Assembly (NCBI GenBank): GCA_003222395.1 | Contig: QHWB01000050.1 | Location: 62,001-126,000, forward strand | Reading direction: 5' to 3' | Source of the DNA: Acidobacteriota bacterium | GTDB taxonomy: Bacteria; Acidobacteriota; Vicinamibacteria; Vicinamibacterales; CAVVIG01 | Length of the DNA stretch: 64,000 nt | Part shown: piece by piece, positions 1 through 64,000 of the stretch | Layout: every line of letters begins with the position of its first letter | Position numbering within the stretch: the first letter of the stretch is position 1 | Notes under the pieces: generated by a model | The model's input: only the letters and a program-made list of their open reading frames with translations | The model's database searches: none | Told to the model about the DNA's origin: nothing | Position numbers and translations under genes: made by a program

Positions 1-2
1 CG

Positions 3-1376
3 GCGTCGCTCGTCGAAGCGATGCGGGTCCTGATGTCGCCGGGCGAGACGGGCGCCGTCACGCTGGCGCTGCCGCAGGACGTGCAGGCCGAGGCCTTCGA
101 TTTCCCCGAAGAGTTGTTCGCACCGCGAACGTGGATTGTGCCGCGGCTGCGCGCCGACGTCGCGCAGCTCGACGCCGCGGCGGCGAAGCTGAAATCGGCG
201 GCGCGGCCGCTGATCGTGGCCGGCGGCGGCGTCATCTACAGCGAGGCGACCGGCGCGCTGCGCGATTTCGCCGGGCGGACCGGCATTGCCGTCGCCGAAA
301 CGCAGGCCGGCAAGGGAGCGCTGCCGTTCGATCATCCGCAGTCGGCGGGTGCCGTCGGCGTCACGGGCACGCTCACCGCGAACCGCCTTGCGCGCGACGC
401 CGATGTCGTGCTCGTCGTCGGATCGCGCCTCAGCGACTTCACGACCGCATCGAACAGCGCGTTCGCCAATCCCGACGTCGCGTTCATCGCGATCAACGTC
501 GCGGAGGTCGATGCGCACAAACGCAATGCGCTCGCGATCGTCGGCGACGCGCGCGTCGCGCTCGAAGAGCTCGCGGACCGCATGGCCGGGTATTGCGCCC
601 CGGACGGGTACGCGCGCTCGCTGCGCGAGTGGAAAGCCGAATGGGAAGCGGAAACCGATCGCCTCTTTCGGGGACAGTCGACGCCGACGCTGACGCAGGC
701 CGAAGTGATCGGCGTGCTCAACGCCGCGCTCGATCCGCGCGATGTCATCGTCTGCGCCGCCGGGAGCCTTCCCGGCGACCTGCACAAACTGTGGCGCACG
801 CGCGACGAGAAGGGTTATCACCTCGAGTACGGCTACTCGTGCATGGGATACGAAATCGCGGGCGGCCTCGGCGTGAAGATGGCGGCGCCCGACCGTGAGG
901 TCGTCGTCCTCGTCGGCGACGGATCGTATCTGATGATGGCGCAGGAGCTGGTCACCGCCGTGCAGGAAGGGATCAAGCTCACGGTCGTTCTCCTCGACAA
1001 CCACGGCTTCTCGAGCATCGGCGGGCTGTCGGAGTCGGTCGGCTGCGGCGGATTCGGCACCGAGTATCGCCGCCGCTCGGCCAGCGGTCAGCTCGACGGC
1101 GATCACCTGTCGGTCGACTTCGCCGCCAACGCGGCGTCGCTCGGCGCGCGGGTGATCGCAGCCGGGGATCGCGCGTCGCTGTCCGGCGCGATCGCCGAGG
1201 CGCGCGCGAGCCGCGAGACGACCGTCGTCGTCGTGCCGGTCGATCGGAACGCGCGCGTCGGCGGCTACGAGTGCTGGTGGGACGTGCCGGTCGCCGAAAC
1301 ATCGACGCTCGAATCGGTCCGCCGCGCGCGGCAGCAGTACGACCGGGCGCGCGCGCGTCAGCGGCATCTTTTGTGA
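3..1376 (+). CDS. iolD: IolD, trihydroxycyclohexane-1,2-dione acylhydrolase (5' partial)
   Basis: ThDP-dependent C-C hydrolase of myo-inositol catabolism; it opens the ring of 3D-(3,5/4)-trihydroxycyclohexane-1,2-dione to 5-deoxy-glucuronate. The frame is open to the first base of the window, so the N-terminal pyrimidine-binding domain lies upstream; about 457 residues are visible of the roughly 600-640 usual for the family. The central domain carries VAGGGVIYSEAT and ETQAGKGALP, and the C-terminal domain has the ThDP motif beginning GDGS (near 915) and ending with DN of VVLLDNHGFSSIGG. An ATG exists at 21, but it is internal to the conserved region and is not the true start. iolE follows after a repeat, so this is the 3' end of an inositol operon. 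The 5' truncation is due to the window edge. Confidence 0.93.
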   Translation, partial: ASLVEAMRVLMSPGETGAVTLALPQDVQAEAFDFPEELFAPRTWIVPRLRADVAQLDAAAAKLKSAARPLIVAGGGVIYSEATGALRDFAGRTGIAVAETQAGKGALPFDHPQSAGAVGVTGTLTANRLARDADVVLVVGSRLSDFTTASNSAFANPDVAFIAINVAEVDAHKRNALAIVGDARVALEELADRMAGYCAPDGYARSLREWKAEWEAETDRLFRGQSTPTLTQAEVIGVLNAALDPRDVIVCAAGSLPGDLHKLWRTRDEKGYHLEYGYSCMGYEIAGGLGVKMAAPDREVVVLVGDGSYLMMAQELVTAVQEGIKLTVVLLDNHGFSSIGGLSESVGCGGFGTEYRRRSASGQLDGDHLSVDFAANAASLGARVIAAGDRASLSGAIAEARASRETTVVVVPVDRNARVGGYECWWDVPVAETSTLESVRRARQQYDRARARQRHLL

Positions 1377-1379
1377 AAT

Positions 1380-1471
1380 CGGGTAATTGGATAATTGAGT
1401 AATCTGGTAGTTTCAATTACCCGATTACCCGATCACCCGATTACTCGATTACCCGATTACCCGATCACCCG
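1380..1471. repeat. 8-bp tandem repeat arranged as an inverted repeat
   Basis: Between iolD and iolE. From 1416 to 1471 there are seven head-to-tail 8-mers: ATTACCCG twice, ATCACCCG, ATTACTCG, ATTACCCG twice, ATCACCCG. From 1380 to 1411 there are four degenerate units in the opposite orientation (CGGGTAAT, TGGATAAT, TGAGTAAT, CTGGTAGT), with TTCA between the arms. The RNA would fold into a long hairpin. The iolE ATG follows directly at 1472, where ATGATGCG looks like a degenerate eighth unit. Confidence 0.9.
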
Positions 1472-2371
1472 ATGATGCGCGTCGCCAACGCGCCCTGCTC
1501 GTGGGGCGTTCTCGAGTTCGAATCGGGCGCCGCGGCGCCGTCACCCACGCAGGTCCTCGACGAGATCGCCGCGACCGGCTATGCGGGTACGGAGCTCGGC
1601 GACTGGGGCTTCTTCGGCACCGATCCCTCCAGCGTTCGCAGCGATCTCGCTCGCCGGCAGCTCGCACTCGTCGGCGCCTTCGTCGCGGTGCCGCTGACCG
1701 GCGCGGTTGGTCACGACGCCGACGTCGACACGGCGGTAAGGACCGCGCGTCTGCTCGCCGCCGCCAGCGACGCGCGGCCGCTGCTCGTGCTCGCGGATGC
1801 GACCGCGGCGGATCCGGCGCGCACGGCCAGGGCGGGCCGCATCGGAGTCACCGATCTGCTGCCGCCGGCCGACTGGGACGCGATCGGCCGCCGCGCGGAA
1901 CGGATCGCGCGCGCCATCGCCGATGCGACGGGGCTGCGGACCGTCTTCCATCATCACTGCGCGACGTACGTCGAAACGCCAGACGAAATCGCCGCCCTGA
2001 TGCAGCGCACTTCACCAGAGCTCCTCGGGCTCTGCCTCGACACAGGCCACGCCACGTACGGCGGCGGCGATCCGCTGTCGCTCCTGACGCAGTATCGCGA
2101 TCGCGTCTGGCACGTGCACTTCAAGGACTGCTCGCGCGACGTCGCGTCGCGCGCGCGCGCGGAGCGGTGGGATTACCTCACGGCCATCCGTCACGGTCTG
2201 TTCTGCGAGCTCGGTCGAGGCTCGGTCGATTTCGCTGCGATGCTCGATCAGCTCAACGCGGCGCGCTACGACGGCTGGATTGTCGTGGAGCAGGATGTGC
2301 TGCCGTCGATGGGAACGCCCGCCGCAAGCGCGACGCGCAACCGGCGCTTCCTGACTCGGCTCGGCGTATAA
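1472..2371 (+). CDS. iolE: IolE-like inosose dehydratase (TIM-barrel)
   Basis: 299 aa protein of the xylose isomerase-like/AP-endonuclease 2 TIM-barrel family. The N-terminus MRVANAPCSWGVLEFE and the sequence FHHHCATYVETPDEI are typical of 2-keto-myo-inositol dehydratase (IolE). Metal-ligand positions are suggested by GLCLDTGHATYGGGD, WHVHFKDC and the C-terminal VVEQDV. In the pathway IolE makes the diketo substrate of IolD, the gene just upstream, which supports the call over a generic sugar isomerase. The start is ATG 1472 or ATG 1475. Upstream lies only the 8-bp repeat and no Shine-Dalgarno sequence is visible, so translation may depend on coupling or on opening of the repeat hairpin. Confidence 0.87.
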   Translation: MMRVANAPCSWGVLEFESGAAAPSPTQVLDEIAATGYAGTELGDWGFFGTDPSSVRSDLARRQLALVGAFVAVPLTGAVGHDADVDTAVRTARLLAAASDARPLLVLADATAADPARTARAGRIGVTDLLPPADWDAIGRRAERIARAIADATGLRTVFHHHCATYVETPDEIAALMQRTSPELLGLCLDTGHATYGGGDPLSLLTQYRDRVWHVHFKDCSRDVASRARAERWDYLTAIRHGLFCELGRGSVDFAAMLDQLNAARYDGWIVVEQDVLPSMGTPAASATRNRRFLTRLGV

Positions 2372-2401
2372 ACGAAAACACTTTTAACGGTGGACAGTCC
2401 G

Positions 2402-3205
2402 CTACTCGCCGATGACGCGCACCTGTTTCGTGCTACAGCCTGACGGCAGCCGATCCTGACGCGGCGGAATGTTGCCGAGATAACAATTCGGAATGACGTA
2501 CATCCGCGCCGGGCCTGGCGGCGCGGCGGCACGCGCGGGCGGCTGGCGGCGCGACGGTTCGAGCGCGGCGCGATACGTCACCGTTTCGTTGGACTCGATC
2601 CGCACGTCGAACGCAACCGGCTCGTAGTCGGTCGCGCGGATTTCGACGCGATGGGGCCCCGGCGGCAGCAGCAGCACCCGCTGGTTGTCGATGTCCTCGA
2701 TCGCGCCGACATAATACGAATCGACGAACACCTGCGCGGAGAGCGGCGTCACCGCGAACCGCAGCATGCCGGGAGGCGGGGCCGTCTCCGGATTCGCGCG
2801 AGCGGCGTCCGACGCCGAGGCCATGTCGCCGAGGTACGGTCCAGCGTATCCACCGGCAAAGCCGCCCACGAATCCGCCGAGCGGCTGATGAAAGCGCGAC
2901 CGGAACGATTGGCGACCTGGAACACGGAACAGATCGCGCGGCGGATTGAAGCGATCCACCGGCATGAACGGAAATCCCGTCGTCAGGCCGCCGACCGGTT
3001 GCGGCGGCGGCTGTTGAAACGGCAGCACGGCGGGTGGCGGCATCGGCGGCCTCACCGGCGCTGCGCCGCGCTGCGGTCCGGCGGGCGCTGCCGGCGTGAT
3101 CACCGTCGTTGGCTGCGGTGGCGCGACCGCCCTTCCAGGAACCACTCGCTGCGCGGCAGCAGCAGTCGGCAGCGCGATGACGAAGGCGACGACCAGATAA
3201 CGCAT
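2402..3205 (-). CDS. Secreted PEGA-domain protein
   Basis: 267 aa. Residues 1-19 form a signal peptide ending AAAAQ. Residues 20-75 are Pro/Ala rich (low complexity), and 100-125 is a Gly-rich stretch with GGFVGGFAGGY. A PEGA-type beta domain spans about 148-215 (VFVDSYYVGAIEDI, LLPPGPHRVEIRATDYEP). A short tail holds two cysteines (241 and 257) around NIPPRQDRLPSG and may form a disulfide. PEGA domains are found in surface or envelope proteins; the specific role is unknown. The gene is convergent with iolE (30 bp apart) and divergent from the LuxR-type gene. Transcription could start from TACGAT about 15 bases upstream of the ATG. Confidence 0.75.
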   Translation of the reverse strand: MRYLVVAFVIALPTAAAAQRVVPGRAVAPPQPTTVITPAAPAGPQRGAAPVRPPMPPPAVLPFQQPPPQPVGGLTTGFPFMPVDRFNPPRDLFRVPGRQSFRSRFHQPLGGFVGGFAGGYAGPYLGDMASASDAARANPETAPPPGMLRFAVTPLSAQVFVDSYYVGAIEDIDNQRVLLLPPGPHRVEIRATDYEPVAFDVRIESNETVTYRAALEPSRRQPPARAAAPPGPARMYVIPNCYLGNIPPRQDRLPSGCSTKQVRVIGE

Positions 3206-3320
3206 GGCTCAGCCCGGACCTATCGTATCAGCTTCGTCGACGCGGCGCTCACCTGACGCTCGCCCGGCACAACCGACGGATTTCTGCCTCCGCTCGGCAC
3301 ATGGGTACACTACGCCTACG

Positions 3321-3821
3321 ATGTTTTCGGTCATTCTCTTCGGTGTCATCGCCGTACTGATGGCGATCGACGTCACCATCGAGATCCGGAGCGGAGTGCC
3401 GCTGGGCCTCGAGTCGTTCGAGCTCGTCATCTTTCTGCTCGCGCTGGGCGGCATCGCCATTCACTGGTGGCGGCTTACCGAGGCGCGAGCTGAAGTCAAA
3501 CGGTGGACGGAAGATGCGCGCCGATGGAACCAGGAGGCGCAGGACATCCTGCAGGGCCTTGGCGTCGCCATCGACCGGCAGTTCGATCGATGGGGTCTGT
3601 CGCCCGCAGAGCGCGAAATCGCGCTGCTTCAGCTCAAAGGTCTCCGGCACAAGGAGATTGCCGACCTCAGAAAGACGAGCGAGCGCACCGTTCGTCAGCA
3701 GGCGCTGTCCGTCTACAGAAAATCCGGCCTCAACGGCCGCAACGATCTTGCGGCATTCTTCCTCGAAGACCTTCTGCTGCCGGCCGGTACGTCGTCCGAC
3801 GTACGCGCATCCGGCAGTTGA
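3321..3821 (+). CDS. Membrane-anchored LuxR-type HTH protein
   Basis: 166 aa. Two hydrophobic helices (about 3-19 and 33-50) are followed by a charged helical linker (52-90) and a LuxR/GerE-type helix-turn-helix (about 92-152) with LSPAEREIALLQLKGLRHKEIA and SERTVRQQALSVYRKSGLNGR. It is therefore an inner-membrane protein with a cytoplasmic DNA-binding domain and no receiver domain. The frame is open further upstream, but ATG 3321 gives the natural N-terminus. It lies 9 bases after TACACT (3306-3311), which fits a leaderless transcript, and no Shine-Dalgarno is seen. The nearest downstream gene is the propeller at 3928. Target and signal are unknown. Confidence 0.8.
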   Translation: MFSVILFGVIAVLMAIDVTIEIRSGVPLGLESFELVIFLLALGGIAIHWWRLTEARAEVKRWTEDARRWNQEAQDILQGLGVAIDRQFDRWGLSPAEREIALLQLKGLRHKEIADLRKTSERTVRQQALSVYRKSGLNGRNDLAAFFLEDLLLPAGTSSDVRASGS

Positions 3822-3927
3822 GCGATAGCTTTTTCCCCATCACTTCACTAGCTTTACAGCGCTGAGCCGATAGCGCCTGCGGCCCGAGCGAAGGCGCGCG
3901 GAGGAGAAAATGGATAAGGAGCGTTTT

Positions 3928-4956
3928 ATGCGTCATGCAGTCGCGGTGTTGGCGATCGCCGGTCTGGCGGCCGCCGGATTGGTTCACGCGCAGGACGGCC
4001 CATATCGGTTCTCCAAGGAAATCGCGATCGGCGGCGAAGGGGGATGGGATTATCTGTCCGTCGATCCCGCCGCCCATCGGCTTTATGTCAGCCACGCGGC
4101 GAAAGTCGTCGTGATCGACACGCAGGCGAACAAAGTGGTCGGGGAAATCACCGATACGCCGGGCGTCCATGGCTTCGCCATCGCCGCCGACCTCGGCCGC
4201 GGCTTCTCCAGCAACGGCCGCGAGAACAAAGTGAGTATCGTCGATCTGAAGACGCTCAAGACGCTGCAGAAGGTCGACACCGGCGAGAATCCCGACGCGA
4301 TTCTGTACGAGCCGTCGAAGAAAGAAGTGTACGCCTTCAACGGCCGAGGCAAATCGGCGACCGTGATAGACGCGCAGAGCGGAAAAGTCGTCACGACCAT
4401 CCCGCTGGAGGGCAAGCCCGAGTCGGGACAGGCCGATTCGAAAGCGGGCAAGGTGTTCGTGAACATCGAGGATCTGAACGCGATCAAGGTGCTCGACATC
4501 GCGACGCACAAAGTGAGCGCCACGTGGCCGATCGCACCGGGCGAATCGGCGTCGGGCATGGCGATCGATCTGGACAATCACCGTCTCTTCCTCGGCTGCG
4601 ACAACAAGTTGATGCTGATGGTCGACGCCGCGAACGGCAAAGTGATCTACAGCGTACCGATCGGGGAAGGAGTCGACTCCAACTGGTTCGATCCCGCAAC
4701 GAAACTTGCGTTCGCGTCGAGCGGCGGCTCCGGTACGGTGACGATCGCGCGCGAGGACTCGCCGACTCTGCTGAAAGTCGTACAGACGCTGAAGACGACG
4801 CGCGGCGCCCGCACGATGGCGCTCGATCCGGTGACGCATACGATTTATCTGGCCGCCACGAACTACGAGCCGCAGGCGCCTGGATCGAAGGAGCGGCCGA
4901 AGGCGGTGCCCGGCTCGTTCAAAGTGCTCGTGTATCAGATGGTCAAAGGATCGTGA
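3928..4956 (+). CDS. Secreted YncE/YVTN-type beta-propeller
   Basis: 342 aa. A signal peptide (MRHAVAVLAIAGLAAAGLVHAQ) is followed by repeated beta-propeller blades: LYVSHAAKVVVIDTQANKVVG, SIVDLKTLKTLQKV, ATVIDAQSGKVV and KVLDIATHKV. Proteins of this group are periplasmic with poorly known roles. ATG 3928 is preceded by AAGGAG at 3916-3921 with 6-base spacing; an in-frame ATG at 3910 would have GAGGAG only 3 bases away and would spoil the signal peptide, so 3928 is preferred. The stop overlaps the GTG of the TolC-like gene (GTGA at 4953-4956), so the propeller is the first gene of the efflux operon. Confidence 0.85.
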   Translation: MRHAVAVLAIAGLAAAGLVHAQDGPYRFSKEIAIGGEGGWDYLSVDPAAHRLYVSHAAKVVVIDTQANKVVGEITDTPGVHGFAIAADLGRGFSSNGRENKVSIVDLKTLKTLQKVDTGENPDAILYEPSKKEVYAFNGRGKSATVIDAQSGKVVTTIPLEGKPESGQADSKAGKVFVNIEDLNAIKVLDIATHKVSATWPIAPGESASGMAIDLDNHRLFLGCDNKLMLMVDAANGKVIYSVPIGEGVDSNWFDPATKLAFASSGGSGTVTIAREDSPTLLKVVQTLKTTRGARTMALDPVTHTIYLAATNYEPQAPGSKERPKAVPGSFKVLVYQMVKGS

Positions 4957-6257
4957 TTCGATCGTCTCTCCTGGGTGCGGTTGTCGCCGTCGCCGTCGCC
5001 GCGCCAGCCTCCGCCCAGCCGCCGCCGCGCGACATCGCGCCGCTGACCCTTCAGGGCGCACTCGCGCAGGCACGCGCGAACAGCCAGCAGCTCCGCGCGG
5101 CGCTGACGACGGCGCAGCTGGCGGCGGAGGATCGTAAGCAGGCGCGCGCGGCGCTGCTGCCATCGCTCGGCGGTTTCATGCAGTACATCTATACGGAACC
5201 GAACGGCACGCCGTCGGGGGTCTTCGTCGCCAACGACGGTCCGCACGTGTACAACACGTGGGGCACGGTCCACGGCGACCTGATTGCGCCCGGCAAATGG
5301 GCCGATTACCGCGCGGCGGCCGCCGCCGAAGCGGTGGCGCGCGCGAAAGCCGACATCGCGACGCGTGGTCTGGTCGCGACCGTGGTTCAGAACTTCTACA
5401 CGGTGGTCGCCACGCAGCGGAAAGCGGCGAGCGCTCAAACGAGTCTTGCCGAGGCGCAGCAGTTCCTGGACATCACGCAGCGTCAGGAACAGGGTGGGGA
5501 GGTCGCGCATTCCGACGTCGTCAAGGCGCAGATTCAGGTCGCTCAGCGCCAGCGTGACGCGCAGGACGCCGAGCTGAATGCGTTGAAGAGCCGCCTCGGG
5601 TTGTCGGTCCTCGTCTTTCCCGATTTTCGCGACACCTTTGCCGTCGTCGACGACCTGCAGACGGACGTCGCGCTGCCGGCGCTCGAGTCGGTGCAGACGA
5701 CGGCGCGGCAGAGCAGTCCCGATGTGAGAGCGGCGGAAGCGTCGGTCCAGCAGGAAATGTCGAACGTGACGTCGGCGCGCAGCGCGCTGCTGCCGTCGCT
5801 CTCGTTCGATTACTGGTACGGGATCAACGCGAACCAGTTCGCGATCTACAACCCGGAAGGCGAGCGGCTGCTCGGATCGGTGTGGCAGGCGCAGCTGACC
5901 GTTCCGCTCTGGAACTGGGGCGCCACGCAAAGCAAGCTGCGGCAGGCACATCTGCGGCGCGACCTGGCGCAGGCCGAATTGACGCTCGCCCAGCGCGAGC
6001 TGCTCGCGAACGTCCGGACCTTCTACGCCGAAGCGCAGACGGCACAGTCGCAGGTCGCGTCGCTCCGCACGTCGCTCGATCTGGCCGCTGAAAGCCTCAG
6101 GCTCACCGTTCTCCGCTATCAGGCCGGCGAGGTGACCGTCCTCGAAGTGGTCGACGCGCAGACGACGTTGATCCAGGCGCGCAATGCGTACGACGACGGC
6201 CTGGTGCGGTACCGCGTCGCGCTCGCCACGCTGCAAACTCTCACGGGGATTCTGTAG
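4953..6257 (+). CDS. TolC-family outer-membrane efflux protein
   Basis: 434 aa. A signal peptide ends in APASAQ; two repeats of the OEP helical barrel follow (LTLQGALAQARANSQQLRAA near the start; PDVRAAEASVQQEMSNVTSARSALLPSL in the second half). The C-terminal part has VLRYQAGEVTVLEVVDAQTTL, the usual TolC/NodT-type helix. It would form the outer-membrane exit duct for the adaptor and RND pump encoded next. Start GTG 4953 overlaps the propeller's TGA; the reading frame is open much further upstream, but that part is a shadow of the propeller gene. The next gene begins 2 bases after the stop. Confidence 0.9.
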   Translation: MIRSSLLGAVVAVAVAAPASAQPPPRDIAPLTLQGALAQARANSQQLRAALTTAQLAAEDRKQARAALLPSLGGFMQYIYTEPNGTPSGVFVANDGPHVYNTWGTVHGDLIAPGKWADYRAAAAAEAVARAKADIATRGLVATVVQNFYTVVATQRKAASAQTSLAEAQQFLDITQRQEQGGEVAHSDVVKAQIQVAQRQRDAQDAELNALKSRLGLSVLVFPDFRDTFAVVDDLQTDVALPALESVQTTARQSSPDVRAAEASVQQEMSNVTSARSALLPSLSFDYWYGINANQFAIYNPEGERLLGSVWQAQLTVPLWNWGATQSKLRQAHLRRDLAQAELTLAQRELLANVRTFYAEAQTAQSQVASLRTSLDLAAESLRLTVLRYQAGEVTVLEVVDAQTTLIQARNAYDDGLVRYRVALATLQTLTGIL

Positions 6258-6259
6258 CC

Positions 6260-7540
6260 ATGCGTACCACCACTCGCTGCACGCTCTCGGCGCTCGCGGC
6301 GCTGTCGGCAATCGCCTGCCACGGCAAGGAGAAGGAGGCCGAGCCGGTCGTGCCGGTGCAGCTCTCGCCGGCGATTCGCGGCAGCATCCGGAACATCATC
6401 ACCGCCGACGCGATTCTCTATCCACGCGATCAGGCGAACATCGTGCCGAAGATCAGCGCGCCCGTGAGGCGGTATCTCGTGCAGCGCGGCGATCACGTGA
6501 AGGCCAACCAGCTGCTCGCCGAGCTCGAGAACCGCGACCTGGCTGCGGCAGCGGCGGCGAGCCGCGGCCAGTACACGCAAGCCGAATCGAATCTCCGTAC
6601 GACGGAGGCCTCCACGGTTCCCGAGGCGGTGACGAAAGCGCAGACCGATCTGGACGCCGCGCGGCAGTCGCTCGATGCCGCGCAGAAAGTGCTCGAGAGC
6701 CGTCAGGAGCTGTTCAGGCAGGGCGCCATCGCGAGGAAGCTCGTCGACGAGGCGCAGGTCTCGTACGCGCAGGCGAAGGGGCAATTCGAGACGGCGCAGC
6801 AACACCGGAACGCGCTGCAGAGCGTCGGGTCGCAGGAACAGATTCGCAGCGCGCAGGGACAGGTCGCGGCGGCGAAGGGCCAGTACGACGCGGCGCAGGC
6901 GCAGGTCGCCTACTCCGAGATTCGCAGTCCCGTCAACGGCGTCGTCACCGATCGACCGTTGTGGCCCGGCGAGATGGCGACGACGGACAAGCCCGTCTTG
7001 ACCGTGATGGATATCTCCTCAGTCGTTGCGCGCATCAACATGTCGCAGGACCAGGCCAGAGACATTCAGGTCGGCGACGACGCGACGCTCACCGCCGAGG
7101 GCAGCGAGCCGATTCCCGCCAAGGTGACCGTCGTCAGTCCCGCCGTCGACGCCAACAGCACCACGGTGCAGGTGTGGGTCCAAGCGCCCAATCCAGGCGA
7201 ACGGCTGCGCGCCGGCATGTCGGTTCATGCGGCAATCGTTGCGGCGACGATTGACGGCGCGACTCTCATTCCCGCAGCGGCGGTGCTCGGGAGCAACGAG
7301 GGCGGATCGAAAGTGATGGTGGTCGACGACAAGGACACGGCGCACGAGAGAAAAATCGAGATCGGCGTCAAGGAAGAAGATCTCGTGCAGGTCGTCGCCG
7401 GCGTGCAGCCGGGCGAACGCGTCGTCACCGTCGGCGGCCTCGGCCTCGAGGACAAGGCGAAGGTCCGCGTGTTGAAGCCCGGCGAGAGGCGCCCCGGAGA
7501 GGAAGAAGAGAAAGACGAGGACAAAGGGGAACCGAAGTAA
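6260..7540 (+). CDS. RND efflux periplasmic adaptor (membrane fusion protein), lipoprotein
   Basis: 426 aa. The signal sequence ends at a lipobox-like SAIAC (Cys 20). The order of parts is the adaptor type: beta-barrel/biotinyl-lipoyl halves (RYLVQRGDHVKANQLLAELENRDL and EIRSPVNGVVTDRPLWPGE) flanking a long alpha-helical hairpin rich in Ala/Gln, then a membrane-proximal domain (ERVVTVGGLGLEDKAKV) and a charged tail of alternating Glu/Lys/Asp. The protein bridges the TolC-like duct and the pump. The stop TAA shares its last base with the ATG of the RND gene (TAATG). Confidence 0.92.
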   Translation: MRTTTRCTLSALAALSAIACHGKEKEAEPVVPVQLSPAIRGSIRNIITADAILYPRDQANIVPKISAPVRRYLVQRGDHVKANQLLAELENRDLAAAAAASRGQYTQAESNLRTTEASTVPEAVTKAQTDLDAARQSLDAAQKVLESRQELFRQGAIARKLVDEAQVSYAQAKGQFETAQQHRNALQSVGSQEQIRSAQGQVAAAKGQYDAAQAQVAYSEIRSPVNGVVTDRPLWPGEMATTDKPVLTVMDISSVVARINMSQDQARDIQVGDDATLTAEGSEPIPAKVTVVSPAVDANSTTVQVWVQAPNPGERLRAGMSVHAAIVAATIDGATLIPAAAVLGSNEGGSKVMVVDDKDTAHERKIEIGVKEEDLVQVVAGVQPGERVVTVGGLGLEDKAKVRVLKPGERRPGEEEEKDEDKGEPK

Positions 7541-10500
7541 TGGCCGGCGAGCACTGGACCGCGCGTCACGGCAAGTCGATCATCTTCGTCATCCTGACCT
7601 TCGTCGCGGCGGGCATCTACCTCGCCATGACGATTCCGGTGGCGGTCTTTCCGGAAGTCGATTTTCCGCGCGTGCTCGTGGGCGTCGACAACGGCGTGGC
7701 GCCGATCGACCAGATGATGGTGACGATCACGCGACCGATCGAGGAAGCGGTCAACAGCGTCCAGGGCCTCGAGCGGGTGCAGTCGATCACGAGCCGCGGC
7801 TCGGCGGAAATCGATCTCTTCTTCTCGTGGAAGGTCGACATGTTCCAGACGCTCGAGCGCGTCAACGCGGCGCTCGCGCGCGTGCAGGCCGAAGTGCCCG
7901 CCACGGCGAAGCTGCGGGCCGACCGTCTGACGTTCGCCGCGTTTCCGATCATCGGTTATTCGCTCACGTCGGAGACCGTGCCGATGACGCGGCTGTGGGA
8001 GCTGGCGACCTACGAGCTCAAGCCGCGCCTGAACCGCATGCTCGGCGTCTCGACGATCGTCGTGCAGGGCGGCCAGGAGCCGGAGTTCGAGGTCCGTCCC
8101 GACCCGGCGAAGCTGCTGCAGACGCAGACGAACATTCCAGCGGTGCTCGACGCCATCGGCCGCAGCAACATGATCGATTCACCGGGCCTGTTCGAGAGCC
8201 GGCATCAGCTCGTGCTGAGCCTCGTCAGCGGCCAGGCGCGCACGATCGACGACATCTCGAACATCGTCGTGAAGACGACGGCGACGACGAATCTGCCGGT
8301 ACGCATCGGCGACATCGCCACGGTGTCGCCGTCGGTCAAGCCGGTGTACGTCACGGTGACCGCGAACGCCAAGCCGGCGGTGCTGCTGAACGTGTTCCGC
8401 CAGCCGGACAGCAACACGGCCGCCGTCGCGGACGCGGTGCACGCCGAGGTCGATCGGATCCGCCGCGACCTCCCGAAAGGCGTCGATCTCCAGCCCTTCT
8501 ACGATCAGTCGAACATCGTCAACGACTCGATCACGAGCGTGCGCGACGCCGTGCTCATCGGCCTCGTGCTGGCGTCGCTGATCATGGTGCTGTTCCTGCG
8601 CGACTGGGGCACGTCGCTCGTGGCGGGGCTCGTGATCCCGGCGACGCTCGCGGTCACCTTCGTCGCCCTGCGCGTGCTCGGCGAGAGCTTCAACCTGATG
8701 ACGCTCGGCGGCCTCGCGGCGGCCGTCGGTCTCGTGATCGACGATGCGATCGTCGTCGTCGAGAACATCGTGATGCACCGCGACGGGGGCCAGTCGCGCG
8801 GCGACGCCATTCGCAGCGCGATTGCGGAAATTCGCGCGCCGCTGGTGGGCTCGACCATCACGCCGATCGTCGTCTTCCTGCCGCTCGTCTCGATCACCGG
8901 CGTGACCGGCACCTTCTTCCGCGCGCTCGCCGTGACCGTCGGCATGGCGCTGCTCACGTCGCTGGCGCTCGCGCTGACGTGGACGCCGACGCTCTCGTAC
9001 TATTTCATCCGCGACCGCGAGACGACGGGAACGCCGCGGCGGCACGACGCGGTGCCACCGCGTCTGATGCGGGCGTACGAACGGACGCTGCGCACGGCGC
9101 TCAAGCGGCCGCTGATGCTGGTCATCGCCACGCTCGTCGTCGTGGCGGGCGCGTACGTCTGCTACCGTGCGCTCGGATCCGATCTGCTGCCCGAGATGGA
9201 CGAGGGCGGCTTCATCCTCGACTACATCATGCCCGCGGGCTCGTCGCTCGAGGAAACCAATCGCGTGCTGGTGGGCGTCGAGCAGATTCTTCGATCGACG
9301 CCGGAAGTGGAAGGCACGTCGAGGCGGACCGGGCTGCAGCTGGGTCTGGCCGCCGTGACCGAGACGAACACGGGCGACATCGCGGTGAAGCTGAAGCCGA
9401 AGCGCGATCGCGCATCGGATCAGGTCATCGGCGAGCTGCGCGGGAAGATCAGGGCAGCGTACCCGATGCTCGACATCGAGTTCGTCCAGCTCCTGCAGGA
9501 CATGATCGGCGACCTGACCAGCGCGCCCGAGCCGATCGCCATCAAGATGTTCTCGCAGGATCCCAAGCTTCTGCAGCAGTGGGCGCCACGCGTCGGCGAC
9601 GCCATCAAGAAGATTCCGGGCGTGGTCGACGTCCTCGACGGGATCGAGAACACCGTCAGCGGCCCGGCGACGCTGTTCCACGTCGACCCGGTCATCGCCG
9701 CACGCTCGGGATTCACGCCGCAGGAAATCGAAGTCGACGTGAGCGCGATCATGCAGGGCGAGCCGGCGCAGACGCCGCTCGTGCTCAACGATCGCCCGTA
9801 TACGATTCGCGTGCGGTTCCCCGAATCGACGCGTTCGTCGGTCGACGCCATCAGGAACACGCTCCTCGTCAGCGCGACCGGAAAGACCGGCACGCTCGGA
9901 TCGCTGTCGACAATCGAAGAGATTCCGGGGCAGAACGAAGTGCGCCGGGAGAATCTGCAGCGCAACGTCACCGTCACCGCGCGGCTCGAGGACGTCGATC
10001 TCGGCGCCGGCATCGCCACCGTCCAGAAGACGCTCGCGGATCTCAACATGCCCCCGGCGATCCGCATCGCGTACGGCGGTCAGTACGCCGAGCAGCAGCA
10101 GTCGTTCCACGATCTGCTGGTCGTGCTGGTCCTCGCCATCCTCCTCGTGTTCACGGTGCTGCTCTTCGAGTTCGGCAGCTTCGCCGCGCCGATCGCGATC
10201 CTCGCGTCCGCCGTTCTCTCCACGGCGGGAGTCTTCCTCGCGCTTCTCGTCACACGGACGACGTTCAACCTGTCGTCGTTCATGGGCGTGATCATGGTCG
10301 TCGGGATCGTCGCGAAGAACGGCATCCTGCTGCTCGATGCCGATCAGCGGTTCAGGCGCGAGGGATTGCCGGCCGAAGAGAGCATGATACGCGCCGGCGA
10401 GCGGCGGCTGCGGCCGATCATGATGACGGCGCTCGCGACGGTGGCCGGGATGATTCCGCTGGCGCTCGCAATCGGCGCCGGATCTCAGATGCTGCAGCCG

Positions 10501-10590
10501 CTGGCGATCGCCGTCATCGGCGGGATCATCGCGTCAATGGTGCTGTCGCTCGTGATTACACCGGCCGTGCACTACTACCTGGCGGATTAG
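7540..10590 (+). CDS. RND (HAE1-type) inner-membrane efflux pump
   Basis: 1016 aa, within the usual range for AcrB/MdtB-like pumps. There are twelve predicted membrane segments in the 1 + 6 + 5 arrangement, with large periplasmic loops after TM1 and TM7. The proton-relay pair is Asp401-Asp402 in GLVIDDAIVVVENI. The N-terminus has PVAVFPEVDFPRVLVGVDNG, and the second half starts near SDLLPEMDEGGFILDYIMPAGSS, a feature shared with broader RND members. It is driven by proton influx; the substrate cannot be read from sequence. The 3' end overlaps the convergent DUF3553-like gene by four bases. Confidence 0.94.
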   Translation: MAGEHWTARHGKSIIFVILTFVAAGIYLAMTIPVAVFPEVDFPRVLVGVDNGVAPIDQMMVTITRPIEEAVNSVQGLERVQSITSRGSAEIDLFFSWKVDMFQTLERVNAALARVQAEVPATAKLRADRLTFAAFPIIGYSLTSETVPMTRLWELATYELKPRLNRMLGVSTIVVQGGQEPEFEVRPDPAKLLQTQTNIPAVLDAIGRSNMIDSPGLFESRHQLVLSLVSGQARTIDDISNIVVKTTATTNLPVRIGDIATVSPSVKPVYVTVTANAKPAVLLNVFRQPDSNTAAVADAVHAEVDRIRRDLPKGVDLQPFYDQSNIVNDSITSVRDAVLIGLVLASLIMVLFLRDWGTSLVAGLVIPATLAVTFVALRVLGESFNLMTLGGLAAAVGLVIDDAIVVVENIVMHRDGGQSRGDAIRSAIAEIRAPLVGSTITPIVVFLPLVSITGVTGTFFRALAVTVGMALLTSLALALTWTPTLSYYFIRDRETTGTPRRHDAVPPRLMRAYERTLRTALKRPLMLVIATLVVVAGAYVCYRALGSDLLPEMDEGGFILDYIMPAGSSLEETNRVLVGVEQILRSTPEVEGTSRRTGLQLGLAAVTETNTGDIAVKLKPKRDRASDQVIGELRGKIRAAYPMLDIEFVQLLQDMIGDLTSAPEPIAIKMFSQDPKLLQQWAPRVGDAIKKIPGVVDVLDGIENTVSGPATLFHVDPVIAARSGFTPQEIEVDVSAIMQGEPAQTPLVLNDRPYTIRVRFPESTRSSVDAIRNTLLVSATGKTGTLGSLSTIEEIPGQNEVRRENLQRNVTVTARLEDVDLGAGIATVQKTLADLNMPPAIRIAYGGQYAEQQQSFHDLLVVLVLAILLVFTVLLFEFGSFAAPIAILASAVLSTAGVFLALLVTRTTFNLSSFMGVIMVVGIVAKNGILLLDADQRFRREGLPAEESMIRAGERRLRPIMMTALATVAGMIPLALAIGAGSQMLQPLAIAVIGGIIASMVLSLVITPAVHYYLAD

Positions 10591-10805
10591 GATTCCTTCT
10601 TCTTCTTCACGACGCGCTTCCGCGTGCCGGCCGCCTTGTGCGGCGCCGGCTCGCTGGTCGCCTGCAGCGTGACGAGCCGGGTGGAGAACGTGCGGCGGCC
10701 GTGCTCGTCGAAGTCGATCACCGTGTGGTGTTCGTTGACCTCGACCAGAGTGCCCGCTCCGTAGGTGGGCTGGACGACGCGGTCGCCTTTGGACCAGTTT
10801 TTCAT
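10587..10805 (-). CDS. Small DUF3553-like protein with basic tail
   Basis: 72 aa. Residues 1-48 resemble the short SH3-like domain seen alone (DUF3553) or at the C-terminus of UvrD-type helicases and in CarD-like proteins: KGDRVVQPTYGAGTLVEV, HTVIDFDEHGRRTFSTRLVTL. The tail (residues 55-72) is strongly basic (RKRVVKKKKES), suggesting nucleic-acid or RNA polymerase contact. The function is not established. The last four bases overlap the end of the convergent RND gene. Confidence 0.75.
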   Translation of the reverse strand: MKNWSKGDRVVQPTYGAGTLVEVNEHHTVIDFDEHGRRTFSTRLVTLQATSEPAPHKAAGTRKRVVKKKKES

Positions 10806-10880
10806 GGTTGTCTTTTCGGTCGTTTACTCGCGGGGCCGGTTCGTCTCGACGCTCTCGCCCCGGGGCTCGCCTCTTGTTGA

Positions 10881-11213
10881 CTACCAGCGCGGCTCGCGGC
10901 GTCCGCCGCTGCCACCGCCGCCGCCGCGATTGCCGCCGAACCCGCCGCCGCCAAATCCGCCTTCCGGCTTCGGCCGCGCTTCGTTGACCGTCAGCGCGCG
11001 TCCCCCGAGCTGATACTGATTGAACTGCGTCGCGGCCTTCTGCGCTTCCTCGTCGGTGGCCATCTCGACGAACGCAAAACCGCGCGCGCGGCCCGTTGCG
11101 GCGTCGCGCATCACGCGCACCGATTCGACGTTGCCCGCCTGACTGAACAGCTCCTGGAGCTCTGCCTCTCCAGTCGTGTAGGGGATGTTGCCGACGTATA
11201 GCCTGCGACCCAT
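10881..11213 (-). CDS. RRM RNA-binding protein with Gly/Arg-rich tail
   Basis: 110 aa from ATG 11213. A single RNA-recognition motif carries RNP2 LYVGNI (5-10) and RNP1 RGFAFVEM (44-51), followed by a Gly/Arg-rich tail (84-110), the architecture of cyanobacterial Rbp and other bacterial RRM proteins that often respond to cold. An upstream in-frame start (11258) would add 15 residues before the domain; the inner ATG has AGAGGA about 9 bases upstream and gives the canonical N-terminus. A plausible promoter at 11364-11335 would give a 5' UTR of roughly 115 bases, unusually long here. Confidence 0.85.
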   Translation of the reverse strand: MGRRLYVGNIPYTTGEAELQELFSQAGNVESVRVMRDAATGRARGFAFVEMATDEEAQKAATQFNQYQLGGRALTVNEARPKPEGGFGGGGFGGNRGGGGGSGGRREPRW

Positions 11214-11334
11214 ACGCTCTATCCTCTCCTCGCCGGTGGCGGCACGTCGGCTAAGCAATCACGGGGAGAGAGCGAGTCGGGAACTAGCCTCTCGGCGCTG
11301 GCTAACCAGGCGGGACTGACCACCAAGGCCGCGT

Positions 11335-11364
11335 AGTCTACTCAATGCTTGACAGGGGAAGCAA
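11335..11364 (-). promoter_or_regulatory. Candidate sigma70 promoter for the RRM gene
   Basis: On the minus strand TTGCTT (11364-11359), an 18-base spacer and TAGACT (11340-11335). It overlaps the divergent promoter region of the exo-muramidase gene. The predicted start near 11328 leaves a leader of about 115 bases before ATG 11213. Confidence 0.4.
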
Positions 11365-11381
11365 GTCGCCGCCCCTATAAT
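11349..11381 (+). promoter_or_regulatory. Consensus -35/-10 hexamers with 21-base spacer, leaderless start
   Basis: TTGACA (11349-11354) and TATAAT (11376-11381) are both perfect hexamers but are separated by 21 bases rather than 17. ATG 11389 lies 7 bases after the -10, so the transcript would begin at or beside the start codon. Confidence 0.6.
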
Positions 11382-11388
11382 CGCGTGC

Positions 11389-12564
11389 ATGCCCGCTGGC
11401 ACGATCGCGCTCGGCTCCGAGCGGCTGCTTGCCTCCAATCGCCTCGACGGCGCCCGCGTCGGCATCGTCTGCAATCCGGCCTCGGTCGACCGCGAGCTTG
11501 CGCAGGTGGCGGACCGGCTCGCGGCGCATCCGCGCGCGCGACTCGCCGCGATCTTCGGTCCCCAGCACGGCTTCCGTTCCGACGTGCAGGACAACATGAT
11601 CGAGACGCGCCACGCGCACGACGAGATCCGCCGCGTGCCGATCTATTCGCTCTACAGCGAAACGCGCGAGCCCACGGCCGAGATGCTGCGCGATTTGGAC
11701 GTGCTCGTCATCGACCTGCAGGACGTCGGCGTGCGGATTTACACCTACATCTACACGATGGCGAACTGCCTGAAGGCCGCGCGCAGGCACGGTCTGAAAG
11801 TCATCGTGTGCGATCGCCCGAATCCGATTGGCGGCATGCAGATCGAGGGTCCGGTGCTCGTGCCGGGGAACGAATCGTTCGTCGGGATGTACCCGATTCC
11901 GATGCGCCACGGCCTGACCATCGGCGAGCTCGCGCGATTGTTCAACGAGCACTTCGCCATCGGCGCCGATCTCGAGGTCGTCGTGATGGAGGGGTGGCGG
12001 CGCGAGATGTACTTCGACGACACGCGCCGCACGTGGATCATCTCGTCGCCGAACATCCCGACGTTCGAGACGACGCTCGTGTACCCGGGGACCGTCCTGT
12101 TCGAAGGCACGAACATCTCTGAAGGGCGCGGCACGACGCGGCCGTTCGAGCTCGTCGGCGCGCCGTGGGTGGTCGCCGAACGGTTCGCCGATGTGATGAA
12201 CCGGAGGAATCTGCCGGGCGTGTTCTTTCGTCCGGCGCTCTTCGAGCCGACGTTCCACAAGCACGCCGGCAAGGCGTGCGCCGGCTGTCAGATTCACGTG
12301 CTCGATCGACGCACGTTCCGCCCGGTCGAGTCGGCCGTCGCGCTCCTCGAATCGTTCCGTGCCGCCGATCGCGATCGATTCAACTGGCGCGATCCGCCGT
12401 ACGAGTACGAGCACGAACGCAACCCGTTCGACGTCCTGGCCGGATCGCCGACGCTGCGGGAACAGCTCGAAAGCGGCGTCACGTCCGACGAAGTCGTCCG
12501 CTCGTGGGAATCGAGCGTGAAGGAGTTCGAGGCGATTCGAAGGCGCTTCTTGCTGTACTCGTAG
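11389..12564 (+). CDS. namZ: DUF1343 protein, NamZ-like exo-beta-N-acetylmuramidase
   Basis: 391 aa, the full length for DUF1343. Conserved blocks include RVGIVCNPASVDRE, FGPQHGFRSDVQDNM, LYSETREPTAEML, DVLVIDLQDVGVRIYTYIYTM, CDRPNPIGG and FEGTNISEGRGTTRPFELVGAPW. Characterised family members release terminal MurNAc from peptidoglycan fragments. No signal peptide is visible at this start, so the protein is probably cytoplasmic, whereas several homologues are exported. It is a single-gene transcript with the strong -10 element described at 11376. Confidence 0.88.
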   Translation: MPAGTIALGSERLLASNRLDGARVGIVCNPASVDRELAQVADRLAAHPRARLAAIFGPQHGFRSDVQDNMIETRHAHDEIRRVPIYSLYSETREPTAEMLRDLDVLVIDLQDVGVRIYTYIYTMANCLKAARRHGLKVIVCDRPNPIGGMQIEGPVLVPGNESFVGMYPIPMRHGLTIGELARLFNEHFAIGADLEVVVMEGWRREMYFDDTRRTWIISSPNIPTFETTLVYPGTVLFEGTNISEGRGTTRPFELVGAPWVVAERFADVMNRRNLPGVFFRPALFEPTFHKHAGKACAGCQIHVLDRRTFRPVESAVALLESFRAADRDRFNWRDPPYEYEHERNPFDVLAGSPTLREQLESGVTSDEVVRSWESSVKEFEAIRRRFLLYS

Positions 12565-12764
12565 TTAGCACTCTTCACACGCTCGCTCACTCCCTCACCT
12601 CGGCACGCCGCGTGATTTCGAATCTGGCACGCGTGCGGCGGCCGAACCGGCATCCCTGACCAAGCGCTTACAAACGCGCCACTTGGCAGCGACCTGTGTG
12701 TGCGACGGCCGCCGCACGTCTTACGAATCGGTCACGAAGGTACAGATTTCGTGCTGGGGGAGCC

Positions 12765-14291
12765 ATGAAGGTCAGACGTCCATCCGCGGCGATTGCCGCG
12801 ACCGCCTTCGCCGCCGGCGCATCCTTATTGATAGTCGCGTCGAGTCGATCGATCAGCGCGCAGGCCGAGAGCTGGACGCCGCCGCACAGGATGCTCCTGA
12901 CGCCGGAGCGGGCGCTCGCGATGATCGTGGCGAGCGATCGACACCTCGAGTACGTGCCGGGCGAAGTGCTCGTGCGATTCCGTCCCGGAGTCGGCGTGGC
13001 CGGACAGCAGCGCGCGCTGACGGCGCTGCGCAGCAGACCGGCGCCGGCCGACCTGCGGTGGATCGGCGACACGGCGCTGGTGACCGATCCCGTCGAGCGC
13101 GACGCGACGATCCTCGCCGTGCAGTTGAACGCACAGCCCGAAGTCGCCGAAGCCGAACCGAACTACCTCTATCGCATCAGCAACACGCCCAACGATCCCG
13201 GCTTCATGCAGCGCCAGTGGAACCTCGCGGCGCTCGACATGCCGCGCGCGTGGGACATCAATCCGGGCGCCAGCGACAACCTCACCGTCGCGGTCGTCGA
13301 CACCGGCATTACCGCGGTCACCCGTTCGTACTCGTTTCTCACCTGGAATGGGCGGACGACGCAGCAGGTCTCGGTGCCGTACGGAATCAGTCCCGATTTC
13401 AGCGCGGCCAGGCTCGTCACGCCGCGCGATTTCGTGTTCTGGGACGGCCCGGTGCTCGACATGCACGGCCACGGCACGCACGTCGCGTCGACGATCGGCG
13501 AGGACACGAACAACTCGCTCGCCGAAGCGGGCATCGCCTACCGCGTGAAGCTGATGCCGGTGAAAGTGTGCGTCGGTTTCTGGGAAGTGCAGTTCGTGAT
13601 GACCGCCACTGGGTATCGCGGCTTCGTCCCGACCGACTCGGGAGGGTGTGCGACGTCGGAGATCGTGGAAGGGATCCGGTACGCGGCCGACAACGGTGCG
13701 AAGGTCATCAATCTAAGCCTCGGGGGTCCGGAGCCGTCGGCGACGCTGCGCGACGCGTTGAACTACGCCGTCGGCAAGGGCGCCTTCATCGCGATCGCGA
13801 TGGGCAACGAATACGAAGACGGCAACCCGACCGAGTACCCCGCGGCGTACGCCGCCGAGATCGACGGCGTGATGTCGGTCGGTGCCGTTGGTCCGTCCCT
13901 GAAACGCGCGTACTACTCGAGCACCGGCCCTCACATCGAAATCTCCGCGCCCGGCGGCAACGACCGCGAAGGCGGCGCGACCGCGATGATCTGGCAGGCG
14001 ACGATCCTCCGCGCCGACTCGTCGCCGGTGACGGTTCTGTCGCCGCGCTTCGATCGATACGCGGAATCAGCGTTCGAAGGGACCTCGATGGCGTCGCCGC
14101 ACGTCGCCGGCGTCGCCGCGCTGATCATGAGCCAGGGCGTGACGAGTCCGGCCGTCGTCGAAGCCCTGATCACGAAGACCGCGCTCCCGCTCGGCGCGCC
14201 GGACGCGGACACACCGGGACGCAACCGGGAATACGGATACGGACTCGTTCAGCCGCGCGCGGCGCTGCGCGGCTTCGGTCTGGCGAAGTGA
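12765..14291 (+). CDS. Secreted S8 subtilisin-like protease
   Basis: 508 aa. A signal peptide (about 1-29) is followed by a propeptide-like domain (YVPGEVLVRFRPGVGVAGQQ). The catalytic domain has Asp179 (AVVDTGI), His236 (MHGHGTHVAS) and Ser441 (GTSMASPH), so the triad is intact. ATG 12765 is preceded by GGGGGA at 3-4 bases spacing; the upstream in-frame start at 12696 would bury the signal peptide. The outer-membrane barrel gene begins 7 bases after the stop, so the two are co-transcribed and may act together at the envelope. The 200 bases before this gene (12565-12764) hold no ORF I can support. Confidence 0.9.
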   Translation: MKVRRPSAAIAATAFAAGASLLIVASSRSISAQAESWTPPHRMLLTPERALAMIVASDRHLEYVPGEVLVRFRPGVGVAGQQRALTALRSRPAPADLRWIGDTALVTDPVERDATILAVQLNAQPEVAEAEPNYLYRISNTPNDPGFMQRQWNLAALDMPRAWDINPGASDNLTVAVVDTGITAVTRSYSFLTWNGRTTQQVSVPYGISPDFSAARLVTPRDFVFWDGPVLDMHGHGTHVASTIGEDTNNSLAEAGIAYRVKLMPVKVCVGFWEVQFVMTATGYRGFVPTDSGGCATSEIVEGIRYAADNGAKVINLSLGGPEPSATLRDALNYAVGKGAFIAIAMGNEYEDGNPTEYPAAYAAEIDGVMSVGAVGPSLKRAYYSSTGPHIEISAPGGNDREGGATAMIWQATILRADSSPVTVLSPRFDRYAESAFEGTSMASPHVAGVAALIMSQGVTSPAVVEALITKTALPLGAPDADTPGRNREYGYGLVQPRAALRGFGLAK

Positions 14292-14298
14292 GGCGGGT

Positions 14299-15171
14299 AT
14301 GAACACCATTCATCGCACGTTCATCCGGATCGCATGGATCTCGTGCGCGATCGTCGTGTCAGCGGCCGCGGCGAGGGCTGAGACGCAGGTTCGTGTCACG
14401 GTGGATCGTTCGACGATCTGGACCGCCGACTTTCAGACGCCGGCGGCAGTCGTCGACAGCGGCACGATGCTCACCGTCGTCGCCGAGCGGAAAGACTGGT
14501 ACGAAGTCCTCGTTCCGGAAACCACGGACCCGGCGCGCGCGGCGCAACACGGGTTCATCTTCAAGTCGTTCGTCACGAAGTCGACGGTTGCAGCGCCTCG
14601 AGCGGAGACCGACTCGTCCCGGTTCGGCGTCGCCGGCTTCGCGCAGTTCGGCTATTCCCGGTTCGCGGCGCAGAACAGCTTTCAGGCTATTCTCGGACAC
14701 CCCGACGGCGGCATCTACGGCGGCGGCGGCGAAATGCGTCTCGGACGCGGATTGTTCATCAGCGCGTCGGTCGACCGCTTCGAGCAGACCGGCCAGCGGG
14801 CGATCGTCGCGGATGGTCAGGTCTTCAACGTCGCCGTATCGGACACGATCGCGCTGACGGCGTTGGCGGGCACGGCCGGCTGGCGCTTCGCGAACGAGCA
14901 CGTCACGCCGTACTTCGGCGGCGGACTCGGGCAGCTTCACTACCGCGAGACGTCGGGCTTCGCCGATCCCGGCGAAGACGTCGACTCGCGGTTCCGGAGC
15001 TACCACGTGCTCGGCGGCGTCGAAGTCCGAAACGGCTGGGTCGCGACCGCGTTCGAAGCGGAATATTCGCGCGTGCCCGACGCGATCGGTTTCGGCGGCG
15101 CGTCGGCGGCGTTCCATGAATCAGATCTCGGCGGCGTCGTCGGGCGCGTCAAGGTCCTGGTCGGACGCTAA
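14299..15171 (+). CDS. SH3-like plus outer-membrane beta-barrel protein
   Basis: 290 aa. A signal peptide ends ARAET. A small SH3b-like segment (about 30-95: LTVVAERKDWYEVLVPE, HGFIFKSFVTKS) precedes an OmpA/OmpW-like eight-strand barrel (about 110-290) with alternating hydrophobic residues (FGVAGFAQFGYSRF, TPYFGGGLGQLHYRE) and a final strand ending KVLVGR. GGCGGG lies just upstream of the ATG. The gene is paired with the preceding secreted protease. The function is unknown. Confidence 0.75.
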   Translation: MNTIHRTFIRIAWISCAIVVSAAAARAETQVRVTVDRSTIWTADFQTPAAVVDSGTMLTVVAERKDWYEVLVPETTDPARAAQHGFIFKSFVTKSTVAAPRAETDSSRFGVAGFAQFGYSRFAAQNSFQAILGHPDGGIYGGGGEMRLGRGLFISASVDRFEQTGQRAIVADGQVFNVAVSDTIALTALAGTAGWRFANEHVTPYFGGGLGQLHYRETSGFADPGEDVDSRFRSYHVLGGVEVRNGWVATAFEAEYSRVPDAIGFGGASAAFHESDLGGVVGRVKVLVGR

Positions 15172-15189
15172 GCGCGAGACGCCGCTCTT

Positions 15190-15222
15190 TTGCACGCACT
15201 TCGAGCCCGACTCGGCTACACT
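15190..15222 (+). promoter_or_regulatory. Possible promoter, TTGCAC-21-TACACT
   Basis: TTGCAC (15190-15195) and TACACT (15217-15222) upstream of the propeller gene at 15269; the spacer is 21 bases, as at 11349 and 63387. It leaves a leader of about 40 bases that holds a GGAGG. Confidence 0.35.
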
Positions 15223-15268
15223 CCCGCCGACATCGACTTGAACACGTCCGCCATTCGCGGAGGATCTC

Positions 15269-16327
15269 ATGAGACTTCTGGCGCTGCTTGGTGTGTCGCT
15301 GGCCGTCGGGTTCCTTCAGGGAGCGGCTGTCCAGAAGCCGGCGGGATGCGACGGCCTGGGGAACGTGCAGTTCGTCTGTGGTCTCGCTGGTCCCGAGGAT
15401 CTCGTCGTCGTGCCGGGCGACCAAATGGTCATTGCCTCCGGCGATGCCGCGCCGGGTGCGATAACCCTGATCAACGTCAGGAACAAGACGACGACTCCGC
15501 TGTACCCGAGCGCCTCGCTCGAGCAACGACTCGACGCGAAGACGTACGATTCATGCCCCGGTCCGATCGATCCTGAAGAGAAAGACAAGTTCCGGGCGCA
15601 CGGTCTGTTCCTCCGTCCTGGCAGGAACGCGGTCCATACGCTGTACGTTGTCCATCACGGCAACAGGGAGTCGATCGAGGTTTTCGAGTTCGACACGCGT
15701 CGGAAGGCGCCGGCGTTGACGTGGGTGGGCTGTGCCGTCGCGCCCGAGCCGATCGGCCTGAACTCTGTCGTTGCGCTGCCCGAAGGCGGCTTCGCGACGA
15801 CGAATTTTCAGCCGCGAGGCGCCGCGCGCGGACGCGCCAACATGCAGGCAGGCGAGAAAAACGGCGAGCTCTGGGAGTGGCACACCGCGACAGGGTGGAA
15901 GATCGTGCCAGGCAGCGAAGCGTCCGGCGCGAACGGCATCGAGATCTCGAAAGACGGCAAGTGGTTCTACATGGCCGGCTGGGGCAGCCAGACGTTCATT
16001 CGATTCTCGCGCGGCCAGACGCCTGTCAAGCGCGATGAGATTCCGGTCGGCTTCCGGCTCGACAATCTTCGGTGGGCGCCCGATGGTTCGCTGATCGGCG
16101 CCGGGCAGCAGATCCCGGAGGCGGGCGGGTTCGCGATGGCCACGTCACGCGTGATCAAGATCAATCCGAATACCCTGAAGGTCCAGGATCTCATTCGATA
16201 CCCATACAACGATACATTCAACTTCTCGACCGTCGCGATTCAGCTCGGAAAGGAAATCTGGGTTGGATCGGTGCGCGGCGACCGTGTCGCGCGGTTTCCG
16301 GCGCCCACGTCGAGCGGTTCCTCTTGA
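15269..16327 (+). CDS. Secreted SMP-30/gluconolactonase-like propeller
   Basis: 352 aa with a signal peptide (1-19). The middle part looks like the six-bladed propeller of the SMP-30/paraoxonase/strictosidine synthase type: GLAGPEDLVVVPGDQMVIASGD, HGLFLRPGRNAVHTLYVVHH, GSEASGANGIEISKDGKWFYMAGWG, LRWAPDGSLIGAGQ. The paraoxonase-like block IEVFEFDTRRKAPALTWVG suggests an arylesterase/lactonase-like fold; whether it is an enzyme is not clear. ATG 15269 follows GGAGG at 6 bases. The gene is convergent with the ADOP permease, with 4 bases between the stops. Confidence 0.75.
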   Translation: MRLLALLGVSLAVGFLQGAAVQKPAGCDGLGNVQFVCGLAGPEDLVVVPGDQMVIASGDAAPGAITLINVRNKTTTPLYPSASLEQRLDAKTYDSCPGPIDPEEKDKFRAHGLFLRPGRNAVHTLYVVHHGNRESIEVFEFDTRRKAPALTWVGCAVAPEPIGLNSVVALPEGGFATTNFQPRGAARGRANMQAGEKNGELWEWHTATGWKIVPGSEASGANGIEISKDGKWFYMAGWGSQTFIRFSRGQTPVKRDEIPVGFRLDNLRWAPDGSLIGAGQQIPEAGGFAMATSRVIKINPNTLKVQDLIRYPYNDTFNFSTVAIQLGKEIWVGSVRGDRVARFPAPTSSGSS

Positions 16328-16331
16328 TCCG

Positions 16332-18824
16332 TTAATCCGTCCGCAGCGCGTCGAGGGGACTGAGGCGCGCGGCGCGGCGCGCGGGAATCCAGCACGCAAA
16401 CAGCGCGACGCTCATCAGTATCAGCGTCGTCGTCGCAATCACGCCAGGATCGCGCGGACCGACGCCGTACAACAGCGACTCGATGGCTCGGCCGCCGGCG
16501 AGCGCGACGCCAAGGCCTACCACCGCGCCGCCGAGCGCGACGGTCGCTCCCTGCCTCACGATCATGGCGCCGACGCTGCGCGGCTCCGCGCCGAGGGCCA
16601 TTCGGATGCCGATCTCGCCAGTACGTTGGCTCACCACGTACGACATCACGCCGTAGATACCGATCACGCCGAGCGCCAGCGTGACACTCGCCGCAATCGC
16701 CAGCAGGACCATCGTGAATGCCATCTGCGCCGAAGCGCGGTCGAGCGTCTCCTCCAGCGTGCGGACCTGCGCGATGGCGACGTCTCTGTCGACTCCATCG
16801 ATCGCGCCGCGCACCGACGGCAGCAGCGCGGCCGGCGGCGTCGCGGAACGCACGACGTAACCCATCACCGAAGTGTCGGGACCGATCAATGCGATCGCTG
16901 GAATGCCGGGTCCGCCGGCGATGGACATCGGCATGAACACCTGAGGAATGGCATCGGTTTCCTCCAGCGCGCGCGTGGGCGTGTTCGAGACGATGCCGAC
17001 GATGGTCAGCCACGTGAGGGTCGGCTGCCGGCCGGGGCGCGCGGGCGCGCGATTCGAGGCCACGTGCTGGCCGATTGGATCCTGGTTCGGGAAATACCGC
17101 TTCGCCATTGACTCGCTGACGACGACCACCGGCTCGTTCCGCTCGACGTCGCCTTTATCGATACCGCGACCGCGGACGATCCGCATGCCCATCGCCTCGA
17201 AGTAGCCGCCCGCGACGGCGACAAACGACGCGATCGGCGGCGGCGCAACGTTCGAATACGTTCGACCTTCGATCCGCAGCGTGTTGCCGAAACATCCGCC
17301 GGCAAGCGGCAGGCACGTGGACGCCGACGCGGCGGCGACGCCGGGCAGCGACGCCAGCCGGTCGAGCATTGCGCGATGCGCCGCGACGGCCGCTTCGCGC
17401 GTGCGATAGTCGCGTTCGGGCAATCCGATGACGAACGTCAGCGCGGATCGCGCGTCGAACCCGGGGTCGAGGGCCCGCAGCTTCTGAAAGCTGCGGACCA
17501 TGAGACCCGAGGAGACGAGCAGCACCAGCGCGAGCGCGACCTGTCCGGCCATCAACACATGGCGCATGCGGTGGCGGCTGCGGCTTGCCGTCGTGCCTCG
17601 CCCGATCTCGTGCAACGAGGTCGCAAGCTCGGCTCCACGCCACAGGGGAATCGCGCCGAACGACAGCGCCGCAATCGTGCTCAAGGCCAGCGCAAACGCG
17701 AGCGTCATCGCGCCGAGGCGAATTTCATGCAGGCGCGGAAGCGTCGCCGGTCCGTGCGCGACGAGCAGACCGACGGCCCCTGCGGCAACCGCCAGACCGA
17801 GAACGCCGCCGGCGAGCGACAGCAGCGCGCTCTCGCTGAGGAAGTAGCGAACGATCCCGAGTCGGCTTGCACCGAGCGCCCTGCGAACGGCGATCTCGCG
17901 CTGGCGCGCGTCGGATCGCACCAGGAACAGATTCGCCACGTTCGCCGACGCCACGAGCATCACGACGCCGACCGAGGCGAGCAGAAACCACAGCGCACGG
18001 GCAACGCCGCCGACTGTCGCGTCTATCAGCGTTCTGCCGGTGAAGACGAGCCCCGTTTCGACGTTCCCGATGGCATGGAGGTCCCCCGGAAAGGCATTCA
18101 CGACGTCGCCGATCAGACCGTTCAATTCTGCGCGCGCGCCGTCGAGCGACACGCCGTTCCGCAGCCGCGCGACGCCCTTGTAGCCCCACAGTCCGAAGCC
18201 CATCTCTCGCGCCAGCGGTTCGGCAATCCACATGTCGACGCGTGGATCCGGAAACGCGAACGAGGCCGGCATCACGCCAATCACTTGTGTGGATACGCCG
18301 CCGACCGTCAACATGCGTCCGACGATTCGGGCATCGCTGCCGTACCGCCTCGCCCACAGTCCGTGCGACAGCACTGCGACTGGTGATGCGCCAGGCCGGC
18401 CTTCTTCGGAGGTGAACCATCGCCCGGCCGCCGGCGCCACGCGCAGCACGGACGCGAGCGAAGTGCTCGCGCGCGCGAGACGAATGCGCTCCGGATCGCC
18501 GTCGCCGGTGAGCGTCATGTCGAACGTCCGGTAGATCGCAAGCGTCTCGAGCGTGCGCGAGCGTGCGGCGTACTGAAAGTAGAGGCCCTGCGTCAGCCCC
18601 ATCCCGGCCGGAAAGCGGAGGCGCTCGGAGCCATGGTCCAGCTCGATGAGCCGGTTGGATTCCGGATACGGCAGCGGGTTCAGCAGCACGCTCTGGACGA
18701 CGGCGAAAATAGACGCGTTCGCGCCGATCGCCAGCGCCAGGGTGAGTATGGCCGTGAGAGTGAAGAGCGGCGCACGCACCAGCCGTCGAGCCGCGTGCAG
18801 AATCTCCTGGCGGATCGCGTCCAT
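16332..18824 (-). CDS. ADOP-type FtsX/MacB permease
   Basis: 830 aa. It has the duplicated FtsX permease layout: an N-terminal membrane helix (LTAILTLALAIGANASIFAVV), a MacB periplasmic core domain, three helices, a repeat of the same module and three last helices with GEIGIRMALGAEPRSVGAMIV and the C-terminal PARRAARLSPLDALRTD. This is the acidobacterial duplicated orphan permease (ADOP) type, normally without a linked ATPase, and none is found here. It starts directly at the first helix without the extra N-terminal head domain present in many ADOPs. The substrate is unknown. Confidence 0.88.
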   Translation of the reverse strand: MDAIRQEILHAARRLVRAPLFTLTAILTLALAIGANASIFAVVQSVLLNPLPYPESNRLIELDHGSERLRFPAGMGLTQGLYFQYAARSRTLETLAIYRTFDMTLTGDGDPERIRLARASTSLASVLRVAPAAGRWFTSEEGRPGASPVAVLSHGLWARRYGSDARIVGRMLTVGGVSTQVIGVMPASFAFPDPRVDMWIAEPLAREMGFGLWGYKGVARLRNGVSLDGARAELNGLIGDVVNAFPGDLHAIGNVETGLVFTGRTLIDATVGGVARALWFLLASVGVVMLVASANVANLFLVRSDARQREIAVRRALGASRLGIVRYFLSESALLSLAGGVLGLAVAAGAVGLLVAHGPATLPRLHEIRLGAMTLAFALALSTIAALSFGAIPLWRGAELATSLHEIGRGTTASRSRHRMRHVLMAGQVALALVLLVSSGLMVRSFQKLRALDPGFDARSALTFVIGLPERDYRTREAAVAAHRAMLDRLASLPGVAAASASTCLPLAGGCFGNTLRIEGRTYSNVAPPPIASFVAVAGGYFEAMGMRIVRGRGIDKGDVERNEPVVVVSESMAKRYFPNQDPIGQHVASNRAPARPGRQPTLTWLTIVGIVSNTPTRALEETDAIPQVFMPMSIAGGPGIPAIALIGPDTSVMGYVVRSATPPAALLPSVRGAIDGVDRDVAIAQVRTLEETLDRASAQMAFTMVLLAIAASVTLALGVIGIYGVMSYVVSQRTGEIGIRMALGAEPRSVGAMIVRQGATVALGGAVVGLGVALAGGRAIESLLYGVGPRDPGVIATTTLILMSVALFACWIPARRAARLSPLDALRTD

Positions 18825-18918
18825 GGGTTCATTGGACGACGCGGGATGGCTATTCGTTTGGGCTCGGGGTTCGGGGTCTTGGTTCCGGGTTTGGGGTTCG
18901 GGGTCGAGCTGCGATCGG

Positions 18919-18953
18919 GATCTGCTCGGCGGGGTGTGGGCGCCGAGCAGATC
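18919..18953. terminator. Strong hairpin downstream of the subtilase gene
   Basis: A perfect 13-base stem (GATCTGCTCGGCG 18919-18931 with 18941-18953) and a 9-base loop. It lies 28-62 bases past the stop of the minus-strand subtilase. There is no T tract, so intrinsic termination is uncertain. The flank 18868-18905 is a low-complexity GGGTTCGGGG-type run. Confidence 0.45.
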
Positions 18954-18980
18954 TCGAGTCGCAGTCGCGCGATCGCCGCG

Positions 18981-20873
18981 TTACGGATTCTTCGAAACGG
19001 AATTCGCCGTGACCGACGAACCGGTCGATGTCGTCGAGCCCTGCACGTTCTTAAAGGCGATCGTGTCCGGAGTCGCGCCGCTCGTGCTCCCCCAGATGAC
19101 CGTCTTGCCCGACGACGTGCCGACCGTGTCGCTGCCCCAGATGACCGTATCGGCCCACGACTGCGGATCGCTCCAGACAGTGTTGCTGCCCCAGATCACC
19201 GTGTCGCTCCAGGTGACCTGACTGCCCCAGATGACGGTCGACGCCCACGCGGGCTGATTGTACGAAACGGTGCTGCCCCAGATCACCGTGCTGCCCCAGA
19301 TGACGGTCTGATTCCAGCTGTAATAGTCGCCGCCGATCTTCGTCCACGGCGAAGGCGGGGTGGTGAGCCACATCGTGCCCTGCGGCGCCGCGGTGTTGAC
19401 GGTGCGCCCCAGATCGATGGCGCCCTTCGTGTTCAGCGAACCGGCGCCCTTTCTGAGCGGGTCGTACTCGATGCCTGCGTCGTCGTGAATCGACAGCGCG
19501 GTATGCTGCAGGATGGCTTTGACGCTGTTCGGCGTCAGCGACGGACGCGCCGGGTACCCATTGGCGTATCGATTGGCCTCGAGCATCAGCGCAATCGAGC
19601 CGGTCGTCACCGCAGTTGCCATGCTGGTGCCGCTCAGCAGCATGTAGTCGTCATCGTCGGCCTTCAAACTCGGGTACGTCTGGTACAGGTATCCGTTCCT
19701 CGCGGCTGTCGCGACGATGTTATGGCCCGGGCTGACGATATCCGGCTTCGCGTACGCGTCGTACCAGGTTGGACCTGCCGAACTGTAGTCCGCGATTCGA
19801 TCGTCGTCGCGCGGCACCGTATTCTGGATCTTGACCGCTCCGACGGTGATCGCCGACGGTGCGTTGCCGGGCGACGTGATGCCGGCATATCCCGGCTCGC
19901 CGGTCTTCGGGTTCTTGCCGTAGTTGCCGGCCGCAGCAACGACGACGATTCCCGCTCGCGACGCGCGTTCAACCGCTTGCACGAGCGGGTCGGACGACGC
20001 CGGCTCGTAGATCGGATGGCCGAGCGACAGGTTGATGATGTCGATACCAAGCGTCGATTTGTTGGCGACCGCGAAGTCGACCGCGCGGATCACGTCGCTC
20101 GTGAGACCCGCACCGGTTTTGTCGAGCACTTTGAGGATGACGAACTTCACCTTCGGCGCGAGTCCGCGGTACGACGAGTTGTACGACATCGCGCCGGAGC
20201 CGCCGATCGTGCCCGCTACGTGCGTTCCATGTCCGTACTCGTCGGACAACGGCGCGGCAACGGACGCTCCGTTTCTGAAATCGTAAGATGCGACCACCCG
20301 GTTGTAGAAGTCCGAGGAGTTTTCCAGACCCGAATCGATGACCGCCACGCCGATGCCTTTACCCGTCCAGCTCGTGCTGTCGACGCCAAGCGTCTGCCGC
20401 AGGATCGCTGGCGAGACGACCGGCCCTGACGTGTCTGCGCCGCCCGGCAAGATGATCCCGAGAACGTTCACGACGGCACCAAGGAGTCCTCCGACCACGC
20501 CGCCGAGAAGGCCGTGGGCGCGGACGACTGCGTCGCGTGAGACCGAGACGACGCCGTCGTGGCTTCCGAACGTCTCGAGGTCCTCGCCGCGAACGACGGC
20601 CGTGATGGCGTCGATCGAATCATGTTCCGCGAGAATTTGATCGCCGCGTGCGGCGAGCGCGCTGCGCACCGCAGACCGCGAACCGGGACGGACGCTGATG
20701 ATGACGCGCTGCGGATCGCGCGAGCCCGCGTCGGCTGCCGCCTGCAGGCTGAGGTCGAGCCGCAGATGCTTCCGCGCGGTGCGTGAGGTGGCTGTCGTGT
20801 TCGTGCTCGTACCAGCGAGCGCGACGACGGCGACACCAACTGCGATACACGTATTGCGAAACCAGATCGTCAT
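18981..20873 (-). CDS. Secreted S8 subtilase with TVIWGS C-terminal repeats
   Basis: 630 aa from ATG 20873. The order is signal/anchor helix (about 3-20), I9-like propeptide region (RVIISVRPGSRSAVRSALAA), a hydrophobic Gly/Val-rich stretch (120-145), and a catalytic domain with Asp180 (AVIDSG), His215 (EYGHGTHVAG) and Ser417 (LSGTSMAT). After the protease, residues 521-596 hold six exact TVIWGS copies and related units, followed by a Ser/Thr-rich tail. An upstream in-frame start (20972) adds 33 residues with no signal character. No clear Shine-Dalgarno is seen. The gene lies between an HD-GYP gene and an ADOP gene, all on the minus strand but widely spaced. Confidence 0.88.
   Translation of the reverse strand: MTIWFRNTCIAVGVAVVALAGTSTNTTATSRTARKHLRLDLSLQAAADAGSRDPQRVIISVRPGSRSAVRSALAARGDQILAEHDSIDAITAVVRGEDLETFGSHDGVVSVSRDAVVRAHGLLGGVVGGLLGAVVNVLGIILPGGADTSGPVVSPAILRQTLGVDSTSWTGKGIGVAVIDSGLENSSDFYNRVVASYDFRNGASVAAPLSDEYGHGTHVAGTIGGSGAMSYNSSYRGLAPKVKFVILKVLDKTGAGLTSDVIRAVDFAVANKSTLGIDIINLSLGHPIYEPASSDPLVQAVERASRAGIVVVAAAGNYGKNPKTGEPGYAGITSPGNAPSAITVGAVKIQNTVPRDDDRIADYSSAGPTWYDAYAKPDIVSPGHNIVATAARNGYLYQTYPSLKADDDDYMLLSGTSMATAVTTGSIALMLEANRYANGYPARPSLTPNSVKAILQHTALSIHDDAGIEYDPLRKGAGSLNTKGAIDLGRTVNTAAPQGTMWLTTPPSPWTKIGGDYYSWNQTVIWGSTVIWGSTVSYNQPAWASTVIWGSQVTWSDTVIWGSNTVWSDPQSWADTVIWGSDTVGTSSGKTVIWGSTSGATPDTIAFKNVQGSTTSTGSSVTANSVSKNP
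19086..19307 (-). repeat. Coding repeat encoding six TVIWGS units
   Basis: Within the subtilase gene. Exact TVIWGS copies start at residues 523, 529, 546, 558, 576 and 591, separated by 0-11 residue spacers that often contain WSD or WAD. On the plus strand the DNA shows recurrent CCCCAGAT-type words (reverse complement of ATCTGGGG), so similarity is kept at both DNA and protein level. Confidence 0.9.
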
Positions 20874-21067
20874 ACTGTTCCAGTCATTGGAAAGAGAGAA
20901 GTAATCACTCGGGATTGAATGGCAATGCTTGCGCCAGCGGCCGCGTGACCGCATCGACGCGCTAAACGTCAACGAGCCAAACGCTTAACCAGTCCCCCTG
21001 CTAATTTCGTCAGAAGTGCAGCCGCGTGCATCGATGATCTGTTTTTCGACGCGGCCGATGAAGGACT

Positions 21068-23008
21068 CTATCGAACTGTTGCGCTCATTGACGTTATCGA
21101 CGAAGCGCGATTCTGAGACATGCGTGCGTCGTTTCGGGACGCCGTCGGCACCAGCCCGGTGTCGGCCATCACGCGCGCGGCGGCCTCGACGAGGCGTTTG
21201 TGGCGCTCGTCGAACGCGTTCGGCGCAGCCGCATAGAAGCTGAGCACGCCGCTCGTGCGCCCGTGCGCGTCGACGCGCACTGCCAGCGCGCTTCGCAGCG
21301 AGCTCTGCTCGCGGACTGCGGCATCGAGATCCAGCCGCGCATCCGAATTCAGAATGGTTTGGCCCGTCGCCGCGACCCAGCCGCTGAGCCGCTCGCCCAG
21401 AGGAATCGGCTCCATCGGATCTCCCGTCGCCGCCGGATCGGACGCGTAGATCGCAACGAGCGCATCGTCGGCAACGTCGTAGGCGTAGAGCACGAATGCC
21501 GAGGCCGGAAGCTGCTTGCTCAAGTGAGCCCAGAGCAGCTCGCCGAGCGCGGGCGGTGGAGTGGCGGCAGCGGCGCGTCCGAGATCGAAGAACGCTCGAA
21601 GATGCTGCGCGTCGCCCCACGGCTCGCCGGCGTCGTGACCTGCGCCCGCCGGCGCCGTCGCGGTCGATGCGGTCCGCTTGACCGGCTTCGGCGACGGCGC
21701 GGCGACTCCAGCTCCGTGAAGCGAAAAGAACATATCGACCACGCGCGGGTCGTACATCGTTCCGCGCCGGTCCGCGACGATCTGAAGCGCGTCGGCGTCG
21801 CTCAGGCGCGGACGGTACGGCCGGTCGGAGGTGAGCGCGTCGAAGCAGTCGACGACGGCGAGGATCCGCGCGCCGATCGGAATCGTGTCGCCGGTGAGGC
21901 CGTCCGGATAACCTTTCCCGTCCCAGTTCTCGTGATGGTGGCGCACGATCGGCGTGACGGCGTACGGAAAGCCGATCACCGACAGAATGTCGGCGCCGAT
22001 CGCCGCGTGCCGCTTCATGATTTCGTACTCGGCGGGCGTGAGCCTGCCCGGCTTGTTCAGGATGTGCTCCGGAATTGCGAGCTTGCCCACATCGTGCAGC
22101 AGCGCCGCGGCCTTGATGGCCTGGATCTCGCCGTCATCGTCGACCTGCAGCGCCTGCGCGAGGCGCACCGCCTCGTCCTGCACCCGGCGCACGTGGTCGT
22201 GCGTCACCTGATCCTTCGCATCGACCGCCTGCGCGAGCGCTTCGATGGCGGCGACGTATACGCGATTGACCTTCCCGAGATGGTTGATTTGATCCTGCGC
22301 GCGGCCGAGCGCGTGCCGACACGTCATGTACAGGATCAGCGGCAGCGGCGCGATGAGCAGGAGCACGTCGAACCGGTTCAGGAGCGTGAGCACCAAGAAG
22401 AGCATGGCGCCGAACACGCCGCCGAAATAGCTGACCCACAGGCCAAGGAAGTGCTCGCGCCAGACCGAGATCACCGGCTTTTTCCGTTCGAAGCCGACCG
22501 CAATCGCGACGATGCCGGTGTTCAACCCGAAGTCGAGGGCGCCGAACAGCGCGAGCAGCGCGAGCAGACGAGGCGCCGCGAACGAGCCTTCGAGCAGCGG
22601 CCGGCTCCCGGCCAGCGCGAAGAACGCCTGCGTGGCACTCCACATCGCGATCGCCGCCGTCGACACGTTGAAGAGAACGCGGTGCGCCGTCTTGCGGCTG
22701 AAGACCATGCGATACGACAGCACGAGCGCGTCGAGCGCAGCGGTCGCGGCGCCGGCGGAAGGCCCGAACAACAGACCGGTCGAGAAAATGAAGGTGTCGG
22801 AGATCGAAAAGCTGATCGGCATCTCGGGGATGCGCAGCGTCGCCCATCCGCTGGCGGCGGTGAGCAGGACGAGGATCAGCCATTCGATGCCGACGGGATG
22901 GACGACGAGATCTCGAATGGAGTATGCGAGCACCGCGACGCCGGCACACGTGATGCCGACGACGTACATCGTGCCGCGCCCGGGCGATCGGGCGGGTTCC
23001 TGGGCCAT
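21068..23008 (-). CDS. Membrane HD-GYP protein with C-terminal GAF domain
   Basis: 646 aa. Six to eight membrane helices in residues 15-235 form an MASE-like sensor. An HD-GYP domain (about 245-425) carries HDHVRR, LLHDVGKLAIPEHIL and HHHENWDGKGYPDGL, the residues expected for a c-di-GMP phosphodiesterase. A low-complexity linker and a GAF-like domain (about 480-620: LSGWVAATGQTILNSDARLD, VRVDAHGRTSGVLSFYA) follow. The GAF domain placed after the HD-GYP domain is less usual. A 194-base gap without a gene separates it from the downstream subtilase. Confidence 0.88.
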   Translation of the reverse strand: MAQEPARSPGRGTMYVVGITCAGVAVLAYSIRDLVVHPVGIEWLILVLLTAASGWATLRIPEMPISFSISDTFIFSTGLLFGPSAGAATAALDALVLSYRMVFSRKTAHRVLFNVSTAAIAMWSATQAFFALAGSRPLLEGSFAAPRLLALLALFGALDFGLNTGIVAIAVGFERKKPVISVWREHFLGLWVSYFGGVFGAMLFLVLTLLNRFDVLLLIAPLPLILYMTCRHALGRAQDQINHLGKVNRVYVAAIEALAQAVDAKDQVTHDHVRRVQDEAVRLAQALQVDDDGEIQAIKAAALLHDVGKLAIPEHILNKPGRLTPAEYEIMKRHAAIGADILSVIGFPYAVTPIVRHHHENWDGKGYPDGLTGDTIPIGARILAVVDCFDALTSDRPYRPRLSDADALQIVADRRGTMYDPRVVDMFFSLHGAGVAAPSPKPVKRTASTATAPAGAGHDAGEPWGDAQHLRAFFDLGRAAAATPPPALGELLWAHLSKQLPASAFVLYAYDVADDALVAIYASDPAATGDPMEPIPLGERLSGWVAATGQTILNSDARLDLDAAVREQSSLRSALAVRVDAHGRTSGVLSFYAAAPNAFDERHKRLVEAAARVMADTGLVPTASRNDARMSQNRASSITSMSATVR

Positions 23009-23041
23009 CGGTACCCTTATCGGCGGTCCGGGCGGGTCGCT

Positions 23042-23067
23042 ATTCCCCGACGGCGCTCGCGGGGAAT
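23042..23067. terminator. Hairpin between DinB and HD-GYP genes
   Basis: Perfect 8-base stem ATTCCCCG (23042-23049) with CGGGGAAT (23060-23067) and a 10-base loop. It lies upstream of the DinB stop and just beyond the HD-GYP start, with no T run. It is a possible terminator for none or either strand; the role is uncertain. Confidence 0.3.
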
Positions 23068-23097
23068 CAGCGTGAAACGGCGTGCAGCGCTGGCAAC

Positions 23098-23610
23098 TTA
23101 CTTCTTTTTGTTCTTGCGCGCCGCGTCGAGCGCCACCTGGATCTGCTCGGCGTGCTTATGGGCGTGGGAGGAGTAGATCTCGAGCCAGCGTTCGGTCGAG
23201 TACGAGCCGTGCTCGGTGTGCGTGCCTTGACGACGCCAGTCGGCGTCGGCCATTCGTTCGAGCAGTTCGGCCGTCGTGCGCCGCGCCGCCTTGAACGCGT
23301 CGAGCGACGCTTCGGTCGGGCGATCGGCGTAGTGCAGCTTTCGCGCGAACTCGTCCTGATCGAAGCCGACGATCTGCGGATTGTCGACGACCAGCAGAAG
23401 GCGGAGGCGGATTGCCGCGGTCATCTCGCTGTCGGCGAGGTGATGCACGACTTCGCGGGCCGACCACTTGCCCGGCTTCGGATGAACGTCCAGCTCCTCG
23501 TCGGTCGCGCCGGTCAGCGCTTCGGACACTACTCGATAGCCGTCTTTGTACATCGCGATCAGCTTCTTGCGGGTCTCGGAATCCATCGCAGTGTCACCGC
23601 TCCTGATCAT
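23098..23610 (-). CDS. DinB-like four-helix protein
   Basis: 170 aa of the DinB/DUF664 superfamily of metal-binding helical bundles. Candidate metal ligands are the histidines in EVVHHLADSE and the pair in SSHAHKHAEQI near the C-terminus. A known activity (thiol or bacillithiol S-transferase) exists for some relatives but cannot be assigned here. ATG 23610 is used; an inner ATG at 23586 (MDSETRKK) is equally possible, giving 162 aa. The tail is basic (ARKNKKK). Confidence 0.82.
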   Translation of the reverse strand: MIRSGDTAMDSETRKKLIAMYKDGYRVVSEALTGATDEELDVHPKPGKWSAREVVHHLADSEMTAAIRLRLLLVVDNPQIVGFDQDEFARKLHYADRPTEASLDAFKAARRTTAELLERMADADWRRQGTHTEHGSYSTERWLEIYSSHAHKHAEQIQVALDAARKNKKK

Positions 23611-23646
23611 GATCCCCTCATAGCGGGGGCCGTCGTGTTCGCTTCA

Positions 23647-24510
23647 CTAGCCACGTGTCTTCGCGATCCCCGGCGCGGCGGCTTCCTGCGGCGTGGCCGG
23701 CTCGAGATGATGCGTCACGAGGTGCGCGCGCAGACGCTCGAACGCTTCGGCCGGCGTGTCGCATTTCGTGAGCAGCCCCAGATCGTCCTCGGCGATCGCA
23801 CCCCACTCGGCCATCGGTTTGAAATGAAGCACGTGCGACCAGTAGTCGCGGCCGTACAGGATGACTTCGATCTTCTTCGACAGCTTGTCGGTCTGCACGA
23901 GGGTGAGGATCTCGAACAGCTCGTCGCACGTGCCGAAGCCGCCGGGGAAAATGACGAGCGCCTTCGCCAGGTACGCGAACCAGAACTTGCGCATGAAGAA
24001 GTAATGAAACTCGAAATGCAGCCCCTCGGTGATGTACGGATTGGCGCCCTGTTCGAACGGCAGCCGGATGTTGAGGCCGATCGTCTTCCCGCCCGCTTCA
24101 CGCGCGCCGCGGTTGGCGGCCTCCATGATGCCGGGGCCGCCGCCGGAGGTGACGACGAAGCGATGATTCTCCGACTGCAGGGTGAGACTCCACGACGTCA
24201 GCAGCCGCGCGAGCTCGCGCGCGTCCTCGTAGTAGCGCGCCCACTCGACCGCCTTGCGGCTCTTGGTCAGCTCCTGTTCGTACTTCGCGTCGGCGCTGCG
24301 GTCGCCGCGCGCCCGCAGCGTCTGCAGCGCGCGCTCGGCGCGCTCGCGGCTGTCGACGCGCGCCGATCCGAAGAAGACGACCGTGTCCTGAATCTTCTGA
24401 TCCTTGAAACGCCTGAGCGGCTCGAGGTACTCCGAGAGAATGCGAATCGGGCGCGCCTCGTCGCTCTCGAGGAAGTCTGGCGACAAGTACGCCATCGGCT
24501 GCTGCGACAT
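23647..24510 (-). CDS. LOG-family nucleotide phosphoribohydrolase-like protein
   Basis: 287 aa with a Rossmann fold. The diagnostic motifs are GGGPGIMEAANRGA (123 onward) and PGGFGTCDELFE (189 onward), the PGGxGT motif of LOG and former 'lysine decarboxylase' proteins. LOG enzymes cleave nucleoside 5'-monophosphates at the N-glycosidic bond. An N-terminal extension of about 100 residues, rich in charged helices, precedes the core, as in the longer bacterial subgroup. ATG 24510 is preceded by TACATT at 6 bases on the minus strand, so it looks leaderless. Confidence 0.85.
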   Translation of the reverse strand: MSQQPMAYLSPDFLESDEARPIRILSEYLEPLRRFKDQKIQDTVVFFGSARVDSRERAERALQTLRARGDRSADAKYEQELTKSRKAVEWARYYEDARELARLLTSWSLTLQSENHRFVVTSGGGPGIMEAANRGAREAGGKTIGLNIRLPFEQGANPYITEGLHFEFHYFFMRKFWFAYLAKALVIFPGGFGTCDELFEILTLVQTDKLSKKIEVILYGRDYWSHVLHFKPMAEWGAIAEDDLGLLTKCDTPAEAFERLRAHLVTHHLEPATPQEAAAPGIAKTRG

Positions 24511-24535
24511 AACGGCAATGTATCATCACAATGCT
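24511..24535. promoter_or_regulatory. 25-bp divergent region with two overlapping -10 elements
   Basis: For the minus-strand LOG gene, TACATT covers 24522-24517, six bases before its ATG. For the plus-strand amidohydrolase, TATCAT covers 24521-24526, nine bases before its ATG. The two hexamers overlap by two bases, so both -35 regions lie inside the opposite gene and the promoters should compete. Confidence 0.5.
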
Positions 24536-26125
24536 ATGATTCGCCTTCCTATGCGCCAACTTCTGTTGTCGGGTCTTGTCGCCGCGACGCTGCTGACCTT
24601 CGGCGCCGACGCGCAGCAGCCCGTTTCGACACCATCGATCCATGCGAAACAAAACCGCCGGCTGATCATCCGCAACGCGATGATCATCTACGGCAACGCG
24701 AAGCCCGCGTACGGGCCGATGGACATCCTCGTCGAGGACGGACGCATCGCCACGATCACCGCGTCGGGCGAGCGGCTGTCGCGCATCGCCGCGTCGGCGA
24801 ACGACGCCGTCATCGACGCTGTTGGCAAGTACGTGATGCCGGGCATCGTCAACGCGCACATGCACTGGCACGAGGAGCGGCAGCCGGGCGTGCCGCAGCC
24901 GATTCAGTACGAGCGGAACCTCTACCTCGCCGCGGGCGTCACGACCGCGCGCGAGGTCGGCGGCGACTTCGACAAGTCGAAGCGGTGGCAGGCCGAGAGC
25001 AACGCGCACGCGATCGTCGCGCCGCGGATTCTCGTGTACCCGTTCGTCAGCAAGGGCCGCACCGGGGCGCCTGGTGAAATCCGCCAGTGGATCCGCGACA
25101 TCAAGCAGCGCGGCGCCGACGGCCTCAAGATCATCGGCATGGATCGCGATCAGCTCGAAGCGATCATGGACGAGGCGCACAAGCTCGGATTGCGCACGGC
25201 GACGCACATCGCGGTCGAAGAAACGACGGCGAAGGATTACGTCGAGCTCGGCGTCAATTCAATCGAGCACTTCTACGGCGTCGCCGACGCCGCGCTCAAC
25301 GGCGTCCAGGATTTCCCGCCGGAAATGAATTATGCGGACGAGATCCACCGGTTCGCGCGCGCGGGCGAGCTGTACGCGCAGGCGGATCCGCAGAAGCTCC
25401 ACAAAGTGATCGACATGATGGTCGAGCGCCACGTCGCGTGGGATCCGACCTTCTCGATCTACGAAGCGAGCCGCGATCTGGTGCGCGCGCAGAACCAGCC
25501 GTGGTTCCGCGACTACCTGCATCCGTCGATGGAGGAATACTTCAAGGGCTCGCTCGACAACCACGGCTCGTACTTCTTCGGCTGGACCGGCACGCAGGAA
25601 GCGCGCTGGAAACAGCAATACCGCATCTGGATGGACGCGGTGCGCGAGTTCGCGAACAAAGGCGGCCTCGTCACCACCGGGGACGATGCCGGCTACATCT
25701 TCTCGATGTACGGCTTCGGCATCTCGCGCGAGCTGGAGCTGCACGAGGAAGCGGGCTTCCACCCGCTGGAGGTCATCGAGCACGCGACCTGGAACGGCGC
25801 GCGCCTGATCGGCATGGAGGATCGGCTGGGCAAGGTCCGCGAAGGATTCGTCGCCGACCTGCTCGTCGTGAACGGCAACCCGCTGGAGAATCTGAAGCTG
25901 CTGAATCCGTACGGCGCCGACGTGATGCTGCTGAACGGCAGGCCCGCCTCGAACTACGCGCCGATCGGCCCGAACGACAAGGTGCAGAACATCCGCGCCG
26001 GCGGCATCGAGTGGACGATCAAGGACGGCATCCCGTACCACGTGCCGACGCTGATGCGCGAAGTCAAAGAGATGGTCTCGCGCGCGCGGTCCGAGCGGGT
26101 GCGCACGACGGCGGGCCAGCCGTGA
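24536..26125 (+). CDS. Secreted amidohydrolase-superfamily enzyme
   Basis: 529 aa. A signal peptide (about 1-27, ending GADAQQ) is followed by the N-terminal beta-sandwich (RRLIIRNAMIIYGNAKP) and a TIM-barrel with the metal motif His108-x-His110 (NAHMHWHE), GADGLKIIGMD, ATHIAVEETT, NSIEHFYG and TTGDDAG (the barrel Asp). The C-terminal strand LGKVREGFVADLLVVNGNPLENLKLL is typical of imidazolonepropionase-like amidohydrolases. The substrate is unknown. ATG 24536 fits the leaderless promoter. The gene ends in a GTGA overlap with the START-like gene. Confidence 0.88.
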   Translation: MIRLPMRQLLLSGLVAATLLTFGADAQQPVSTPSIHAKQNRRLIIRNAMIIYGNAKPAYGPMDILVEDGRIATITASGERLSRIAASANDAVIDAVGKYVMPGIVNAHMHWHEERQPGVPQPIQYERNLYLAAGVTTAREVGGDFDKSKRWQAESNAHAIVAPRILVYPFVSKGRTGAPGEIRQWIRDIKQRGADGLKIIGMDRDQLEAIMDEAHKLGLRTATHIAVEETTAKDYVELGVNSIEHFYGVADAALNGVQDFPPEMNYADEIHRFARAGELYAQADPQKLHKVIDMMVERHVAWDPTFSIYEASRDLVRAQNQPWFRDYLHPSMEEYFKGSLDNHGSYFFGWTGTQEARWKQQYRIWMDAVREFANKGGLVTTGDDAGYIFSMYGFGISRELELHEEAGFHPLEVIEHATWNGARLIGMEDRLGKVREGFVADLLVVNGNPLENLKLLNPYGADVMLLNGRPASNYAPIGPNDKVQNIRAGGIEWTIKDGIPYHVPTLMREVKEMVSRARSERVRTTAGQP

Positions 26126-26604
26126 AGCCGACGGTGACCACTTCGGCGCGGCGGCCCCAGCTCGACGTCTCGACGCGGATCGCCGCGCCGGCGCCAATCG
26201 TGCTGAAAGCGTTCTTCGAACCCGAGGCGCTGACAGCCTGGTGGCAGGTGACCCGTTCGGTGACCACGCCCCGCATTCTCGGCCCGTACGTCGTCGAATG
26301 GGAGCCGACCCATTTCCGCGACGAGATCCTCGGCCGGCTCGGCGGCGTGTTCCGCGGGGTAGTGATGCAGTTCGATCCCCGCGAAGGCTTCTTCGTCGCG
26401 GAAGCGTTCTGGCTGCCGCCCGACGGCGAGCCCATCGGGCCGATGGCGCTGCAGGTGACCGTGCGCGCCGAACCCGGCGGCACGCTGGTGCGCGTCTTTC
26501 AGAGCGGGTTCGAGGAGAGCGAACGCTGGCGGCGGTACTACGACGTGATCAGCCACGGGTGGGAGCGCGCGCTGGCGGCGCTCAAGTCGCTGCTCGAGCA
26601 CTGA
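26122..26604 (+). CDS. AHSA1/SRPBCC-type small protein
   Basis: 160 aa. It has the helix-grip pattern of the AHSA1 family: RIAAPAPIVLKAFFEPEALTAWW at the N-terminus, a WEPTHFRDEI strand, and the C-terminal helix RRYYDVISHGWERALAALKSLL. These proteins bind hydrophobic ligands or chaperone clients. Start GTG 26122 overlaps the amidohydrolase stop, implying translational coupling. No function is assigned. Confidence 0.8.
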   Translation: MKPTVTTSARRPQLDVSTRIAAPAPIVLKAFFEPEALTAWWQVTRSVTTPRILGPYVVEWEPTHFRDEILGRLGGVFRGVVMQFDPREGFFVAEAFWLPPDGEPIGPMALQVTVRAEPGGTLVRVFQSGFEESERWRRYYDVISHGWERALAALKSLLEH

Positions 26605-26648
26605 CTTTCTCCACGACGCCGCAAAGCGCTTCACGCCGCAGGACATCT

Positions 26649-28727
26649 TTGCACGTTCTCGCCTTCTGCGCGGCGGCGATCGTCGCGACGTGGCCGCTGA
26701 TTCTCCATCCCGCGCGAACCATCGCCGGCGGCCTCGGCGATCCGCTGCTCAACACGTTCATCCTCGCGTGGGACGCCGACCGCGCCCGCCATCTGTTCCG
26801 CGGCTTGTGGGACGCGCCGTTCCTGTACCCGCATCGCCATACGCTCGCCTATTCCGAGCATCTGCTCGGCATCGCGCTGTTCACGACGCCAGTCGAATGG
26901 ATCTCGCGTAATCCAATCCTCACCTATAACGTCGCGTACATCTCGTCGTACGCGCTGGCCGGGTTCGGAATGTTCCTGCTCGTGCGGTCGCTCGTCGGGC
27001 GAACCGACGCCGCCGTGCTCGCCGGGCTCGGCTTCGAGCTGACGCCGTATCGACTGGCGCAGACGACACATCTGCAGGTCTTGATGAACGGGTGGATGCC
27101 GATCGGATTATGGGCGCTGCACGAGTACTTCCGAACCGGATCGCGCCGCTGGCTCGCGGCGTTCGCGGCGGCGTTCATCCTGCTCGGATTGTCGAACGGC
27201 TATTACTTCTATTTCTTTTCGATCCCGGCCGGCGTCGTCGTCGCCGTCGACATGGTGCGCCGGCCCAACCGGCGCGCGCGGACGGCGATCGATCTGCTGG
27301 CGGCCGCGCTCGTCGTCGTCGCCGTCGTGGCGCCGATTGCGTGGGTATACTTCCGGCTTCAGCGGGAGGCCGGCTTCGTTCGCAGCGACGAAGAGCTCGC
27401 GGGCCTCAGCGCGCGCCTCGGCGATTACTTCCGCGTTCCGCACGGTGGCTGGACGTGGCGCGGTCTGCTGATCGTCGGCGGCGGCGAGCGAGAGCTCTTC
27501 CACGGCTTCATCGTCATCGGGTTCGCCGCGCTCGGAGCGCTCGCGGTCAGGTCGAGGAGCGTTGCGACGTATGTCGTCGTCACCGCGCTCGCCGTATGGC
27601 TGTCGATGGGTCCGGGCGGCGGACCGCTCTACAAATGGTTGTTCCGCATCGTTCCCGGCTTCAACGGACTGCGCGTGCCGGCGCGCTTCTCGTCGGTCGT
27701 CATCGTCGGGCTCGCCGTGCTCGCGGGCGCCGGTTTGGCATGGGTCCTCGCGCGTCTGCCGCGGCGCGCCGGCGTCGCATGGACGATCGCGATCGCTGGA
27801 ATCATCGTGCTCGAAGGGCAGCACGGCGTCGGGTTGGCCGACGTGCCGGCGGCAAACGTGAAGAGCTGGGACCGCGTCGCGTACGAATGGCTGCAGGCGC
27901 AGCCGGCCGGCGCCGCCATCGAGCTCCCGATCACGCAGCAGGATGATTTTCATCCTTTCACGCTCACGTATCAGCTCGAAGCGCTGCGGCACGGGCATCC
28001 GATCGTGAATGGCTACAGCGGGTGGAAGTCGATGCTGCAGGAGCTCCTCGGCGGCGCCGCCTCGCCGCTCCGCGATCCCTCATTGATCGGTCGCACGCTC
28101 GAAGGACTGCAAGCGATCGGCGTGCGATACGTGTTGCTCCACGAGGGCACATTCCCCGCGCAAGGCGATGCCGTCGTCCTGGTTGACGCGATTCACAGCA
28201 CGCGCGCGCAGATTGCCGAAGAACAACGGTTCGGTCGGACGTGGGCGTGGCGCCTTCGCGGCGCGTCACCGGTATCGGATGACGGACGGCTGAGCCGCAT
28301 CGATCCGAGCGTGGTCTCGCTCGACGCCTCGCAGCAGCAGGGACGGCTGCCGCTGCTCGTCGACGGCGATCGCGACACGCGGTGGATCAGCGGCGATCCG
28401 CAGAGCGGCGGCGAGTGGCTCGCGGTCCACCTTTCACGCCCGATCGACGTCGGGCGCGTCCAGCTCGCGACCGCGGAACGGAGCCTCGGCGACTATCCGA
28501 GACGCTTGAAGATCGAATCGATAGACGAAGCCGCGCATACGCGCGTCCTGTTCGATGATGCGATCGTCGATCGGCTCATCGAAGCGATGGCGATCGACGA
28601 GCGGTACCCGGTGATGAACATCGATCTGCCGCCGAATCGGACGGCGACGCTCAGGATTGCGCAGACCGGTCACGCAGTATCGTGGTGGGCCGTGCATGAA
28701 TTGGGGATCTGGGAAAGAGAGCCGTGA
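26649..28727 (+). CDS. Multi-pass membrane protein, GT-C-like, with discoidin-like C-terminus
   Basis: 692 aa from TTG 26649, which has AGGA at 5-6 bases and is the only sensible start after the upstream stop (the open frame continues into the previous gene as a shadow). About ten membrane helices (residues 1-400) with an early luminal acidic site (GLGDPLLNTFILAWDADRARH) resemble GT-C/YfhO-like glycosyltransferases using polyprenyl-phosphate sugars. Residues about 555-690 look like an F5/8 type C carbohydrate-binding domain (DGDRDTRWISGD, WLAVHLSRPIDVGRVQL, WWAVHELGIW). It is co-transcribed with the two preceding genes. Confidence 0.72.
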   Translation: MHVLAFCAAAIVATWPLILHPARTIAGGLGDPLLNTFILAWDADRARHLFRGLWDAPFLYPHRHTLAYSEHLLGIALFTTPVEWISRNPILTYNVAYISSYALAGFGMFLLVRSLVGRTDAAVLAGLGFELTPYRLAQTTHLQVLMNGWMPIGLWALHEYFRTGSRRWLAAFAAAFILLGLSNGYYFYFFSIPAGVVVAVDMVRRPNRRARTAIDLLAAALVVVAVVAPIAWVYFRLQREAGFVRSDEELAGLSARLGDYFRVPHGGWTWRGLLIVGGGERELFHGFIVIGFAALGALAVRSRSVATYVVVTALAVWLSMGPGGGPLYKWLFRIVPGFNGLRVPARFSSVVIVGLAVLAGAGLAWVLARLPRRAGVAWTIAIAGIIVLEGQHGVGLADVPAANVKSWDRVAYEWLQAQPAGAAIELPITQQDDFHPFTLTYQLEALRHGHPIVNGYSGWKSMLQELLGGAASPLRDPSLIGRTLEGLQAIGVRYVLLHEGTFPAQGDAVVLVDAIHSTRAQIAEEQRFGRTWAWRLRGASPVSDDGRLSRIDPSVVSLDASQQQGRLPLLVDGDRDTRWISGDPQSGGEWLAVHLSRPIDVGRVQLATAERSLGDYPRRLKIESIDEAAHTRVLFDDAIVDRLIEAMAIDERYPVMNIDLPPNRTATLRIAQTGHAVSWWAVHELGIWEREP

Positions 28728-28789
28728 GGACGCGCTCGCGGCGTCAACCGCTCGCGCGTGTCTAGGCTAAATGAGAATCGATTTGATCG

Positions 28790-31279
28790 TCACTCGTACC
28801 GCAACGCAACCATTGGGTCCACTTTCGTTGCCCGCCGCGCCGGAATGTAGCAAGCCAGCAGCGCTGCCCCCACGAGGAGCAGTGTCACGCCTCCGAAAGT
28901 CAGCGGATCGGTGGCAGTCACGCCAAAGAGCAGCGACTCCACGGTGCGCGTCAGCGCCAGCGCGCCGGCGATCCCGATCGCCACGCCGGTAAAGATCGTC
29001 CGCAGCCCCTGGCGCAGGACCATCGTCAGCACGTCGCCAGTGGCCGCGCCGAGCGCGACGCGCACGCCGATTTCGCGCGTGCGGCGGCTCACGGAATACG
29101 CCATCACGCCGAACACGCCGCTCGTCGCGAGCAGGAGTGCCGTGACGCCGAAGAATCCGACGAGGATGACGTTGAACCTTCGCGAGCCGAGCGACGCGGA
29201 ATAGACCTGCGAGAACGTCCGGAACCGCGACGGAATCTCGGGGGCGAGGTCGTGCAGGATGCCGCGCGCCGCCGACGTCACCGACTGCGTGTCCGCATCG
29301 CTCAGCATCGTCACGGTGATCGCGGAGCGCGGACGCTGGAACAGATTCACGTACACGGTCGGACGCGGCGGCGCGTCGAGGCCGTACTCGTGCGTGTCGC
29401 CGACGATGCCGACGATTGTCAGCAGACGCAGGTCGCCGTCCATGTTGCCGAATTCGATCGTGTGACCGATCGGATCCTGATTCGGCCAGCGCTCGCGCGC
29501 GAGCGACTCGCTGATCACGGTTACGTGCGGCGCGTTCGCGCCGTCGCGCTCGTCGAAGATGCGTCCTCGAATGAGCGGGATGCCGAGCGCCTGGAAGTAG
29601 CCGTCCGTGGCGACGCAGAAGTCCGCGATGCCGATCCGCTCTTTCTGCCGGAACAGCGCGCCGATGTCGCCCATCGTCTTCGGGATCTCGTTCGGCGTCA
29701 CCAGGGCAAACATCCCGTCAGGCAGGCCGCCATCGAGCGGGAGAGCGCTCGCCGCGCCGACCTTGCGCACGCCCGGAATCCGCCCGAGCCGATCGAGCAG
29801 GTTCGCAAAGAACAGCGCCTGCCCCGCCTTGGCCTTGAGATCCGTCGCCCACGGCAGCGAGACGTCCATCGTCAGCACGTTGTCGACGCGGAAGCCGGGA
29901 TTGACGTCGAGCACTTTCATCAAGCTGCGTCCGAGGAGGCCTGCGCCGATCACGAGCACCAGCGTGATCGCCATCTGCGCCGCGACGATGACGCGGCCGA
30001 GACGTTGGCTGCCCTGCGAACCTGCGTTGCCGCGAGTGCCCTCGCCGAGCCGATCGCGCGGATCGCGCGAGGTCGCGCGGAGGGCGGTGAACGCGCCGAG
30101 TCCGACGGCGACCGCCGCGGACAGAAGGAACGCGAACGCGAGCACGGGCACATTGATCGCGACGCTGTCCAGCCGCGGCAGATTCGCCGGCGCCAGCGCG
30201 ACAAGCAGCGCCACGCCTTCGAGCGCAAGGAGCAGCCCCAGCGCGCCGCCCGCGATCGACAGCAGGAACGCTTCGGTGAGGAACTGACGGACCAGCCGTC
30301 CGCGCGCCGCGCCGAGCGCGCTGCGGATCGCCAGCTCGCGCTCGCGTACGGCGAGCTGCGCCAGCATCAGGTTCGCGACGTTCGCGCACGCGACCAGCAG
30401 CAGGAATCCGACGGCGCCGAGCAGCACCAGCAGCGGCGATCGCGCTTTGCCCGTCATCGATTCCTGCAGCGGGACGACGAGTCCGTCTTTGAGGAGGTAG
30501 TCGCCCTGCTCGCTCGACGCGTCGTGAATCCGACGCGCGATCGCGCTGATGTCGCGATTCGCCTGGTCGACCGTCACGCCGTCGCGCAGGCGGGCGACCG
30601 CCCTGTGGTTGTGCGACGTCCGGCTCGGATTCTCGCCGCCGAGATCGGTCGGCACCCAGAACTCAACCTCCGCCGGAAAGTGGAATCCGGCCGGCAGCAC
30701 GCCGATCACCGAGAAGCTCGTGCCGTCGATCTTCAGGTGAACCCGCGAGAGATCGCGCGCCGATCCGAGGTACTGACTCCAGTATCCGGAGCCGACGAGC
30801 ACAGTGGGCGCGGCGCCCTTGGTCGCGTCCGCGCCCACGAAACCGCGACCGACGATCGGCTGCACGCCGAACACCTTGAGAAAGTCGGCCGACACGCGTC
30901 CGACGACCGCGCGCGTCGGCGGCGATGCTCCCGATACCGTCGCGATGGCTCCGCCGTACTTCGCAATCGCCTGGAAGCTGCCGTTCTGATCGCGGAAGTC
31001 GTCGAAGTTGGGATCCGCCAGGGCCGTCGGCCGGCCCTTTGACGTGACCTCGAAGACGGCGACGATCCGATCGGGATCGGCGTACGGCAGCGGCCGCAGC
31101 AGCACGCCGTATACGACGCTGAAGATCGCCGTCGTCGCACCGATGCCAAGCGCCAGCGTGAGGACGGCGACGGCGGTGAAGCCGGGATTCTTGCCGAGCT
31201 GCCGAAGAGCGTAGCGGCAATCGGAGAGCACGGAGCGGAGCCAGTTGCCAAGGCGGCCTTCGCGAACCTGTTCTTTCAC
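28790..31279 (-). CDS. ADOP-type FtsX/MacB permease, head domain apparently lost
   Basis: 829 aa from GTG 31279 (TTG 31318 would add 13 residues). Duplicated FtsX modules: first helix [21 protein letters not shown], MacB core, helices with [20 protein letters not shown], second module, and the ending [17 protein letters not shown]. The first residues [28 protein letters not shown] match the junction that in many ADOPs follows an N-terminal helical head domain, and the 13 residues before GTG (ending GGIEQ) also read like its end, so the head seems deleted. It is the last gene downstream of the M16/START-like operon and is convergent with the GT-C-like gene. Confidence 0.85.
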
Positions 31280-31322
31280 CTGCTCGATACCCCCTCGTCC
31301 ACGCCTACCTCCACACAACGAT

Positions 31323-31925
31323 TCATCGCCTGAATCCGAGTGAGCGCGCTCGTCGAAGTGTGGCGCCCACGGCAGCCGCGCCCGCGACGAGCGCGGCGGC
31401 GCCGTACGTCACGGGACCGGGAGGCTGCGGGACTTTGGCGCGGGCAATATCGGTCGTGGCGCGGCGGCGCGCCAGCTCCAGGACCAGGCTCTCCTCTCCG
31501 CGCGCCATCGCCCAGCGGTGGTTCGCTTCGAAGATTGGCTTCAGCAGGAACGACAGGTTGCGCAGCAGCGGCTTCTCGGCGCGGATACGCCAGTCGTACG
31601 CGACGTCGACGTACGGACCGCTCTCGTCGAACGTCCAGACGCCGACGCCCTCGAAGTCGCCGTTGGCGACGATCGTGAAGCCGTACGGATATCGTGACTC
31701 CACGACCTCGAACTCCCACGTCAGCGTGTACGGCAGCCACCCTTTCGTGTGCAGGCGCACGCGCCGCCCGACGCCGCGCGCGTCAGGCGGGCGGAGCTCC
31801 TGCACGTCGAGGTATACCGACGGCCACCACCGTGCGAGCGCGAGCGGGTCGCCGAGGACGTCGGCGATCTCGCCGCACGTCCCCTCGATCCGCCAGGTGG
31901 TGAGAAACTGATACTGGTTGTTCAA
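31323..31925 (-). CDS. Polyketide cyclase/SRPBCC-type protein with C-terminal helix
   Basis: 200 aa. The first 145 residues have the SRPBCC pattern ([79 protein letters not shown]). The C-terminus has a likely membrane helix (about 172-190) and an Arg-rich end. The start is TTG 31925, overlapping the stop of the M16 gene (TTGA), and no separate ribosome-binding site is seen, so translation is probably coupled. The ligand is unknown. Confidence 0.75.
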
Positions 31926-33346
31926 GGTTGACTGGTCGGCGCCGAGATCGGCTTGCCGTCGGTGTCGAGGAAGGTGATGTGGCTGAACGCGCCGAGCTGA
32001 TCCTTCACCTTCGCGTAGTCGCCGACGATCGCGATCACGGAGTTCTCCGACCCGAGAAGCGTGTGCGCCGCGCTCTTCACCTGCGCGGCGGTCACGGCGG
32101 CGATCTTCGCGCCGTAGCTCTCCGGATAGTCCTTCGGCAGGTCGAACACGTACACATTATTCAATACGCTCGACAGCCCGGCCTGGGTCGCCGTCTGGAT
32201 CGGGAAGATGCCGCGCAGGTACTGCTTCGCGCCCTGCAGCTCCGCCCCTTCGCTCCCCTCCTCGCGCATCTTGTCGATCTCCTTGAAGACCTCGCTGAGC
32301 GTCGCGCCCGTCACTTCGTTGCGGACGTCGGCCGAGAAGCGGTAGAAGCCGGCGTCGGCGAAGCCGTTGAGGATCGAGCCCGGAGAATAGGTGTAGCCCT
32401 TCTCCTCGCGGATGTTGCGCACGATGCGCGAGTTGAACGCGCCGCCGTAAATCGCGTTGGCCAGCGACAGCTCGTACCAGCGCGGATCGCTGCGCTTGAC
32501 GGCGATGTTCCCGAGCGCGATGGACGACTGAATGCTATTCGGCCGCTGGACGAAGTAGACCCGGCGTCCCTCGATCGACGGCGGCGTGGCGTAGGTCGGC
32601 TTCGGCACGTCACCGCGGGTCCACACGCCGAACGATTTCTCGGCCGCCGTCAGCACGGCGTTCGCATCGACCGCGCCGACGACGAGCAGGAACGCGTTGT
32701 TCGGCCGGTAGTGTTCGCGATGGAACTCCTCCAGCTTCGCGCGGTCGATCGCCCGCAGCGACGCCTCGGTCTCGCTCGTTCTCGCGTAGGGATGCTCGCC
32801 GAAGAGCGCGCGGCGGAATTCGCGGTTCGCGAGGAACTGCGGCGATGCCTTCTGCTGCGCCACGTTCTGCAGCCGCTGCTGCTTCAGGATCGCGACCTCG
32901 TCGGGGGGCATCGTCGGGTTCATCGCGACGTCGGCCACGAGATCGATCAGCTGCGGCGCGAACTCCGCGAGGCCGCGCGCCGACAGCGACGAGTAGTCCT
33001 GCGAGACGGCAGCGGACAGCGATCCGCCCATGCCGAAGAACTGACGCCGGATCTCGCGGCTCGTCCGCGTCTTCGTGCCTTCCTGCACGATGTCGGCGGT
33101 GAGCGCCGCCAGCCCGGTGAGGATCGCGGGATCGCTGGAATATCCGGACCGAACGGTGAGCGTCACCGACACTTTCGGTACGATTTCCTGTCGCGTGACG
33201 ATGACGCGCAGGCCGTTGGCCAGTGTTTTCTCGACGCGCGGCGCGAGCTGGAACGGACGCTCCGGCCCGGCGGCTGGACGTTCGGCTTGAGCCGCGGCGC
33301 TCGATGCGATCGCGAGAGCGGTGAGGCAAACGGCAAGCGTTTTCAC
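31922..33346 (-). CDS. Secreted M16 peptidase partner subunit (no HxxEH)
   Basis: 474 aa. A signal peptide (1-20, ending SSAAAQ) precedes two M16 halves. The position of the zinc motif reads GLAALTADIVQEGT, so the HxxEH ligands are missing, whereas the C-terminal half keeps the R...Y pair in NIREEKGYTYSPGS that helps the partner bind substrate. This is the 'R/Y' subunit of a heterodimeric M16B peptidase; the catalytic subunit is encoded just upstream with an ATGA overlap. It is periplasmic or extracellular by its signal peptide. Confidence 0.9.
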   Translation of the reverse strand: MKTLAVCLTALAIASSAAAQAERPAAGPERPFQLAPRVEKTLANGLRVIVTRQEIVPKVSVTLTVRSGYSSDPAILTGLAALTADIVQEGTKTRTSREIRRQFFGMGGSLSAAVSQDYSSLSARGLAEFAPQLIDLVADVAMNPTMPPDEVAILKQQRLQNVAQQKASPQFLANREFRRALFGEHPYARTSETEASLRAIDRAKLEEFHREHYRPNNAFLLVVGAVDANAVLTAAEKSFGVWTRGDVPKPTYATPPSIEGRRVYFVQRPNSIQSSIALGNIAVKRSDPRWYELSLANAIYGGAFNSRIVRNIREEKGYTYSPGSILNGFADAGFYRFSADVRNEVTGATLSEVFKEIDKMREEGSEGAELQGAKQYLRGIFPIQTATQAGLSSVLNNVYVFDLPKDYPESYGAKIAAVTAAQVKSAAHTLLGSENSVIAIVGDYAKVKDQLGAFSHITFLDTDGKPISAPTSQP

Positions 33347-34746
33347 TTCGTGCCTCCTTCCGGACGACGATCGATCGACGTGCGATTGGCCGGCACCAGA
33401 TATTTTTTCGCGGCGGTTTGAACCTCCGCCGTCGTCACTCTGTCGAGCTCCGTCAAAATCGTGTTGATGCGGTTCGGGTCGTCGTCATAGAGCGCCAGCG
33501 CCGCGAGCAGGTCGGAGCGGCCGAAGCCGCCCTCGAGGTTTTCGAGAAACGACGATCGGAAGTTGACCTTCGCCTGCCGCAGCTCGTCTTCGGTGATGCC
33601 GTGCTCCTGCACCGCGGTAATCACCTTGTCGACCACCTTCAGCACATCGTCGCCCTTGAGATCCGGACGGTAGTCGACGCGGAACGTATAGAGCATCGGC
33701 CCGTTGTAGTCGAAGTTGTTGCCCAGGCCGTAGTTGAAGCCGCCCGAAACCTCCGAGGCGACCTGATTCTCCTTGATGAGCGCCTGATACAGCTTCGCGC
33801 TCTCGTCGCTGACGAGCAGCGGATCGAGCAGCGACAGCGCGAAGAAGTCGCGCGTCATCCGATCGGGCAGGTGATAGCCGAACGCGAGCGCCGGCGTGCG
33901 CGCGAGCTTGTCGGACTCGCTGAACTTCTTCTCGGCCGATTGCGGCGGCTCGCCGATGTCGGGGCGCGGCGGCAGCTGGCGCGACGCGATGCCGCCGAAG
34001 TGTTTTTCGGCCAGACGCACGACCTCGTCCGGCGTCGCATCGCCGACGACGACCACGACCGCGTTGTTCGGCGCGTAATAGGTGTCGAAGAACTTCTGCA
34101 CGTCCTCAATCGTCGCGGCCTGAATGTCCGCCAGGTCGCCGTAGAAGTTGTGGGCGTTGAACCAGTTCGTGTTCGCGCGCTGCGGCAGCCCGAGCCATTC
34201 GAACGCGCCGTACGGCTGGTTCAGCACGTTGACGCGCACCTCTTCGCTGACGACGTCCTTCTGGTTCTGCAGATTCTCGGGCGTGATCTTCAGCGAACGC
34301 ATGCGGTCCGCCTCGAGCCACATCGCGAGCTCGAGCGCGTTGGACGGCATCAGCTCGAAGTAGTTCGTGTGATCGAACCGCGTCGACCCGTTCAACGTGC
34401 CGCCGTTCTCGTTGACGATGCGGACGTGCTCGAACTTGTTGACGTGCTCGGAGCCCTGAAACATCAGGTGCTCGAACAAATGGGCGAACCCGGTGCGATT
34501 CCGCGGCTCGATGCGGAAGCCGATCCGGTACATCACTTCCACCGTCACCACGGGCGCCGTATGGTTCTCGCTGATCACCACACGCAGGCCGTTCGGCAGT
34601 TTGCGGTAGACGACTGGAACGCTGAACGTCGCGCTCGTTCCCGGCAGGGACGTCCGCGTCGGCGGCTGCGCGGCCGGCACGCCGGCCGCGAGCGCCGCGA
34701 GGCAGATGGACAGAATGCAGATGCGCACGAAGCGGGAATTTACCAT
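33343..34746 (-). CDS. Secreted M16 zinc peptidase, catalytic subunit
   Basis: 467 aa from ATG 34746, which gives a clear signal peptide (ending AGVPAAQ); an upstream start at 34857 would add 37 residues without function. The inverted zinc motif HLFEH is in GFAHLFEHLMFQGSEH; the distal Glu is expected in VVSEEVRVNVLNQPYGA. The C-terminal half lacks a second motif, as in M16B enzymes. It pairs with the HxxEH-less subunit immediately downstream (ATGA). Substrates are likely unfolded or short peptides, by family knowledge. Confidence 0.9.
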   Translation of the reverse strand: MVNSRFVRICILSICLAALAAGVPAAQPPTRTSLPGTSATFSVPVVYRKLPNGLRVVISENHTAPVVTVEVMYRIGFRIEPRNRTGFAHLFEHLMFQGSEHVNKFEHVRIVNENGGTLNGSTRFDHTNYFELMPSNALELAMWLEADRMRSLKITPENLQNQKDVVSEEVRVNVLNQPYGAFEWLGLPQRANTNWFNAHNFYGDLADIQAATIEDVQKFFDTYYAPNNAVVVVVGDATPDEVVRLAEKHFGGIASRQLPPRPDIGEPPQSAEKKFSESDKLARTPALAFGYHLPDRMTRDFFALSLLDPLLVSDESAKLYQALIKENQVASEVSGGFNYGLGNNFDYNGPMLYTFRVDYRPDLKGDDVLKVVDKVITAVQEHGITEDELRQAKVNFRSSFLENLEGGFGRSDLLAALALYDDDPNRINTILTELDRVTTAEVQTAAKKYLVPANRTSIDRRPEGGTK

Positions 34747-34925
34747 ACGGCGTTTAGACGATAGCTGCCGAGCACGAGATTGCTCGAACGCGGGAATTGT
34801 CGCTGTCCAGCCGTCCCACCAACGGACGCCGCAGGCGGATGCCGTGCGCTTCGACACGAAAGGCCACGAAACCGTGCACCCGGGCGCTTCAGCACTGCCC
34901 CCGCCGACGGCAGGTCACGCGGGTT

Positions 34926-35101
34926 GGGCACGCCGGATACAAACCACCGAGACACAGAGCGCCCAGAGCGCCCGGTTCGACGGCGTCGCGAAGCGACGCA
35001 CGCCGGCCTGCTGCGCAGGCCGGCCGTCGAACCGATCGGCGTTTACCGGCGTGCCCCGTTGTCCGCCCTCTGTATCTCTGCGTCTGTGTCTCTGTGGTTT
35101 G
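34926..35101. repeat. Composite palindromic element in a 391-bp gene-free stretch
   Basis: The interval 34747-35137 has no supported gene. It contains GGGCACGCCGG (34926-34936) with its complement at 35046-35056; a CACAGAG-type word at 34940-34959 with a near-complement at 35082-35101; a perfect 12-base stem CGGTTCGACGGC (34973-34984 with 35023-35034); and inside it a perfect 10-base hairpin GCCGGCCTGC (35002-35011 with 35015-35024, 3-base loop). The arms are not fully nested (A B C D D' C' A' B'). Confidence 0.8.
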
Positions 35102-35137
35102 ACGTCGTGGACGTGAATCGAGCGTGACGAGTCACGA

Positions 35138-35995
35138 TCATGTCGAGGGATCAATTCGCCCCATATCGAGCTGTGCGGCGCGTCCGGCGAACGCGGGCGT
35201 AGGGCCGGTCCAGCGCAGGTCGTCGACCGATTCGAACAGCGGAATGTCGGTTCGCAGCGTCGCGAGATCGCGAAACAGGAACGCGCGGTCGCGCTCGCGG
35301 ACGAGCGTGAGCGCGAGGCGACCTGGATTGGCGGCGTTGACGCCCCACTCGCGCGCGTCGGACGGAATCGCCTCGAGGTGACCGAAGCGCGCGAGCACAG
35401 CGGCGGCCGATTTCGCGCCCCAGCCCGCCAGACCGGGATAGCCGTCGGCCGCGTCGCCGACGAGCGCGAGATAGTCGGGAATGGACGCCGGCGGCACGCC
35501 GAACCTGGCGACGACGCCGGCTTCGTCGCGAATCGCGCGCGTGCGGCGGTTCATCTGGACCACGCGCGTTCCGCGAACGCATTGGGACAGATCCTTGTCA
35601 GGCGTGCAGATGATCACGCGTTCGACGTCCGGATCGAGCGCCGCTCCCGCCGCTGCGGCCGCAAGCGCATCGTCGGCTTCGTATTCGATCATCGGCCACA
35701 CTGCGACGCCGAGATCGACCAGCGCATCCTCGAGCAGTTGGAACTGATCCAGAAGATCCGGATCGATGCCGTCGCCGGTTTTGTACGCCGGCCACAGCCG
35801 GTTGCGGAACGACTCGATGACGTGATCGGTAGCGACGCCGATATGCGTCGCGCCGCCGTTGATCATTCCGAGGACGGACAGGAGCACCCCACGGACGGCG
35901 GCGACTTCGCGCCCCTCGCGGTCGCGTGCGCGCGGCATCGCGTAGTAATGGCGGAACAGCTCGTACGTGCCATCGACCAGGTACACCTCACGCAT
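35138..35995 (-). CDS. 5'-3' exonuclease, PolA N-terminal-like
   Basis: 285 aa from ATG 35995 (MREVYLVDGTYELFRHYYAMP). It is a stand-alone version of the 5' nuclease domain of DNA polymerase I. Acidic clusters for two metal ions are visible in VDGTYELF, YEADDALAA and CTPDKDLSQ; the helix-hairpin-helix region is YLALVGDAADGYPGLAGWGAKSA. It would act on flapped or branched DNA such as Okazaki fragments. The 5' end overlaps the mscS-like gene (stop at 35988), so it is the third gene of pyk-mscS-exo. Confidence 0.85.
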   Translation of the reverse strand: MREVYLVDGTYELFRHYYAMPRARDREGREVAAVRGVLLSVLGMINGGATHIGVATDHVIESFRNRLWPAYKTGDGIDPDLLDQFQLLEDALVDLGVAVWPMIEYEADDALAAAAAGAALDPDVERVIICTPDKDLSQCVRGTRVVQMNRRTRAIRDEAGVVARFGVPPASIPDYLALVGDAADGYPGLAGWGAKSAAAVLARFGHLEAIPSDAREWGVNAANPGRLALTLVRERDRAFLFRDLATLRTDIPLFESVDDLRWTGPTPAFAGRAAQLDMGRIDPST

Positions 35996-37049
35996 ACGGC
36001 TTGATGCCACGGCCCACGAACGCGCCCATCAACCGTCTGCGGAGCTCGTTGGCGACCTTCCCCTGATTGAGCGGCAGCGTCTTGAACTTCACCTGCACCG
36101 TCGCGGCGCCGTCGGCGAGCGACGTGACGCCGGCAATCTCTAGCGGCGCGAGCACGATCGGCTGCCAGACCGGATCGCGCTCCATCGACACGCCTACTTC
36201 GCGAATCGTCCCCATCACGCGATCGATGTTCTCGCTGTACGCGACGCGCGTCTCGACGACGGCGTACGCGAACTGTTTGCTGAGATTCGCCAGCGCGGTG
36301 ATGGTGCCGTTGGGAAACACCTGCACCGCGCCCTCGCCGTCGCGCAGGATGATCGTCCGCAGGTTGATCTGCTCGACCGTGCCGGCGACGCCGTTGATGC
36401 GCGCCAGATCGCCGATGCGCACCTGATCCTCGAGGATGAGGAAGAAGCCGGAGATGACGTCGCGCACGAGGTTCTGGGCGCCGAAGCCGATGGCGAGGCC
36501 CGCGATGCCCGCGCCCGTGAGAATCGGGACGATGTCGATCGACAGCTCGCGCAGCAGCATCAGGACGGCGACGAAGCCGACGACCGCCGTCGTCAGGCTC
36601 GTGAGGATGCCGCCGAGCGTTGCGGCGCGGCGCTGCCATTCGAGATCGGTGGTGGCGTGGCTCCGCGTCAGCTTGAACTGCAGGTGCTCGACGACGAGGT
36701 TGGCGGCACGAATGACGATGAACGCGCCCGCGGCGATGATGACGACGTTGATGCCGTGCGTCGCCGACCAGCGCGCGACCTCGCGCGGATCCCACCGCGG
36801 CTCGCTGAGGCCGAACCGCGACAGCGCGAGCGACACGCTCGCGAGCGCCGCGACGCCGTAGGCGAGCAGCGTCAGCGCGCGAATCAGCTGCCGCGCGCGC
36901 GCGTGCACGGCGGCGCGATTCTCGGCGCCGACCATTTCGAGCGCGTCGAGGAGGCGATGGACGATCGCGTGCGCGGCGCGGACAACGAGCGCGGCGACGA
37001 CGAAGGCGACGACCACGGCGACGATCGTGGTGTAGCGAATCGACGGCAT
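35988..37049 (-). CDS. MscS-family mechanosensitive channel
   Basis: 353 aa. Four membrane helices come first; the pore helix and start of the beta domain carry the MscS signature GAGIAGLAIGFGAQNLVRDVISGFFLILEDQVRIGD (positions about 185-220, quoted in part). The downstream cytoplasmic part has VEQINLRTIILRDGEGAVQVFPNGTI. It opens under membrane tension to release solutes. The ATG shares one base with the pyruvate kinase stop (TGATG), so expression follows pyk. Confidence 0.92.
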   Translation of the reverse strand: MPSIRYTTIVAVVVAFVVAALVVRAAHAIVHRLLDALEMVGAENRAAVHARARQLIRALTLLAYGVAALASVSLALSRFGLSEPRWDPREVARWSATHGINVVIIAAGAFIVIRAANLVVEHLQFKLTRSHATTDLEWQRRAATLGGILTSLTTAVVGFVAVLMLLRELSIDIVPILTGAGIAGLAIGFGAQNLVRDVISGFFLILEDQVRIGDLARINGVAGTVEQINLRTIILRDGEGAVQVFPNGTITALANLSKQFAYAVVETRVAYSENIDRVMGTIREVGVSMERDPVWQPIVLAPLEIAGVTSLADGAATVQVKFKTLPLNQGKVANELRRRLMGAFVGRGIKPYA

Positions 37050-38464
37050 CAGAGTCGCTGGATTTTAAGGTAGTTCGCGTCGCTGCGCGCCAGATCCGGG
37101 CTGATGCTGACGAGGACGACCGTCGCGCCCGCCGCGACGAGCCCGCGCGCGACGAGCTGCTGGGCGATGAGCGTCCCGACGGCGTCGACGTTCTCGCCGA
37201 TCTCGGTGCAGAGCGGCGCGACGCCGTGGTAGATCGCGAGGCGCCGCGCGGTGTCGTCGCGATCGGTCGTCGCGATGATCGGCGCCCGCGGCCGCAGCGC
37301 CGACAGCCGCCGCGCCGTGCCGCCGCCGCGCGTCACCGCGACGATCGCCGCCGCCTCGCCCCGCGTCGACAACGTCACCGCCGCCTCGCAGATCGCCTGC
37401 GCGTGATCGCGCGTCGGCGGCCGGCGGACGAACGGCAGCGGATCGATCGCGGGAGTCAGCTCCGCCTCCACGACAATCGACGCCAGCATCTGCACCGTCC
37501 GCGCCGGATAGGCGCCCACCGCTGTCTCGCCCGACAGCATGACGGCGTCGACGCCATCGGTGACGGCGCTCGCCGCGTCGTTGACTTCCGCGCGCGTCGG
37601 GCGCGGCTCGGTCGTCATCGACTCGAGCACCTGCGTGGCGACGATGACCGGGATGCCCTGCGCGCGCGCGGCGCGCGTGATTTCCTTCTGCGCGCGCGGC
37701 ACCCGCTCGAGCGGCATCTCGACCCCGAGATCGCCGCGCGCGATCATCACCGCGTCGCTCGCCGACAGGATGTCGTCGAGATGATCCAGCGCCTGCGGCC
37801 GCTCCAGTTTGGCGACGAGTGGCACGTCGCCGGCTCGCGCATCGCGGAGCAGCTGCCGGCCCCGCCTCAGATCGTCCGCGGTCTGGACGAAGCTGAGGGC
37901 GACGAGGTCGACGCCCAGCGACAGGCCGAACGCGAGATCGTCGACGTCCTTCGGCGTGATCGCCGACGTCGGCAGCGGGACGCCGGGCGCGTTGATCCCC
38001 TTGTGCTCGCCGATCTGCCCGCCCTCTATCACCGTCGTCTTGATTTCGCGGCCGTCGGCCGAATCGACACGCAGCTCCACCATGCCGTCAGCGAGCAGCA
38101 GCCGATCGCCGGGATGAACGCTCTTCGCAAGCCCGTCGAAGGTGGTAGAGATGCGGCCGGGCCGCCCCACGAAATCTCCCGTCGCGATGGCCAGCGCGCT
38201 GCCCGCCGTCACCACGAGCGGCCTGCGCCCTTCGAGCGGACCGGTGCGGATCTTCGGTCCGCCGAGATCCTGCAGCACGGCGACCACGCGCCTGGCGCGC
38301 TGCGCGGCCGCGCGAATCCGCTCGAACGTGGCCGCGTGGCTGTCGTGCGTGCCGTGCGAGAAGTTCAGTCGAAAGATGTCGGTGCCGGCGGCGATGAGCG
38401 CGTCGATCATCGCGTCGCTGTCGCTCGCCGGACCCACGGTCGCAATGATCTTCGTGTGACGCAT
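37049..38464 (-). CDS. pyk: Pyruvate kinase
   Basis: 471 aa, full length. It begins MRHTKIIATVGPASDS and contains GTDIFRLNFSHGTH, GGPKIRTG, the substrate/metal region MIARGDLGVEM, a catalytic Lys in LVAKLERPQALDHL, QVLESM (usually QMLESM) and MLSGETAVGAYP. The C-terminal allosteric domain is present (EAAVTLSTRGEAAAIVAVTRGGGTARRLS). It makes pyruvate and ATP from phosphoenolpyruvate. It is the first gene of the minus-strand operon with mscS and the exonuclease, and is divergent from the O-methyltransferase across 61 bases holding imperfect GGTTGCTGG repeats. Confidence 0.95.
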   Translation of the reverse strand: MRHTKIIATVGPASDSDAMIDALIAAGTDIFRLNFSHGTHDSHAATFERIRAAAQRARRVVAVLQDLGGPKIRTGPLEGRRPLVVTAGSALAIATGDFVGRPGRISTTFDGLAKSVHPGDRLLLADGMVELRVDSADGREIKTTVIEGGQIGEHKGINAPGVPLPTSAITPKDVDDLAFGLSLGVDLVALSFVQTADDLRRGRQLLRDARAGDVPLVAKLERPQALDHLDDILSASDAVMIARGDLGVEMPLERVPRAQKEITRAARAQGIPVIVATQVLESMTTEPRPTRAEVNDAASAVTDGVDAVMLSGETAVGAYPARTVQMLASIVVEAELTPAIDPLPFVRRPPTRDHAQAICEAAVTLSTRGEAAAIVAVTRGGGTARRLSALRPRAPIIATTDRDDTARRLAIYHGVAPLCTEIGENVDAVGTLIAQQLVARGLVAAGATVVLVSISPDLARSDANYLKIQRL

Positions 38465-38525
38465 GGACGGTTGGTTGCTGGTTGCTCCTCGCTGGTTGCT
38501 GGAAACGAGCGACTACAATTGGATT

Positions 38526-39221
38526 ATGGGGCAGATCGTACCCGACGCCGTCGAGCGATATCTTGCGAGCCTGAATCGCGCGGGCGACGCGGTCGTCGAC
38601 GACATCGCTCGCGCGGGCGCCGCGCGTGAGCTTCCGCTCGTCGACGCGGAAGTCGGCGCGCTGCTGCAGGTGCTCGCCACCGCGGTCGGCGCCACGAAGA
38701 TCCTCGAGATCGGCACCGCGATCGGCTACTCGGGCATCTGGCTCGCGCGCGCGCTGCCGCCGGGCGGCATGCTGCTGACGATGGAAATGGATCCCGAGCG
38801 CGCGCGCGAAGCGCGCGGGAATTTCACGCGCGCCGGCCTGGCCGATCGCGTCACCGTGATCGTCGGCGACGCCGAACGGATGATCGCCAAAGTCGCCGGA
38901 CCCTTCGACCTGATTTTTCAGGATGGCGACAAACATCTGTATGTGCCGCTGCTGGATCGGTTAGTCTCTCTGCTTCGTCCGGGCGGGCTGCTCGTCACCG
39001 ACAACGTGTTGTGGGACGGGGAAGTCGTGCCGGGATTCGTCCGGAAGCCGGCGCGCGATCCCGCCGACACGCGCGCCATCGCGGAATACAACGAACGCAC
39101 GGCCGCGCATCCGGCGCTCGTCACGGCGATCGTGCCGCTGCGCGACGGCGTGTCGATCTCGGTGAAAACGATGGAGCGCGACAAGGATGGAGCGCGAGGC
39201 TTTAGCCGAGCGAACGTATGA
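38526..39221 (+). CDS. SAM-dependent O-methyltransferase (CCoAOMT-like)
   Basis: 231 aa. The SAM-binding motif is ILEIGTAIGYSGIWLARAL, followed by MEMDPERAREARGNF, and the metal-binding region FDLIFQDGDKHLY and LVTDNVLWDGEVV of class I metal-dependent O-methyltransferases. The acceptor is unknown. ATG 38526 lies six bases after TACAAT (38514-38519), so it is probably leaderless; the longer in-frame start at 38463 is unlikely. The natural fold seems to end at SISVKTMERD; the last residues (GARGFSRANV) are encoded by a half copy of a palindromic repeat. ATGA overlap with the next ORF. Confidence 0.88.
   Translation: MGQIVPDAVERYLASLNRAGDAVVDDIARAGAARELPLVDAEVGALLQVLATAVGATKILEIGTAIGYSGIWLARALPPGGMLLTMEMDPERAREARGNFTRAGLADRVTVIVGDAERMIAKVAGPFDLIFQDGDKHLYVPLLDRLVSLLRPGGLLVTDNVLWDGEVVPGFVRKPARDPADTRAIAEYNERTAAHPALVTAIVPLRDGVSISVKTMERDKDGARGFSRANV
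39190..39213. repeat. Half copy of the GTAGCGCGAGGC palindromic element
   Basis: GAGCGCGAGGCTTTAGCCGAGCG, the left arm found also at 57894 and 62273, lies in the last codons of the O-methyltransferase gene. Just before it GATGGAGCGCGA occurs twice, 16 bases apart (39169-39196), a small direct duplication. No right arm is present. Confidence 0.7.
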
Positions 39222-39364
39222 CGATTGAAGACTGGCTGAAAGCCGCCGTCGCCGACGCCGAGCGGCGCGGCATGCCCGAGCTCAAACCACTGCTCGAAGC
39301 GATCGCGCGCGCGACGCGGGCGCTGCGCGCGGCCGATTTCGCAGACGACGCGGCCCCGCGATGA
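39218..39364 (+). CDS. 48-aa hypothetical protein between methyltransferase and amidase
   Basis: A small ORF of 48 codons starting MTIEDWLKAAVADAERRG and continuing PELKPLLEAIARATRALRAAD. It is predicted all-helical and acidic/Ala-rich. Its ATG overlaps the O-methyltransferase stop (ATGA at 39218) and its TGA overlaps the amidase ATG (ATGA at 39361), so it is embedded in a tightly coupled operon, the main argument that it is real. The amidase also starts MTIEEL, so the first residues resemble each other. The function is unknown; it may be a small partner of the amidase. Confidence 0.65.
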   Translation: MTIEDWLKAAVADAERRGMPELKPLLEAIARATRALRAADFADDAAPR

Positions 39365-40707
39365 CGATCGAGGAGCTGGGCAAGGCGCTGCGCGCGCGCG
39401 ACACCTCGGCGGAAGAAATCACCGAGCGGTGCCTGCAGCGCATCGAGGCCGACAACGCGCGCCTGAACGCGTTCATCCTCGTGATGGCCGACCAGGCGCG
39501 GCAGCAGGCGCAGGCGCTGGACCGCGAGCTCGCGGCCGGACGCGATCGCGGTCCGCTGCACGGCGTGCCCGTTTCCATCAAAGATCTGCTCGACGTCCGC
39601 GGCACGCCGACGACCGCGGCGTCGCGCGTGCGCGACGGCCACGTCGCCGAGCACGACGCGCCGGCGATTGCGCATCTGCGCCAGGCCGGCGTCATCTTCA
39701 TCGGCAAGACGAACCTGCACGAGTTCGCGTTCGGCACGACGAGCGACGATTCGGCGTTCGGACCCGTCCGCAATCCGCACGATCCCTCGCGATCGCCGGG
39801 CGGATCGAGCGGCGGATCGGCGGCGAGCGTCGCCGCCGGCATGGCGCTCGCCACGATTGGCACCGATACGGGCGGTTCCATTCGCATCCCCGCCGCGGCG
39901 TGCGGCATCGTCGGATTGAAGCCGACGTACGGCGAGGTGTCGACCGAAGGCGTCGTGCCGCTCTCGCGCCCCCTGGATCACGTGGGGCCGCTCACGCAGA
40001 GCGTGGCCGATGCGTTTTTCGTACACCACGCGCTCCAGGGCGATCACATCGCGGCGACGCCGGCGCCGATGCCGCTGACCGGCGTGCGGCTCGCCGTGCC
40101 GCGCGCGTACTTCTGCGATCTGCTCGACGACGACGTGCGCGCGCGGTTCGAGGAGGCGCTCGGCCGCCTGCGATCCGCGGGCGCGCACGTCGACGACATC
40201 GCGATCCATCACGCGAACGACATCGGTCCCGTGTATCTGCACCTCACGCTGGCGGACGCGGCGGCCTATCACGCGGCCACACTCGATCGGATGCCGGAAC
40301 GCTACACGCCGAACGTGCGGTTGCGGCTCGAAACAGGACGATACGTGCTGGCGGAAGATTACGTGCGCGCGCTCGCGGGACGCGACGTGCTGCGGCGGGA
40401 AGTGGATGCGGCGCTGGCGCAGCACGATGTCCTCGCGCTGCCGACGCTGCCGATTCCGGCGCCGCTCATCGGGGCCACGTCGGTCCAGGTGGGATCGCGA
40501 AGCGACTCGGTGCGGAACCTCATGCTGCGTTTGACGCAGCTGTTCAATCTGACCGGTCATCCGGCGATGTCGATTCCGGCCGGCACGACCGCCGCGGCGT
40601 TACCGTGCGGCGTGCAGCTCGTCGGCTGCCGCGCGCAAACCGATGCGCTCCTGCGCATCGCTCTGGCGTGCGAAGCCCACATCAATCCGGTCCGCACCGC
40701 CGTCTGA
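39361..40707 (+). CDS. Amidase-signature (AS) family enzyme, GatA-like
   Basis: 448 aa. It has the AS triad region: Lys in GVPVSIKDLLDVRG, the Ser-rich signature SPGGSSGGSAASVAAG, and TIGTDTGGSIRIPAAACGIVGLKPTYG containing the catalytic Ser. The C-terminal part HPAMSIPAG...PCGVQLVG is typical. It hydrolyses a carboxamide; GatA of the tRNA amidotransferase is the close relative, but no gatB or gatC is near, so it is more likely a metabolic amidase. It is the third gene of the coupled operon starting at 38526. Confidence 0.88.
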   Translation: MTIEELGKALRARDTSAEEITERCLQRIEADNARLNAFILVMADQARQQAQALDRELAAGRDRGPLHGVPVSIKDLLDVRGTPTTAASRVRDGHVAEHDAPAIAHLRQAGVIFIGKTNLHEFAFGTTSDDSAFGPVRNPHDPSRSPGGSSGGSAASVAAGMALATIGTDTGGSIRIPAAACGIVGLKPTYGEVSTEGVVPLSRPLDHVGPLTQSVADAFFVHHALQGDHIAATPAPMPLTGVRLAVPRAYFCDLLDDDVRARFEEALGRLRSAGAHVDDIAIHHANDIGPVYLHLTLADAAAYHAATLDRMPERYTPNVRLRLETGRYVLAEDYVRALAGRDVLRREVDAALAQHDVLALPTLPIPAPLIGATSVQVGSRSDSVRNLMLRLTQLFNLTGHPAMSIPAGTTAAALPCGVQLVGCRAQTDALLRIALACEAHINPVRTAV

Positions 40708-40727
40708 CTCAGCCGTCGACGTTGACA

Positions 40728-40758
40728 GGGTCCGACACCGGTCCTACGTGTCGGACCC
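40728..40758. terminator. Bidirectional hairpin downstream of the amidase
   Basis: A perfect 11-base stem GGGTCCGACAC (40728-40738) with 40748-40758 and a 9-base loop, 20 bases past the amidase stop and 7 bases beyond the stop of the minus-strand proline-rich ORF. No T tract follows on the plus strand, so it may act as a terminator or a REP-type palindrome. Confidence 0.45.
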
Positions 40759-40764
40759 CTCCAA

Positions 40765-40932
40765 TCACGCCGTCGGAAGGTCGCCCCGTTCGGGAGGACC
40801 CGGCGGACGGATGTCCGGCGGGCCGGCCGGCGGCGGAATATCCGGCGGCGGAACGGGCTTCACGTCCGGCGGCGGCTTGTCGATCGGGTCCGGCGGCCGC
40901 GGGATGTCCGGTCTCTGAGGTTGCTCGAGCAT
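40765..40932 (-). CDS. Small proline-rich protein (55 aa)
   Basis: From ATG 40932: MLEQPQRPDIPRPPDPIDKP, followed by PPPD and PPGPP blocks and ending GDLPTA. About 40 percent of residues are proline, with PPD-type spacing. There is no membrane helix and no Shine-Dalgarno; TACCAA lies about five bases before the ATG. The plus strand also has an open frame here (Gly/Ser-rich), so the region is simply GC-rich repeats by another reading. Proline-rich micro-proteins of this kind occur in many soil bacteria without known function. Confidence 0.4.
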   Translation of the reverse strand: MLEQPQRPDIPRPPDPIDKPPPDVKPVPPPDIPPPAGPPDIRPPGPPERGDLPTA

Positions 40933-41098
40933 GGTGATTGGTACGAGTGCAAATCGCTCGCCTGTGATTAGGGCGCTCCGCTCTAGGGTTGCTGGGCGCT
41001 TCGACGAAAAGTGCTCAGCGCTTCGCTGCGGTGCTCGACGGCTCGCTGCACGATGCTCGGCTGTACGGTACTAAGCGACGTCTCCTCGAGGTGCGACT

Positions 41099-41824
41099 TC
41101 ACGTGCGACGCCGTCCGCTGGCGATCAGACCGAGCAGACCGGACCCAATCAGGAGTATTGACGCTGGTTCTGGCGTCGGGCTCACCGCCAGGGGTTCGGT
41201 CTGAAGGATCAGGGATGCTGGACGGAAACCACTGCCGGAGAAGATGCCATCAACTTCTGAGCTGGCGCTGCCGCTGAGTAACCTTCCGCCGATTGAGAAG
41301 AACGAACCAGCGTTCGCCGCGATATCGGCAAACGCGGCCGCATTCAATGCGAACGTGAGAGGAGCATTATTCACTCGAGGTACTTCGTACGTTCCGTATG
41401 TAGTGCCCGCTCCTAAGTCCGTAAAGATCGCGGTGCTCGAGCCGGTGTTGTTGTTTAGAACGGCGGCCGGCGTCGTCACGTCGAACAAACCCAGCGTTTC
41501 GCCAAGTGATGAGTCACCAGCATAGTCGGCACTGTTTACGATTAGTGATGCCCCGATAATCGCCTGTGTGGCCAACGCGACATGTCGCAAGTCGAACGTG
41601 AAGAAGCTGCGAAATTCTGTCGAAAACGAAAAACCCGTGAAGTAATTCGTATTGACATTGGAATTGCCGCTGGCCGCATTATCGGCCATCCACCATCCCT
41701 GATTGAAAACACCGGCCGTAAAGCGACTATCCGACGTCGAGAGCGCGATTGAATCGGCTCTCGCCGGAGTACTCATGACAATCGCGAGCAGCACGCAAGT
41801 AAAGACGGTGAGCCGCATACGCAT
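41099..41824 (-). CDS. PEP-CTERM sorting-domain exported protein
   Basis: 241 aa from ATG 41824, preceded by AGGGAGG at 8-9 bases. A signal peptide ends TPARADS. The middle is a Thr/Ser/Asn-rich beta-type exported domain (FFTFDLRHVALATQAIIGASLIVNSADY). The C-terminus is a canonical PEP-CTERM tail: PTPEPASILLIGSGLLGLIASG followed by RRRT (motif, membrane helix, basic end). Such proteins are sorted by exosortase and often accompany exopolysaccharide. No exosortase is encoded in this window. Codon and base use is slightly less GC-rich than neighbours. Confidence 0.88.
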   Translation of the reverse strand: MRMRLTVFTCVLLAIVMSTPARADSIALSTSDSRFTAGVFNQGWWMADNAASGNSNVNTNYFTGFSFSTEFRSFFTFDLRHVALATQAIIGASLIVNSADYAGDSSLGETLGLFDVTTPAAVLNNNTGSSTAIFTDLGAGTTYGTYEVPRVNNAPLTFALNAAAFADIAANAGSFFSIGGRLLSGSASSEVDGIFSGSGFRPASLILQTEPLAVSPTPEPASILLIGSGLLGLIASGRRRT

Positions 41825-42184
41825 GTCCTGAACCCTCCCTAGGCGAAACTCGTCCCCTGACAGCCCGCCCAAAACACTGGTGCTAATCCGCTCGACGCTC
41901 CTCTGAACCCGAGCACTGCGGTGCCGAACAGCGCGAGCCTGGTGTGCGGGGCGTCCTCGTGCGATCGCTCACCAGCCGCCGAACCAACGGGATGGGAAAC
42001 GTTGTGCTCATAAACGCGTTCTCGAGTAACGAATAGAGAAGGCAGCGACGCTGCGATACCGTGGCACTCCGGCTGCGCCACGAAGGTGCAAAGTGGGGTC
42101 CGCAACCGGAGAGATTGGGCTCGGACCGTCCGGCGCGGTAAGAAAGGTCGGATGTAGTACAGGCCTTCAGGCCCGATGCGCCGA
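41825..42184. other. 360-bp stretch without supported gene
   Basis: Only weak frames are present. A minus-strand frame (42105-41839, 88 codons) contains RLALFGTAVLGF, vaguely like a decayed membrane tail, but has no family match I recognise. Position 42162-42173 is a GGCCTTCAGGCC palindrome within the phrase GTAGTACAGGCCTTCAGG, resembling dispersed REP-like words. The first 40 bases are the leader of the PEP-CTERM gene. Confidence 0.5.
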
Positions 42185-42652
42185 TTACCGCAGTTGTTTG
42201 ACGTATCGAACGATTTCCGCGCTGAATCCGGTTCGTTCGTACAACGATCGCGCCTGCGTGTTCTCGAGAAACACGTTGAGCGTGAACAGCGAGTAGCCCT
42301 GAGCGCGGGCCCACTCCTCGGATGCCGTGATGAGTCTCTCGCCGACGCCGCACCCTCGCGCTTCCGGCGAGATGACCAGATCGGCGATATGTCGACATCC
42401 CCGACGTGTGTAGTAGTCGGCTTCGCCGCACACGTGTGCGAACCCGAGCGGCTTGCCGCCGGAATCTTCCGCGATGAGGATGTGGCGCCCGGCGAGAGAC
42501 CCTGAAGCGCGGCTGATCACGCGCGTGTCGGTCTCGATCATCTGCTGCTCGGTGCGCCAGGGCGGAGGACCGAACGCGGCAAGCTGCGGCACGAGCGCCA
42601 GCACGAAATCGGCATCACGCGAGGTCGCCACACGAACCGAAATATCTCGCAT
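42185..42652 (-). CDS. GNAT-family N-acetyltransferase
   Basis: 155 aa from ATG 42652 (MRDISVRVATSRDADFV). Motif A with the acetyl-CoA pyrophosphate loop is visible as HIADLVISPEARGCGVGERLI, and motif B as LFTLNVFLENTQARSLYERTGF. The substrate amine is unknown. An open frame upstream adds 22 residues encoded by a CTCTGCGG-type repeat and is probably not translated. It is downstream of the hydrolase gene on the same strand. Confidence 0.85.
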   Translation of the reverse strand: MRDISVRVATSRDADFVLALVPQLAAFGPPPWRTEQQMIETDTRVISRASGSLAGRHILIAEDSGGKPLGFAHVCGEADYYTRRGCRHIADLVISPEARGCGVGERLITASEEWARAQGYSLFTLNVFLENTQARSLYERTGFSAEIVRYVKQLR

Positions 42653-42714
42653 CGCACCAAGAACACAAAGACCGCAAAGAATCATGGAGTCCTTAGCCGA
42701 GCGGCATGCGGCGC

Positions 42715-43836
42715 TCACTCAGTCGGCGTGTACCCCAGCTTCAGCGTTCCCTGCTTCGCGCCGTTGACCGATCCCGACGTCAGCCATTCGAGTGACGCGC
42801 GGAACAACGGCAGATGGTTTCGTTCCCACATCGCGTTGTGCGACGAGCAGGCGAGATCGAGAAACACTTTCTGCGTCGCGCCCAGATCGGCGAACAGCTC
42901 GCGGACGCGATCGGGCGGCACCTGCTTGTCGTGAACGCCGGCGACGAGCATCGTCGGCACCGTCGTCTTCGATACCGCCGCCTGATTCCATCCCCACACG
43001 GCGGTGGCCGGCGCGCGGCGGACGCCCGGTCCCCATGTGGCGCCAACGGGATCCGACGCGAGCAGCGCCGACCAGACGACGTCGCTCGTCGCGCGATCGT
43101 ACTGATCCGGGCAGCCGACCTGCCGATCCCAGTTCGCGATGAACTCGTCGTGCGACTGCGTGTTCATCGGCACGCCATCGGGCGGCATCTTCGCGGGCGC
43201 CGACGTCGGGCCCGCGCGGTTGTAGGCGGGCGCGAGCAGCACGAGCTTGTCGACCTTCTCGGGATGCTGCGCCGTGTAGCCGCCGGCACGCGGACCGCCG
43301 AGCGACCACCCGAACAGGCTGACGCGATCGACGTGGCGCAGCGCGCGCACGTAGTCGACGGCGCCGTTGATGTCGTTCCAGTCGGACTGAATCGTGGTCA
43401 GCTGATGCGGATAGCTCGGCTCGCACGGTGCGCTGACGAACGGCGCCTGACGATCTTTCGCGAGGTTGCACGGATCGTTCATCGGCGCCGGCCGCGTCGA
43501 TCGGCCATAGCCTTCCGTGTCCATCGAGAAGACGTCGAAGCCGGCGCGCGCGAGGAACGCCATCCAGCTGTAATCCTGATGCGGCACGTCGAAGGCAACC
43601 TCCGCCGGCGTGCCGGCGCCGTGCACGAACAGCACGACGCGGTCGCCAAGCGACCCGCCGCGAAGCGCCGTGCCGGCCTGCACGCGCTCGCGGACGTACA
43701 CCTGCGCCGGCTGACCGGCAATCGCCGGCACGGTTGACTGGATGCGGACGTAATGATCGATCGTCAGCAGTTTCTGACCGTCGTCGGCGAACGCGAGCGG
43801 CGCGAAGAGGACGGCGAGCACGAGTGCGAAGCGCAT
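42715..43836 (-). CDS. Secreted alpha/beta-hydrolase
   Basis: 373 aa from ATG 43836 with GGAGG at 4-5 bases. The signal peptide is MRFALVLAVLFAPLAFA. The alpha/beta-hydrolase core shows VVLFVHGAGTPAEVAF (oxyanion region), the nucleophile elbow FGWSLGGPRAGG, and a late His in LACSSHNAMWE, giving a plausible Ser/Asp/His triad with Asp in GVHDKQVPPDR. The substrate is unknown. It lies 68 bases after the MutS-like gene, with its own ribosome-binding site. Confidence 0.83.
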   Translation of the reverse strand: MRFALVLAVLFAPLAFADDGQKLLTIDHYVRIQSTVPAIAGQPAQVYVRERVQAGTALRGGSLGDRVVLFVHGAGTPAEVAFDVPHQDYSWMAFLARAGFDVFSMDTEGYGRSTRPAPMNDPCNLAKDRQAPFVSAPCEPSYPHQLTTIQSDWNDINGAVDYVRALRHVDRVSLFGWSLGGPRAGGYTAQHPEKVDKLVLLAPAYNRAGPTSAPAKMPPDGVPMNTQSHDEFIANWDRQVGCPDQYDRATSDVVWSALLASDPVGATWGPGVRRAPATAVWGWNQAAVSKTTVPTMLVAGVHDKQVPPDRVRELFADLGATQKVFLDLACSSHNAMWERNHLPLFRASLEWLTSGSVNGAKQGTLKLGYTPTE

Positions 43837-43904
43837 AGATCCTCCGGTGCGGTTTCCAGTCCGGCTCACGCCGTCGCTCGACGAAGCCCGGGACCGATAT
43901 TCTG

Positions 43905-45761
43905 CTACACATCGAGGCCGATCGCGCGCATCAGCGCCAGCGCGTTGCTGTGCTCGACGACGCCGGGCCGCATCCGGTAGTCGAACACCATGCGGCCGTC
44001 CTCGAGGCGATCCTCGAAGTGCATGTTCACCGCGGCAGACCCGAGCCGCGCCGGCAGTTCCGTCAGCGCCAGATCGTGCGTGGTCACGAGCCCGACGGCG
44101 CCGGCCTCGACGAGGGCGCGCACGATCGCTTCCGCGCCGATGCGCCGGTCGTACGAATTGGTGCCGTGCAGGATTTCGTCGAGCAGGAACAGCAGCGGCG
44201 TCGGTCCGCGCGCCGACTCGACGATCGCGCGGATGCGCAGAATCTCGCTGTAGAACCGCGACTGTCCCGCCTCGAGTGAGTCGTCTATTCGAAGAGTCGC
44301 GCCGAGGACGAGCGGCGAGACGGTCAGGCTCGCGGCCCGAATCGGGGCGCCGGCCAGCGCGAGCACGACGTTCACGCCCACCGAGCGAAGCCACGTGCTC
44401 TTCCCCGACATATTCGACCCGCTCACGATGACCACGCGCGGTGCGGCGCCGTGTGTCCCGCCGAGACGCACGTCATTTCGCACCGACACGTTGTCGCCGA
44501 GCAGCGGGTGCCCGAGGCCTTCGGCGTCGAAGACCGGACCGTCCGCCGACAGCGCCGGGAAAGGATCGGCCGGATGCTCGTACGCGTAGGTCGCCAGCGC
44601 CGACAGCGCCTCGATCTCGCCGACGATGCGCAGCCAATCGGCAACGGCGGCGCCGTTCAGCGCGTGCCAGCGATCGATGGCGATCGCCAACTGCTCGGGG
44701 ACGAGCAGCGCGCGCGTGATCGGCATGAAGAAGAGGTTGTGCATCGATCCTTCGAGCAGCGACACGAGCTGCTCGAGGCGAGCGATGGCGCGCGAGGCGC
44801 TCTCGGCGCCGCCCTGCGGCGATTTGAGGCCTCCCCGCAGCGCCGTCAGCCGCGGGGCCGTGAACGGCTCGCGCTCGATGCGATCGGCGAGCGCGGCCAG
44901 AATCTTCAGATCGTCGGCCGGCTTTCCGATTCGCTCGATGATGCCGTGCAGCGCATGACGCCAGTTCCACACGACGATTCCCTCGACGAACAGCCAGGCA
45001 ATGAGCGCGGTCCATGGCAGGACGTCGAAGTACCCGAGAAGCGTGAGGGCAATCGTGACGATCACGCAGGCGATGAAGAGCGAACGCACCGAGGGAGGAA
45101 ACGCCTCCGGCGGCGACGCGGCCCACCGCGCCAGCGATCCGGTGCGGCTGATTTCTCCCTCGGCGGCAATCACGGCCACCTCCTCGCGGAGATCGAGCCT
45201 TGCCCGCAGCTCGTCGACCGCGGCCTGACGCGCCCGCACCTCGCCGAGGGCGGCGCCGCGCTTCAGCCAGTCGGCCAGCGTCGATTCGCCCGCCTCGGTC
45301 ACGGCGGTGTTGAGCAGCTCGAAGAGCGACGCGCGGCCGAACAGATCGAGATCGCGCGCATACGGATGTCCCTCGGCGAAGACGGCGCCGTCGCGGCCGA
45401 CTCCGGCCCAGTGGCCGGCCAACCGGTCGATGCCGCGCTCGTAAAGACGGGCGGCGCGCCGCGCGCGTTCAGCGCGCTCGAGCAGACGCGCGTGAACGAC
45501 GACGAGCGCACCGAACACGATGGCGCCCGCGAGCGGCCACCAGGGCGAGACCATCGCGCGTCCAAATGCGAGCCAGAGCAGGAGCGCCACCGATGCCGCG
45601 ACCAGCAGTCGAAGATTCGAGATGCGGAAGTGTGTGCGATCGAAATCGGCGATGCGCTCTCGCCGCGCGTTGAGACGCCGCTCGTATTCGGCGACAGGCT
45701 GCCAGACCTGAAGGCCTTTGGTGCCAGAGTCTGTCACGGTAACGCTACGACGGTCCGTCAC
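43905..45761 (-). CDS. Membrane-anchored MutS-like ATPase
   Basis: 618 aa. Four hydrophobic segments (pairs near 50-90 and 225-265) flank a helical region without the mismatch-binding domain. The C-terminal MutS ATPase domain has Walker A G448SNMSGKST, the following VGVNVVLALAGAPIRA, Walker B LLFLLDEILHGTNS and the His switch GLVTTHDLALTELP. Such MutS-related proteins form a group apart from MutS and MutS2; their function is unknown. Start GTG 45761 is 14 bases after the dapE stop, so it appears to be the last gene of the lysine operon. An in-frame GTG lies a few codons later. Confidence 0.82.
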   Translation of the reverse strand: MTDRRSVTVTDSGTKGLQVWQPVAEYERRLNARRERIADFDRTHFRISNLRLLVAASVALLLWLAFGRAMVSPWWPLAGAIVFGALVVVHARLLERAERARRAARLYERGIDRLAGHWAGVGRDGAVFAEGHPYARDLDLFGRASLFELLNTAVTEAGESTLADWLKRGAALGEVRARQAAVDELRARLDLREEVAVIAAEGEISRTGSLARWAASPPEAFPPSVRSLFIACVIVTIALTLLGYFDVLPWTALIAWLFVEGIVVWNWRHALHGIIERIGKPADDLKILAALADRIEREPFTAPRLTALRGGLKSPQGGAESASRAIARLEQLVSLLEGSMHNLFFMPITRALLVPEQLAIAIDRWHALNGAAVADWLRIVGEIEALSALATYAYEHPADPFPALSADGPVFDAEGLGHPLLGDNVSVRNDVRLGGTHGAAPRVVIVSGSNMSGKSTWLRSVGVNVVLALAGAPIRAASLTVSPLVLGATLRIDDSLEAGQSRFYSEILRIRAIVESARGPTPLLFLLDEILHGTNSYDRRIGAEAIVRALVEAGAVGLVTTHDLALTELPARLGSAAVNMHFEDRLEDGRMVFDYRMRPGVVEHSNALALMRAIGLDV

Positions 45762-45775
45762 TGTGCCGCAGCCCG

Positions 45776-46795
45776 TCAGGGCTGCCTCGGCTGACTCGCC
45801 AGCAACTGGCGCGCGATCGTCACGTAGTGATCGGCGGCGGCGTGCAGCTCCGCAATGGAAACGAACTCGTCAGCCGTGTGCGCCGCGTGAATCGATCCTG
45901 GGCCGAACAGCAGCGGCTCGCCCCACTTCGACAGGAACGGGATGTCGGTCGTGTACGGAAACACGGCGGCGTCGAATCCAGGGACCGTCGTGAGACGGAT
46001 GGGCGGGACGTCGAGAATATGTTCGATCGCCACACGCCGTTCGAGCGGCGCGATCGCGCGGCGCACGGCGTCCGCGTCGCTGACCGTCCGGAACATCACT
46101 TCCGCCTCGGCGGACGGCGAGACCACATTCGGCGCGACGCCGCCGTCGATCAAACCGACCGTGTAATGCGTGCGGCCGAGGACGTGGTCGTCCGGCAGAT
46201 CGATCGACCGCAGCTCCACGAGCGCGTCGATCAGCTTGTCGATGGCCGATTCGCCCAGCTCGGGGAACGAGGAATGCGCGGCGCGGCCGCTCGCGCGGAG
46301 CCGCACGCGCAGAATGCCGCGCGTCGCCAGGCCGAGCCGGTTGTCGGTCGGCTCGCCGTCGATCAGGAATTGCGATCCATTCGCCGCCTCGTTGGCCCTG
46401 CGCGCTCCGTCGCTGCCGCGCTCCTCGCCGACGACGAACAGGAGCCCGACGCGCGTCTCGCCGTCGCGGCGCAGCCGATCGGCGGCGGCGACCTGCGCGG
46501 CGAGAATGCCTTTCGCGTCGCACGATCCGCGGCCGTAGAGGCGATCGCCGTCGACGCGGCTGGGAAAGAACGGCGGGACGCAGTCGATGTGGGTGGAGAA
46601 GACGAGGAACGGATCGTCGGTCCGTACGATCACATTGAACCGCGTCGAATCGATCGGCTGTTCGGTGACAACGAATCCGATGCGGGCCAGGTAATCGGCG
46701 AGCCAGCGCGCCGCGTCGCCTTCGCGGCCTGTCGTCGAATCGATGTCGATGAGGGCACGCGTCAGCGCGACAATATCGACCGCCACGCGCGTCAC
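45776..46795 (-). CDS. dapE: M20 peptidase, probable succinyl-diaminopimelate desuccinylase
   Basis: 339 aa from GTG 46795, with AGGA about 7 bases upstream. M20 family zinc ligands are in FSTHIDCVPP, GRGSCDAKG, GEERGSDG, DGEPTDN and SIHAAHTADEFV. M20 includes ArgE, DapE and CPG2 types, and sequence alone does not separate them. The location directly after dapD (a succinyltransferase) in a lysine operon makes DapE, which removes succinate from N-succinyl-LL-diaminopimelate, the best call. Confidence 0.8.
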   Translation of the reverse strand: MTRVAVDIVALTRALIDIDSTTGREGDAARWLADYLARIGFVVTEQPIDSTRFNVIVRTDDPFLVFSTHIDCVPPFFPSRVDGDRLYGRGSCDAKGILAAQVAAADRLRRDGETRVGLLFVVGEERGSDGARRANEAANGSQFLIDGEPTDNRLGLATRGILRVRLRASGRAAHSSFPELGESAIDKLIDALVELRSIDLPDDHVLGRTHYTVGLIDGGVAPNVVSPSAEAEVMFRTVSDADAVRRAIAPLERRVAIEHILDVPPIRLTTVPGFDAAVFPYTTDIPFLSKWGEPLLFGPGSIHAAHTADEFVSIAELHAAADHYVTIARQLLASQPRQP

Positions 46796-46816
46796 ACTGC
46801 GATCCTGGCCACCACA

Positions 46817-46876
46817 ATCAACGCAGAGCACACAGGGCAAGACCCGATCTGCGTTCTGGGCGGTCTCTGCGTTGAT
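46817..46876. repeat. Inverted repeat between dapD and dapE
   Basis: A perfect 12-base arm ATCAACGCAGAG (46817-46828) and its complement CTCTGCGTTGAT (46865-46876), with a 36-base loop. The words belong to the dispersed CACAGAG/CGCAGAG set seen near 34940, 42656 and 62005. It lies in the 91-base gap before the dapE GTG. Confidence 0.75.
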
Positions 46877-46886
46877 CGTAAGACGA

Positions 46887-47732
46887 TTACCGGATCCACG
46901 CTTCGAGCTCCGTGTGCGTGTCGGTGCGCGAGTCGCGGTACTTCACGATGACCGGCGTCGCGAGCGAGAGTCGCCACTCGAGCCCCTTCCCCGCGCTCAC
47001 GGCGCGCGCGCCAGGCACGACGACCGCGCCTTCGGGAACGACGAGCGGCCGATCGGCCGTCGGTCTGATGATGTCGCCGCGCACCAGATCGTACACCGGC
47101 GTCGACCCGGTCAGGACGGTGCCGGCGGCGATGACGGCGCGGGCCTTGACGATCGCGCCTTCGTACACCCCCGTGTTGCCGCCGATCAGCGCATCGTCTT
47201 CGATGATGACGGGCAGCGCGCCGACCGGCTCGATGACGCCGCCGATTTGCGCGCCGGCGCTGACGTGAACGCGGGCGCCGACCTGCGCACACGACCCGAC
47301 GAGCGCGTGAGAATCGACGAGCGACTGCTCGCCGACGTACGCGCCGATGTTGATGTACATCGGCGGCATGCAGATGACGCCGGGCGCGACGTACGCGCCG
47401 TCGCGGACCGCCGACCCGCCCGGCACGATTCGCACGCCGGCGGCGAGCCCGGGCCGTTTCAACGGGAGCGTGTCCTTGTCGTAAAACGGCCAGCGGCCGT
47501 GATCCATCGACACGTCGGCGGTGTCGCCGAACCTGAATCCGAGCAGGATGCCCTGCTTCACCCACGTGTTCACGCGCCAGCCGACCGGGCTCGACGCGTC
47601 GGGCTCCGCCGCGCGCACCTGACCCGACGACAGCGCCTCGCGCAGCTGCGCGAAGGTGGCTCGCACGGCGTCGCGATCGACCGACGCGCCGGCGGCGACG
47701 TGAGCGGCAATCTGATCGGAGAGAGAGATCAC
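46887..47732 (-). CDS. dapD: Tetrahydrodipicolinate N-succinyltransferase
   Basis: 281 aa from GTG 47732, which overlaps the dapA stop (GTGA); a longer frame to 47810 is a shadow inside dapA. An N-terminal helical domain (SLSDQIAAHVAAGASVDRDA) precedes the left-handed beta-helix of hexapeptide repeats (VAPGVICMPPMYINIGAYVGE, VGARVHVSAGAQIGGVIEP, IIEDDALIGGNTGVYEGAIV). DapD transfers succinate from succinyl-CoA to tetrahydrodipicolinate, which fixes the succinylase branch of lysine/DAP synthesis in this organism. Confidence 0.92.
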   Translation of the reverse strand: MISLSDQIAAHVAAGASVDRDAVRATFAQLREALSSGQVRAAEPDASSPVGWRVNTWVKQGILLGFRFGDTADVSMDHGRWPFYDKDTLPLKRPGLAAGVRIVPGGSAVRDGAYVAPGVICMPPMYINIGAYVGEQSLVDSHALVGSCAQVGARVHVSAGAQIGGVIEPVGALPVIIEDDALIGGNTGVYEGAIVKARAVIAAGTVLTGSTPVYDLVRGDIIRPTADRPLVVPEGAVVVPGARAVSAGKGLEWRLSLATPVIVKYRDSRTDTHTELEAWIR

Positions 47733-48628
47733 ACGAGCGCCGGCTTCACCAGATTGAGTTCTTTCAGGGCCTTCAAGATCTTCTCGCGCGATTCGGGCTT
47801 CGGCGGACACATCGGGAGGCGATAGGTTTCCTCGAGCAACCCCATTGCGGCCATCGCGGCTTTCACCGGGACGGGATTGGCCTCGATGAAATTGATCTGC
47901 ATCAGCGCGACGATCCGGTCGTGGACGGCTCTCGCCGCGGCGAAATCGTTTCTCTCCGCGGCCTCCACCATCTGCGCCATCTCCGCCGGAATCTCGTTCG
48001 AGGCGACCGAGATGATGCCGCGACCGCCGACCGACATCAGCGGCAGCGTCAGCGCATCGTCTCCTGAAAGGACGAGGAAGCTGTCCGGGACGCTGCGGCA
48101 GACGTCGACCATTTGCGTCACGTTGCCCGACGCTTCCTTCACGCCGACGATGTTCGGGATTTGCGCGAGCCGCGCAAGCGTCGCGATTTCCAAGTTCACG
48201 CCGGTGCGGCCGGGCACGTTGTACACGACGATCGGCAGCGCCGTGCTGTCCGCGATCGCCTTGTAGTGCTGATACAACCCTTCCTGTGTCGGCTTGTTGT
48301 AGTACGGAGTGACCGACAGGAAACCCGAGGCGCCGCGCTTCTCCATCTCACGCGCCAGCTCGATCACTTCCTTCGTGTTGTAGCCGCCCGCGCCCGCGAG
48401 GATCGGCACGCGTCCACCGGCCTCGGCGACGAGAATCTCGACGATGCGCAGCTTTTCCGCGTCGGTCAGCGTCGGGCTCTCGCCCGTCGTGCCGCAGGGA
48501 CACAGGAAGTGGATGCCGGCATCAATCTGCCGGCGGCCGAGGCGCCGAACGGCCGCTTCGTCGAGTGCAGCGCTCTTGGTGAACGGCGTGACGAGCGCGG
48601 TGCCGACTCCTGTAAATGCTTGGCGCAT
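47729..48628 (-). CDS. dapA: 4-hydroxy-tetrahydrodipicolinate synthase
   Basis: 299 aa TIM-barrel of the DHDPS/NAL family. Present are CGTTGESPTL, the catalytic Tyr in YNVPGRTG and the Schiff-base Lys in GVKEASGN. It condenses pyruvate with aspartate semialdehyde. GAGGGGAG precedes ATG 48628 at about 7 bases. dapB ends 12 bases upstream and dapD overlaps downstream, so the operon order is consistent. Confidence 0.95.
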   Translation of the reverse strand: MRQAFTGVGTALVTPFTKSAALDEAAVRRLGRRQIDAGIHFLCPCGTTGESPTLTDAEKLRIVEILVAEAGGRVPILAGAGGYNTKEVIELAREMEKRGASGFLSVTPYYNKPTQEGLYQHYKAIADSTALPIVVYNVPGRTGVNLEIATLARLAQIPNIVGVKEASGNVTQMVDVCRSVPDSFLVLSGDDALTLPLMSVGGRGIISVASNEIPAEMAQMVEAAERNDFAAARAVHDRIVALMQINFIEANPVPVKAAMAAMGLLEETYRLPMCPPKPESREKILKALKELNLVKPALV

Positions 48629-48640
48629 GAAACACTCCCC

Positions 48641-49336
48641 TCAGGACTGCAACCCGAGGACGTCCTTCATCGTGAACCAGCCGCGCTTCCCGACAACCCA
48701 CTTGGCCGCCGTGAGCGCGCCGCGCGCGAAGCCGGTGCGATCGCGTGCGGCGTGCGCCAACGTGATCGTTTCGGCCGGACCGTCGAATCCAATCGTGTGC
48801 GTGCCGGGAATGAAACCGGCGCGCGTCGACGACACGTCAATCGGACGCGCAAACCCCGCCCGCTCCATCGTCTGCTTCAACAGGAGCGCGGTGCCCGACG
48901 GCGCATCCTTCTTCGCCGCATGATGCGCCTCGTGGACGAACGCCCCGAAGTCGGATTGCGCCGCGAACAGCGCCGCCGCCCGACCGGCGATCGCCTCGAA
49001 CAGCACGACGCCGGTCGAGAAATTCGGCGCGACGACGGCGCCGATGCCGCCGTGGCCGACCGCCTCGCGCACGGCCGGCTCGTCCTTCTGCCATCCGGTC
49101 GTGCCGATCACGAGGTGAATCCCCCGCCGGGCGAGCACGGGCGCGTTCAACGCGACCACGTCGGGCGTCGAAAAATCGACGGCGACATCGACGCCGCGCC
49201 ACCGTTCCGCATCCGGTCCGCCGCCGTGCATCGGCGACTGCGGATCGATCGCGCCGGCGACATCGAACCCGAATTCCGGCGCCAGAGCCTCGACCAGCCG
49301 TCCCATCTTGCCGTGGCCGACGAGGAGGATCTTCAT
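48641..49336 (-). CDS. dapB: 4-hydroxy-tetrahydrodipicolinate reductase
   Basis: 231 aa. The nucleotide-binding start KILLVGHGKMGRLVE, the GTTGW motif (LVIGTTGWQKDE), ANFSTG-like VAPNFSTGVVLF and the substrate motif EAHHAAKKDAPSGTA identify DapB. It reduces the DapA product with NAD(P)H. It is slightly short for the family (usually 240-270 aa). The ATG overlaps the lysC stop (ATGA). Confidence 0.93.
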   Translation of the reverse strand: MKILLVGHGKMGRLVEALAPEFGFDVAGAIDPQSPMHGGGPDAERWRGVDVAVDFSTPDVVALNAPVLARRGIHLVIGTTGWQKDEPAVREAVGHGGIGAVVAPNFSTGVVLFEAIAGRAAALFAAQSDFGAFVHEAHHAAKKDAPSGTALLLKQTMERAGFARPIDVSSTRAGFIPGTHTIGFDGPAETITLAHAARDRTGFARGALTAAKWVVGKRGWFTMKDVLGLQS

Positions 49337-50706
49337 CGCCGTTCGAAAAACTGCTGGTGCAACCGCGTCATCGCGTGCGGCACATCGCCGTCGCGCAAGA
49401 CGAACGTGATGTTGCGCCTCGACGCCGCCTGCGACACGAGCCGGAGCGGCACGCGATCGAGCGCCGTCACCGCGCGCCCGAACAGCGTCGGATCCGTTCG
49501 GAGATTCTCTCCCACGGCGCAGATAATCGCCATCTCGCGCTCGCAGTTGACCTGCGCGAAATTGCGGAGGTTGTCGACGATGGCGTCCAGCCGGCGCGCG
49601 TCGTCCACGGTCACCGAGACGCTCACCTCCGACGTCGTCACGACGTCCACCGGCGTCTTGAATCGCTCGAACACCTCGAAGAGACGCCGAAGGAAGCCGT
49701 GCGCCATCAGCATGCGCGTCGACGTAATGTCGACAACGGTGACGTCGCGCTTGCAGGCAATCGCCGTCAGCTGACCGTCAGCCGCGCCGCCGTCGGCCGT
49801 GATGCGCGTGCCCGGCTGGTCCGGCCGTCGCGCGTTGAGGATGCGCACCGGGATGTTCCGGTCGACCGCCGGCAGGATCGTGCTCGGATGCAGCACCTTG
49901 GCGCCGAAATACGCCAGCTCGGACGCTTCGGCGAACGAGAGCTGCGGCACCACCCGCGGCTGCGGCACGATGCGCGGATCGGCGGTCAGCATGCCGTCGA
50001 CATCGGTCCAGATCTGAATCTCGTCGACGCCGAGGCACGCGCCGAAGATCGCCGCCGAGTAATCCGATCCGCCGCGCCCCAGCGTCGTCGTCACGCCGTT
50101 CGACGTCGATCCGATGAAGCCGCCGAGCACGGCGACTCTGCAGCGCGAGGCATGCGGCGCCACCCGGTCCCGCGTGCGGTCGGCCGTTTCGAGCATGTCC
50201 GGAACGGCGGCGTTGTACTCCGAGTCGGTAACGATTACGCCGCGCGCGTCGACCCAGACGCTTTCGATCCGGTGATCGGCGATCGCGGCGGCGACGATCC
50301 GGCTGCTGACCACCTCGCCCGCGGCGAGAACAGCGTCGAGCGAGCGCGGCGACACCTCGCGCAGCACGGCGAGCGCGTGCACGAGACCGATCAGTTCCTC
50401 GAATTCCTGACGAACCTTTGCGACCGTTTCTGCGCGGCTCTCGCTGGTCACCGCCGACGCGACGGCGACGTGGCGATCGAGGAGCGCACGCAGCGCATCG
50501 GCCGCCCGATCGGCCTCGCCGTCTTCGGCCAGCCGCGCGACCTGCACGAGCTGATCGGTCACCTTCGCGAGCGCCGACACGACGACGACCGGCGCGTCGT
50601 CGCCGCCCTTCTGCGATTCGAGCTGATGTCGAACGATGCCAATCAGACGCTTGATTGCTTCGGGATCGGCGACGGAGGTGCCGCCGAACTTCATGACAAC
50701 GCTCAC
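49333..50706 (-). CDS. lysC: Aspartate kinase, monofunctional
   Basis: 457 aa. KFGGTSVADPEAIKRL near the start and the kinase core LGRGGSDYSAAIFG are diagnostic. The C-terminal third contains ACT-type regulatory repeats (VTVVDITSTRMLMAHGFLRRLFEVF, SVTVDDARRLDAIVDNL, AIICAVGENLR), so feedback control by lysine or threonine is likely. Start GTG 50706 has GAGG at 6 bases. It gives aspartyl phosphate to Asd, encoded 49 bases upstream. Confidence 0.94.
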   Translation of the reverse strand: MSVVMKFGGTSVADPEAIKRLIGIVRHQLESQKGGDDAPVVVVSALAKVTDQLVQVARLAEDGEADRAADALRALLDRHVAVASAVTSESRAETVAKVRQEFEELIGLVHALAVLREVSPRSLDAVLAAGEVVSSRIVAAAIADHRIESVWVDARGVIVTDSEYNAAVPDMLETADRTRDRVAPHASRCRVAVLGGFIGSTSNGVTTTLGRGGSDYSAAIFGACLGVDEIQIWTDVDGMLTADPRIVPQPRVVPQLSFAEASELAYFGAKVLHPSTILPAVDRNIPVRILNARRPDQPGTRITADGGAADGQLTAIACKRDVTVVDITSTRMLMAHGFLRRLFEVFERFKTPVDVVTTSEVSVSVTVDDARRLDAIVDNLRNFAQVNCEREMAIICAVGENLRTDPTLFGRAVTALDRVPLRLVSQAASRRNITFVLRDGDVPHAMTRLHQQFFERR

Positions 50707-50755
50707 GGTGAACCTCGATGGTCGGATGGGTCGCGTGAGTAATGTCGCACCCGAC

Positions 50756-51793
50756 TCACAGGAATCCGTCCCGGTGCATCAGCTCAGCATTCAGAATCGC
50801 GACACCTGCCGCGCCGCGAATGGTGTTGTGGCCGAGCGCGATGAACTTGTAGTCAAGGATCGGACACGGACGCAGCCGCCCGATGGTGACCGTCATGCCG
50901 CGGCCACGGTCGACGTCGAGCGCAGGCTGGGGACGGTTGCGCTCGCGCAAGTACACGATCGGCTGCGCCGGCGCCGAGGGAAGGCCGTCGAGCGGCTTCG
51001 ACGACATCCACGCGTCGATGAGATCCTCTTCCGACGGCCGGTGATCGAATCCGACGGAGATCGATTCGGTGTGCCCGTTCTGCACCGCCACGCGCGTCGT
51101 CTGAGCGCTGATGACGACCGGATGCGGATCGATGCGGCGATCGCCGATGCAGCCGAGAATCTTCTTCGTTTCGGTTTCGATCTTGTGCTCCTCGCCGTCG
51201 ATGAACGGGATCACGTTGCCGAGGATGTCCCACGACGGCACGCCGGGATATCCCGCGCCGGAAATCGCCTGCAGCGTCGTGATCGTCACCTTGTTCAGAC
51301 CGAACGGGCGCAGAGGCGCGAGCGCCATCGACAGCACGACGGTCGAGCAGTTGGGGTTGGTGACGATGCGTCCCTTCCAGCCGCGCGCCGCCTGGACCTT
51401 CAGCAGCCCGAGATGATCGCCGTTCACTTCCGGAATCAGCAGCGGAACGTCGGATTCCATACGGTAGTTGCGCGAGTTGCTGACGATGGTGTGTCCTGCC
51501 TGCGCGAATGTGCCCTCGATCTCGCCGGCGACCGACGAGTCGAGACCGGAGAAGACGAGCCGCGGCGCGCGTCCCGGCGTCGCGGCGTCGACGTCGAGAT
51601 CGGCAACCGCGTCGGGAAGCGGCGTCGCGAGACGCCACGCACAGGCGTCGCGGTACTTCTTGCCTGCGGAGCGCTCGCTCGCGCCGAGCCATGCGACGCG
51701 GAACCACGGATGGTTCGAGAGCAGAGCAATGAACTGCTGGCCGACCATTCCGGTCGCGCCAAGGATGCCGATTTCTATCCGTTCAGTCTTCAT
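50756..51793 (-). CDS. asd: Aspartate-semialdehyde dehydrogenase
   Basis: 345 aa. The N-terminus is EIGILGATGMVGQQFIALLSNHPW, with the active-site Cys in NPNCSTVVL and the catalytic His in NGHTESISVGFD. Details such as FRVAWLGASERSAGKKY place it closer to the archaeal/fungal type of ASADH than to the E. coli type. It is the first gene of the lysine operon; the 155-base leader contains a peptide ORF and an intrinsic terminator described separately. Confidence 0.94.
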   Translation of the reverse strand: MKTERIEIGILGATGMVGQQFIALLSNHPWFRVAWLGASERSAGKKYRDACAWRLATPLPDAVADLDVDAATPGRAPRLVFSGLDSSVAGEIEGTFAQAGHTIVSNSRNYRMESDVPLLIPEVNGDHLGLLKVQAARGWKGRIVTNPNCSTVVLSMALAPLRPFGLNKVTITTLQAISGAGYPGVPSWDILGNVIPFIDGEEHKIETETKKILGCIGDRRIDPHPVVISAQTTRVAVQNGHTESISVGFDHRPSEEDLIDAWMSSKPLDGLPSAPAQPIVYLRERNRPQPALDVDRGRGMTVTIGRLRPCPILDYKFIALGHNTIRGAAGVAILNAELMHRDGFL

Positions 51794-51804
51794 GTTCGTC
51801 GCTC

Positions 51805-51840
51805 AAAAAAAAAGCCGACGCGGCGTGAACCGTGTCGGCT
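51805..51840 (-). terminator. Intrinsic terminator in the asd leader (attenuator)
   Basis: In the RNA sense the 5' arm AGCCGACACGG (51840-51830) pairs with CCGCGTCGGCT (51823-51813) with one mismatch and a 6-base loop, followed by nine Ts (51813-51805). It ends only 12 bases before the asd ATG, inside the transcript from the promoter at 51984, so it must be bypassed for the operon to be expressed. CGACACG in its 5' arm (51837-51831) is complementary to CGTGTCG in the leader ORF (51895-51889), a candidate antiterminator. Confidence 0.8.
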
Positions 51841-51880
51841 GCGTGATGGCTCGGTTGAAACTGGGTTGTTCAGCGCTCGA

Positions 51881-51946
51881 TCACACAGCGACACGACCGG
51901 CCCGCTTTCGGCCGATGTGCTTGCGCGTGGTGCTCTTCGAACGCAT
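51881..51946 (-). CDS. Putative 21-aa leader peptide of the lysine operon
   Basis: ATG 51946 to TGA 51881. The peptide starts MRSKSTTRKHIGRKRAG and ends VAV; it has Lys at 4, 9 and 14, Thr at 6 and 7, and five Arg. The ATG lies nine bases after the -10 hexamer. The stop is 40 bases before the terminator stem, and the last codons contain the segment able to pair with that stem. Lys and Thr are end products of the aspartate pathway, so ribosome stalling on these codons is a plausible sensor. Arg is also frequent, which weakens the specificity argument. Confidence 0.6.
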   Translation of the reverse strand: MRSKSTTRKHIGRKRAGRVAV

Positions 51947-51955
51947 GAGACGTGC

Positions 51956-51984
51956 AGTATAGAACGGGATGTGCACGAGGTCAA
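51956..51984 (-). promoter_or_regulatory. Sigma70-type promoter of the lysine operon
   Basis: TTGACC (51984-51979), a 17-base spacer and TATACT (51961-51956) on the minus strand. The -35 overlaps the stop codon of the upstream kinase gene. The predicted start is around 51949, only a few bases before the leader-peptide ATG. This is the closest match to the consensus in the window. Confidence 0.8.
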
Positions 51985-54272
51985 ACGACGAGCGGCCAGT
52001 CGTCCTGCGGGCTCTCGAGCGTCTCCCGCACCTTCACGAGGAGCCCGTCCATGGTGAACGGCTTGTAGATGAACGGCGCCGCGCCGTCGATCCCGAAGCC
52101 GGCGACCGCCTCCTCGGAGTGGCCCGACATGAACAGCACGCGCGTTTCGGCGTGCATCGCGAGGACGCGCTCGGCGACGACCGGCCCGCTCATGCGCGGC
52201 ATGACGACGTCGGCGAGCAGCAGATGGATGGCCGCCGCGTAGTTGCGCGCGATGGAGAGCACGTCTTCGCCGTTCGATCCCTCGAGGACGCCGTAGCCCG
52301 CCTTCCGCAGCGCGTGCGCGATGAGCGTCCGCAGATGGTTGTCGTCCTCGGCGACCAGGATCGTTTCCGACCCGAAGAGCAGCGACCCCGCGTCGCCCGC
52401 GTGCACGGCGACCTCCGCCGGATCGACCGCCGCGAGCCGCGGGAAATAGACGCGGAACGTGGTGCCGTGTCCGACGTCGGTCTCCACGTCGATCATGCCG
52501 CCCGCCTGCTGCACGATGCCGTACACGATCGCGAGCCCGAGGCCCGTTCCCTCGCCGACGCCTTTGGTCGTGAAGAACGGTTCGAAAATGCGCGACGCCG
52601 TCTGCGCGTCCATGCCGTGGCCCGAGTCGGCGACCGACAGGCACACGTGCTTGTGCGGAAGCGGCTCGCGCTGGATGTCGTTCACGGCGGCGGCCACGTC
52701 GACAACGCCGACCGCGATGCGCAGTGCCCCGCCGTTCGGCATCGCGTCGCGCGCGTTGATCACCAGGTTGAGCAGCACCTGCTCGATCTGCCCGCGGTCT
52801 GCGCGCACGTAGCCGACGTCGGGCTCGAACTCGGTCGTGAGCTGGATGTCCTCGCGGATCAGACGGCGCAGCATCTGCTCGGTGGAGGCGACGACCTGAT
52901 CGATGGCGATCGGGCGCGCGTTGGTCGCCTGCCGCCGGCTGAACGTCAGCAGCTGCTTGGTGAGATCGCCGGCGCGATCCACCGCCGCGACGATCTCGGT
53001 CAGCTCTTCGTGACATGGATCGCGCGCCGTCACCTGCAGCAGCGCGAGCTCGCCGTAGCCCCTGATCGTCGTGAGGATGTTGTTGAAGTCGTGCGCGATG
53101 CCGCCGGCCAGGCGGCCGACGGCTTCCATTTTCTGTGTTTGCCGCAGCTCCTCGTGGCGCCGTTTGGCCTCTTCGGACCAGTGCCGCAGGCTCTCGGCCA
53201 TGTCGTTGAACGCACGCGCGAGGACATGCGCCTCGGCGGTTCCGCGCACGGCGACACGCCGCGTCCAGTTCCCCGATGCGATGTCGCCCGCCGCCGCGGC
53301 GATGTCTTCGAGGGGACGGCTGACGCGCCGCGCGAACCCGAGCCCGCCGGCGAGCGCGACGACGAAGATGATGCCGCCGGCAAGCGCCAGCTGCCGCCGC
53401 AACCGGGCGAGGTAGCCGCGCGTCGGCGCCCAGTCCTGCAGGAGCAGCAGCCGCGCCGCATCGCTCGATCCGCCGTCGAGCAGGAACGGAAACGCTGACG
53501 CGACGTATTCGTTCTCGCCGAGCCGTTCCATCCGTGCGTTGCCATCGGTCGGCGTCATGCCGCCGTTCGCCACGCGTTCAGCCAGATCCGAGCGCTGCCG
53601 ACCCGACAGGCTCGTGGCCGCAAGCCTTCGCCCGACGATGATGTTGACGTCGCAGTGCGTGATCTCGGCGAGCTGCGAGGCCGCCGTATCGTCGAGCGCG
53701 TAGCCGACGGTCAGCGAGCCGAGCGTGTCTTCCGCAAACCGGGCCGGCTCGGAGACGACGAGGAACAGCCGGTCGCGGACGTCGGTGATGTCACGGATCG
53801 ACTCTCCGCGCGACGACGCCGACACGATGCGCTGAATCCGCGCGTCCGGCTGCATGTCGTAGGCAAGGCCGGCGCGCGCGATCGGCGCGCCGTCGCGCCC
53901 CGTCACCAGACAGAACGCGGCGTTCAGCTGCTGCCGGTATTCATCCACCATCACCTGCATCGTCGCCGCGTCGCGGACCAGGCGCGAGTCGGTCATGTGG
54001 GCGCGAAAGACGGGCAGCGACGTGACGAGCGTGGCCTGGGACGCGGCGAAGGCCGCGCGATCGTCCTGCAGGCGCCGCAGCGCCGAGCGCGCGGCGGCGA
54101 GCTCGGTCGACGCGCGCGCGAACGCGCCGTCGGTCACCACGCGCGTGGCAATCATCAGCGCCGTGATCAGCGCGAACGCCACCAGCAGCGTGAGCGCCAC
54201 GATGACGTGCGTTTCGAGTCGGCGATGGACGCCGAGGCCCAGCTGCGCGCGGTTGAAGCGGTTCGGAGTCAT
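51981..54272 (-). CDS. Hybrid sensor histidine kinase
   Basis: 763 aa from ATG 54272, which overlaps the porin stop (ATGA). Order: TM1 (about 22-45), periplasmic sensor of about 250 residues (CACHE-like), TM2 (LALAGGIIFVVALAGGLGF), HAMP, HisKA with H-box His394 in GGIAHDFNNIL, HATPase with NLVINARDAMPNG, DSGHGMD, FEPFFTTK and GTGLGLAIV, and a C-terminal receiver with Asp688 (ADVVMPRMSG) and the late Lys in FIYKPF. There is no separate response regulator and no DNA-binding domain, so output must pass to another protein. It is the third gene after the cupredoxin and porin. Confidence 0.9.
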   Translation of the reverse strand: MTPNRFNRAQLGLGVHRRLETHVIVALTLLVAFALITALMIATRVVTDGAFARASTELAAARSALRRLQDDRAAFAASQATLVTSLPVFRAHMTDSRLVRDAATMQVMVDEYRQQLNAAFCLVTGRDGAPIARAGLAYDMQPDARIQRIVSASSRGESIRDITDVRDRLFLVVSEPARFAEDTLGSLTVGYALDDTAASQLAEITHCDVNIIVGRRLAATSLSGRQRSDLAERVANGGMTPTDGNARMERLGENEYVASAFPFLLDGGSSDAARLLLLQDWAPTRGYLARLRRQLALAGGIIFVVALAGGLGFARRVSRPLEDIAAAAGDIASGNWTRRVAVRGTAEAHVLARAFNDMAESLRHWSEEAKRRHEELRQTQKMEAVGRLAGGIAHDFNNILTTIRGYGELALLQVTARDPCHEELTEIVAAVDRAGDLTKQLLTFSRRQATNARPIAIDQVVASTEQMLRRLIREDIQLTTEFEPDVGYVRADRGQIEQVLLNLVINARDAMPNGGALRIAVGVVDVAAAVNDIQREPLPHKHVCLSVADSGHGMDAQTASRIFEPFFTTKGVGEGTGLGLAIVYGIVQQAGGMIDVETDVGHGTTFRVYFPRLAAVDPAEVAVHAGDAGSLLFGSETILVAEDDNHLRTLIAHALRKAGYGVLEGSNGEDVLSIARNYAAAIHLLLADVVMPRMSGPVVAERVLAMHAETRVLFMSGHSEEAVAGFGIDGAAPFIYKPFTMDGLLVKVRETLESPQDDWPLVV

Positions 54273-55270
54273 CGGCTGCGCACCGACCATGTGACGGCCA
54301 CGTCCAGCGCATTAGGCCGGTACCGGGGATCGCCGCTCTGATGCAGCACGTTGACCGTCAGCGACAACCCCTCGCTGACACGTACGCGCGCGCCGAGCGT
54401 TTCGCGGCTCAGATACTCGCCGGCGGCTTCGTTCAGGCCCTCGCGATCGAGGCGTTCGAAGCGCGCGATCGCCGTCACCGGCCCCATGTGCGTGCGGTGC
54501 ACGATGACGTCGGCGTACCAACCAGTGCTCGTCGCGCCGTCGAAGGGTTGTCCGTCGACCCATTCACCGCGTAACTGGACGCCGCCCGACATCCACCGCG
54601 CGTCGATGCCTGTAAACGTCGCGCGTCCCGGCGCGATCGCTGCCGTCTCGATCGGCGATGTCCGCATGTAGCTGATGCCGGCGATGAAGCGGCCGGCGTA
54701 GCCCTGAACCCGAACGAGCGCATCGGCGCCGCCGCGGCGCCCGTGATCGCCGACGTCTGCCGGCGCGCCAACCGCCGCTTCGACCGTCAGCTTCGGCACG
54801 CCCGCGAGCACGCTGACGCCGTGTTCGAGAAAGGTGTTGGATACCACGAGGAATTCCGCGTAACGGATCGCCGGCGGCCGCAGAAAACCCCAGTACGCAT
54901 GGTCGCTTCCGCTCGATATGCCGAAGGGCGGACGGAAACGTCCGCCGCGAACATCGACGATCGCCCCGCCCGGACGGAGCAGCCGCTCGCCGTACGCTTC
55001 GATCACGTCCAACCGCTTGCCGTACGGATATGCGGCGCCGAACGCGTCGCTCTCGACGTCGTCGCGCGATCGGCCGGCCCACGACAGCTCGCCGAAGAAT
55101 CGCCATGCGCCTTTCGTCTCGCCGAACGCGCGGAGCTGCGCCGCCACCGCGGCGAGGTCGTCGGTCGAGTATCCGCCCGTCACGGCCGCCTCGGCCGTCA
55201 GCGACTGCGACGCCGCCTCACGAGGATGAATCACGCAGGCGAGGGACATGACCAGCACCAGCGCTCTCAT
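54269..55270 (-). CDS. Porin-like outer-membrane beta-barrel
   Basis: 333 aa from ATG 55270 (ATGA overlap with the cupredoxin stop). A signal peptide ends REAASQS. The rest alternates polar and aromatic strands: WRFFGELSWAGRSRDDVESDAF, IVDVRGGRFRPPFGISSGSDHAYWGFL, GGVQLRGEWVDGQPF, and a final strand DVAVTWSVRSR. The RxGRFRPPFG element is typical of phosphate-selective porin-like (OprP/OprO) proteins. The gene between a copper protein and a kinase suggests a role in the same stimulus or transport process. Confidence 0.75.
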   Translation of the reverse strand: MRALVLVMSLACVIHPREAASQSLTAEAAVTGGYSTDDLAAVAAQLRAFGETKGAWRFFGELSWAGRSRDDVESDAFGAAYPYGKRLDVIEAYGERLLRPGGAIVDVRGGRFRPPFGISSGSDHAYWGFLRPPAIRYAEFLVVSNTFLEHGVSVLAGVPKLTVEAAVGAPADVGDHGRRGGADALVRVQGYAGRFIAGISYMRTSPIETAAIAPGRATFTGIDARWMSGGVQLRGEWVDGQPFDGATSTGWYADVIVHRTHMGPVTAIARFERLDREGLNEAAGEYLSRETLGARVRVSEGLSLTVNVLHQSGDPRYRPNALDVAVTWSVRSR

Positions 55271-55893
55271 TTCCACACGAGCGACAACGGTCCCCAGTCC
55301 GACGCCCACGTTCCGCTCAACTCGGCCGCGCCGGGGCGCCACGCGTGGTACGTGTAGCTTCCGCCAGGCGCTTCGCGAATCGTGAACGCGCCGTTCTCGT
55401 CGGCGTGCGCGAAATAAGGGGTGTCGACCGTCATCACGTACGCGGCCATGCCCGGATGGATGTTGCAGAAGATGCGGCTGAGACCCGGCTGATCGAACAC
55501 GACCTGGCGCTCGGTGCCGACGGGATACGTCCCCAGATCGAATCGCTTGCCGTCGCGGTACGAGAACACGTTGTGGAAGACGCGGTCGTTGTTCGGAAAA
55601 TCAACCGTCGACCCGACTCGGACGATGACGACGTGCGGCACGAAGGCCAGGTTGCGCTGGTCGAGGACCGCCCGCGGCCCGCCGGCGCGGGCGGCGGGCG
55701 CATTGGGCGCGTCGAGCCAGACGACGGCGTCAGGCACCGCGCGATCGCGGACGCGTGCAGTTCCGTGCAGGTCGGCCTCCGACTGCTGCTGGACTCTAGC
55801 GCGCAGGGCGGCACGCGCTGGCGCGGCGATGCACTGCATCGCCGAGGACACAGCGAGGATGAGCGCGCCGATGAGCGGAGCGTTGGCCTTCAC
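55267..55893 (-). CDS. Exported plastocyanin-like cupredoxin
   Basis: 208 aa with a signal peptide (1-28). The type 1 copper ligand set is visible: His in VFHNVFSYRDGKRFDLG, then Cys, His and Met in RIFCNIHPGMAAYV. An unusual N-terminal part, VPDAVVWLDAPNAPAARA, and a C-terminal part, ADENGAFTIREAPGGSYTYHAWRPG, look like the carboxypeptidase-regulatory fold often joined to such domains in methylamine-type proteins. It would carry electrons or bind copper in the periplasm. Start GTG 55893. It is the first gene of the porin/kinase operon. Confidence 0.8.
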   Translation of the reverse strand: MKANAPLIGALILAVSSAMQCIAAPARAALRARVQQQSEADLHGTARVRDRAVPDAVVWLDAPNAPAARAGGPRAVLDQRNLAFVPHVVIVRVGSTVDFPNNDRVFHNVFSYRDGKRFDLGTYPVGTERQVVFDQPGLSRIFCNIHPGMAAYVMTVDTPYFAHADENGAFTIREAPGGSYTYHAWRPGAAELSGTWASDWGPLSLVWK

Positions 55894-55948
55894 GTAGATT
55901 GATGGGAGCGATCACTAGGATAACTGAGACCAACGGATTTCGCACGGG

Positions 55949-55968
55949 AGTGGCACGTACGTGCTACT
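55949..55968. promoter_or_regulatory. Palindrome upstream of the cupredoxin operon
   Basis: AGTGGCACGTACGTGCTACT, a 20-base near-perfect palindrome (one mismatched pair) about 56 bases before the GTG at 55893. It is a possible operator for the cupredoxin/porin/kinase operon; the binding protein is unknown. Confidence 0.4.
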
Positions 55969-56007
55969 GCAGTGTGGAGTGGTCAGTCTGCGGCGATCGG
56001 TGCCAAC

Positions 56008-56211
56008 TTACAGGTATTTCAAGAGCCCGCTCAGCGCCTGGTACAAGACCTGCGCGAGTTGGCGCACGAGAGGCGTGACATCGCCTTCGTTCACCGCCGT
56101 GGCGACGGTGACCGGGTTGGTGAGGAACAGCCAGATCGTGGCCGCGGCCAGCGCGACGCTGACGAGCGCGATGCAGGAGAAGAGACTGACGCTGAGTTTC
56201 TGCAGCTGCAT
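56008..56211 (-). CDS. 67-aa single-helix membrane protein
   Basis: MQLQKLSVSLFSCIALVSVA begins a membrane helix (about 9-31), followed by a short soluble helix (NEGDVTPLVRQLAQVLYQALSGLLKYL, positions about 41-67). Its ATG shares a base with the oxidoreductase stop (TGATG), supporting translation. There is no family I can name. It is the last gene of the mrp/M16 operon. Confidence 0.65.
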   Translation of the reverse strand: MQLQKLSVSLFSCIALVSVALAAATIWLFLTNPVTVATAVNEGDVTPLVRQLAQVLYQALSGLLKYL

Positions 56212-57236
56212 CAGACTTCAAGCACGATCTTGCCGAATTGATCCGACGCTTCCATCCGGCGCTGGGCCGCCGCGGCGTCGGCGAGCGGAAAGGTTCGATC
56301 GACGACCGGCTTCAGCTGTCCCGTGAAGAAGAATCGCGCCGCGCGCATCAGCTCGCCCTTCGTTCCCATGTACGAGCCGTGAATCGTCAGCTGTTTGGCG
56401 AAGAGCGCCTGCAGGTTGAGCGCGCCGCTGGCGCCAGTCGTCGCACCGCAGGTCACCAGCCGGCCGCCGCGCGCGAGGGACCGAACGCTCCTGGACCACG
56501 TGGCTTCGCCGACATGCTCTATGACGACATCGACTCCGCGCCGGTTCGTCAACCGCATGATCTCGGCGCTGATGTCCTGCGCGTAGTGATCGATCACCTC
56601 GCAGGCGCCGAGCGCGCGCGCACGCGCGAGCTTCTGCGCCGATCCGGCGGTGGCGAACACGCGCGCGCCGTGCATGCACGCGATCTGAGTGGCGGCCTGG
56701 CCGACGCCGCTGCCCGCGGCCAGCACGAGCACGTCGTCGCCGCGCTGCAGGCGCGCCAGCGTGATCAGCATATGCCACGCCGTGAGGAACGTCAGCGGAA
56801 AGGCAGCGGCTTCGACGAATCCGATCTCGTCCGGAATCGGAATCAGATTCTGCACCGGCACTTTCACGTACTCGGCGTAGCCGCCCGCGTGGCAGCGATA
56901 TCCGAGCACTTCGTACCGCGGGCATTCGTTGTCCCTGTTCGAGAGGCACGCTTCGCAGCGGCCGCAGCTCACGCCGGGCTGCAGCATCACGCGGCGTCCG
57001 CACACCACGTCGGTCGCCTCCGCGGCGACCACTTCGCCCGCGACGTCACTGCCCGAGATGTGCGGCATCGGGAACTGCACGTTGGGAAGACCGCGGCGCT
57101 CCCAGATGTCGAGATGATTCAGCGCGCACGCGCGCACGCGGACGAGCACGTCGCCCGATTCGAGCTCGGGCTCGGGAGCATCTTCGAGGCGCAGCACGTC
57201 GGGACCGCCGTGCTCGTGGAAACGAACGGCTTTCAT
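56211..57236 (-). CDS. Zinc-type MDR alcohol dehydrogenase/quinone oxidoreductase
   Basis: 341 aa. It begins MKAVRFHEHGGPDVLRLED. The four-Cys structural zinc loop is present (SCGRCEACLSNRDNEC), and the Rossmann domain has AAGSGVGQAATQIACMHGA. In the catalytic site NHLDIWERRG replaces the Cys of classical zinc ADHs, so it is closer to quinone oxidoreductase-like MDRs with a retained structural zinc. It uses NAD(P)H; the substrate is unknown. A CTGGCC hairpin (57239-57255) lies just before the ATG, 23 bases after the M16 stop. Confidence 0.85.
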   Translation of the reverse strand: MKAVRFHEHGGPDVLRLEDAPEPELESGDVLVRVRACALNHLDIWERRGLPNVQFPMPHISGSDVAGEVVAAEATDVVCGRRVMLQPGVSCGRCEACLSNRDNECPRYEVLGYRCHAGGYAEYVKVPVQNLIPIPDEIGFVEAAAFPLTFLTAWHMLITLARLQRGDDVLVLAAGSGVGQAATQIACMHGARVFATAGSAQKLARARALGACEVIDHYAQDISAEIMRLTNRRGVDVVIEHVGEATWSRSVRSLARGGRLVTCGATTGASGALNLQALFAKQLTIHGSYMGTKGELMRAARFFFTGQLKPVVDRTFPLADAAAAQRRMEASDQFGKIVLEV

Positions 57237-57259
57237 CGCTGGCCGGAACGGCCAGTCTA

Positions 57260-58699
57260 TCAGAAGGTTTCCGGCAACAGGATCTGGGGATCGCCGAGGT
57301 CGAGCCGCGCGAGGTTCGCGCCGGCGGCGTCGGGATCGCCGACGATGAGCGTGAGGAGGCGCGCTGGATCGACGTGCCGCGTCATCACGCGCGACACCTC
57401 GTCGCAGGTGACACGCTCGATCGACGGAACGAAAGTGACGAAGTAGTCGTCGGGCAGGTCGTACAGCGCGAGCTGCATCACGGCGCGGGCAATCTGATCC
57501 GCCGTCTCGAAGCTGCGCGCGTAGCCGCGCGTCAGCGCCGCCGTGCCGAGCGCGAGCTCCTCGGGCGTGACGGGCCGCGGACCACGGATGTCGGCGATTT
57601 CTCCGATCGCCTCGTGAATCGCTTCGGCGGTCGCCGTCGTCTGGACGCTGACCTGCAGAACGAACGGGCTCGGGAGGCGCCGGAATTCGAACGCGGTTCG
57701 CGCGCCGTAGGTGAAGCCTTTGTCCTCGCGCAGGTTCAGGTTGATGCGGCTGACGAACTGGCCGCCGAGGATCATGTTCGCGACGACGAGCGCATGGTAA
57801 TCGGGCGTGTCGCGCGCCACGGTGACGTGACCGATGCGCAGCTCCGATTGCGGCGCCTTCGCGCGCGGCACCAGGGCCAGCCGGGGCGACCGTGGTAGCG
57901 CGCGGCTTTCGGCCGAGCGCTCAAAAGCGCGCCCTTCATCACCGGACCGCTCGCCTGAAAGGCTCGCGCTACCGGCCGACCAATCCGCGAACGCGTCCGA
58001 CGCGATTCGCGCGATCTCGCCATGCGCGCAGTCGCCGACGGCAATCAGCGTCGCCGCCGACGGCCGGATCGCGCTCGCATGAAACGCGCGCACGTCGTCG
58101 ACCGTCATCGCCGTCAGCGCCGACTCGCTCCCGATCGGCGCGTGGCCGTACGGATGGTCGCCGTACAGCAACTTCAGAAAGGCCCGGTCCGCGACGGCCC
58201 CCGGCACGTCGCGAAGCTGGGTGAGGCGATGGAGCCGCAACTGGCGCACGCGATCGAAATCCGATTCGCGCAGCGCCGGCCTGACGACGACGTCCGACAG
58301 CAGCGCGAGCGCGCGATCGGTGAACCGGCTCAGCACGGTCGTGCTGACGACGATCGCGTCCGATCCGATATCGGTGTCGAACTGCGCGCCGATTCGCGCG
58401 AGCGCCTCGTGGACTTCGATTGCCGAGCGGTCGCCGCTCCCTTCGTCGAGCATGTCGGCCGTCGTCGCGGCGAGACCGTCCCTGCCCGGAGGATCGGCGG
58501 CCGCGCCGCAGCGCACGAGCAGCATCAGCGAAACGACCGGCACCTGCGCATGAGTGACGGTCCACAGGCCGAGGCCATTCGGCAGCGTCGACTTCTCGAT
58601 CGAGGGAAAAGTGAATGGCTTGGCCGGGCCAGGCTCCGGCAGCCGCGACCGATCCACCATGACGGCGCGCCCGTCGACAGGCCCGGGGCGACCCGTCAT
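57260..58699 (-). CDS. M16 peptidase partner subunit with a palindrome-encoded insert
   Basis: 479 aa. Start ATG 58699 overlaps the catalytic M16 stop (ATGA). No signal peptide, so cytoplasmic. The HxxEH site is replaced by GLAATTADMLDEGS, and the R/Y-type motif NLREDKGFTYGARTAF is kept, so it is the substrate-binding partner. Residues 243-269 (beginning GSASLSGERS and ending ESRALP) are exactly encoded by an 80-base palindromic element and are Ser/Gly/Glu/Arg rich. They lie between the two M16 halves, in a position that normally is a linker, so the protein probably tolerates them. Confidence 0.88.
   Translation of the reverse strand: MTGRPGPVDGRAVMVDRSRLPEPGPAKPFTFPSIEKSTLPNGLGLWTVTHAQVPVVSLMLLVRCGAAADPPGRDGLAATTADMLDEGSGDRSAIEVHEALARIGAQFDTDIGSDAIVVSTTVLSRFTDRALALLSDVVVRPALRESDFDRVRQLRLHRLTQLRDVPGAVADRAFLKLLYGDHPYGHAPIGSESALTAMTVDDVRAFHASAIRPSAATLIAVGDCAHGEIARIASDAFADWSAGSASLSGERSGDEGRAFERSAESRALPRSPRLALVPRAKAPQSELRIGHVTVARDTPDYHALVVANMILGGQFVSRINLNLREDKGFTYGARTAFEFRRLPSPFVLQVSVQTTATAEAIHEAIGEIADIRGPRPVTPEELALGTAALTRGYARSFETADQIARAVMQLALYDLPDDYFVTFVPSIERVTCDEVSRVMTRHVDPARLLTLIVGDPDAAGANLARLDLGDPQILLPETF
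57894..57973. repeat. Palindromic element inserted in frame in an M16 gene
   Basis: Arms 57894-57919 and 57948-57973 match in 22 of 26 paired positions (left GGTAGCGCGCGGCTTTCGGC, then CGAGCG; right complement GGTAGCGCGAGCCTTTCAGG, then CGAGCG). The middle is 28 bases. Its 3' edge falls exactly on the boundary of codon 243, and it covers codons 243-269. The same arm sequence occurs at 62273 and 39190. Confidence 0.88.
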
Positions 58700-60000
58700 G
58701 AAACCACCGCCAGGGTGGAGCCTCCGGCTGCGAGGTCGGCGCGGCCCCGCGGCACGATGCTGAGCGTGACGCGGCGCAAGGGATCGAGATACCGGGCGAC
58801 CGCCTGTCGCAGCGACGACGCCGTGACGGCGTGGTAGCGCTCGAGATCGCGATCGAAGTAGGCCGGGTCGCCGAGAAAGACATTGTACGCGTTCAGCTGA
58901 TCCGATTTCCCTCCGAAGCCGCCGATCGTCTGGAGCCGGAACACGAACTGCGCTTCCGCCTGCACGCGCCCGCGATCGATTTCATCGTCGGTCGGGCCTT
59001 CGGCAGCGAGCCGCGCGATCTCGTCCACGATCACCGCTTCGATCTCGTCGAGCGCATGGTCCGGCGCTGCCGTCGCCGTGATCTGCGCATAGCCCGCGAT
59101 CTCGCGCGAGTTCTGCGATGCCGACACGTCGGTGGCGATGCGCTGCTCGAACACGAGCCGCCGGTACAGGCGCGACGTCTTGCCGTTGGCGAGCAGGTCG
59201 GTCGCGAGATCGAGGTCCGCGTCGCCGTCGGCGAACATCGCCGGCGTCAGCCACGCGAAATACAGCCGTGGCAGCTCCACTCGATCCTCGAAGAACAACC
59301 GCGTCTCGTCGGAGAGCGACGCGGACGCGCGGACCGGACCGACGCGGAGGCCGGCGTCAATTGTTCCGAAATACTGATCGACGAGCCCGAGCGCCTCGTC
59401 GGGATCGAAATCGCCGGCGAGCGCGAGCGAGGCGTTGGCCGGGTGATAGTAGCGACGGAAGAACGCGTGCACTTCGTCGAGCTGCACGGCCTGCAGGTCG
59501 GCGATCTCGCCGATCGTGGTCCAGTGGTACGGATGATCCGGCGGGAAGAGCGCGGCGAGCAGCGCCATCGGCGCGAGACCGTACGGGCGGTTCTCGTAGT
59601 TCTGGCGGCGCTCGTTCAGCACGACGTCGCGCTGGTTCGAGAACTTTGCCTCCGTGAGCGCCGGCAGCAGGAAGCCCATGCGGTCCGATTCCATCCACAG
59701 GGCGAGCTCGAGGGCGTTGGGCGGCACCACTTCCCAGTAGTTCGTGCGGTCGGCGTTGGTCGATCCATTGAGCGTCGCGCCGGCGCCCTGCAGCGGCTGG
59801 AAGAAGCCGCGATCGTGATGCTGCGACCCCTCGAACATCAGATGCTCGAACAGGTGCGCGAAACCGGTATGCCCCGGATGTTCGTTCTTCGATCCGACGT
59901 GGTACCAGACGTTGACCGCGACGATCGGACACCCGTGATCCTCGTGCAGGAGCACGTCGAGTCCATTGCCCAGCGTGTGCTTCGCGTACGACAGCTTCAT
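58696..60000 (-). CDS. M16 zinc peptidase, catalytic subunit (cytoplasmic type)
   Basis: 434 aa from ATG 60000 (MKLSYAKHTLGNGLDVLLHE), which overlaps the stop of the lipoprotein gene (ATGA). HLFEH is in GFAHLFEHLMFEGSQHHD and the distal Glu in VVLNERRQNYENRPYG. The start lacks a signal peptide, unlike the M16 pair at 31922-34746. It forms a heterodimer with the partner encoded next. A longer frame to 60072 is a shadow within the lipoprotein gene. Confidence 0.9.
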   Translation of the reverse strand: MKLSYAKHTLGNGLDVLLHEDHGCPIVAVNVWYHVGSKNEHPGHTGFAHLFEHLMFEGSQHHDRGFFQPLQGAGATLNGSTNADRTNYWEVVPPNALELALWMESDRMGFLLPALTEAKFSNQRDVVLNERRQNYENRPYGLAPMALLAALFPPDHPYHWTTIGEIADLQAVQLDEVHAFFRRYYHPANASLALAGDFDPDEALGLVDQYFGTIDAGLRVGPVRASASLSDETRLFFEDRVELPRLYFAWLTPAMFADGDADLDLATDLLANGKTSRLYRRLVFEQRIATDVSASQNSREIAGYAQITATAAPDHALDEIEAVIVDEIARLAAEGPTDDEIDRGRVQAEAQFVFRLQTIGGFGGKSDQLNAYNVFLGDPAYFDRDLERYHAVTASSLRQAVARYLDPLRRVTLSIVPRGRADLAAGGSTLAVVS

Positions 60001-60530
60001 TTGAAGTTGCCGCACGACAGCATCGAGCTGCCGTAGTAGGGATTGGCGATCGTATCGCCCTTCTGCAGCCACGGCTTCCGCTTCATCGGACAGTACGCCT
60101 GTCGCACGCCCTCGCCCGGCTTGAGATGCAGGCCGTCCACGTACGCGACGACGGCGTCGCTCAGCGTGCCGAACTTGTTGCGCGCGTCTTCGATATCGGT
60201 CGCCGACGCGAGCTGGACCGCCGCTGTGTCGATCTTCACCGCCGGCGAACCGAGCGCCGCAGCCGCGGTCGCAAGGTTCCCGGCATTGGCGCGGAGCTGA
60301 TCGATCTTGTCGTTCGCGAGGCCGTCCTCGATCGCGAGGTACGGGTCGATGATCGACGCCGGCATCGTCGATCCGGCCGGCGGCGTATTGGATGTCTGCG
60401 GCGCGGCCATACCGCAGCTCATGGCGCCGATGCCGCCGGCGCCGCAGCCGAACGCGGCGATCGCCAATACGATTGCCAGCCCCCGGCCCCCAGCCCCCAA
60501 CTCGAATGTCGCGAAGTGTTTCGTTCTCAT
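59997..60530 (-). CDS. Lipoprotein with DUF3347-like domain
   Basis: 177 aa from ATG 60530 (ATGA with the mrp stop). A lipoprotein signal ends IAAFGC (Cys 29). After a Thr/Pro linker, residues about 63-130 are helical (YLAIEDGLANDKIDQLRANA), followed by VRQAYCPMKRKPWLQKGDTI and ANPYYGSSMLSCG, a Cys-Pro-Met and NPYYG...Cys-Gly ending resembling DUF3347 copper- or metal-linked domains of the CusB/CusF type. The signal peptide carries an in-frame low-complexity GAGGRG encoded by TGGGGGC-type 7-base repeats (about 60478-60505). Possible metal binding by the Cys/Met/Tyr tail. Confidence 0.75.
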   Translation of the reverse strand: MRTKHFATFELGAGGRGLAIVLAIAAFGCGAGGIGAMSCGMAAPQTSNTPPAGSTMPASIIDPYLAIEDGLANDKIDQLRANAGNLATAAAALGSPAVKIDTAAVQLASATDIEDARNKFGTLSDAVVAYVDGLHLKPGEGVRQAYCPMKRKPWLQKGDTIANPYYGSSMLSCGNFK

Positions 60531-61606
60531 CGCACCACCGTCAACGGAATCGTCGGCCGGTTGTAGCTCGCAATCGACACCTGCGCGGCGATGCGCTCCG
60601 CGGCCGACATGAACGCGCGCGCAGCCGGCGAATCGGGTTCGCTGATCATCAGCGGCACGCCGACGTCGCTCCCCTCGCGAATCGGCTGGTAGATCGGAAT
60701 ACGTCCGACGAACGGCACGCCCAGCTCCGCGGCCATCGTCTCGCCACCGCCGTGTCCGAAGATGTCCGCTTCGTGATGACAGCTGGGGCAGGCGAAGTAG
60801 CTCATGTTCTCGACGATGCCGAGCGGCGGAATATTGAGCTTCTTGAACATCGCGACCGCGCGCCGGCTGTCGGCGAGCGACACCTGCTGCGGCGTCGTGA
60901 CGACGATCGCGCCGGCGACCGGTACGGTTTGACTCAAACTCAGCGACACGTCGCCGGTGCCCGGCGGCAAATCGACGACGAGATAGTCGAGATCGCTCCA
61001 CCGCACCTCGCGGAAGAACTGCTGCAGCGCGCCGTGGAGCATCGGCCCGCGCCAGATGATCGGCGCATCGTCGGCCGTCAGGAATCCCATCGAGATGACC
61101 TTCAGTCCGTATTTTTCCGCCGGGATGATCTTCTGACCGTCGGTCGCCAGCTGCGTTTTCATCCCGAGCATGATCGGGACGTTCGGTCCGTAGATGTCGC
61201 CGTCGATGATGCCGACCTTGCCGCCGCACTTCGCGAGCGCGACCGCGAGGTTCACCGCGACCGTCGTCTTGCCGACGCCGCCTTTGCCCGCGCCGACGGC
61301 AATCACGTTCTTCACGCCGGGGAGCGGCTGACGCCCGCCGTCGGCGCCGACGGCTTCGCGCACCCTCGCGCTCATCTGCACGTCGACCGCCGAGACGCCC
61401 GGAAGCTGCATCACCGCGGCGCGCGACTGATCGCGCATCTGATCCTTCACCGGACACGCGGGCGTCGTCAGCTCGATCGTGAACGACACGCGCCCGCCGT
61501 CGATCTTCAGGTCCTTGACGAACCCGAGGCTGACGATGTCGCGATTGAGATCGGGATCGCGCACGATCTTGAGCGCCTCGAGCACCACTGCCTGTTCGAC
61601 TTGCAT
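60527..61606 (-). CDS. mrp: Mrp/ApbC-family iron-sulfur carrier ATPase
   Basis: 359 aa from ATG 61606. An N-terminal MIP18/DUF59 domain (about 1-90: ALKIVRDPDLNRDIVSLGFV, TTPACPVKD) is fused to the P-loop ATPase with AGKGGVGKTTVAVNLAVALA, the switch IDGDIYGPN, DLPPGTGDV and the Fe-S Cys pair in SYFACPSCHHEADIFG. It transfers Fe-S clusters to apoproteins. First gene of the operon mrp-lipoprotein-M16-M16-oxidoreductase-membrane peptide. Upstream, GATATT is 9 bases before the ATG, consistent with a leaderless start. Confidence 0.93.
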   Translation of the reverse strand: MQVEQAVVLEALKIVRDPDLNRDIVSLGFVKDLKIDGGRVSFTIELTTPACPVKDQMRDQSRAAVMQLPGVSAVDVQMSARVREAVGADGGRQPLPGVKNVIAVGAGKGGVGKTTVAVNLAVALAKCGGKVGIIDGDIYGPNVPIMLGMKTQLATDGQKIIPAEKYGLKVISMGFLTADDAPIIWRGPMLHGALQQFFREVRWSDLDYLVVDLPPGTGDVSLSLSQTVPVAGAIVVTTPQQVSLADSRRAVAMFKKLNIPPLGIVENMSYFACPSCHHEADIFGHGGGETMAAELGVPFVGRIPIYQPIREGSDVGVPLMISEPDSPAARAFMSAAERIAAQVSIASYNRPTIPLTVVR

Positions 61607-61636
61607 AGGGTCAAGAATATCGTACACTCCGCCCGC
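61601..61636. promoter_or_regulatory. 30-bp divergent region between mrp and the DUF4870 gene
   Basis: On the plus strand TTGCAT (61601-61606, overlapping the mrp ATG) and TACACT (61623-61628) are 16 bases apart, and ATG 61637 is eight bases after the -10. On the minus strand GATATT lies nine bases before the mrp ATG. Both mRNAs would be leaderless, as at 24511. Confidence 0.5.
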
Positions 61637-61984
61637 ATGCCCGATCCTTCGGCGTCGCCGAATCGCAGCGTGATGATCGTGCTCGCGTATCTGTGGCCGC
61701 TTGCGCTCGTCCCGCTGCTCCTCGAAAAAGACGACGCCGAGGTGCAATGGCACGCGAAGCACGGCGTGGTGCTGATGATCGCCGAGCTCTTGGTACTGTT
61801 CGCCTACATCATGGTGATGAGCCTCGTCAGCCTCGCGGCGTTCGGGCTCGGCTGCGTGCTGAGCCTGATGCTCGTCTTCGCCTGGATCGGGCTCATCGCA
61901 CTGCACGTCGCCGCGATTCTGAAGGGCATCAACGGCGGCCGGTTGATCGTGCCGGGCGTCAGCGAATACGTGAACCGTTTTTGA
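61637..61984 (+). CDS. DUF4870-type small membrane protein
   Basis: 115 aa with a short N-terminus and three membrane helices: SVMIVLAYLWPLALVPLLLE, VVLMIAELLVLFAYIMVMSLV and LGCVLSLMLVFAWIGLIALH. The pattern EKDDAEVQWHAKHG before the second helix is typical of DUF4870/TIC20-like proteins. Function unknown. The start ATG 61637 fits the leaderless promoter. yidD begins 4 bases after the stop. Confidence 0.8.
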   Translation: MPDPSASPNRSVMIVLAYLWPLALVPLLLEKDDAEVQWHAKHGVVLMIAELLVLFAYIMVMSLVSLAAFGLGCVLSLMLVFAWIGLIALHVAAILKGINGGRLIVPGVSEYVNRF

Positions 61985-61988
61985 AGAC

Positions 61989-62276
61989 GTGAAAGCCAGG
62001 CTTTTCTCTGCGGTCTCTGCGATCTCTGCGTTCCTGATCCTCGCATTCACGGCCGAACCGATCGCAATCGCCGGCATCCACGCCTACCAGCGCACGCTCT
62101 CGCCGCTCGCCGCGCGCGCCGGCATCCGCTGCCGCTTCGTCCCGACGTGCAGCCGTTACGCGGAGATCGTCATTCGACGCGACGGCGTCATCCTCGGATC
62201 GTGGGAATCGCTCAAGCGCGTCGCGCGGTGTGGTCCGTGGACGTCTGACGGGACGATCGATCTTCCATTGCCGTAG
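61989..62276 (+). CDS. yidD: YidD-like membrane insertion efficiency factor
   Basis: 95 aa, GTG start. The YidD core HAYQRTLSPLAARAGIRCRF, VPTCSRYA and LKRVARCGP has the conserved Cys set (CRF.PTCS and RC). An N-terminal helix (SAVSAISAFLILAFT) is encoded partly by three TCTCTGCG units with a 9-base period (62005-62030). YidD assists membrane protein insertion with YidC; yidC is not visible here. The stop TAG (62274-62276) is supplied by the left arm of the palindromic repeat. Confidence 0.85.
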   Translation: MKARLFSAVSAISAFLILAFTAEPIAIAGIHAYQRTLSPLAARAGIRCRFVPTCSRYAEIVIRRDGVILGSWESLKRVARCGPWTSDGTIDLPLP

Positions 62277-62375
62277 CGCGAGGCGTTCAGCCGAGCGCAA
62301 CCGTACGAACGCTCGCCAAACCGTACGAACGCTCGCCTAAACCGTACGAACGCTCGCCTAAAAGGCTCGCGCTAC
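62273..62375. repeat. Palindromic element with three 20-21-bp tandem units
   Basis: Outer arms 62273-62297 (GTAGCGCGAGGCGTTCAGCC, then GAGCG) and 62351-62375 pair in 21 of 25 positions. Between them AACCGTACGAACGCTCGCC repeats three times (62299, 62319, 62340), each including the start of the right arm. The arm ends carry GTAG, giving the TAG stops of yidD and of the convergent membrane-protein gene. It is the largest copy of the family in this window. Confidence 0.9.
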
Positions 62376-62764
62376 GTTGTAGGAGGCTCGGCGAACAGGA
62401 TTTTTCCTTTTTCGTTGAGCAAGACCCACAGTGCGTACACGCCGAGCGCCGTTCCGTAGGGCAGCAGGAGCAGATCCACCGAGCCGAGACCCAGCGCGAT
62501 GAGCCGCGCCCACGGACGCCGCCGCCGCAGCGGGACGCCGACGATCACGTGCGCCGCGCCCCAGAGCATCGCGATAATCGCCAGCGCGGTGAACACCGCC
62601 GCCGTGAGGCCTGCCGCGACCTGACCGCCGCCTCCCCCGCGGCTCGCCGACGCGATGAGCGCCACCGCGCCAACGCCGAGCGCGAGCGTCGACACGCCGA
62701 CGAGCGCCGTCAGCAGCCCCCAGACGACGAAGAGGACGCCGAGGAAGTCAACGTGAGTCAGCAT
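62372..62764 (-). CDS. Small four-helix membrane protein
   Basis: 130 aa. Four hydrophobic segments: FLGVLFVVWGLLTALVGV, LGVGAVALIASAS, GLTAAVFTALAIIAMLWGAAH and LLLPYGTALGVYALWVLL. A Gly-rich cytoplasmic loop and an RRRRPWARL segment lie between helices. It looks like a DUF2127-type or generic integral membrane protein; no function can be given. The stop TAG is inside the palindromic element. Confidence 0.7.
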   Translation of the reverse strand: MLTHVDFLGVLFVVWGLLTALVGVSTLALGVGAVALIASASRGGGGGQVAAGLTAAVFTALAIIAMLWGAAHVIVGVPLRRRRPWARLIALGLGSVDLLLLPYGTALGVYALWVLLNEKGKILFAEPPTT

Positions 62765-62824
62765 GGCGGACGGAGAATTGAGGAGCGCGGACGGCGGTGC
62801 CGGACGTGCGGTTGCGATCGCGAA

Positions 62825-63229
62825 TCAGAGCGCAGCAGGACGGACCGCGATGCGGACTTCGACGCGGACCGATGACGAGTCGGGCGACGTGAGACGGAAA
62901 CGAAAGCGGGCACCGTCGGCGACCCCGGGCGGTACGGACACGCGCACCGTATGCCGGAACTCCGCGTCCCCGGTGCCGCAACAGACGTGACACCGTTCGG
63001 TCCACGACTCGCCGCGGCCGCCGCAGCGCGAGCACGTGCTGCGCACCGGCACCTCGAGCGGCACCACGTGGCCGGCGATCGCTTCACGCGGCGACAGCGA
63101 CACCTCGGCCTGCAGCACGCCGTCGTCGGCGACGCCAAGAAAGGCATCGCGCATCCGCTCGACGGCCGGGATGACCGACGGGAAATCGATTGCGATCTCG
63201 TCCGCGAACCAATCCTGCGACATCATCAA
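62825..63229 (-). CDS. DnaJ C-terminal-like zinc-finger protein without J domain
   Basis: 134 aa. One pair of CxxC knuckles (CSRCGGRGE and CHVCCGTGD) and the following RHTVRVSVPPGVADGARFRF and RVEVRIAVRP match the DnaJ substrate-binding and zinc-finger regions, but there is only half the zinc repeat set and no HPD-containing J domain. It may be a stand-alone DnaJ-C-like chaperone adaptor. The start could be ATG 63229, 63226 or 63223, as three ATGs lie in tandem. Confidence 0.7.
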   Translation of the reverse strand: MMMSQDWFADEIAIDFPSVIPAVERMRDAFLGVADDGVLQAEVSLSPREAIAGHVVPLEVPVRSTCSRCGGRGESWTERCHVCCGTGDAEFRHTVRVSVPPGVADGARFRFRLTSPDSSSVRVEVRIAVRPAAL

Positions 63230-63386
63230 CCCGGGACTTTTTCCTTTGCTCGCGGGGCCACCCCGCTCGCCTCGCTCGTGCGTTCGGCGCTCGCTCGAGC
63301 CGCCGGCGCTGCCCTCGCGTGTGTCAAGAACAGAACGCCGCAGCCGTTCGAAGAGTCCCGCTCAACGATAAGAGCCGATCTGCGGG

Positions 63387-63419
63387 TTGTCAAGACGACG
63401 CACGCGTGTTAAGTACAAC
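63387..63419 (+). promoter_or_regulatory. TTGTCA-21-TACAAC upstream of the zinc-ribbon gene
   Basis: TTGTCA (63387-63392), a 21-base spacer and TACAAC (63414-63419); ATG 63427 follows after seven bases. The spacing equals that at 11349 and 15190. The rest of 63230-63386 is a gene-free GC-rich stretch with no structure I can name beyond imperfect GCTCGCGGGG words. Confidence 0.45.
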
Positions 63420-63426
63420 AAGAATC

Positions 63427-63594
63427 ATGCCTGAGACGAAGGAATGTCCTCTGTGCGGCGGCACGATGAAATATCGCATCACTCAGTCGACCGTGCACGT
63501 GCCGGGCAATCCAAATGCCAGCAAACCGACGACGCGCGAATGGGTCTGCCCTGACTGCGACTACTATGAGGAAGCCGAAGAGGAAGGAACGTGA
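63427..63594 (+). CDS. Small zinc-ribbon protein (55 aa)
   Basis: MPETKECPLCGGTMKYRI begins the protein; a second Cys pair is in REWVCPDCDYYEE. CxxC...CxxC spacing fits a zinc ribbon; the tail is acidic (EEAEEEGT). The ATG is seven bases after TACAAC, so the transcript is probably leaderless. Convergent with the second zinc-ribbon gene. Confidence 0.7.
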   Translation: MPETKECPLCGGTMKYRITQSTVHVPGNPNASKPTTREWVCPDCDYYEEAEEEGT

Positions 63595-63612
63595 AATGCT
63601 CGGCGCCCGTCG

Positions 63613-63834
63613 CTAGCGCGCGCCGATCGTCAGCAGAACTTCCTTGCGGAGCGTATCCTCGAACTCCTGAAAATTCAGCGCGGTCTCACATTCATCGCAC
63701 AACACTTCGAGCACCGATGGCCGGCTTTCCTCGGAAACTTCCACTCGGCCGCCTTCGAGGTTGACGACGTGCATCTGCAGCGTCTTGACCAGAAAATTCC
63801 GGTCGTTGCCGCAATTGGGACAGGTCAACGTCAC
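63613..63834 (-). CDS. Small zinc-ribbon protein (73 aa)
   Basis: Start GTG 63834 with an excellent AAGGAG six bases upstream. MTLTCPNCGNDRNFLVKTLQ gives the first Cys pair and LCDECETALNFQEFEDTL the second. Likely zinc binding; no further function. Separated from the convergent zinc-ribbon gene by 18 bases. Confidence 0.75.
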   Translation of the reverse strand: MTLTCPNCGNDRNFLVKTLQMHVVNLEGGRVEVSEESRPSVLEVLCDECETALNFQEFEDTLRKEVLLTIGAR

Positions 63835-63921
63835 GTATAACTCCTTGGAAATTCGATTCTATGGCACGGTCGTTGCCATACGCAATGCAATAATGGCCAA
63901 ATTCTGGTAGATTCGACGCGC

Positions 63922-64000
63922 ATGCCATCAGAGTCCTATCAAGTTCACAGCGAAGCGCGCGGGCCGCATTGGATCGCCTGGGTGAGTCGGGACGGCAGCG
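63922..64000 (+). CDS. Start of an unknown protein, cut by the window end
   Basis: ATG 63922 opens a frame running off the window: MPSESYQVHSEARGPHWIAW and on. TAGATT (63908-63913) is eight bases before it, consistent with the leaderless style. Only 26 codons are visible, so no family can be assigned. Confidence 0.5.
   Translation, partial: MPSESYQVHSEARGPHWIAWVSRDGS

Follow-up and report, generated by a model that had tools for sequence, protein, structure and literature searches.

A predicted lysine attenuator with a nearly leaderless ORF before the asd-lysC-dap operon of an Acidobacteriota bacterium

Introduction

Leader-peptide attenuation is a known mechanism, and excerpts of the literature also describe leaderless attenuator ORFs and a Thr/Lys-rich small ORF upstream of an aspartate-metabolism gene. 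In the proteobacterial Thr, His, Leu and Trp leaders, a short ORF carries codons for the end product of the operon, the RNA can fold as an antiterminator or a terminator, and the position of the ribosome sets the switch (PMC3766115, PMC4046918; in the parts of these papers used here). The excerpted text of a 2013 survey gives His, Leu, Thr, Trp, Ile/Val and Phe as the specificities of amino-acid attenuators and suggests a gammaproteobacterial origin for the attenuator motifs (PMC3766115). Leaders whose ORF begins the transcript have also been reported, in the passages cited here. For example, the leaderless trpL of Sinorhizobium meliloti has its ORF at the 5' end of the transcript and acts by transcription attenuation; it reads Trp, belongs to an alphaproteobacterium, and its translation has been shown by Ribo-seq (PMC10117765, PMC7298713). 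The mycobacterial polycysteine ORFs are likewise leaderless short ORFs with codons of the controlled amino acid, and they are described as regulating translation of the downstream genes (cited in PMC9031893). A third case is the SEP5 small ORF of S. meliloti, which has Thr and Lys codons, lies in the 5' UTR of a gene for aspartate dehydrogenase and has been suggested to be regulatory; it is said to be confined to Sinorhizobium in its conservation, and its excerpted description mentions no terminator or antiterminator (PMC10117765).

For lysine and methionine genes, riboswitches are known instead, the L-box and the S-box. In front of the lysine or methionine operons of Actinobacteria, a survey found, in its excerpted text, no RNA regulatory structure that is conserved (PMC1262725). 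The L-box (RF00168) controls lysine genes in other bacteria by binding lysine directly. Searches of open-licence papers in PubMed Central turned up no leader attenuator for lysine or methionine.

The locus described here is very probably a ribosome-mediated transcription attenuator that reads the supply of lysyl-tRNA ahead of a lysine operon, as judged from its sequence and that of its relatives. It differs from the Thr, His, Leu and Trp leaders, as excerpted above, in its Lys (or, in some relatives, Met) specificity, in its phylum, in having no Rfam match at the gathering score, and in an ATG near the predicted 5' end that mostly lacks a Shine-Dalgarno-like motif. Compared with trpL it would read Lys, and its translation is predicted; unlike the polycysteine ORFs, it is followed by a transcription terminator; unlike the lysine genes under L-box control, the leader in the window has no L-box match. 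Among the open-access papers searched, nothing similar appears to have been described as regards the Lys and Met specificities, the phylum or the visible shift from one sensed amino acid to another.

The leader and its operon

The window is the whole 64,000-nt stretch of DNA that was analysed; the genome it comes from (G000) comprises 7.74 Mb in 118 contigs as searched. Its Asd suggests that the genome belongs to Acidobacteriota: at 66-77% identity, the 16 best named relatives of this protein come from Acidobacteria, Luteitalea, Vicinamibacteria and Vicinamibacterales MAGs. The genes of the operon and the elements of the leader are listed in Table 1.

Table 1. Operon genes and leader elements in the window
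Feature	Position	Strand	Remarks
-35 hexamer TTGACC	51979..51984	-	overlaps kinase stop codon (51983-51981)
-10 hexamer TATACT	51956..51961	-	17 nt from -35; best -10 match before 45/74 leaders
Predicted transcription start zone	51947..51950	-	a few nt 5' of the ATG; predicted, giving a nearly leaderless transcript
Leader ORF MRSKSTTRKHIGRKRAGRVAV	51881..51946	-	21 codons; same frame as the ORFs of relatives
Lys codon 4 (AAG)	51935..51937	-	
Segment 1 AGCACCACG	51926..51934	-	able to pair with segment 2
Lys codon 9 (AAG)	51920..51922	-	
CGA Arg codon adjoining the control codon on its 5' side	51908..51910	-	CGA in 51/74 leaders
Control codon of the alignment, Lys codon 14 (AAG)	51905..51907	-	AAG in 67/74 leaders
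Segment 2 CGTGTCGCTGTGTGAT, antiterminator 5' arm	51880..51895	-	overlaps leader stop codon
Antiterminator 3' arm, with segment 3 within it	51831..51847	-	by folding; covariation and permutation in relatives
Terminator hairpin (segments 3 and 4)	51813..51840	-	-18.4 kcal/mol; covariation in relatives
Nine-T tract	51805..51813	-	11 bases 5' of asd; terminator stem runs into the tract
asd	50756..51793	-	Pfam
lysC (AA_kinase and ACT)	49333..50706	-	Pfam
dapB	48641..49336	-	Pfam
dapA	47729..48628	-	Pfam
dapD	46887..47810	-	Pfam
M20 peptidase-family gene	45776..46840	-	Pfam; presumably dapE-like, by position

An earlier note on this DNA, made from the letters alone, had proposed a leader-peptide attenuator at this place, and the parts it named (promoter, ORF, complementary segment, terminator and T run) are all present where it had put them. 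The ORF reads as it had claimed, with Lys at codons 4, 9 and 14 and Thr at codons 6 and 7. A promoter scan of 51000-53000 returns the TTGACC-17-TATACT pair as the sole promoter-like site (0.1 in shuffled sequences, sd 0.4). The ATG lies 9 nt past the -10 box, a spacing from which leaderless translation of the ORF may be inferred. Measured against nine window genes, three Lys in 20 residues is more than expected from the Lys frequency (P = 0.0066), and so are the five Arg (P = 0.023).

Folding and comparison place an intrinsic terminator between the ORF and asd, and an antiterminator that excludes it and overlaps the end of the ORF. The leader stretch folds better than shuffled versions of itself (z -3.35; 1/200 shuffles as good). 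A simple terminator scan of 51000-53000 found none (1.0 in shuffles), and a second scan found the hairpin; the first probably missed it because the stem has a mismatch. The complementarity between segments 2 and 3 that the note had reported is real, but it is longer than the 7 bases given there: RNA folding yields a 16-bp stem with one bulge, in which 51895-51880 pairs with 51847-51831. Folded as one piece, the RNA that runs from segment 2 halfway into the terminator reaches -29.9 kcal/mol, against -18.4 for the terminator hairpin. Segments 1 and 2 can pair at 6/8 positions in the window, two of which differ on both sides from the majority of the window's family (f1).

Conservation across the order

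How widely is this leader kept? Among 162 genomes of the order, an Asd search gave a match in 143, weak ones included, and 109 upstream regions were read. A short ORF with a terminator stands before asd in 70/109. Four further copies occur at dapB loci (G028, G034, G035 and G063), which brings the total to 74 leader copies in 11 families. The leader directly precedes lysC (recognised by eye from its first residues) in G028, G034 and G035 (f2), whose asd is at another place, and in G064 it precedes a different, gamma-type asd. The 39/109 asd upstream regions without a leader (21 in f14, 5 in f13, 13 elsewhere) include some that are cut by contig ends. In three f13/f14 genomes checked (G123, G128, G150), lysC is directly 5' of asd. 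One genome of the window's own family (G009, locus L085) has no leader; its asd immediately follows a TATACT box, which looks like a deletion of the attenuator.

The aligned control position is AAG in 67 leaders, ATG in 5, ACG in 1 and GAG in 1 (n = 74); the ATG of G066 is an alignment slip, with an AAG two codons earlier. The control codon is in frame in 73/73 leaders read, and it starts 9-32 nt upstream of the column of the GTCGG core across the 74. Lys codons make up 163/1987 codons in frame, compared with 7/1913 and 93/1913 in the other two frames. The script that picked these ORFs accepted peptides with K, R.R/RR or M.M; 17 leader starts and 3 terminators were set by hand, and 3 further starts were placed from the CGAAAGCGGGA anchor. 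A choice blind to the peptide, made in the 70 regions with a terminator, gives an ORF in 46; Lys is present in 44/46, and the remaining two are Met leaders.

From the -10 box to the start codon there are 8-13 nt in 59/74 leaders, and a Shine-Dalgarno-like motif is seen in 5/74. A leaderless start would not be universal, because in four f1 genomes the ATG lies 39-109 nt away from the -10 box. In one genome (G015, L086), a repeated insert, GGTCCGGCTAAAGC..., has come between the two, so that 109 nt now separate the leader ATG from the -10 box, and the ATG has an AG-rich stretch on its 5' side.

The earlier note had asked for conservation among relatives and for compensatory pairing. As to the first, the Lys codons, the stem and the T run are all kept.

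Alternative helices

A single fixed-column structure for all 74 leaders was tried and dropped. The terminator of f1 pairs in another register than the rest, so covariation was counted on two alignments separately. The first, A3, holds 46 sequences, namely 44 of the 49 non-f1 leaders together with G011 and G012 of f1; G086, G087, G088, G156 and G159 were omitted from it as close to others. The second, A1, holds 25 f1 sequences. In A3, paired cells make up 83.3% of the terminator, and 27 cells show two-sided changes against 13.6 (sd 2.9) in shuffles that ignore relatedness, with 0/500 shuffles as high. For the antiterminator, counted in the same way, the values are 76.0% and 38 cells against 20.5 (sd 4.3), again 0/500. 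Both helices do worse when the pairing partner is slid. Two further A3 counts do not stand clearly above the shuffles: further pair types in the terminator (167/500) and antiterminator pairs changed on both sides (32/500).

With one leader per genus (n = 41), segment 2 pairs with its own segment 3 at an average of -22.6 kcal/mol, compared with -18.9 when partners are permuted, and 0/10000 permutations are as low; the same holds when whole families are permuted (0/10000). Taken singly, 34/74 leaders pair better than shuffles at p < 0.05, with 0/17 in f12. In f1 by itself, the helices persist without any covariation in terminator or antiterminator, and covariation between segments 1 and 2 is weak. 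Between families, the compensatory pairing asked for is found in both alternative helices.

When a ribosome is placed at the control codon, with its edge assumed to lie 12 nt past the first base of that codon, at least 5 pairs form between segments 2 and 3 in 69/74 leaders; when it is placed at the stop codon, the terminator forms in 73/73 (both by folding, without a shuffled control). A GNRA tetraloop at CGAAAG, suggested by eye, was rejected, as its flanks are unpaired.

A covariance model was built from the 46 sequences of A3, which include two f1 relatives and leave the window sequence out. Searched against the 7.7-Mb window genome, it ranks the window leader first (40.9 bits, E 1.2e-4), and the next match reaches 24.4 bits (E 0.19).

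Could the hairpin simply terminate the upstream kinase gene, with an ORF beside it by chance? The kinase gene does end just 5' of the leader promoter. However, the sequence 5' of the promoter varies among relatives while the leader stays, the alternative helix covaries and the codons match the pathway, so that this explanation has next to no probability. The attenuation logic of the earlier note, by contrast, withstood those refutation tests that could be run, with codons, helices and terminator kept in relatives.

Which signal is read?

One alternative to a translated leader is an RNA that binds a small molecule, be it an L-box or a new aptamer for lysine; a leader bound by a protein is another. 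The nucleotide-level conservation of CGAAAGCGG would fit such an element. However, an Rfam scan of the window returns no family at the gathering cut-off, including the L-box RF00168, the T-box and the Thr, His, Leu and Trp leaders. At E <= 1, the stretch 51700-52100 yields no Thr, His, Leu or Trp leader and no T-box, and only two weak, unrelated Rfam matches. RF00168 was found in 0 of the 162 genomes of the order and in 4/14 control genomes, in a search whose stricter filters may lose weak matches. An L-box, which the earlier note had called not apparent, was thus found neither in the window nor in these genomes of the order. Moreover, the conserved positions keep to the reading frame, and in front of a methionine operon they are occupied by Met codons. 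A riboswitch or a protein-bound leader is therefore extremely unlikely. As a separate observation, a weak match to the end of the Pseudomonas sRNA P6, at 51800-51841 on the plus strand, corresponds to the terminator hairpin on the opposite strand.

Natural variants bear on the amino acid. Lys codons occur in 70/74 leaders, and exactly four lack them: G055, G057 and G058 (f9) and G045 (f3). These four carry Met instead, as AAAMRMMAMRM in G055 and G057 and, more weakly, as ..LMSMRS.. in G045. They precede asd, followed by lysC (a fragment in G058) and methionine genes: a MetX-type gene lies downstream in all four, an O-acetylhomoserine sulfhydrylase gene in G045, G057 and G058, and a homoserine dehydrogenase gene in G055, G057 and G058. 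No match to dap genes was found within about 8 kb behind these leaders, whereas Lys-type loci read in the same way have dapB and dapA downstream in 13/13. Nor was dapB found in the genomes of the four Met leaders; it was not found in 12/26 genomes examined (five f9, three f3, four f13), some of which are incomplete drafts. Some relatives thus seem, from their sequences, to have switched this device from lysine to methionine. Another f9 genome (G059) has a Met-rich leader before a sulfhydrylase gene (by eye); its hairpin failed the terminator scan and has no good T run, and an asd of this type was not found there in the Asd search.

A second set of variants precedes lysW. This gene is preceded by a leader containing RKRK, or nearly so, in G118, G122, G123 and G124 (f13), in G127 (f14) and, by reading, in G125 (f13); G126 has only a remnant. 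In G122, the genome in which the following genes were scanned, lysW is followed by lysX and an argC/lysY-type gene. In f13, where the Lys leader precedes a LysW operon, dapB was not found where tested. The other 14 genomes with lysW above the cut-off, mostly of f12 and with another lysW type, have no such leader, and no terminator was found at the lysW loci of G075, G099, G113, G114 and G126.

The codon next to the control codon is also unusual. Among Arg codons directly 5' of a Lys codon in the leaders, 83/91 are CGA; the corresponding figure for all Arg codons of nine window genes is 17/305. An assay of the Salmonella his leader, as given in the excerpted account, shows slow reading of CGA (PMC4046918). 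A slow CGA adjoining the control codon could, by analogy, lengthen the pause there, or the nucleotides of CGAAAGCGG may matter for another reason: the motif is conserved at the nucleotide level, and codons alone need not explain it.

What, then, of arginine? The earlier note had left the sensed amino acid uncertain on the ground that Arg is more frequent than Lys. Arg is indeed commoner, at 17.9% of residues over all leaders compared with 8.2% for Lys, and this abundance, together with the CGA bias and the slowness of CGA in the Salmonella leader, is what an attenuator sensing arginine, or arginine and lysine together, could be built on. However, Arg is retained in the Met leaders, in which Lys is missing, and hence does not track the product of the operon. 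The operon makes precursors of lysine and not of arginine, and where asd is separate, the leader stays with lysC and the dap genes. The leaders before LysW operons are a weaker point and are not decisive on their own, because LysW routes can serve arginine as well. Sensing of arginine is therefore very unlikely. Since Lys codons are absent where the operon makes methionine, and since Lys leaders precede LysW operons, lysine rather than arginine is most likely the sensed amino acid, and the doubt raised in the note is largely settled for Lys by these natural variants.

The note had also regarded the Lys and Thr codons together as signals of the pathway. The Lys part holds, with Lys present in 70/74 leaders, whereas Thr codons are no constant feature. 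If Lys were sensed jointly with other amino acids of the aspartate family, Thr or Ile, then Thr 6 and 7 of the window would be functional, and leaders of f15, f6, f7 and f10 are indeed Thr-rich or Thr/Ile-rich and yet keep Lys, for example MTRTIITITVTTRKR.. in G155. On the other hand, the Thr position is not fixed in f1, and in the window the two Thr codons start 36 nt (codon 6) and 33 nt (codon 7) 5' of segment 2. Joint sensing is thus unlikely for the window, without being far-fetched.

Related leaders

Outside the order, the covariance model matches 20 genomes at E <= 0.01, where chance alone should give a few, and 11 of them belong to one family, f24 (L306, L310, L341-L349). A His-rich short ORF is present in 11/11 of these, and a HisI- or HisG-like ORF follows 10/11 leaders (by reading); NCBIfam confirmed both that were tested. 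The other 9 matched genomes show no recognisable leader on inspection. Within the order, a His-rich ORF with a terminator was seen at 23/30 hisI loci read, G000 included, which is an upper estimate because the most His-rich candidate was taken. At the hisI locus of G000, outside the window (contig C34, about 163750-163960; L364), a His-rich ORF, MFRVRHRARHHHRHLAAERA, begins 9 nt past a TACCCT box and is followed by a GC hairpin with a T run; this is likely a His attenuator.

Other loci of the order hold leader-like elements as well. In G064 (L359, first 200 bases after reverse complement), a Thr-rich leader, MSTGGATTITTTKRIMRIRK.. (MSTGGATTITTTKR..), with TATACT 9 nt upstream and a terminator, precedes an ORF that resembles homoserine kinase by eye. 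The homoserine dehydrogenase loci L235 (G007) and L240 (G025) have a short ORF and then a terminator; the ORF of L235 reads PTTTLLLTIG..LPLPL, that of L240 is similar by eye, and these are perhaps Thr or Leu attenuators. Near a homoserine dehydrogenase match in G000 (L247, contig C14, about 441329-442444), the sequence resembles by eye the core of a SAM riboswitch. In G101 (L307, f12), a leader-like ORF, MFGTACCPVISIIGTPATAGMGMRSCITGAGAEQ, lies 5' of a terminator.

Proposed mechanism

Attenuation by lysyl-tRNA supply, the preferred reading, draws on what comparison of the relatives offers: the ORF, the in-frame conserved Lys codon, two alternative helices that covary across families, the terminator, and codons that suit the pathway. 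The events themselves, from the start site and leaderless translation to stalling, termination and read-through, are predicted. RNA polymerase would start at or a few bases from the leader ATG, and a ribosome would load on the nearly leaderless message. With ample charged Lys-tRNA, this ribosome would reach the stop codon and cover segment 2, leaving segment 3 free to pair with segment 4 as the terminator, and the lysine operon would be off. With lysine short, the ribosome would wait at the AAG of codon 14 (or 9). A ribosome waiting at codon 14 should just leave segment 2 free, because this codon starts 12 nt upstream of it; its front edge would lie at about the 5' end of segment 2. Segment 2 could then form the 16-bp pairing with segment 3, and with this antiterminator in place the terminator would not form and asd-lysC-dapBAD-M20 would be transcribed.

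Implications

What might these leaders mean for the group? A broader picture can be put forward tentatively, with rather less than even confidence. The amino-acid operons of Acidobacteriota may be served by one re-programmable family of nearly leaderless attenuators. In Vicinamibacterales, its Lys version would carry a slow CGA as a built-in brake before the AAG. The codon may have been exchanged in place, from CGA-AAG to CGA-ATG by one base in the codon, when the DAP route to lysine was lost and the operon turned to methionine, and the same type of leader may have come to stand before the unrelated LysW route in another lineage.

With a Lys-reading attenuator spread through an order of Acidobacteriota, and with its Met and His cousins, both the known specificities and the known origins of such leaders would become more numerous. 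The Lys and Met versions would together amount to a natural experiment, in which a regulatory RNA changes its signal with its architecture unchanged.
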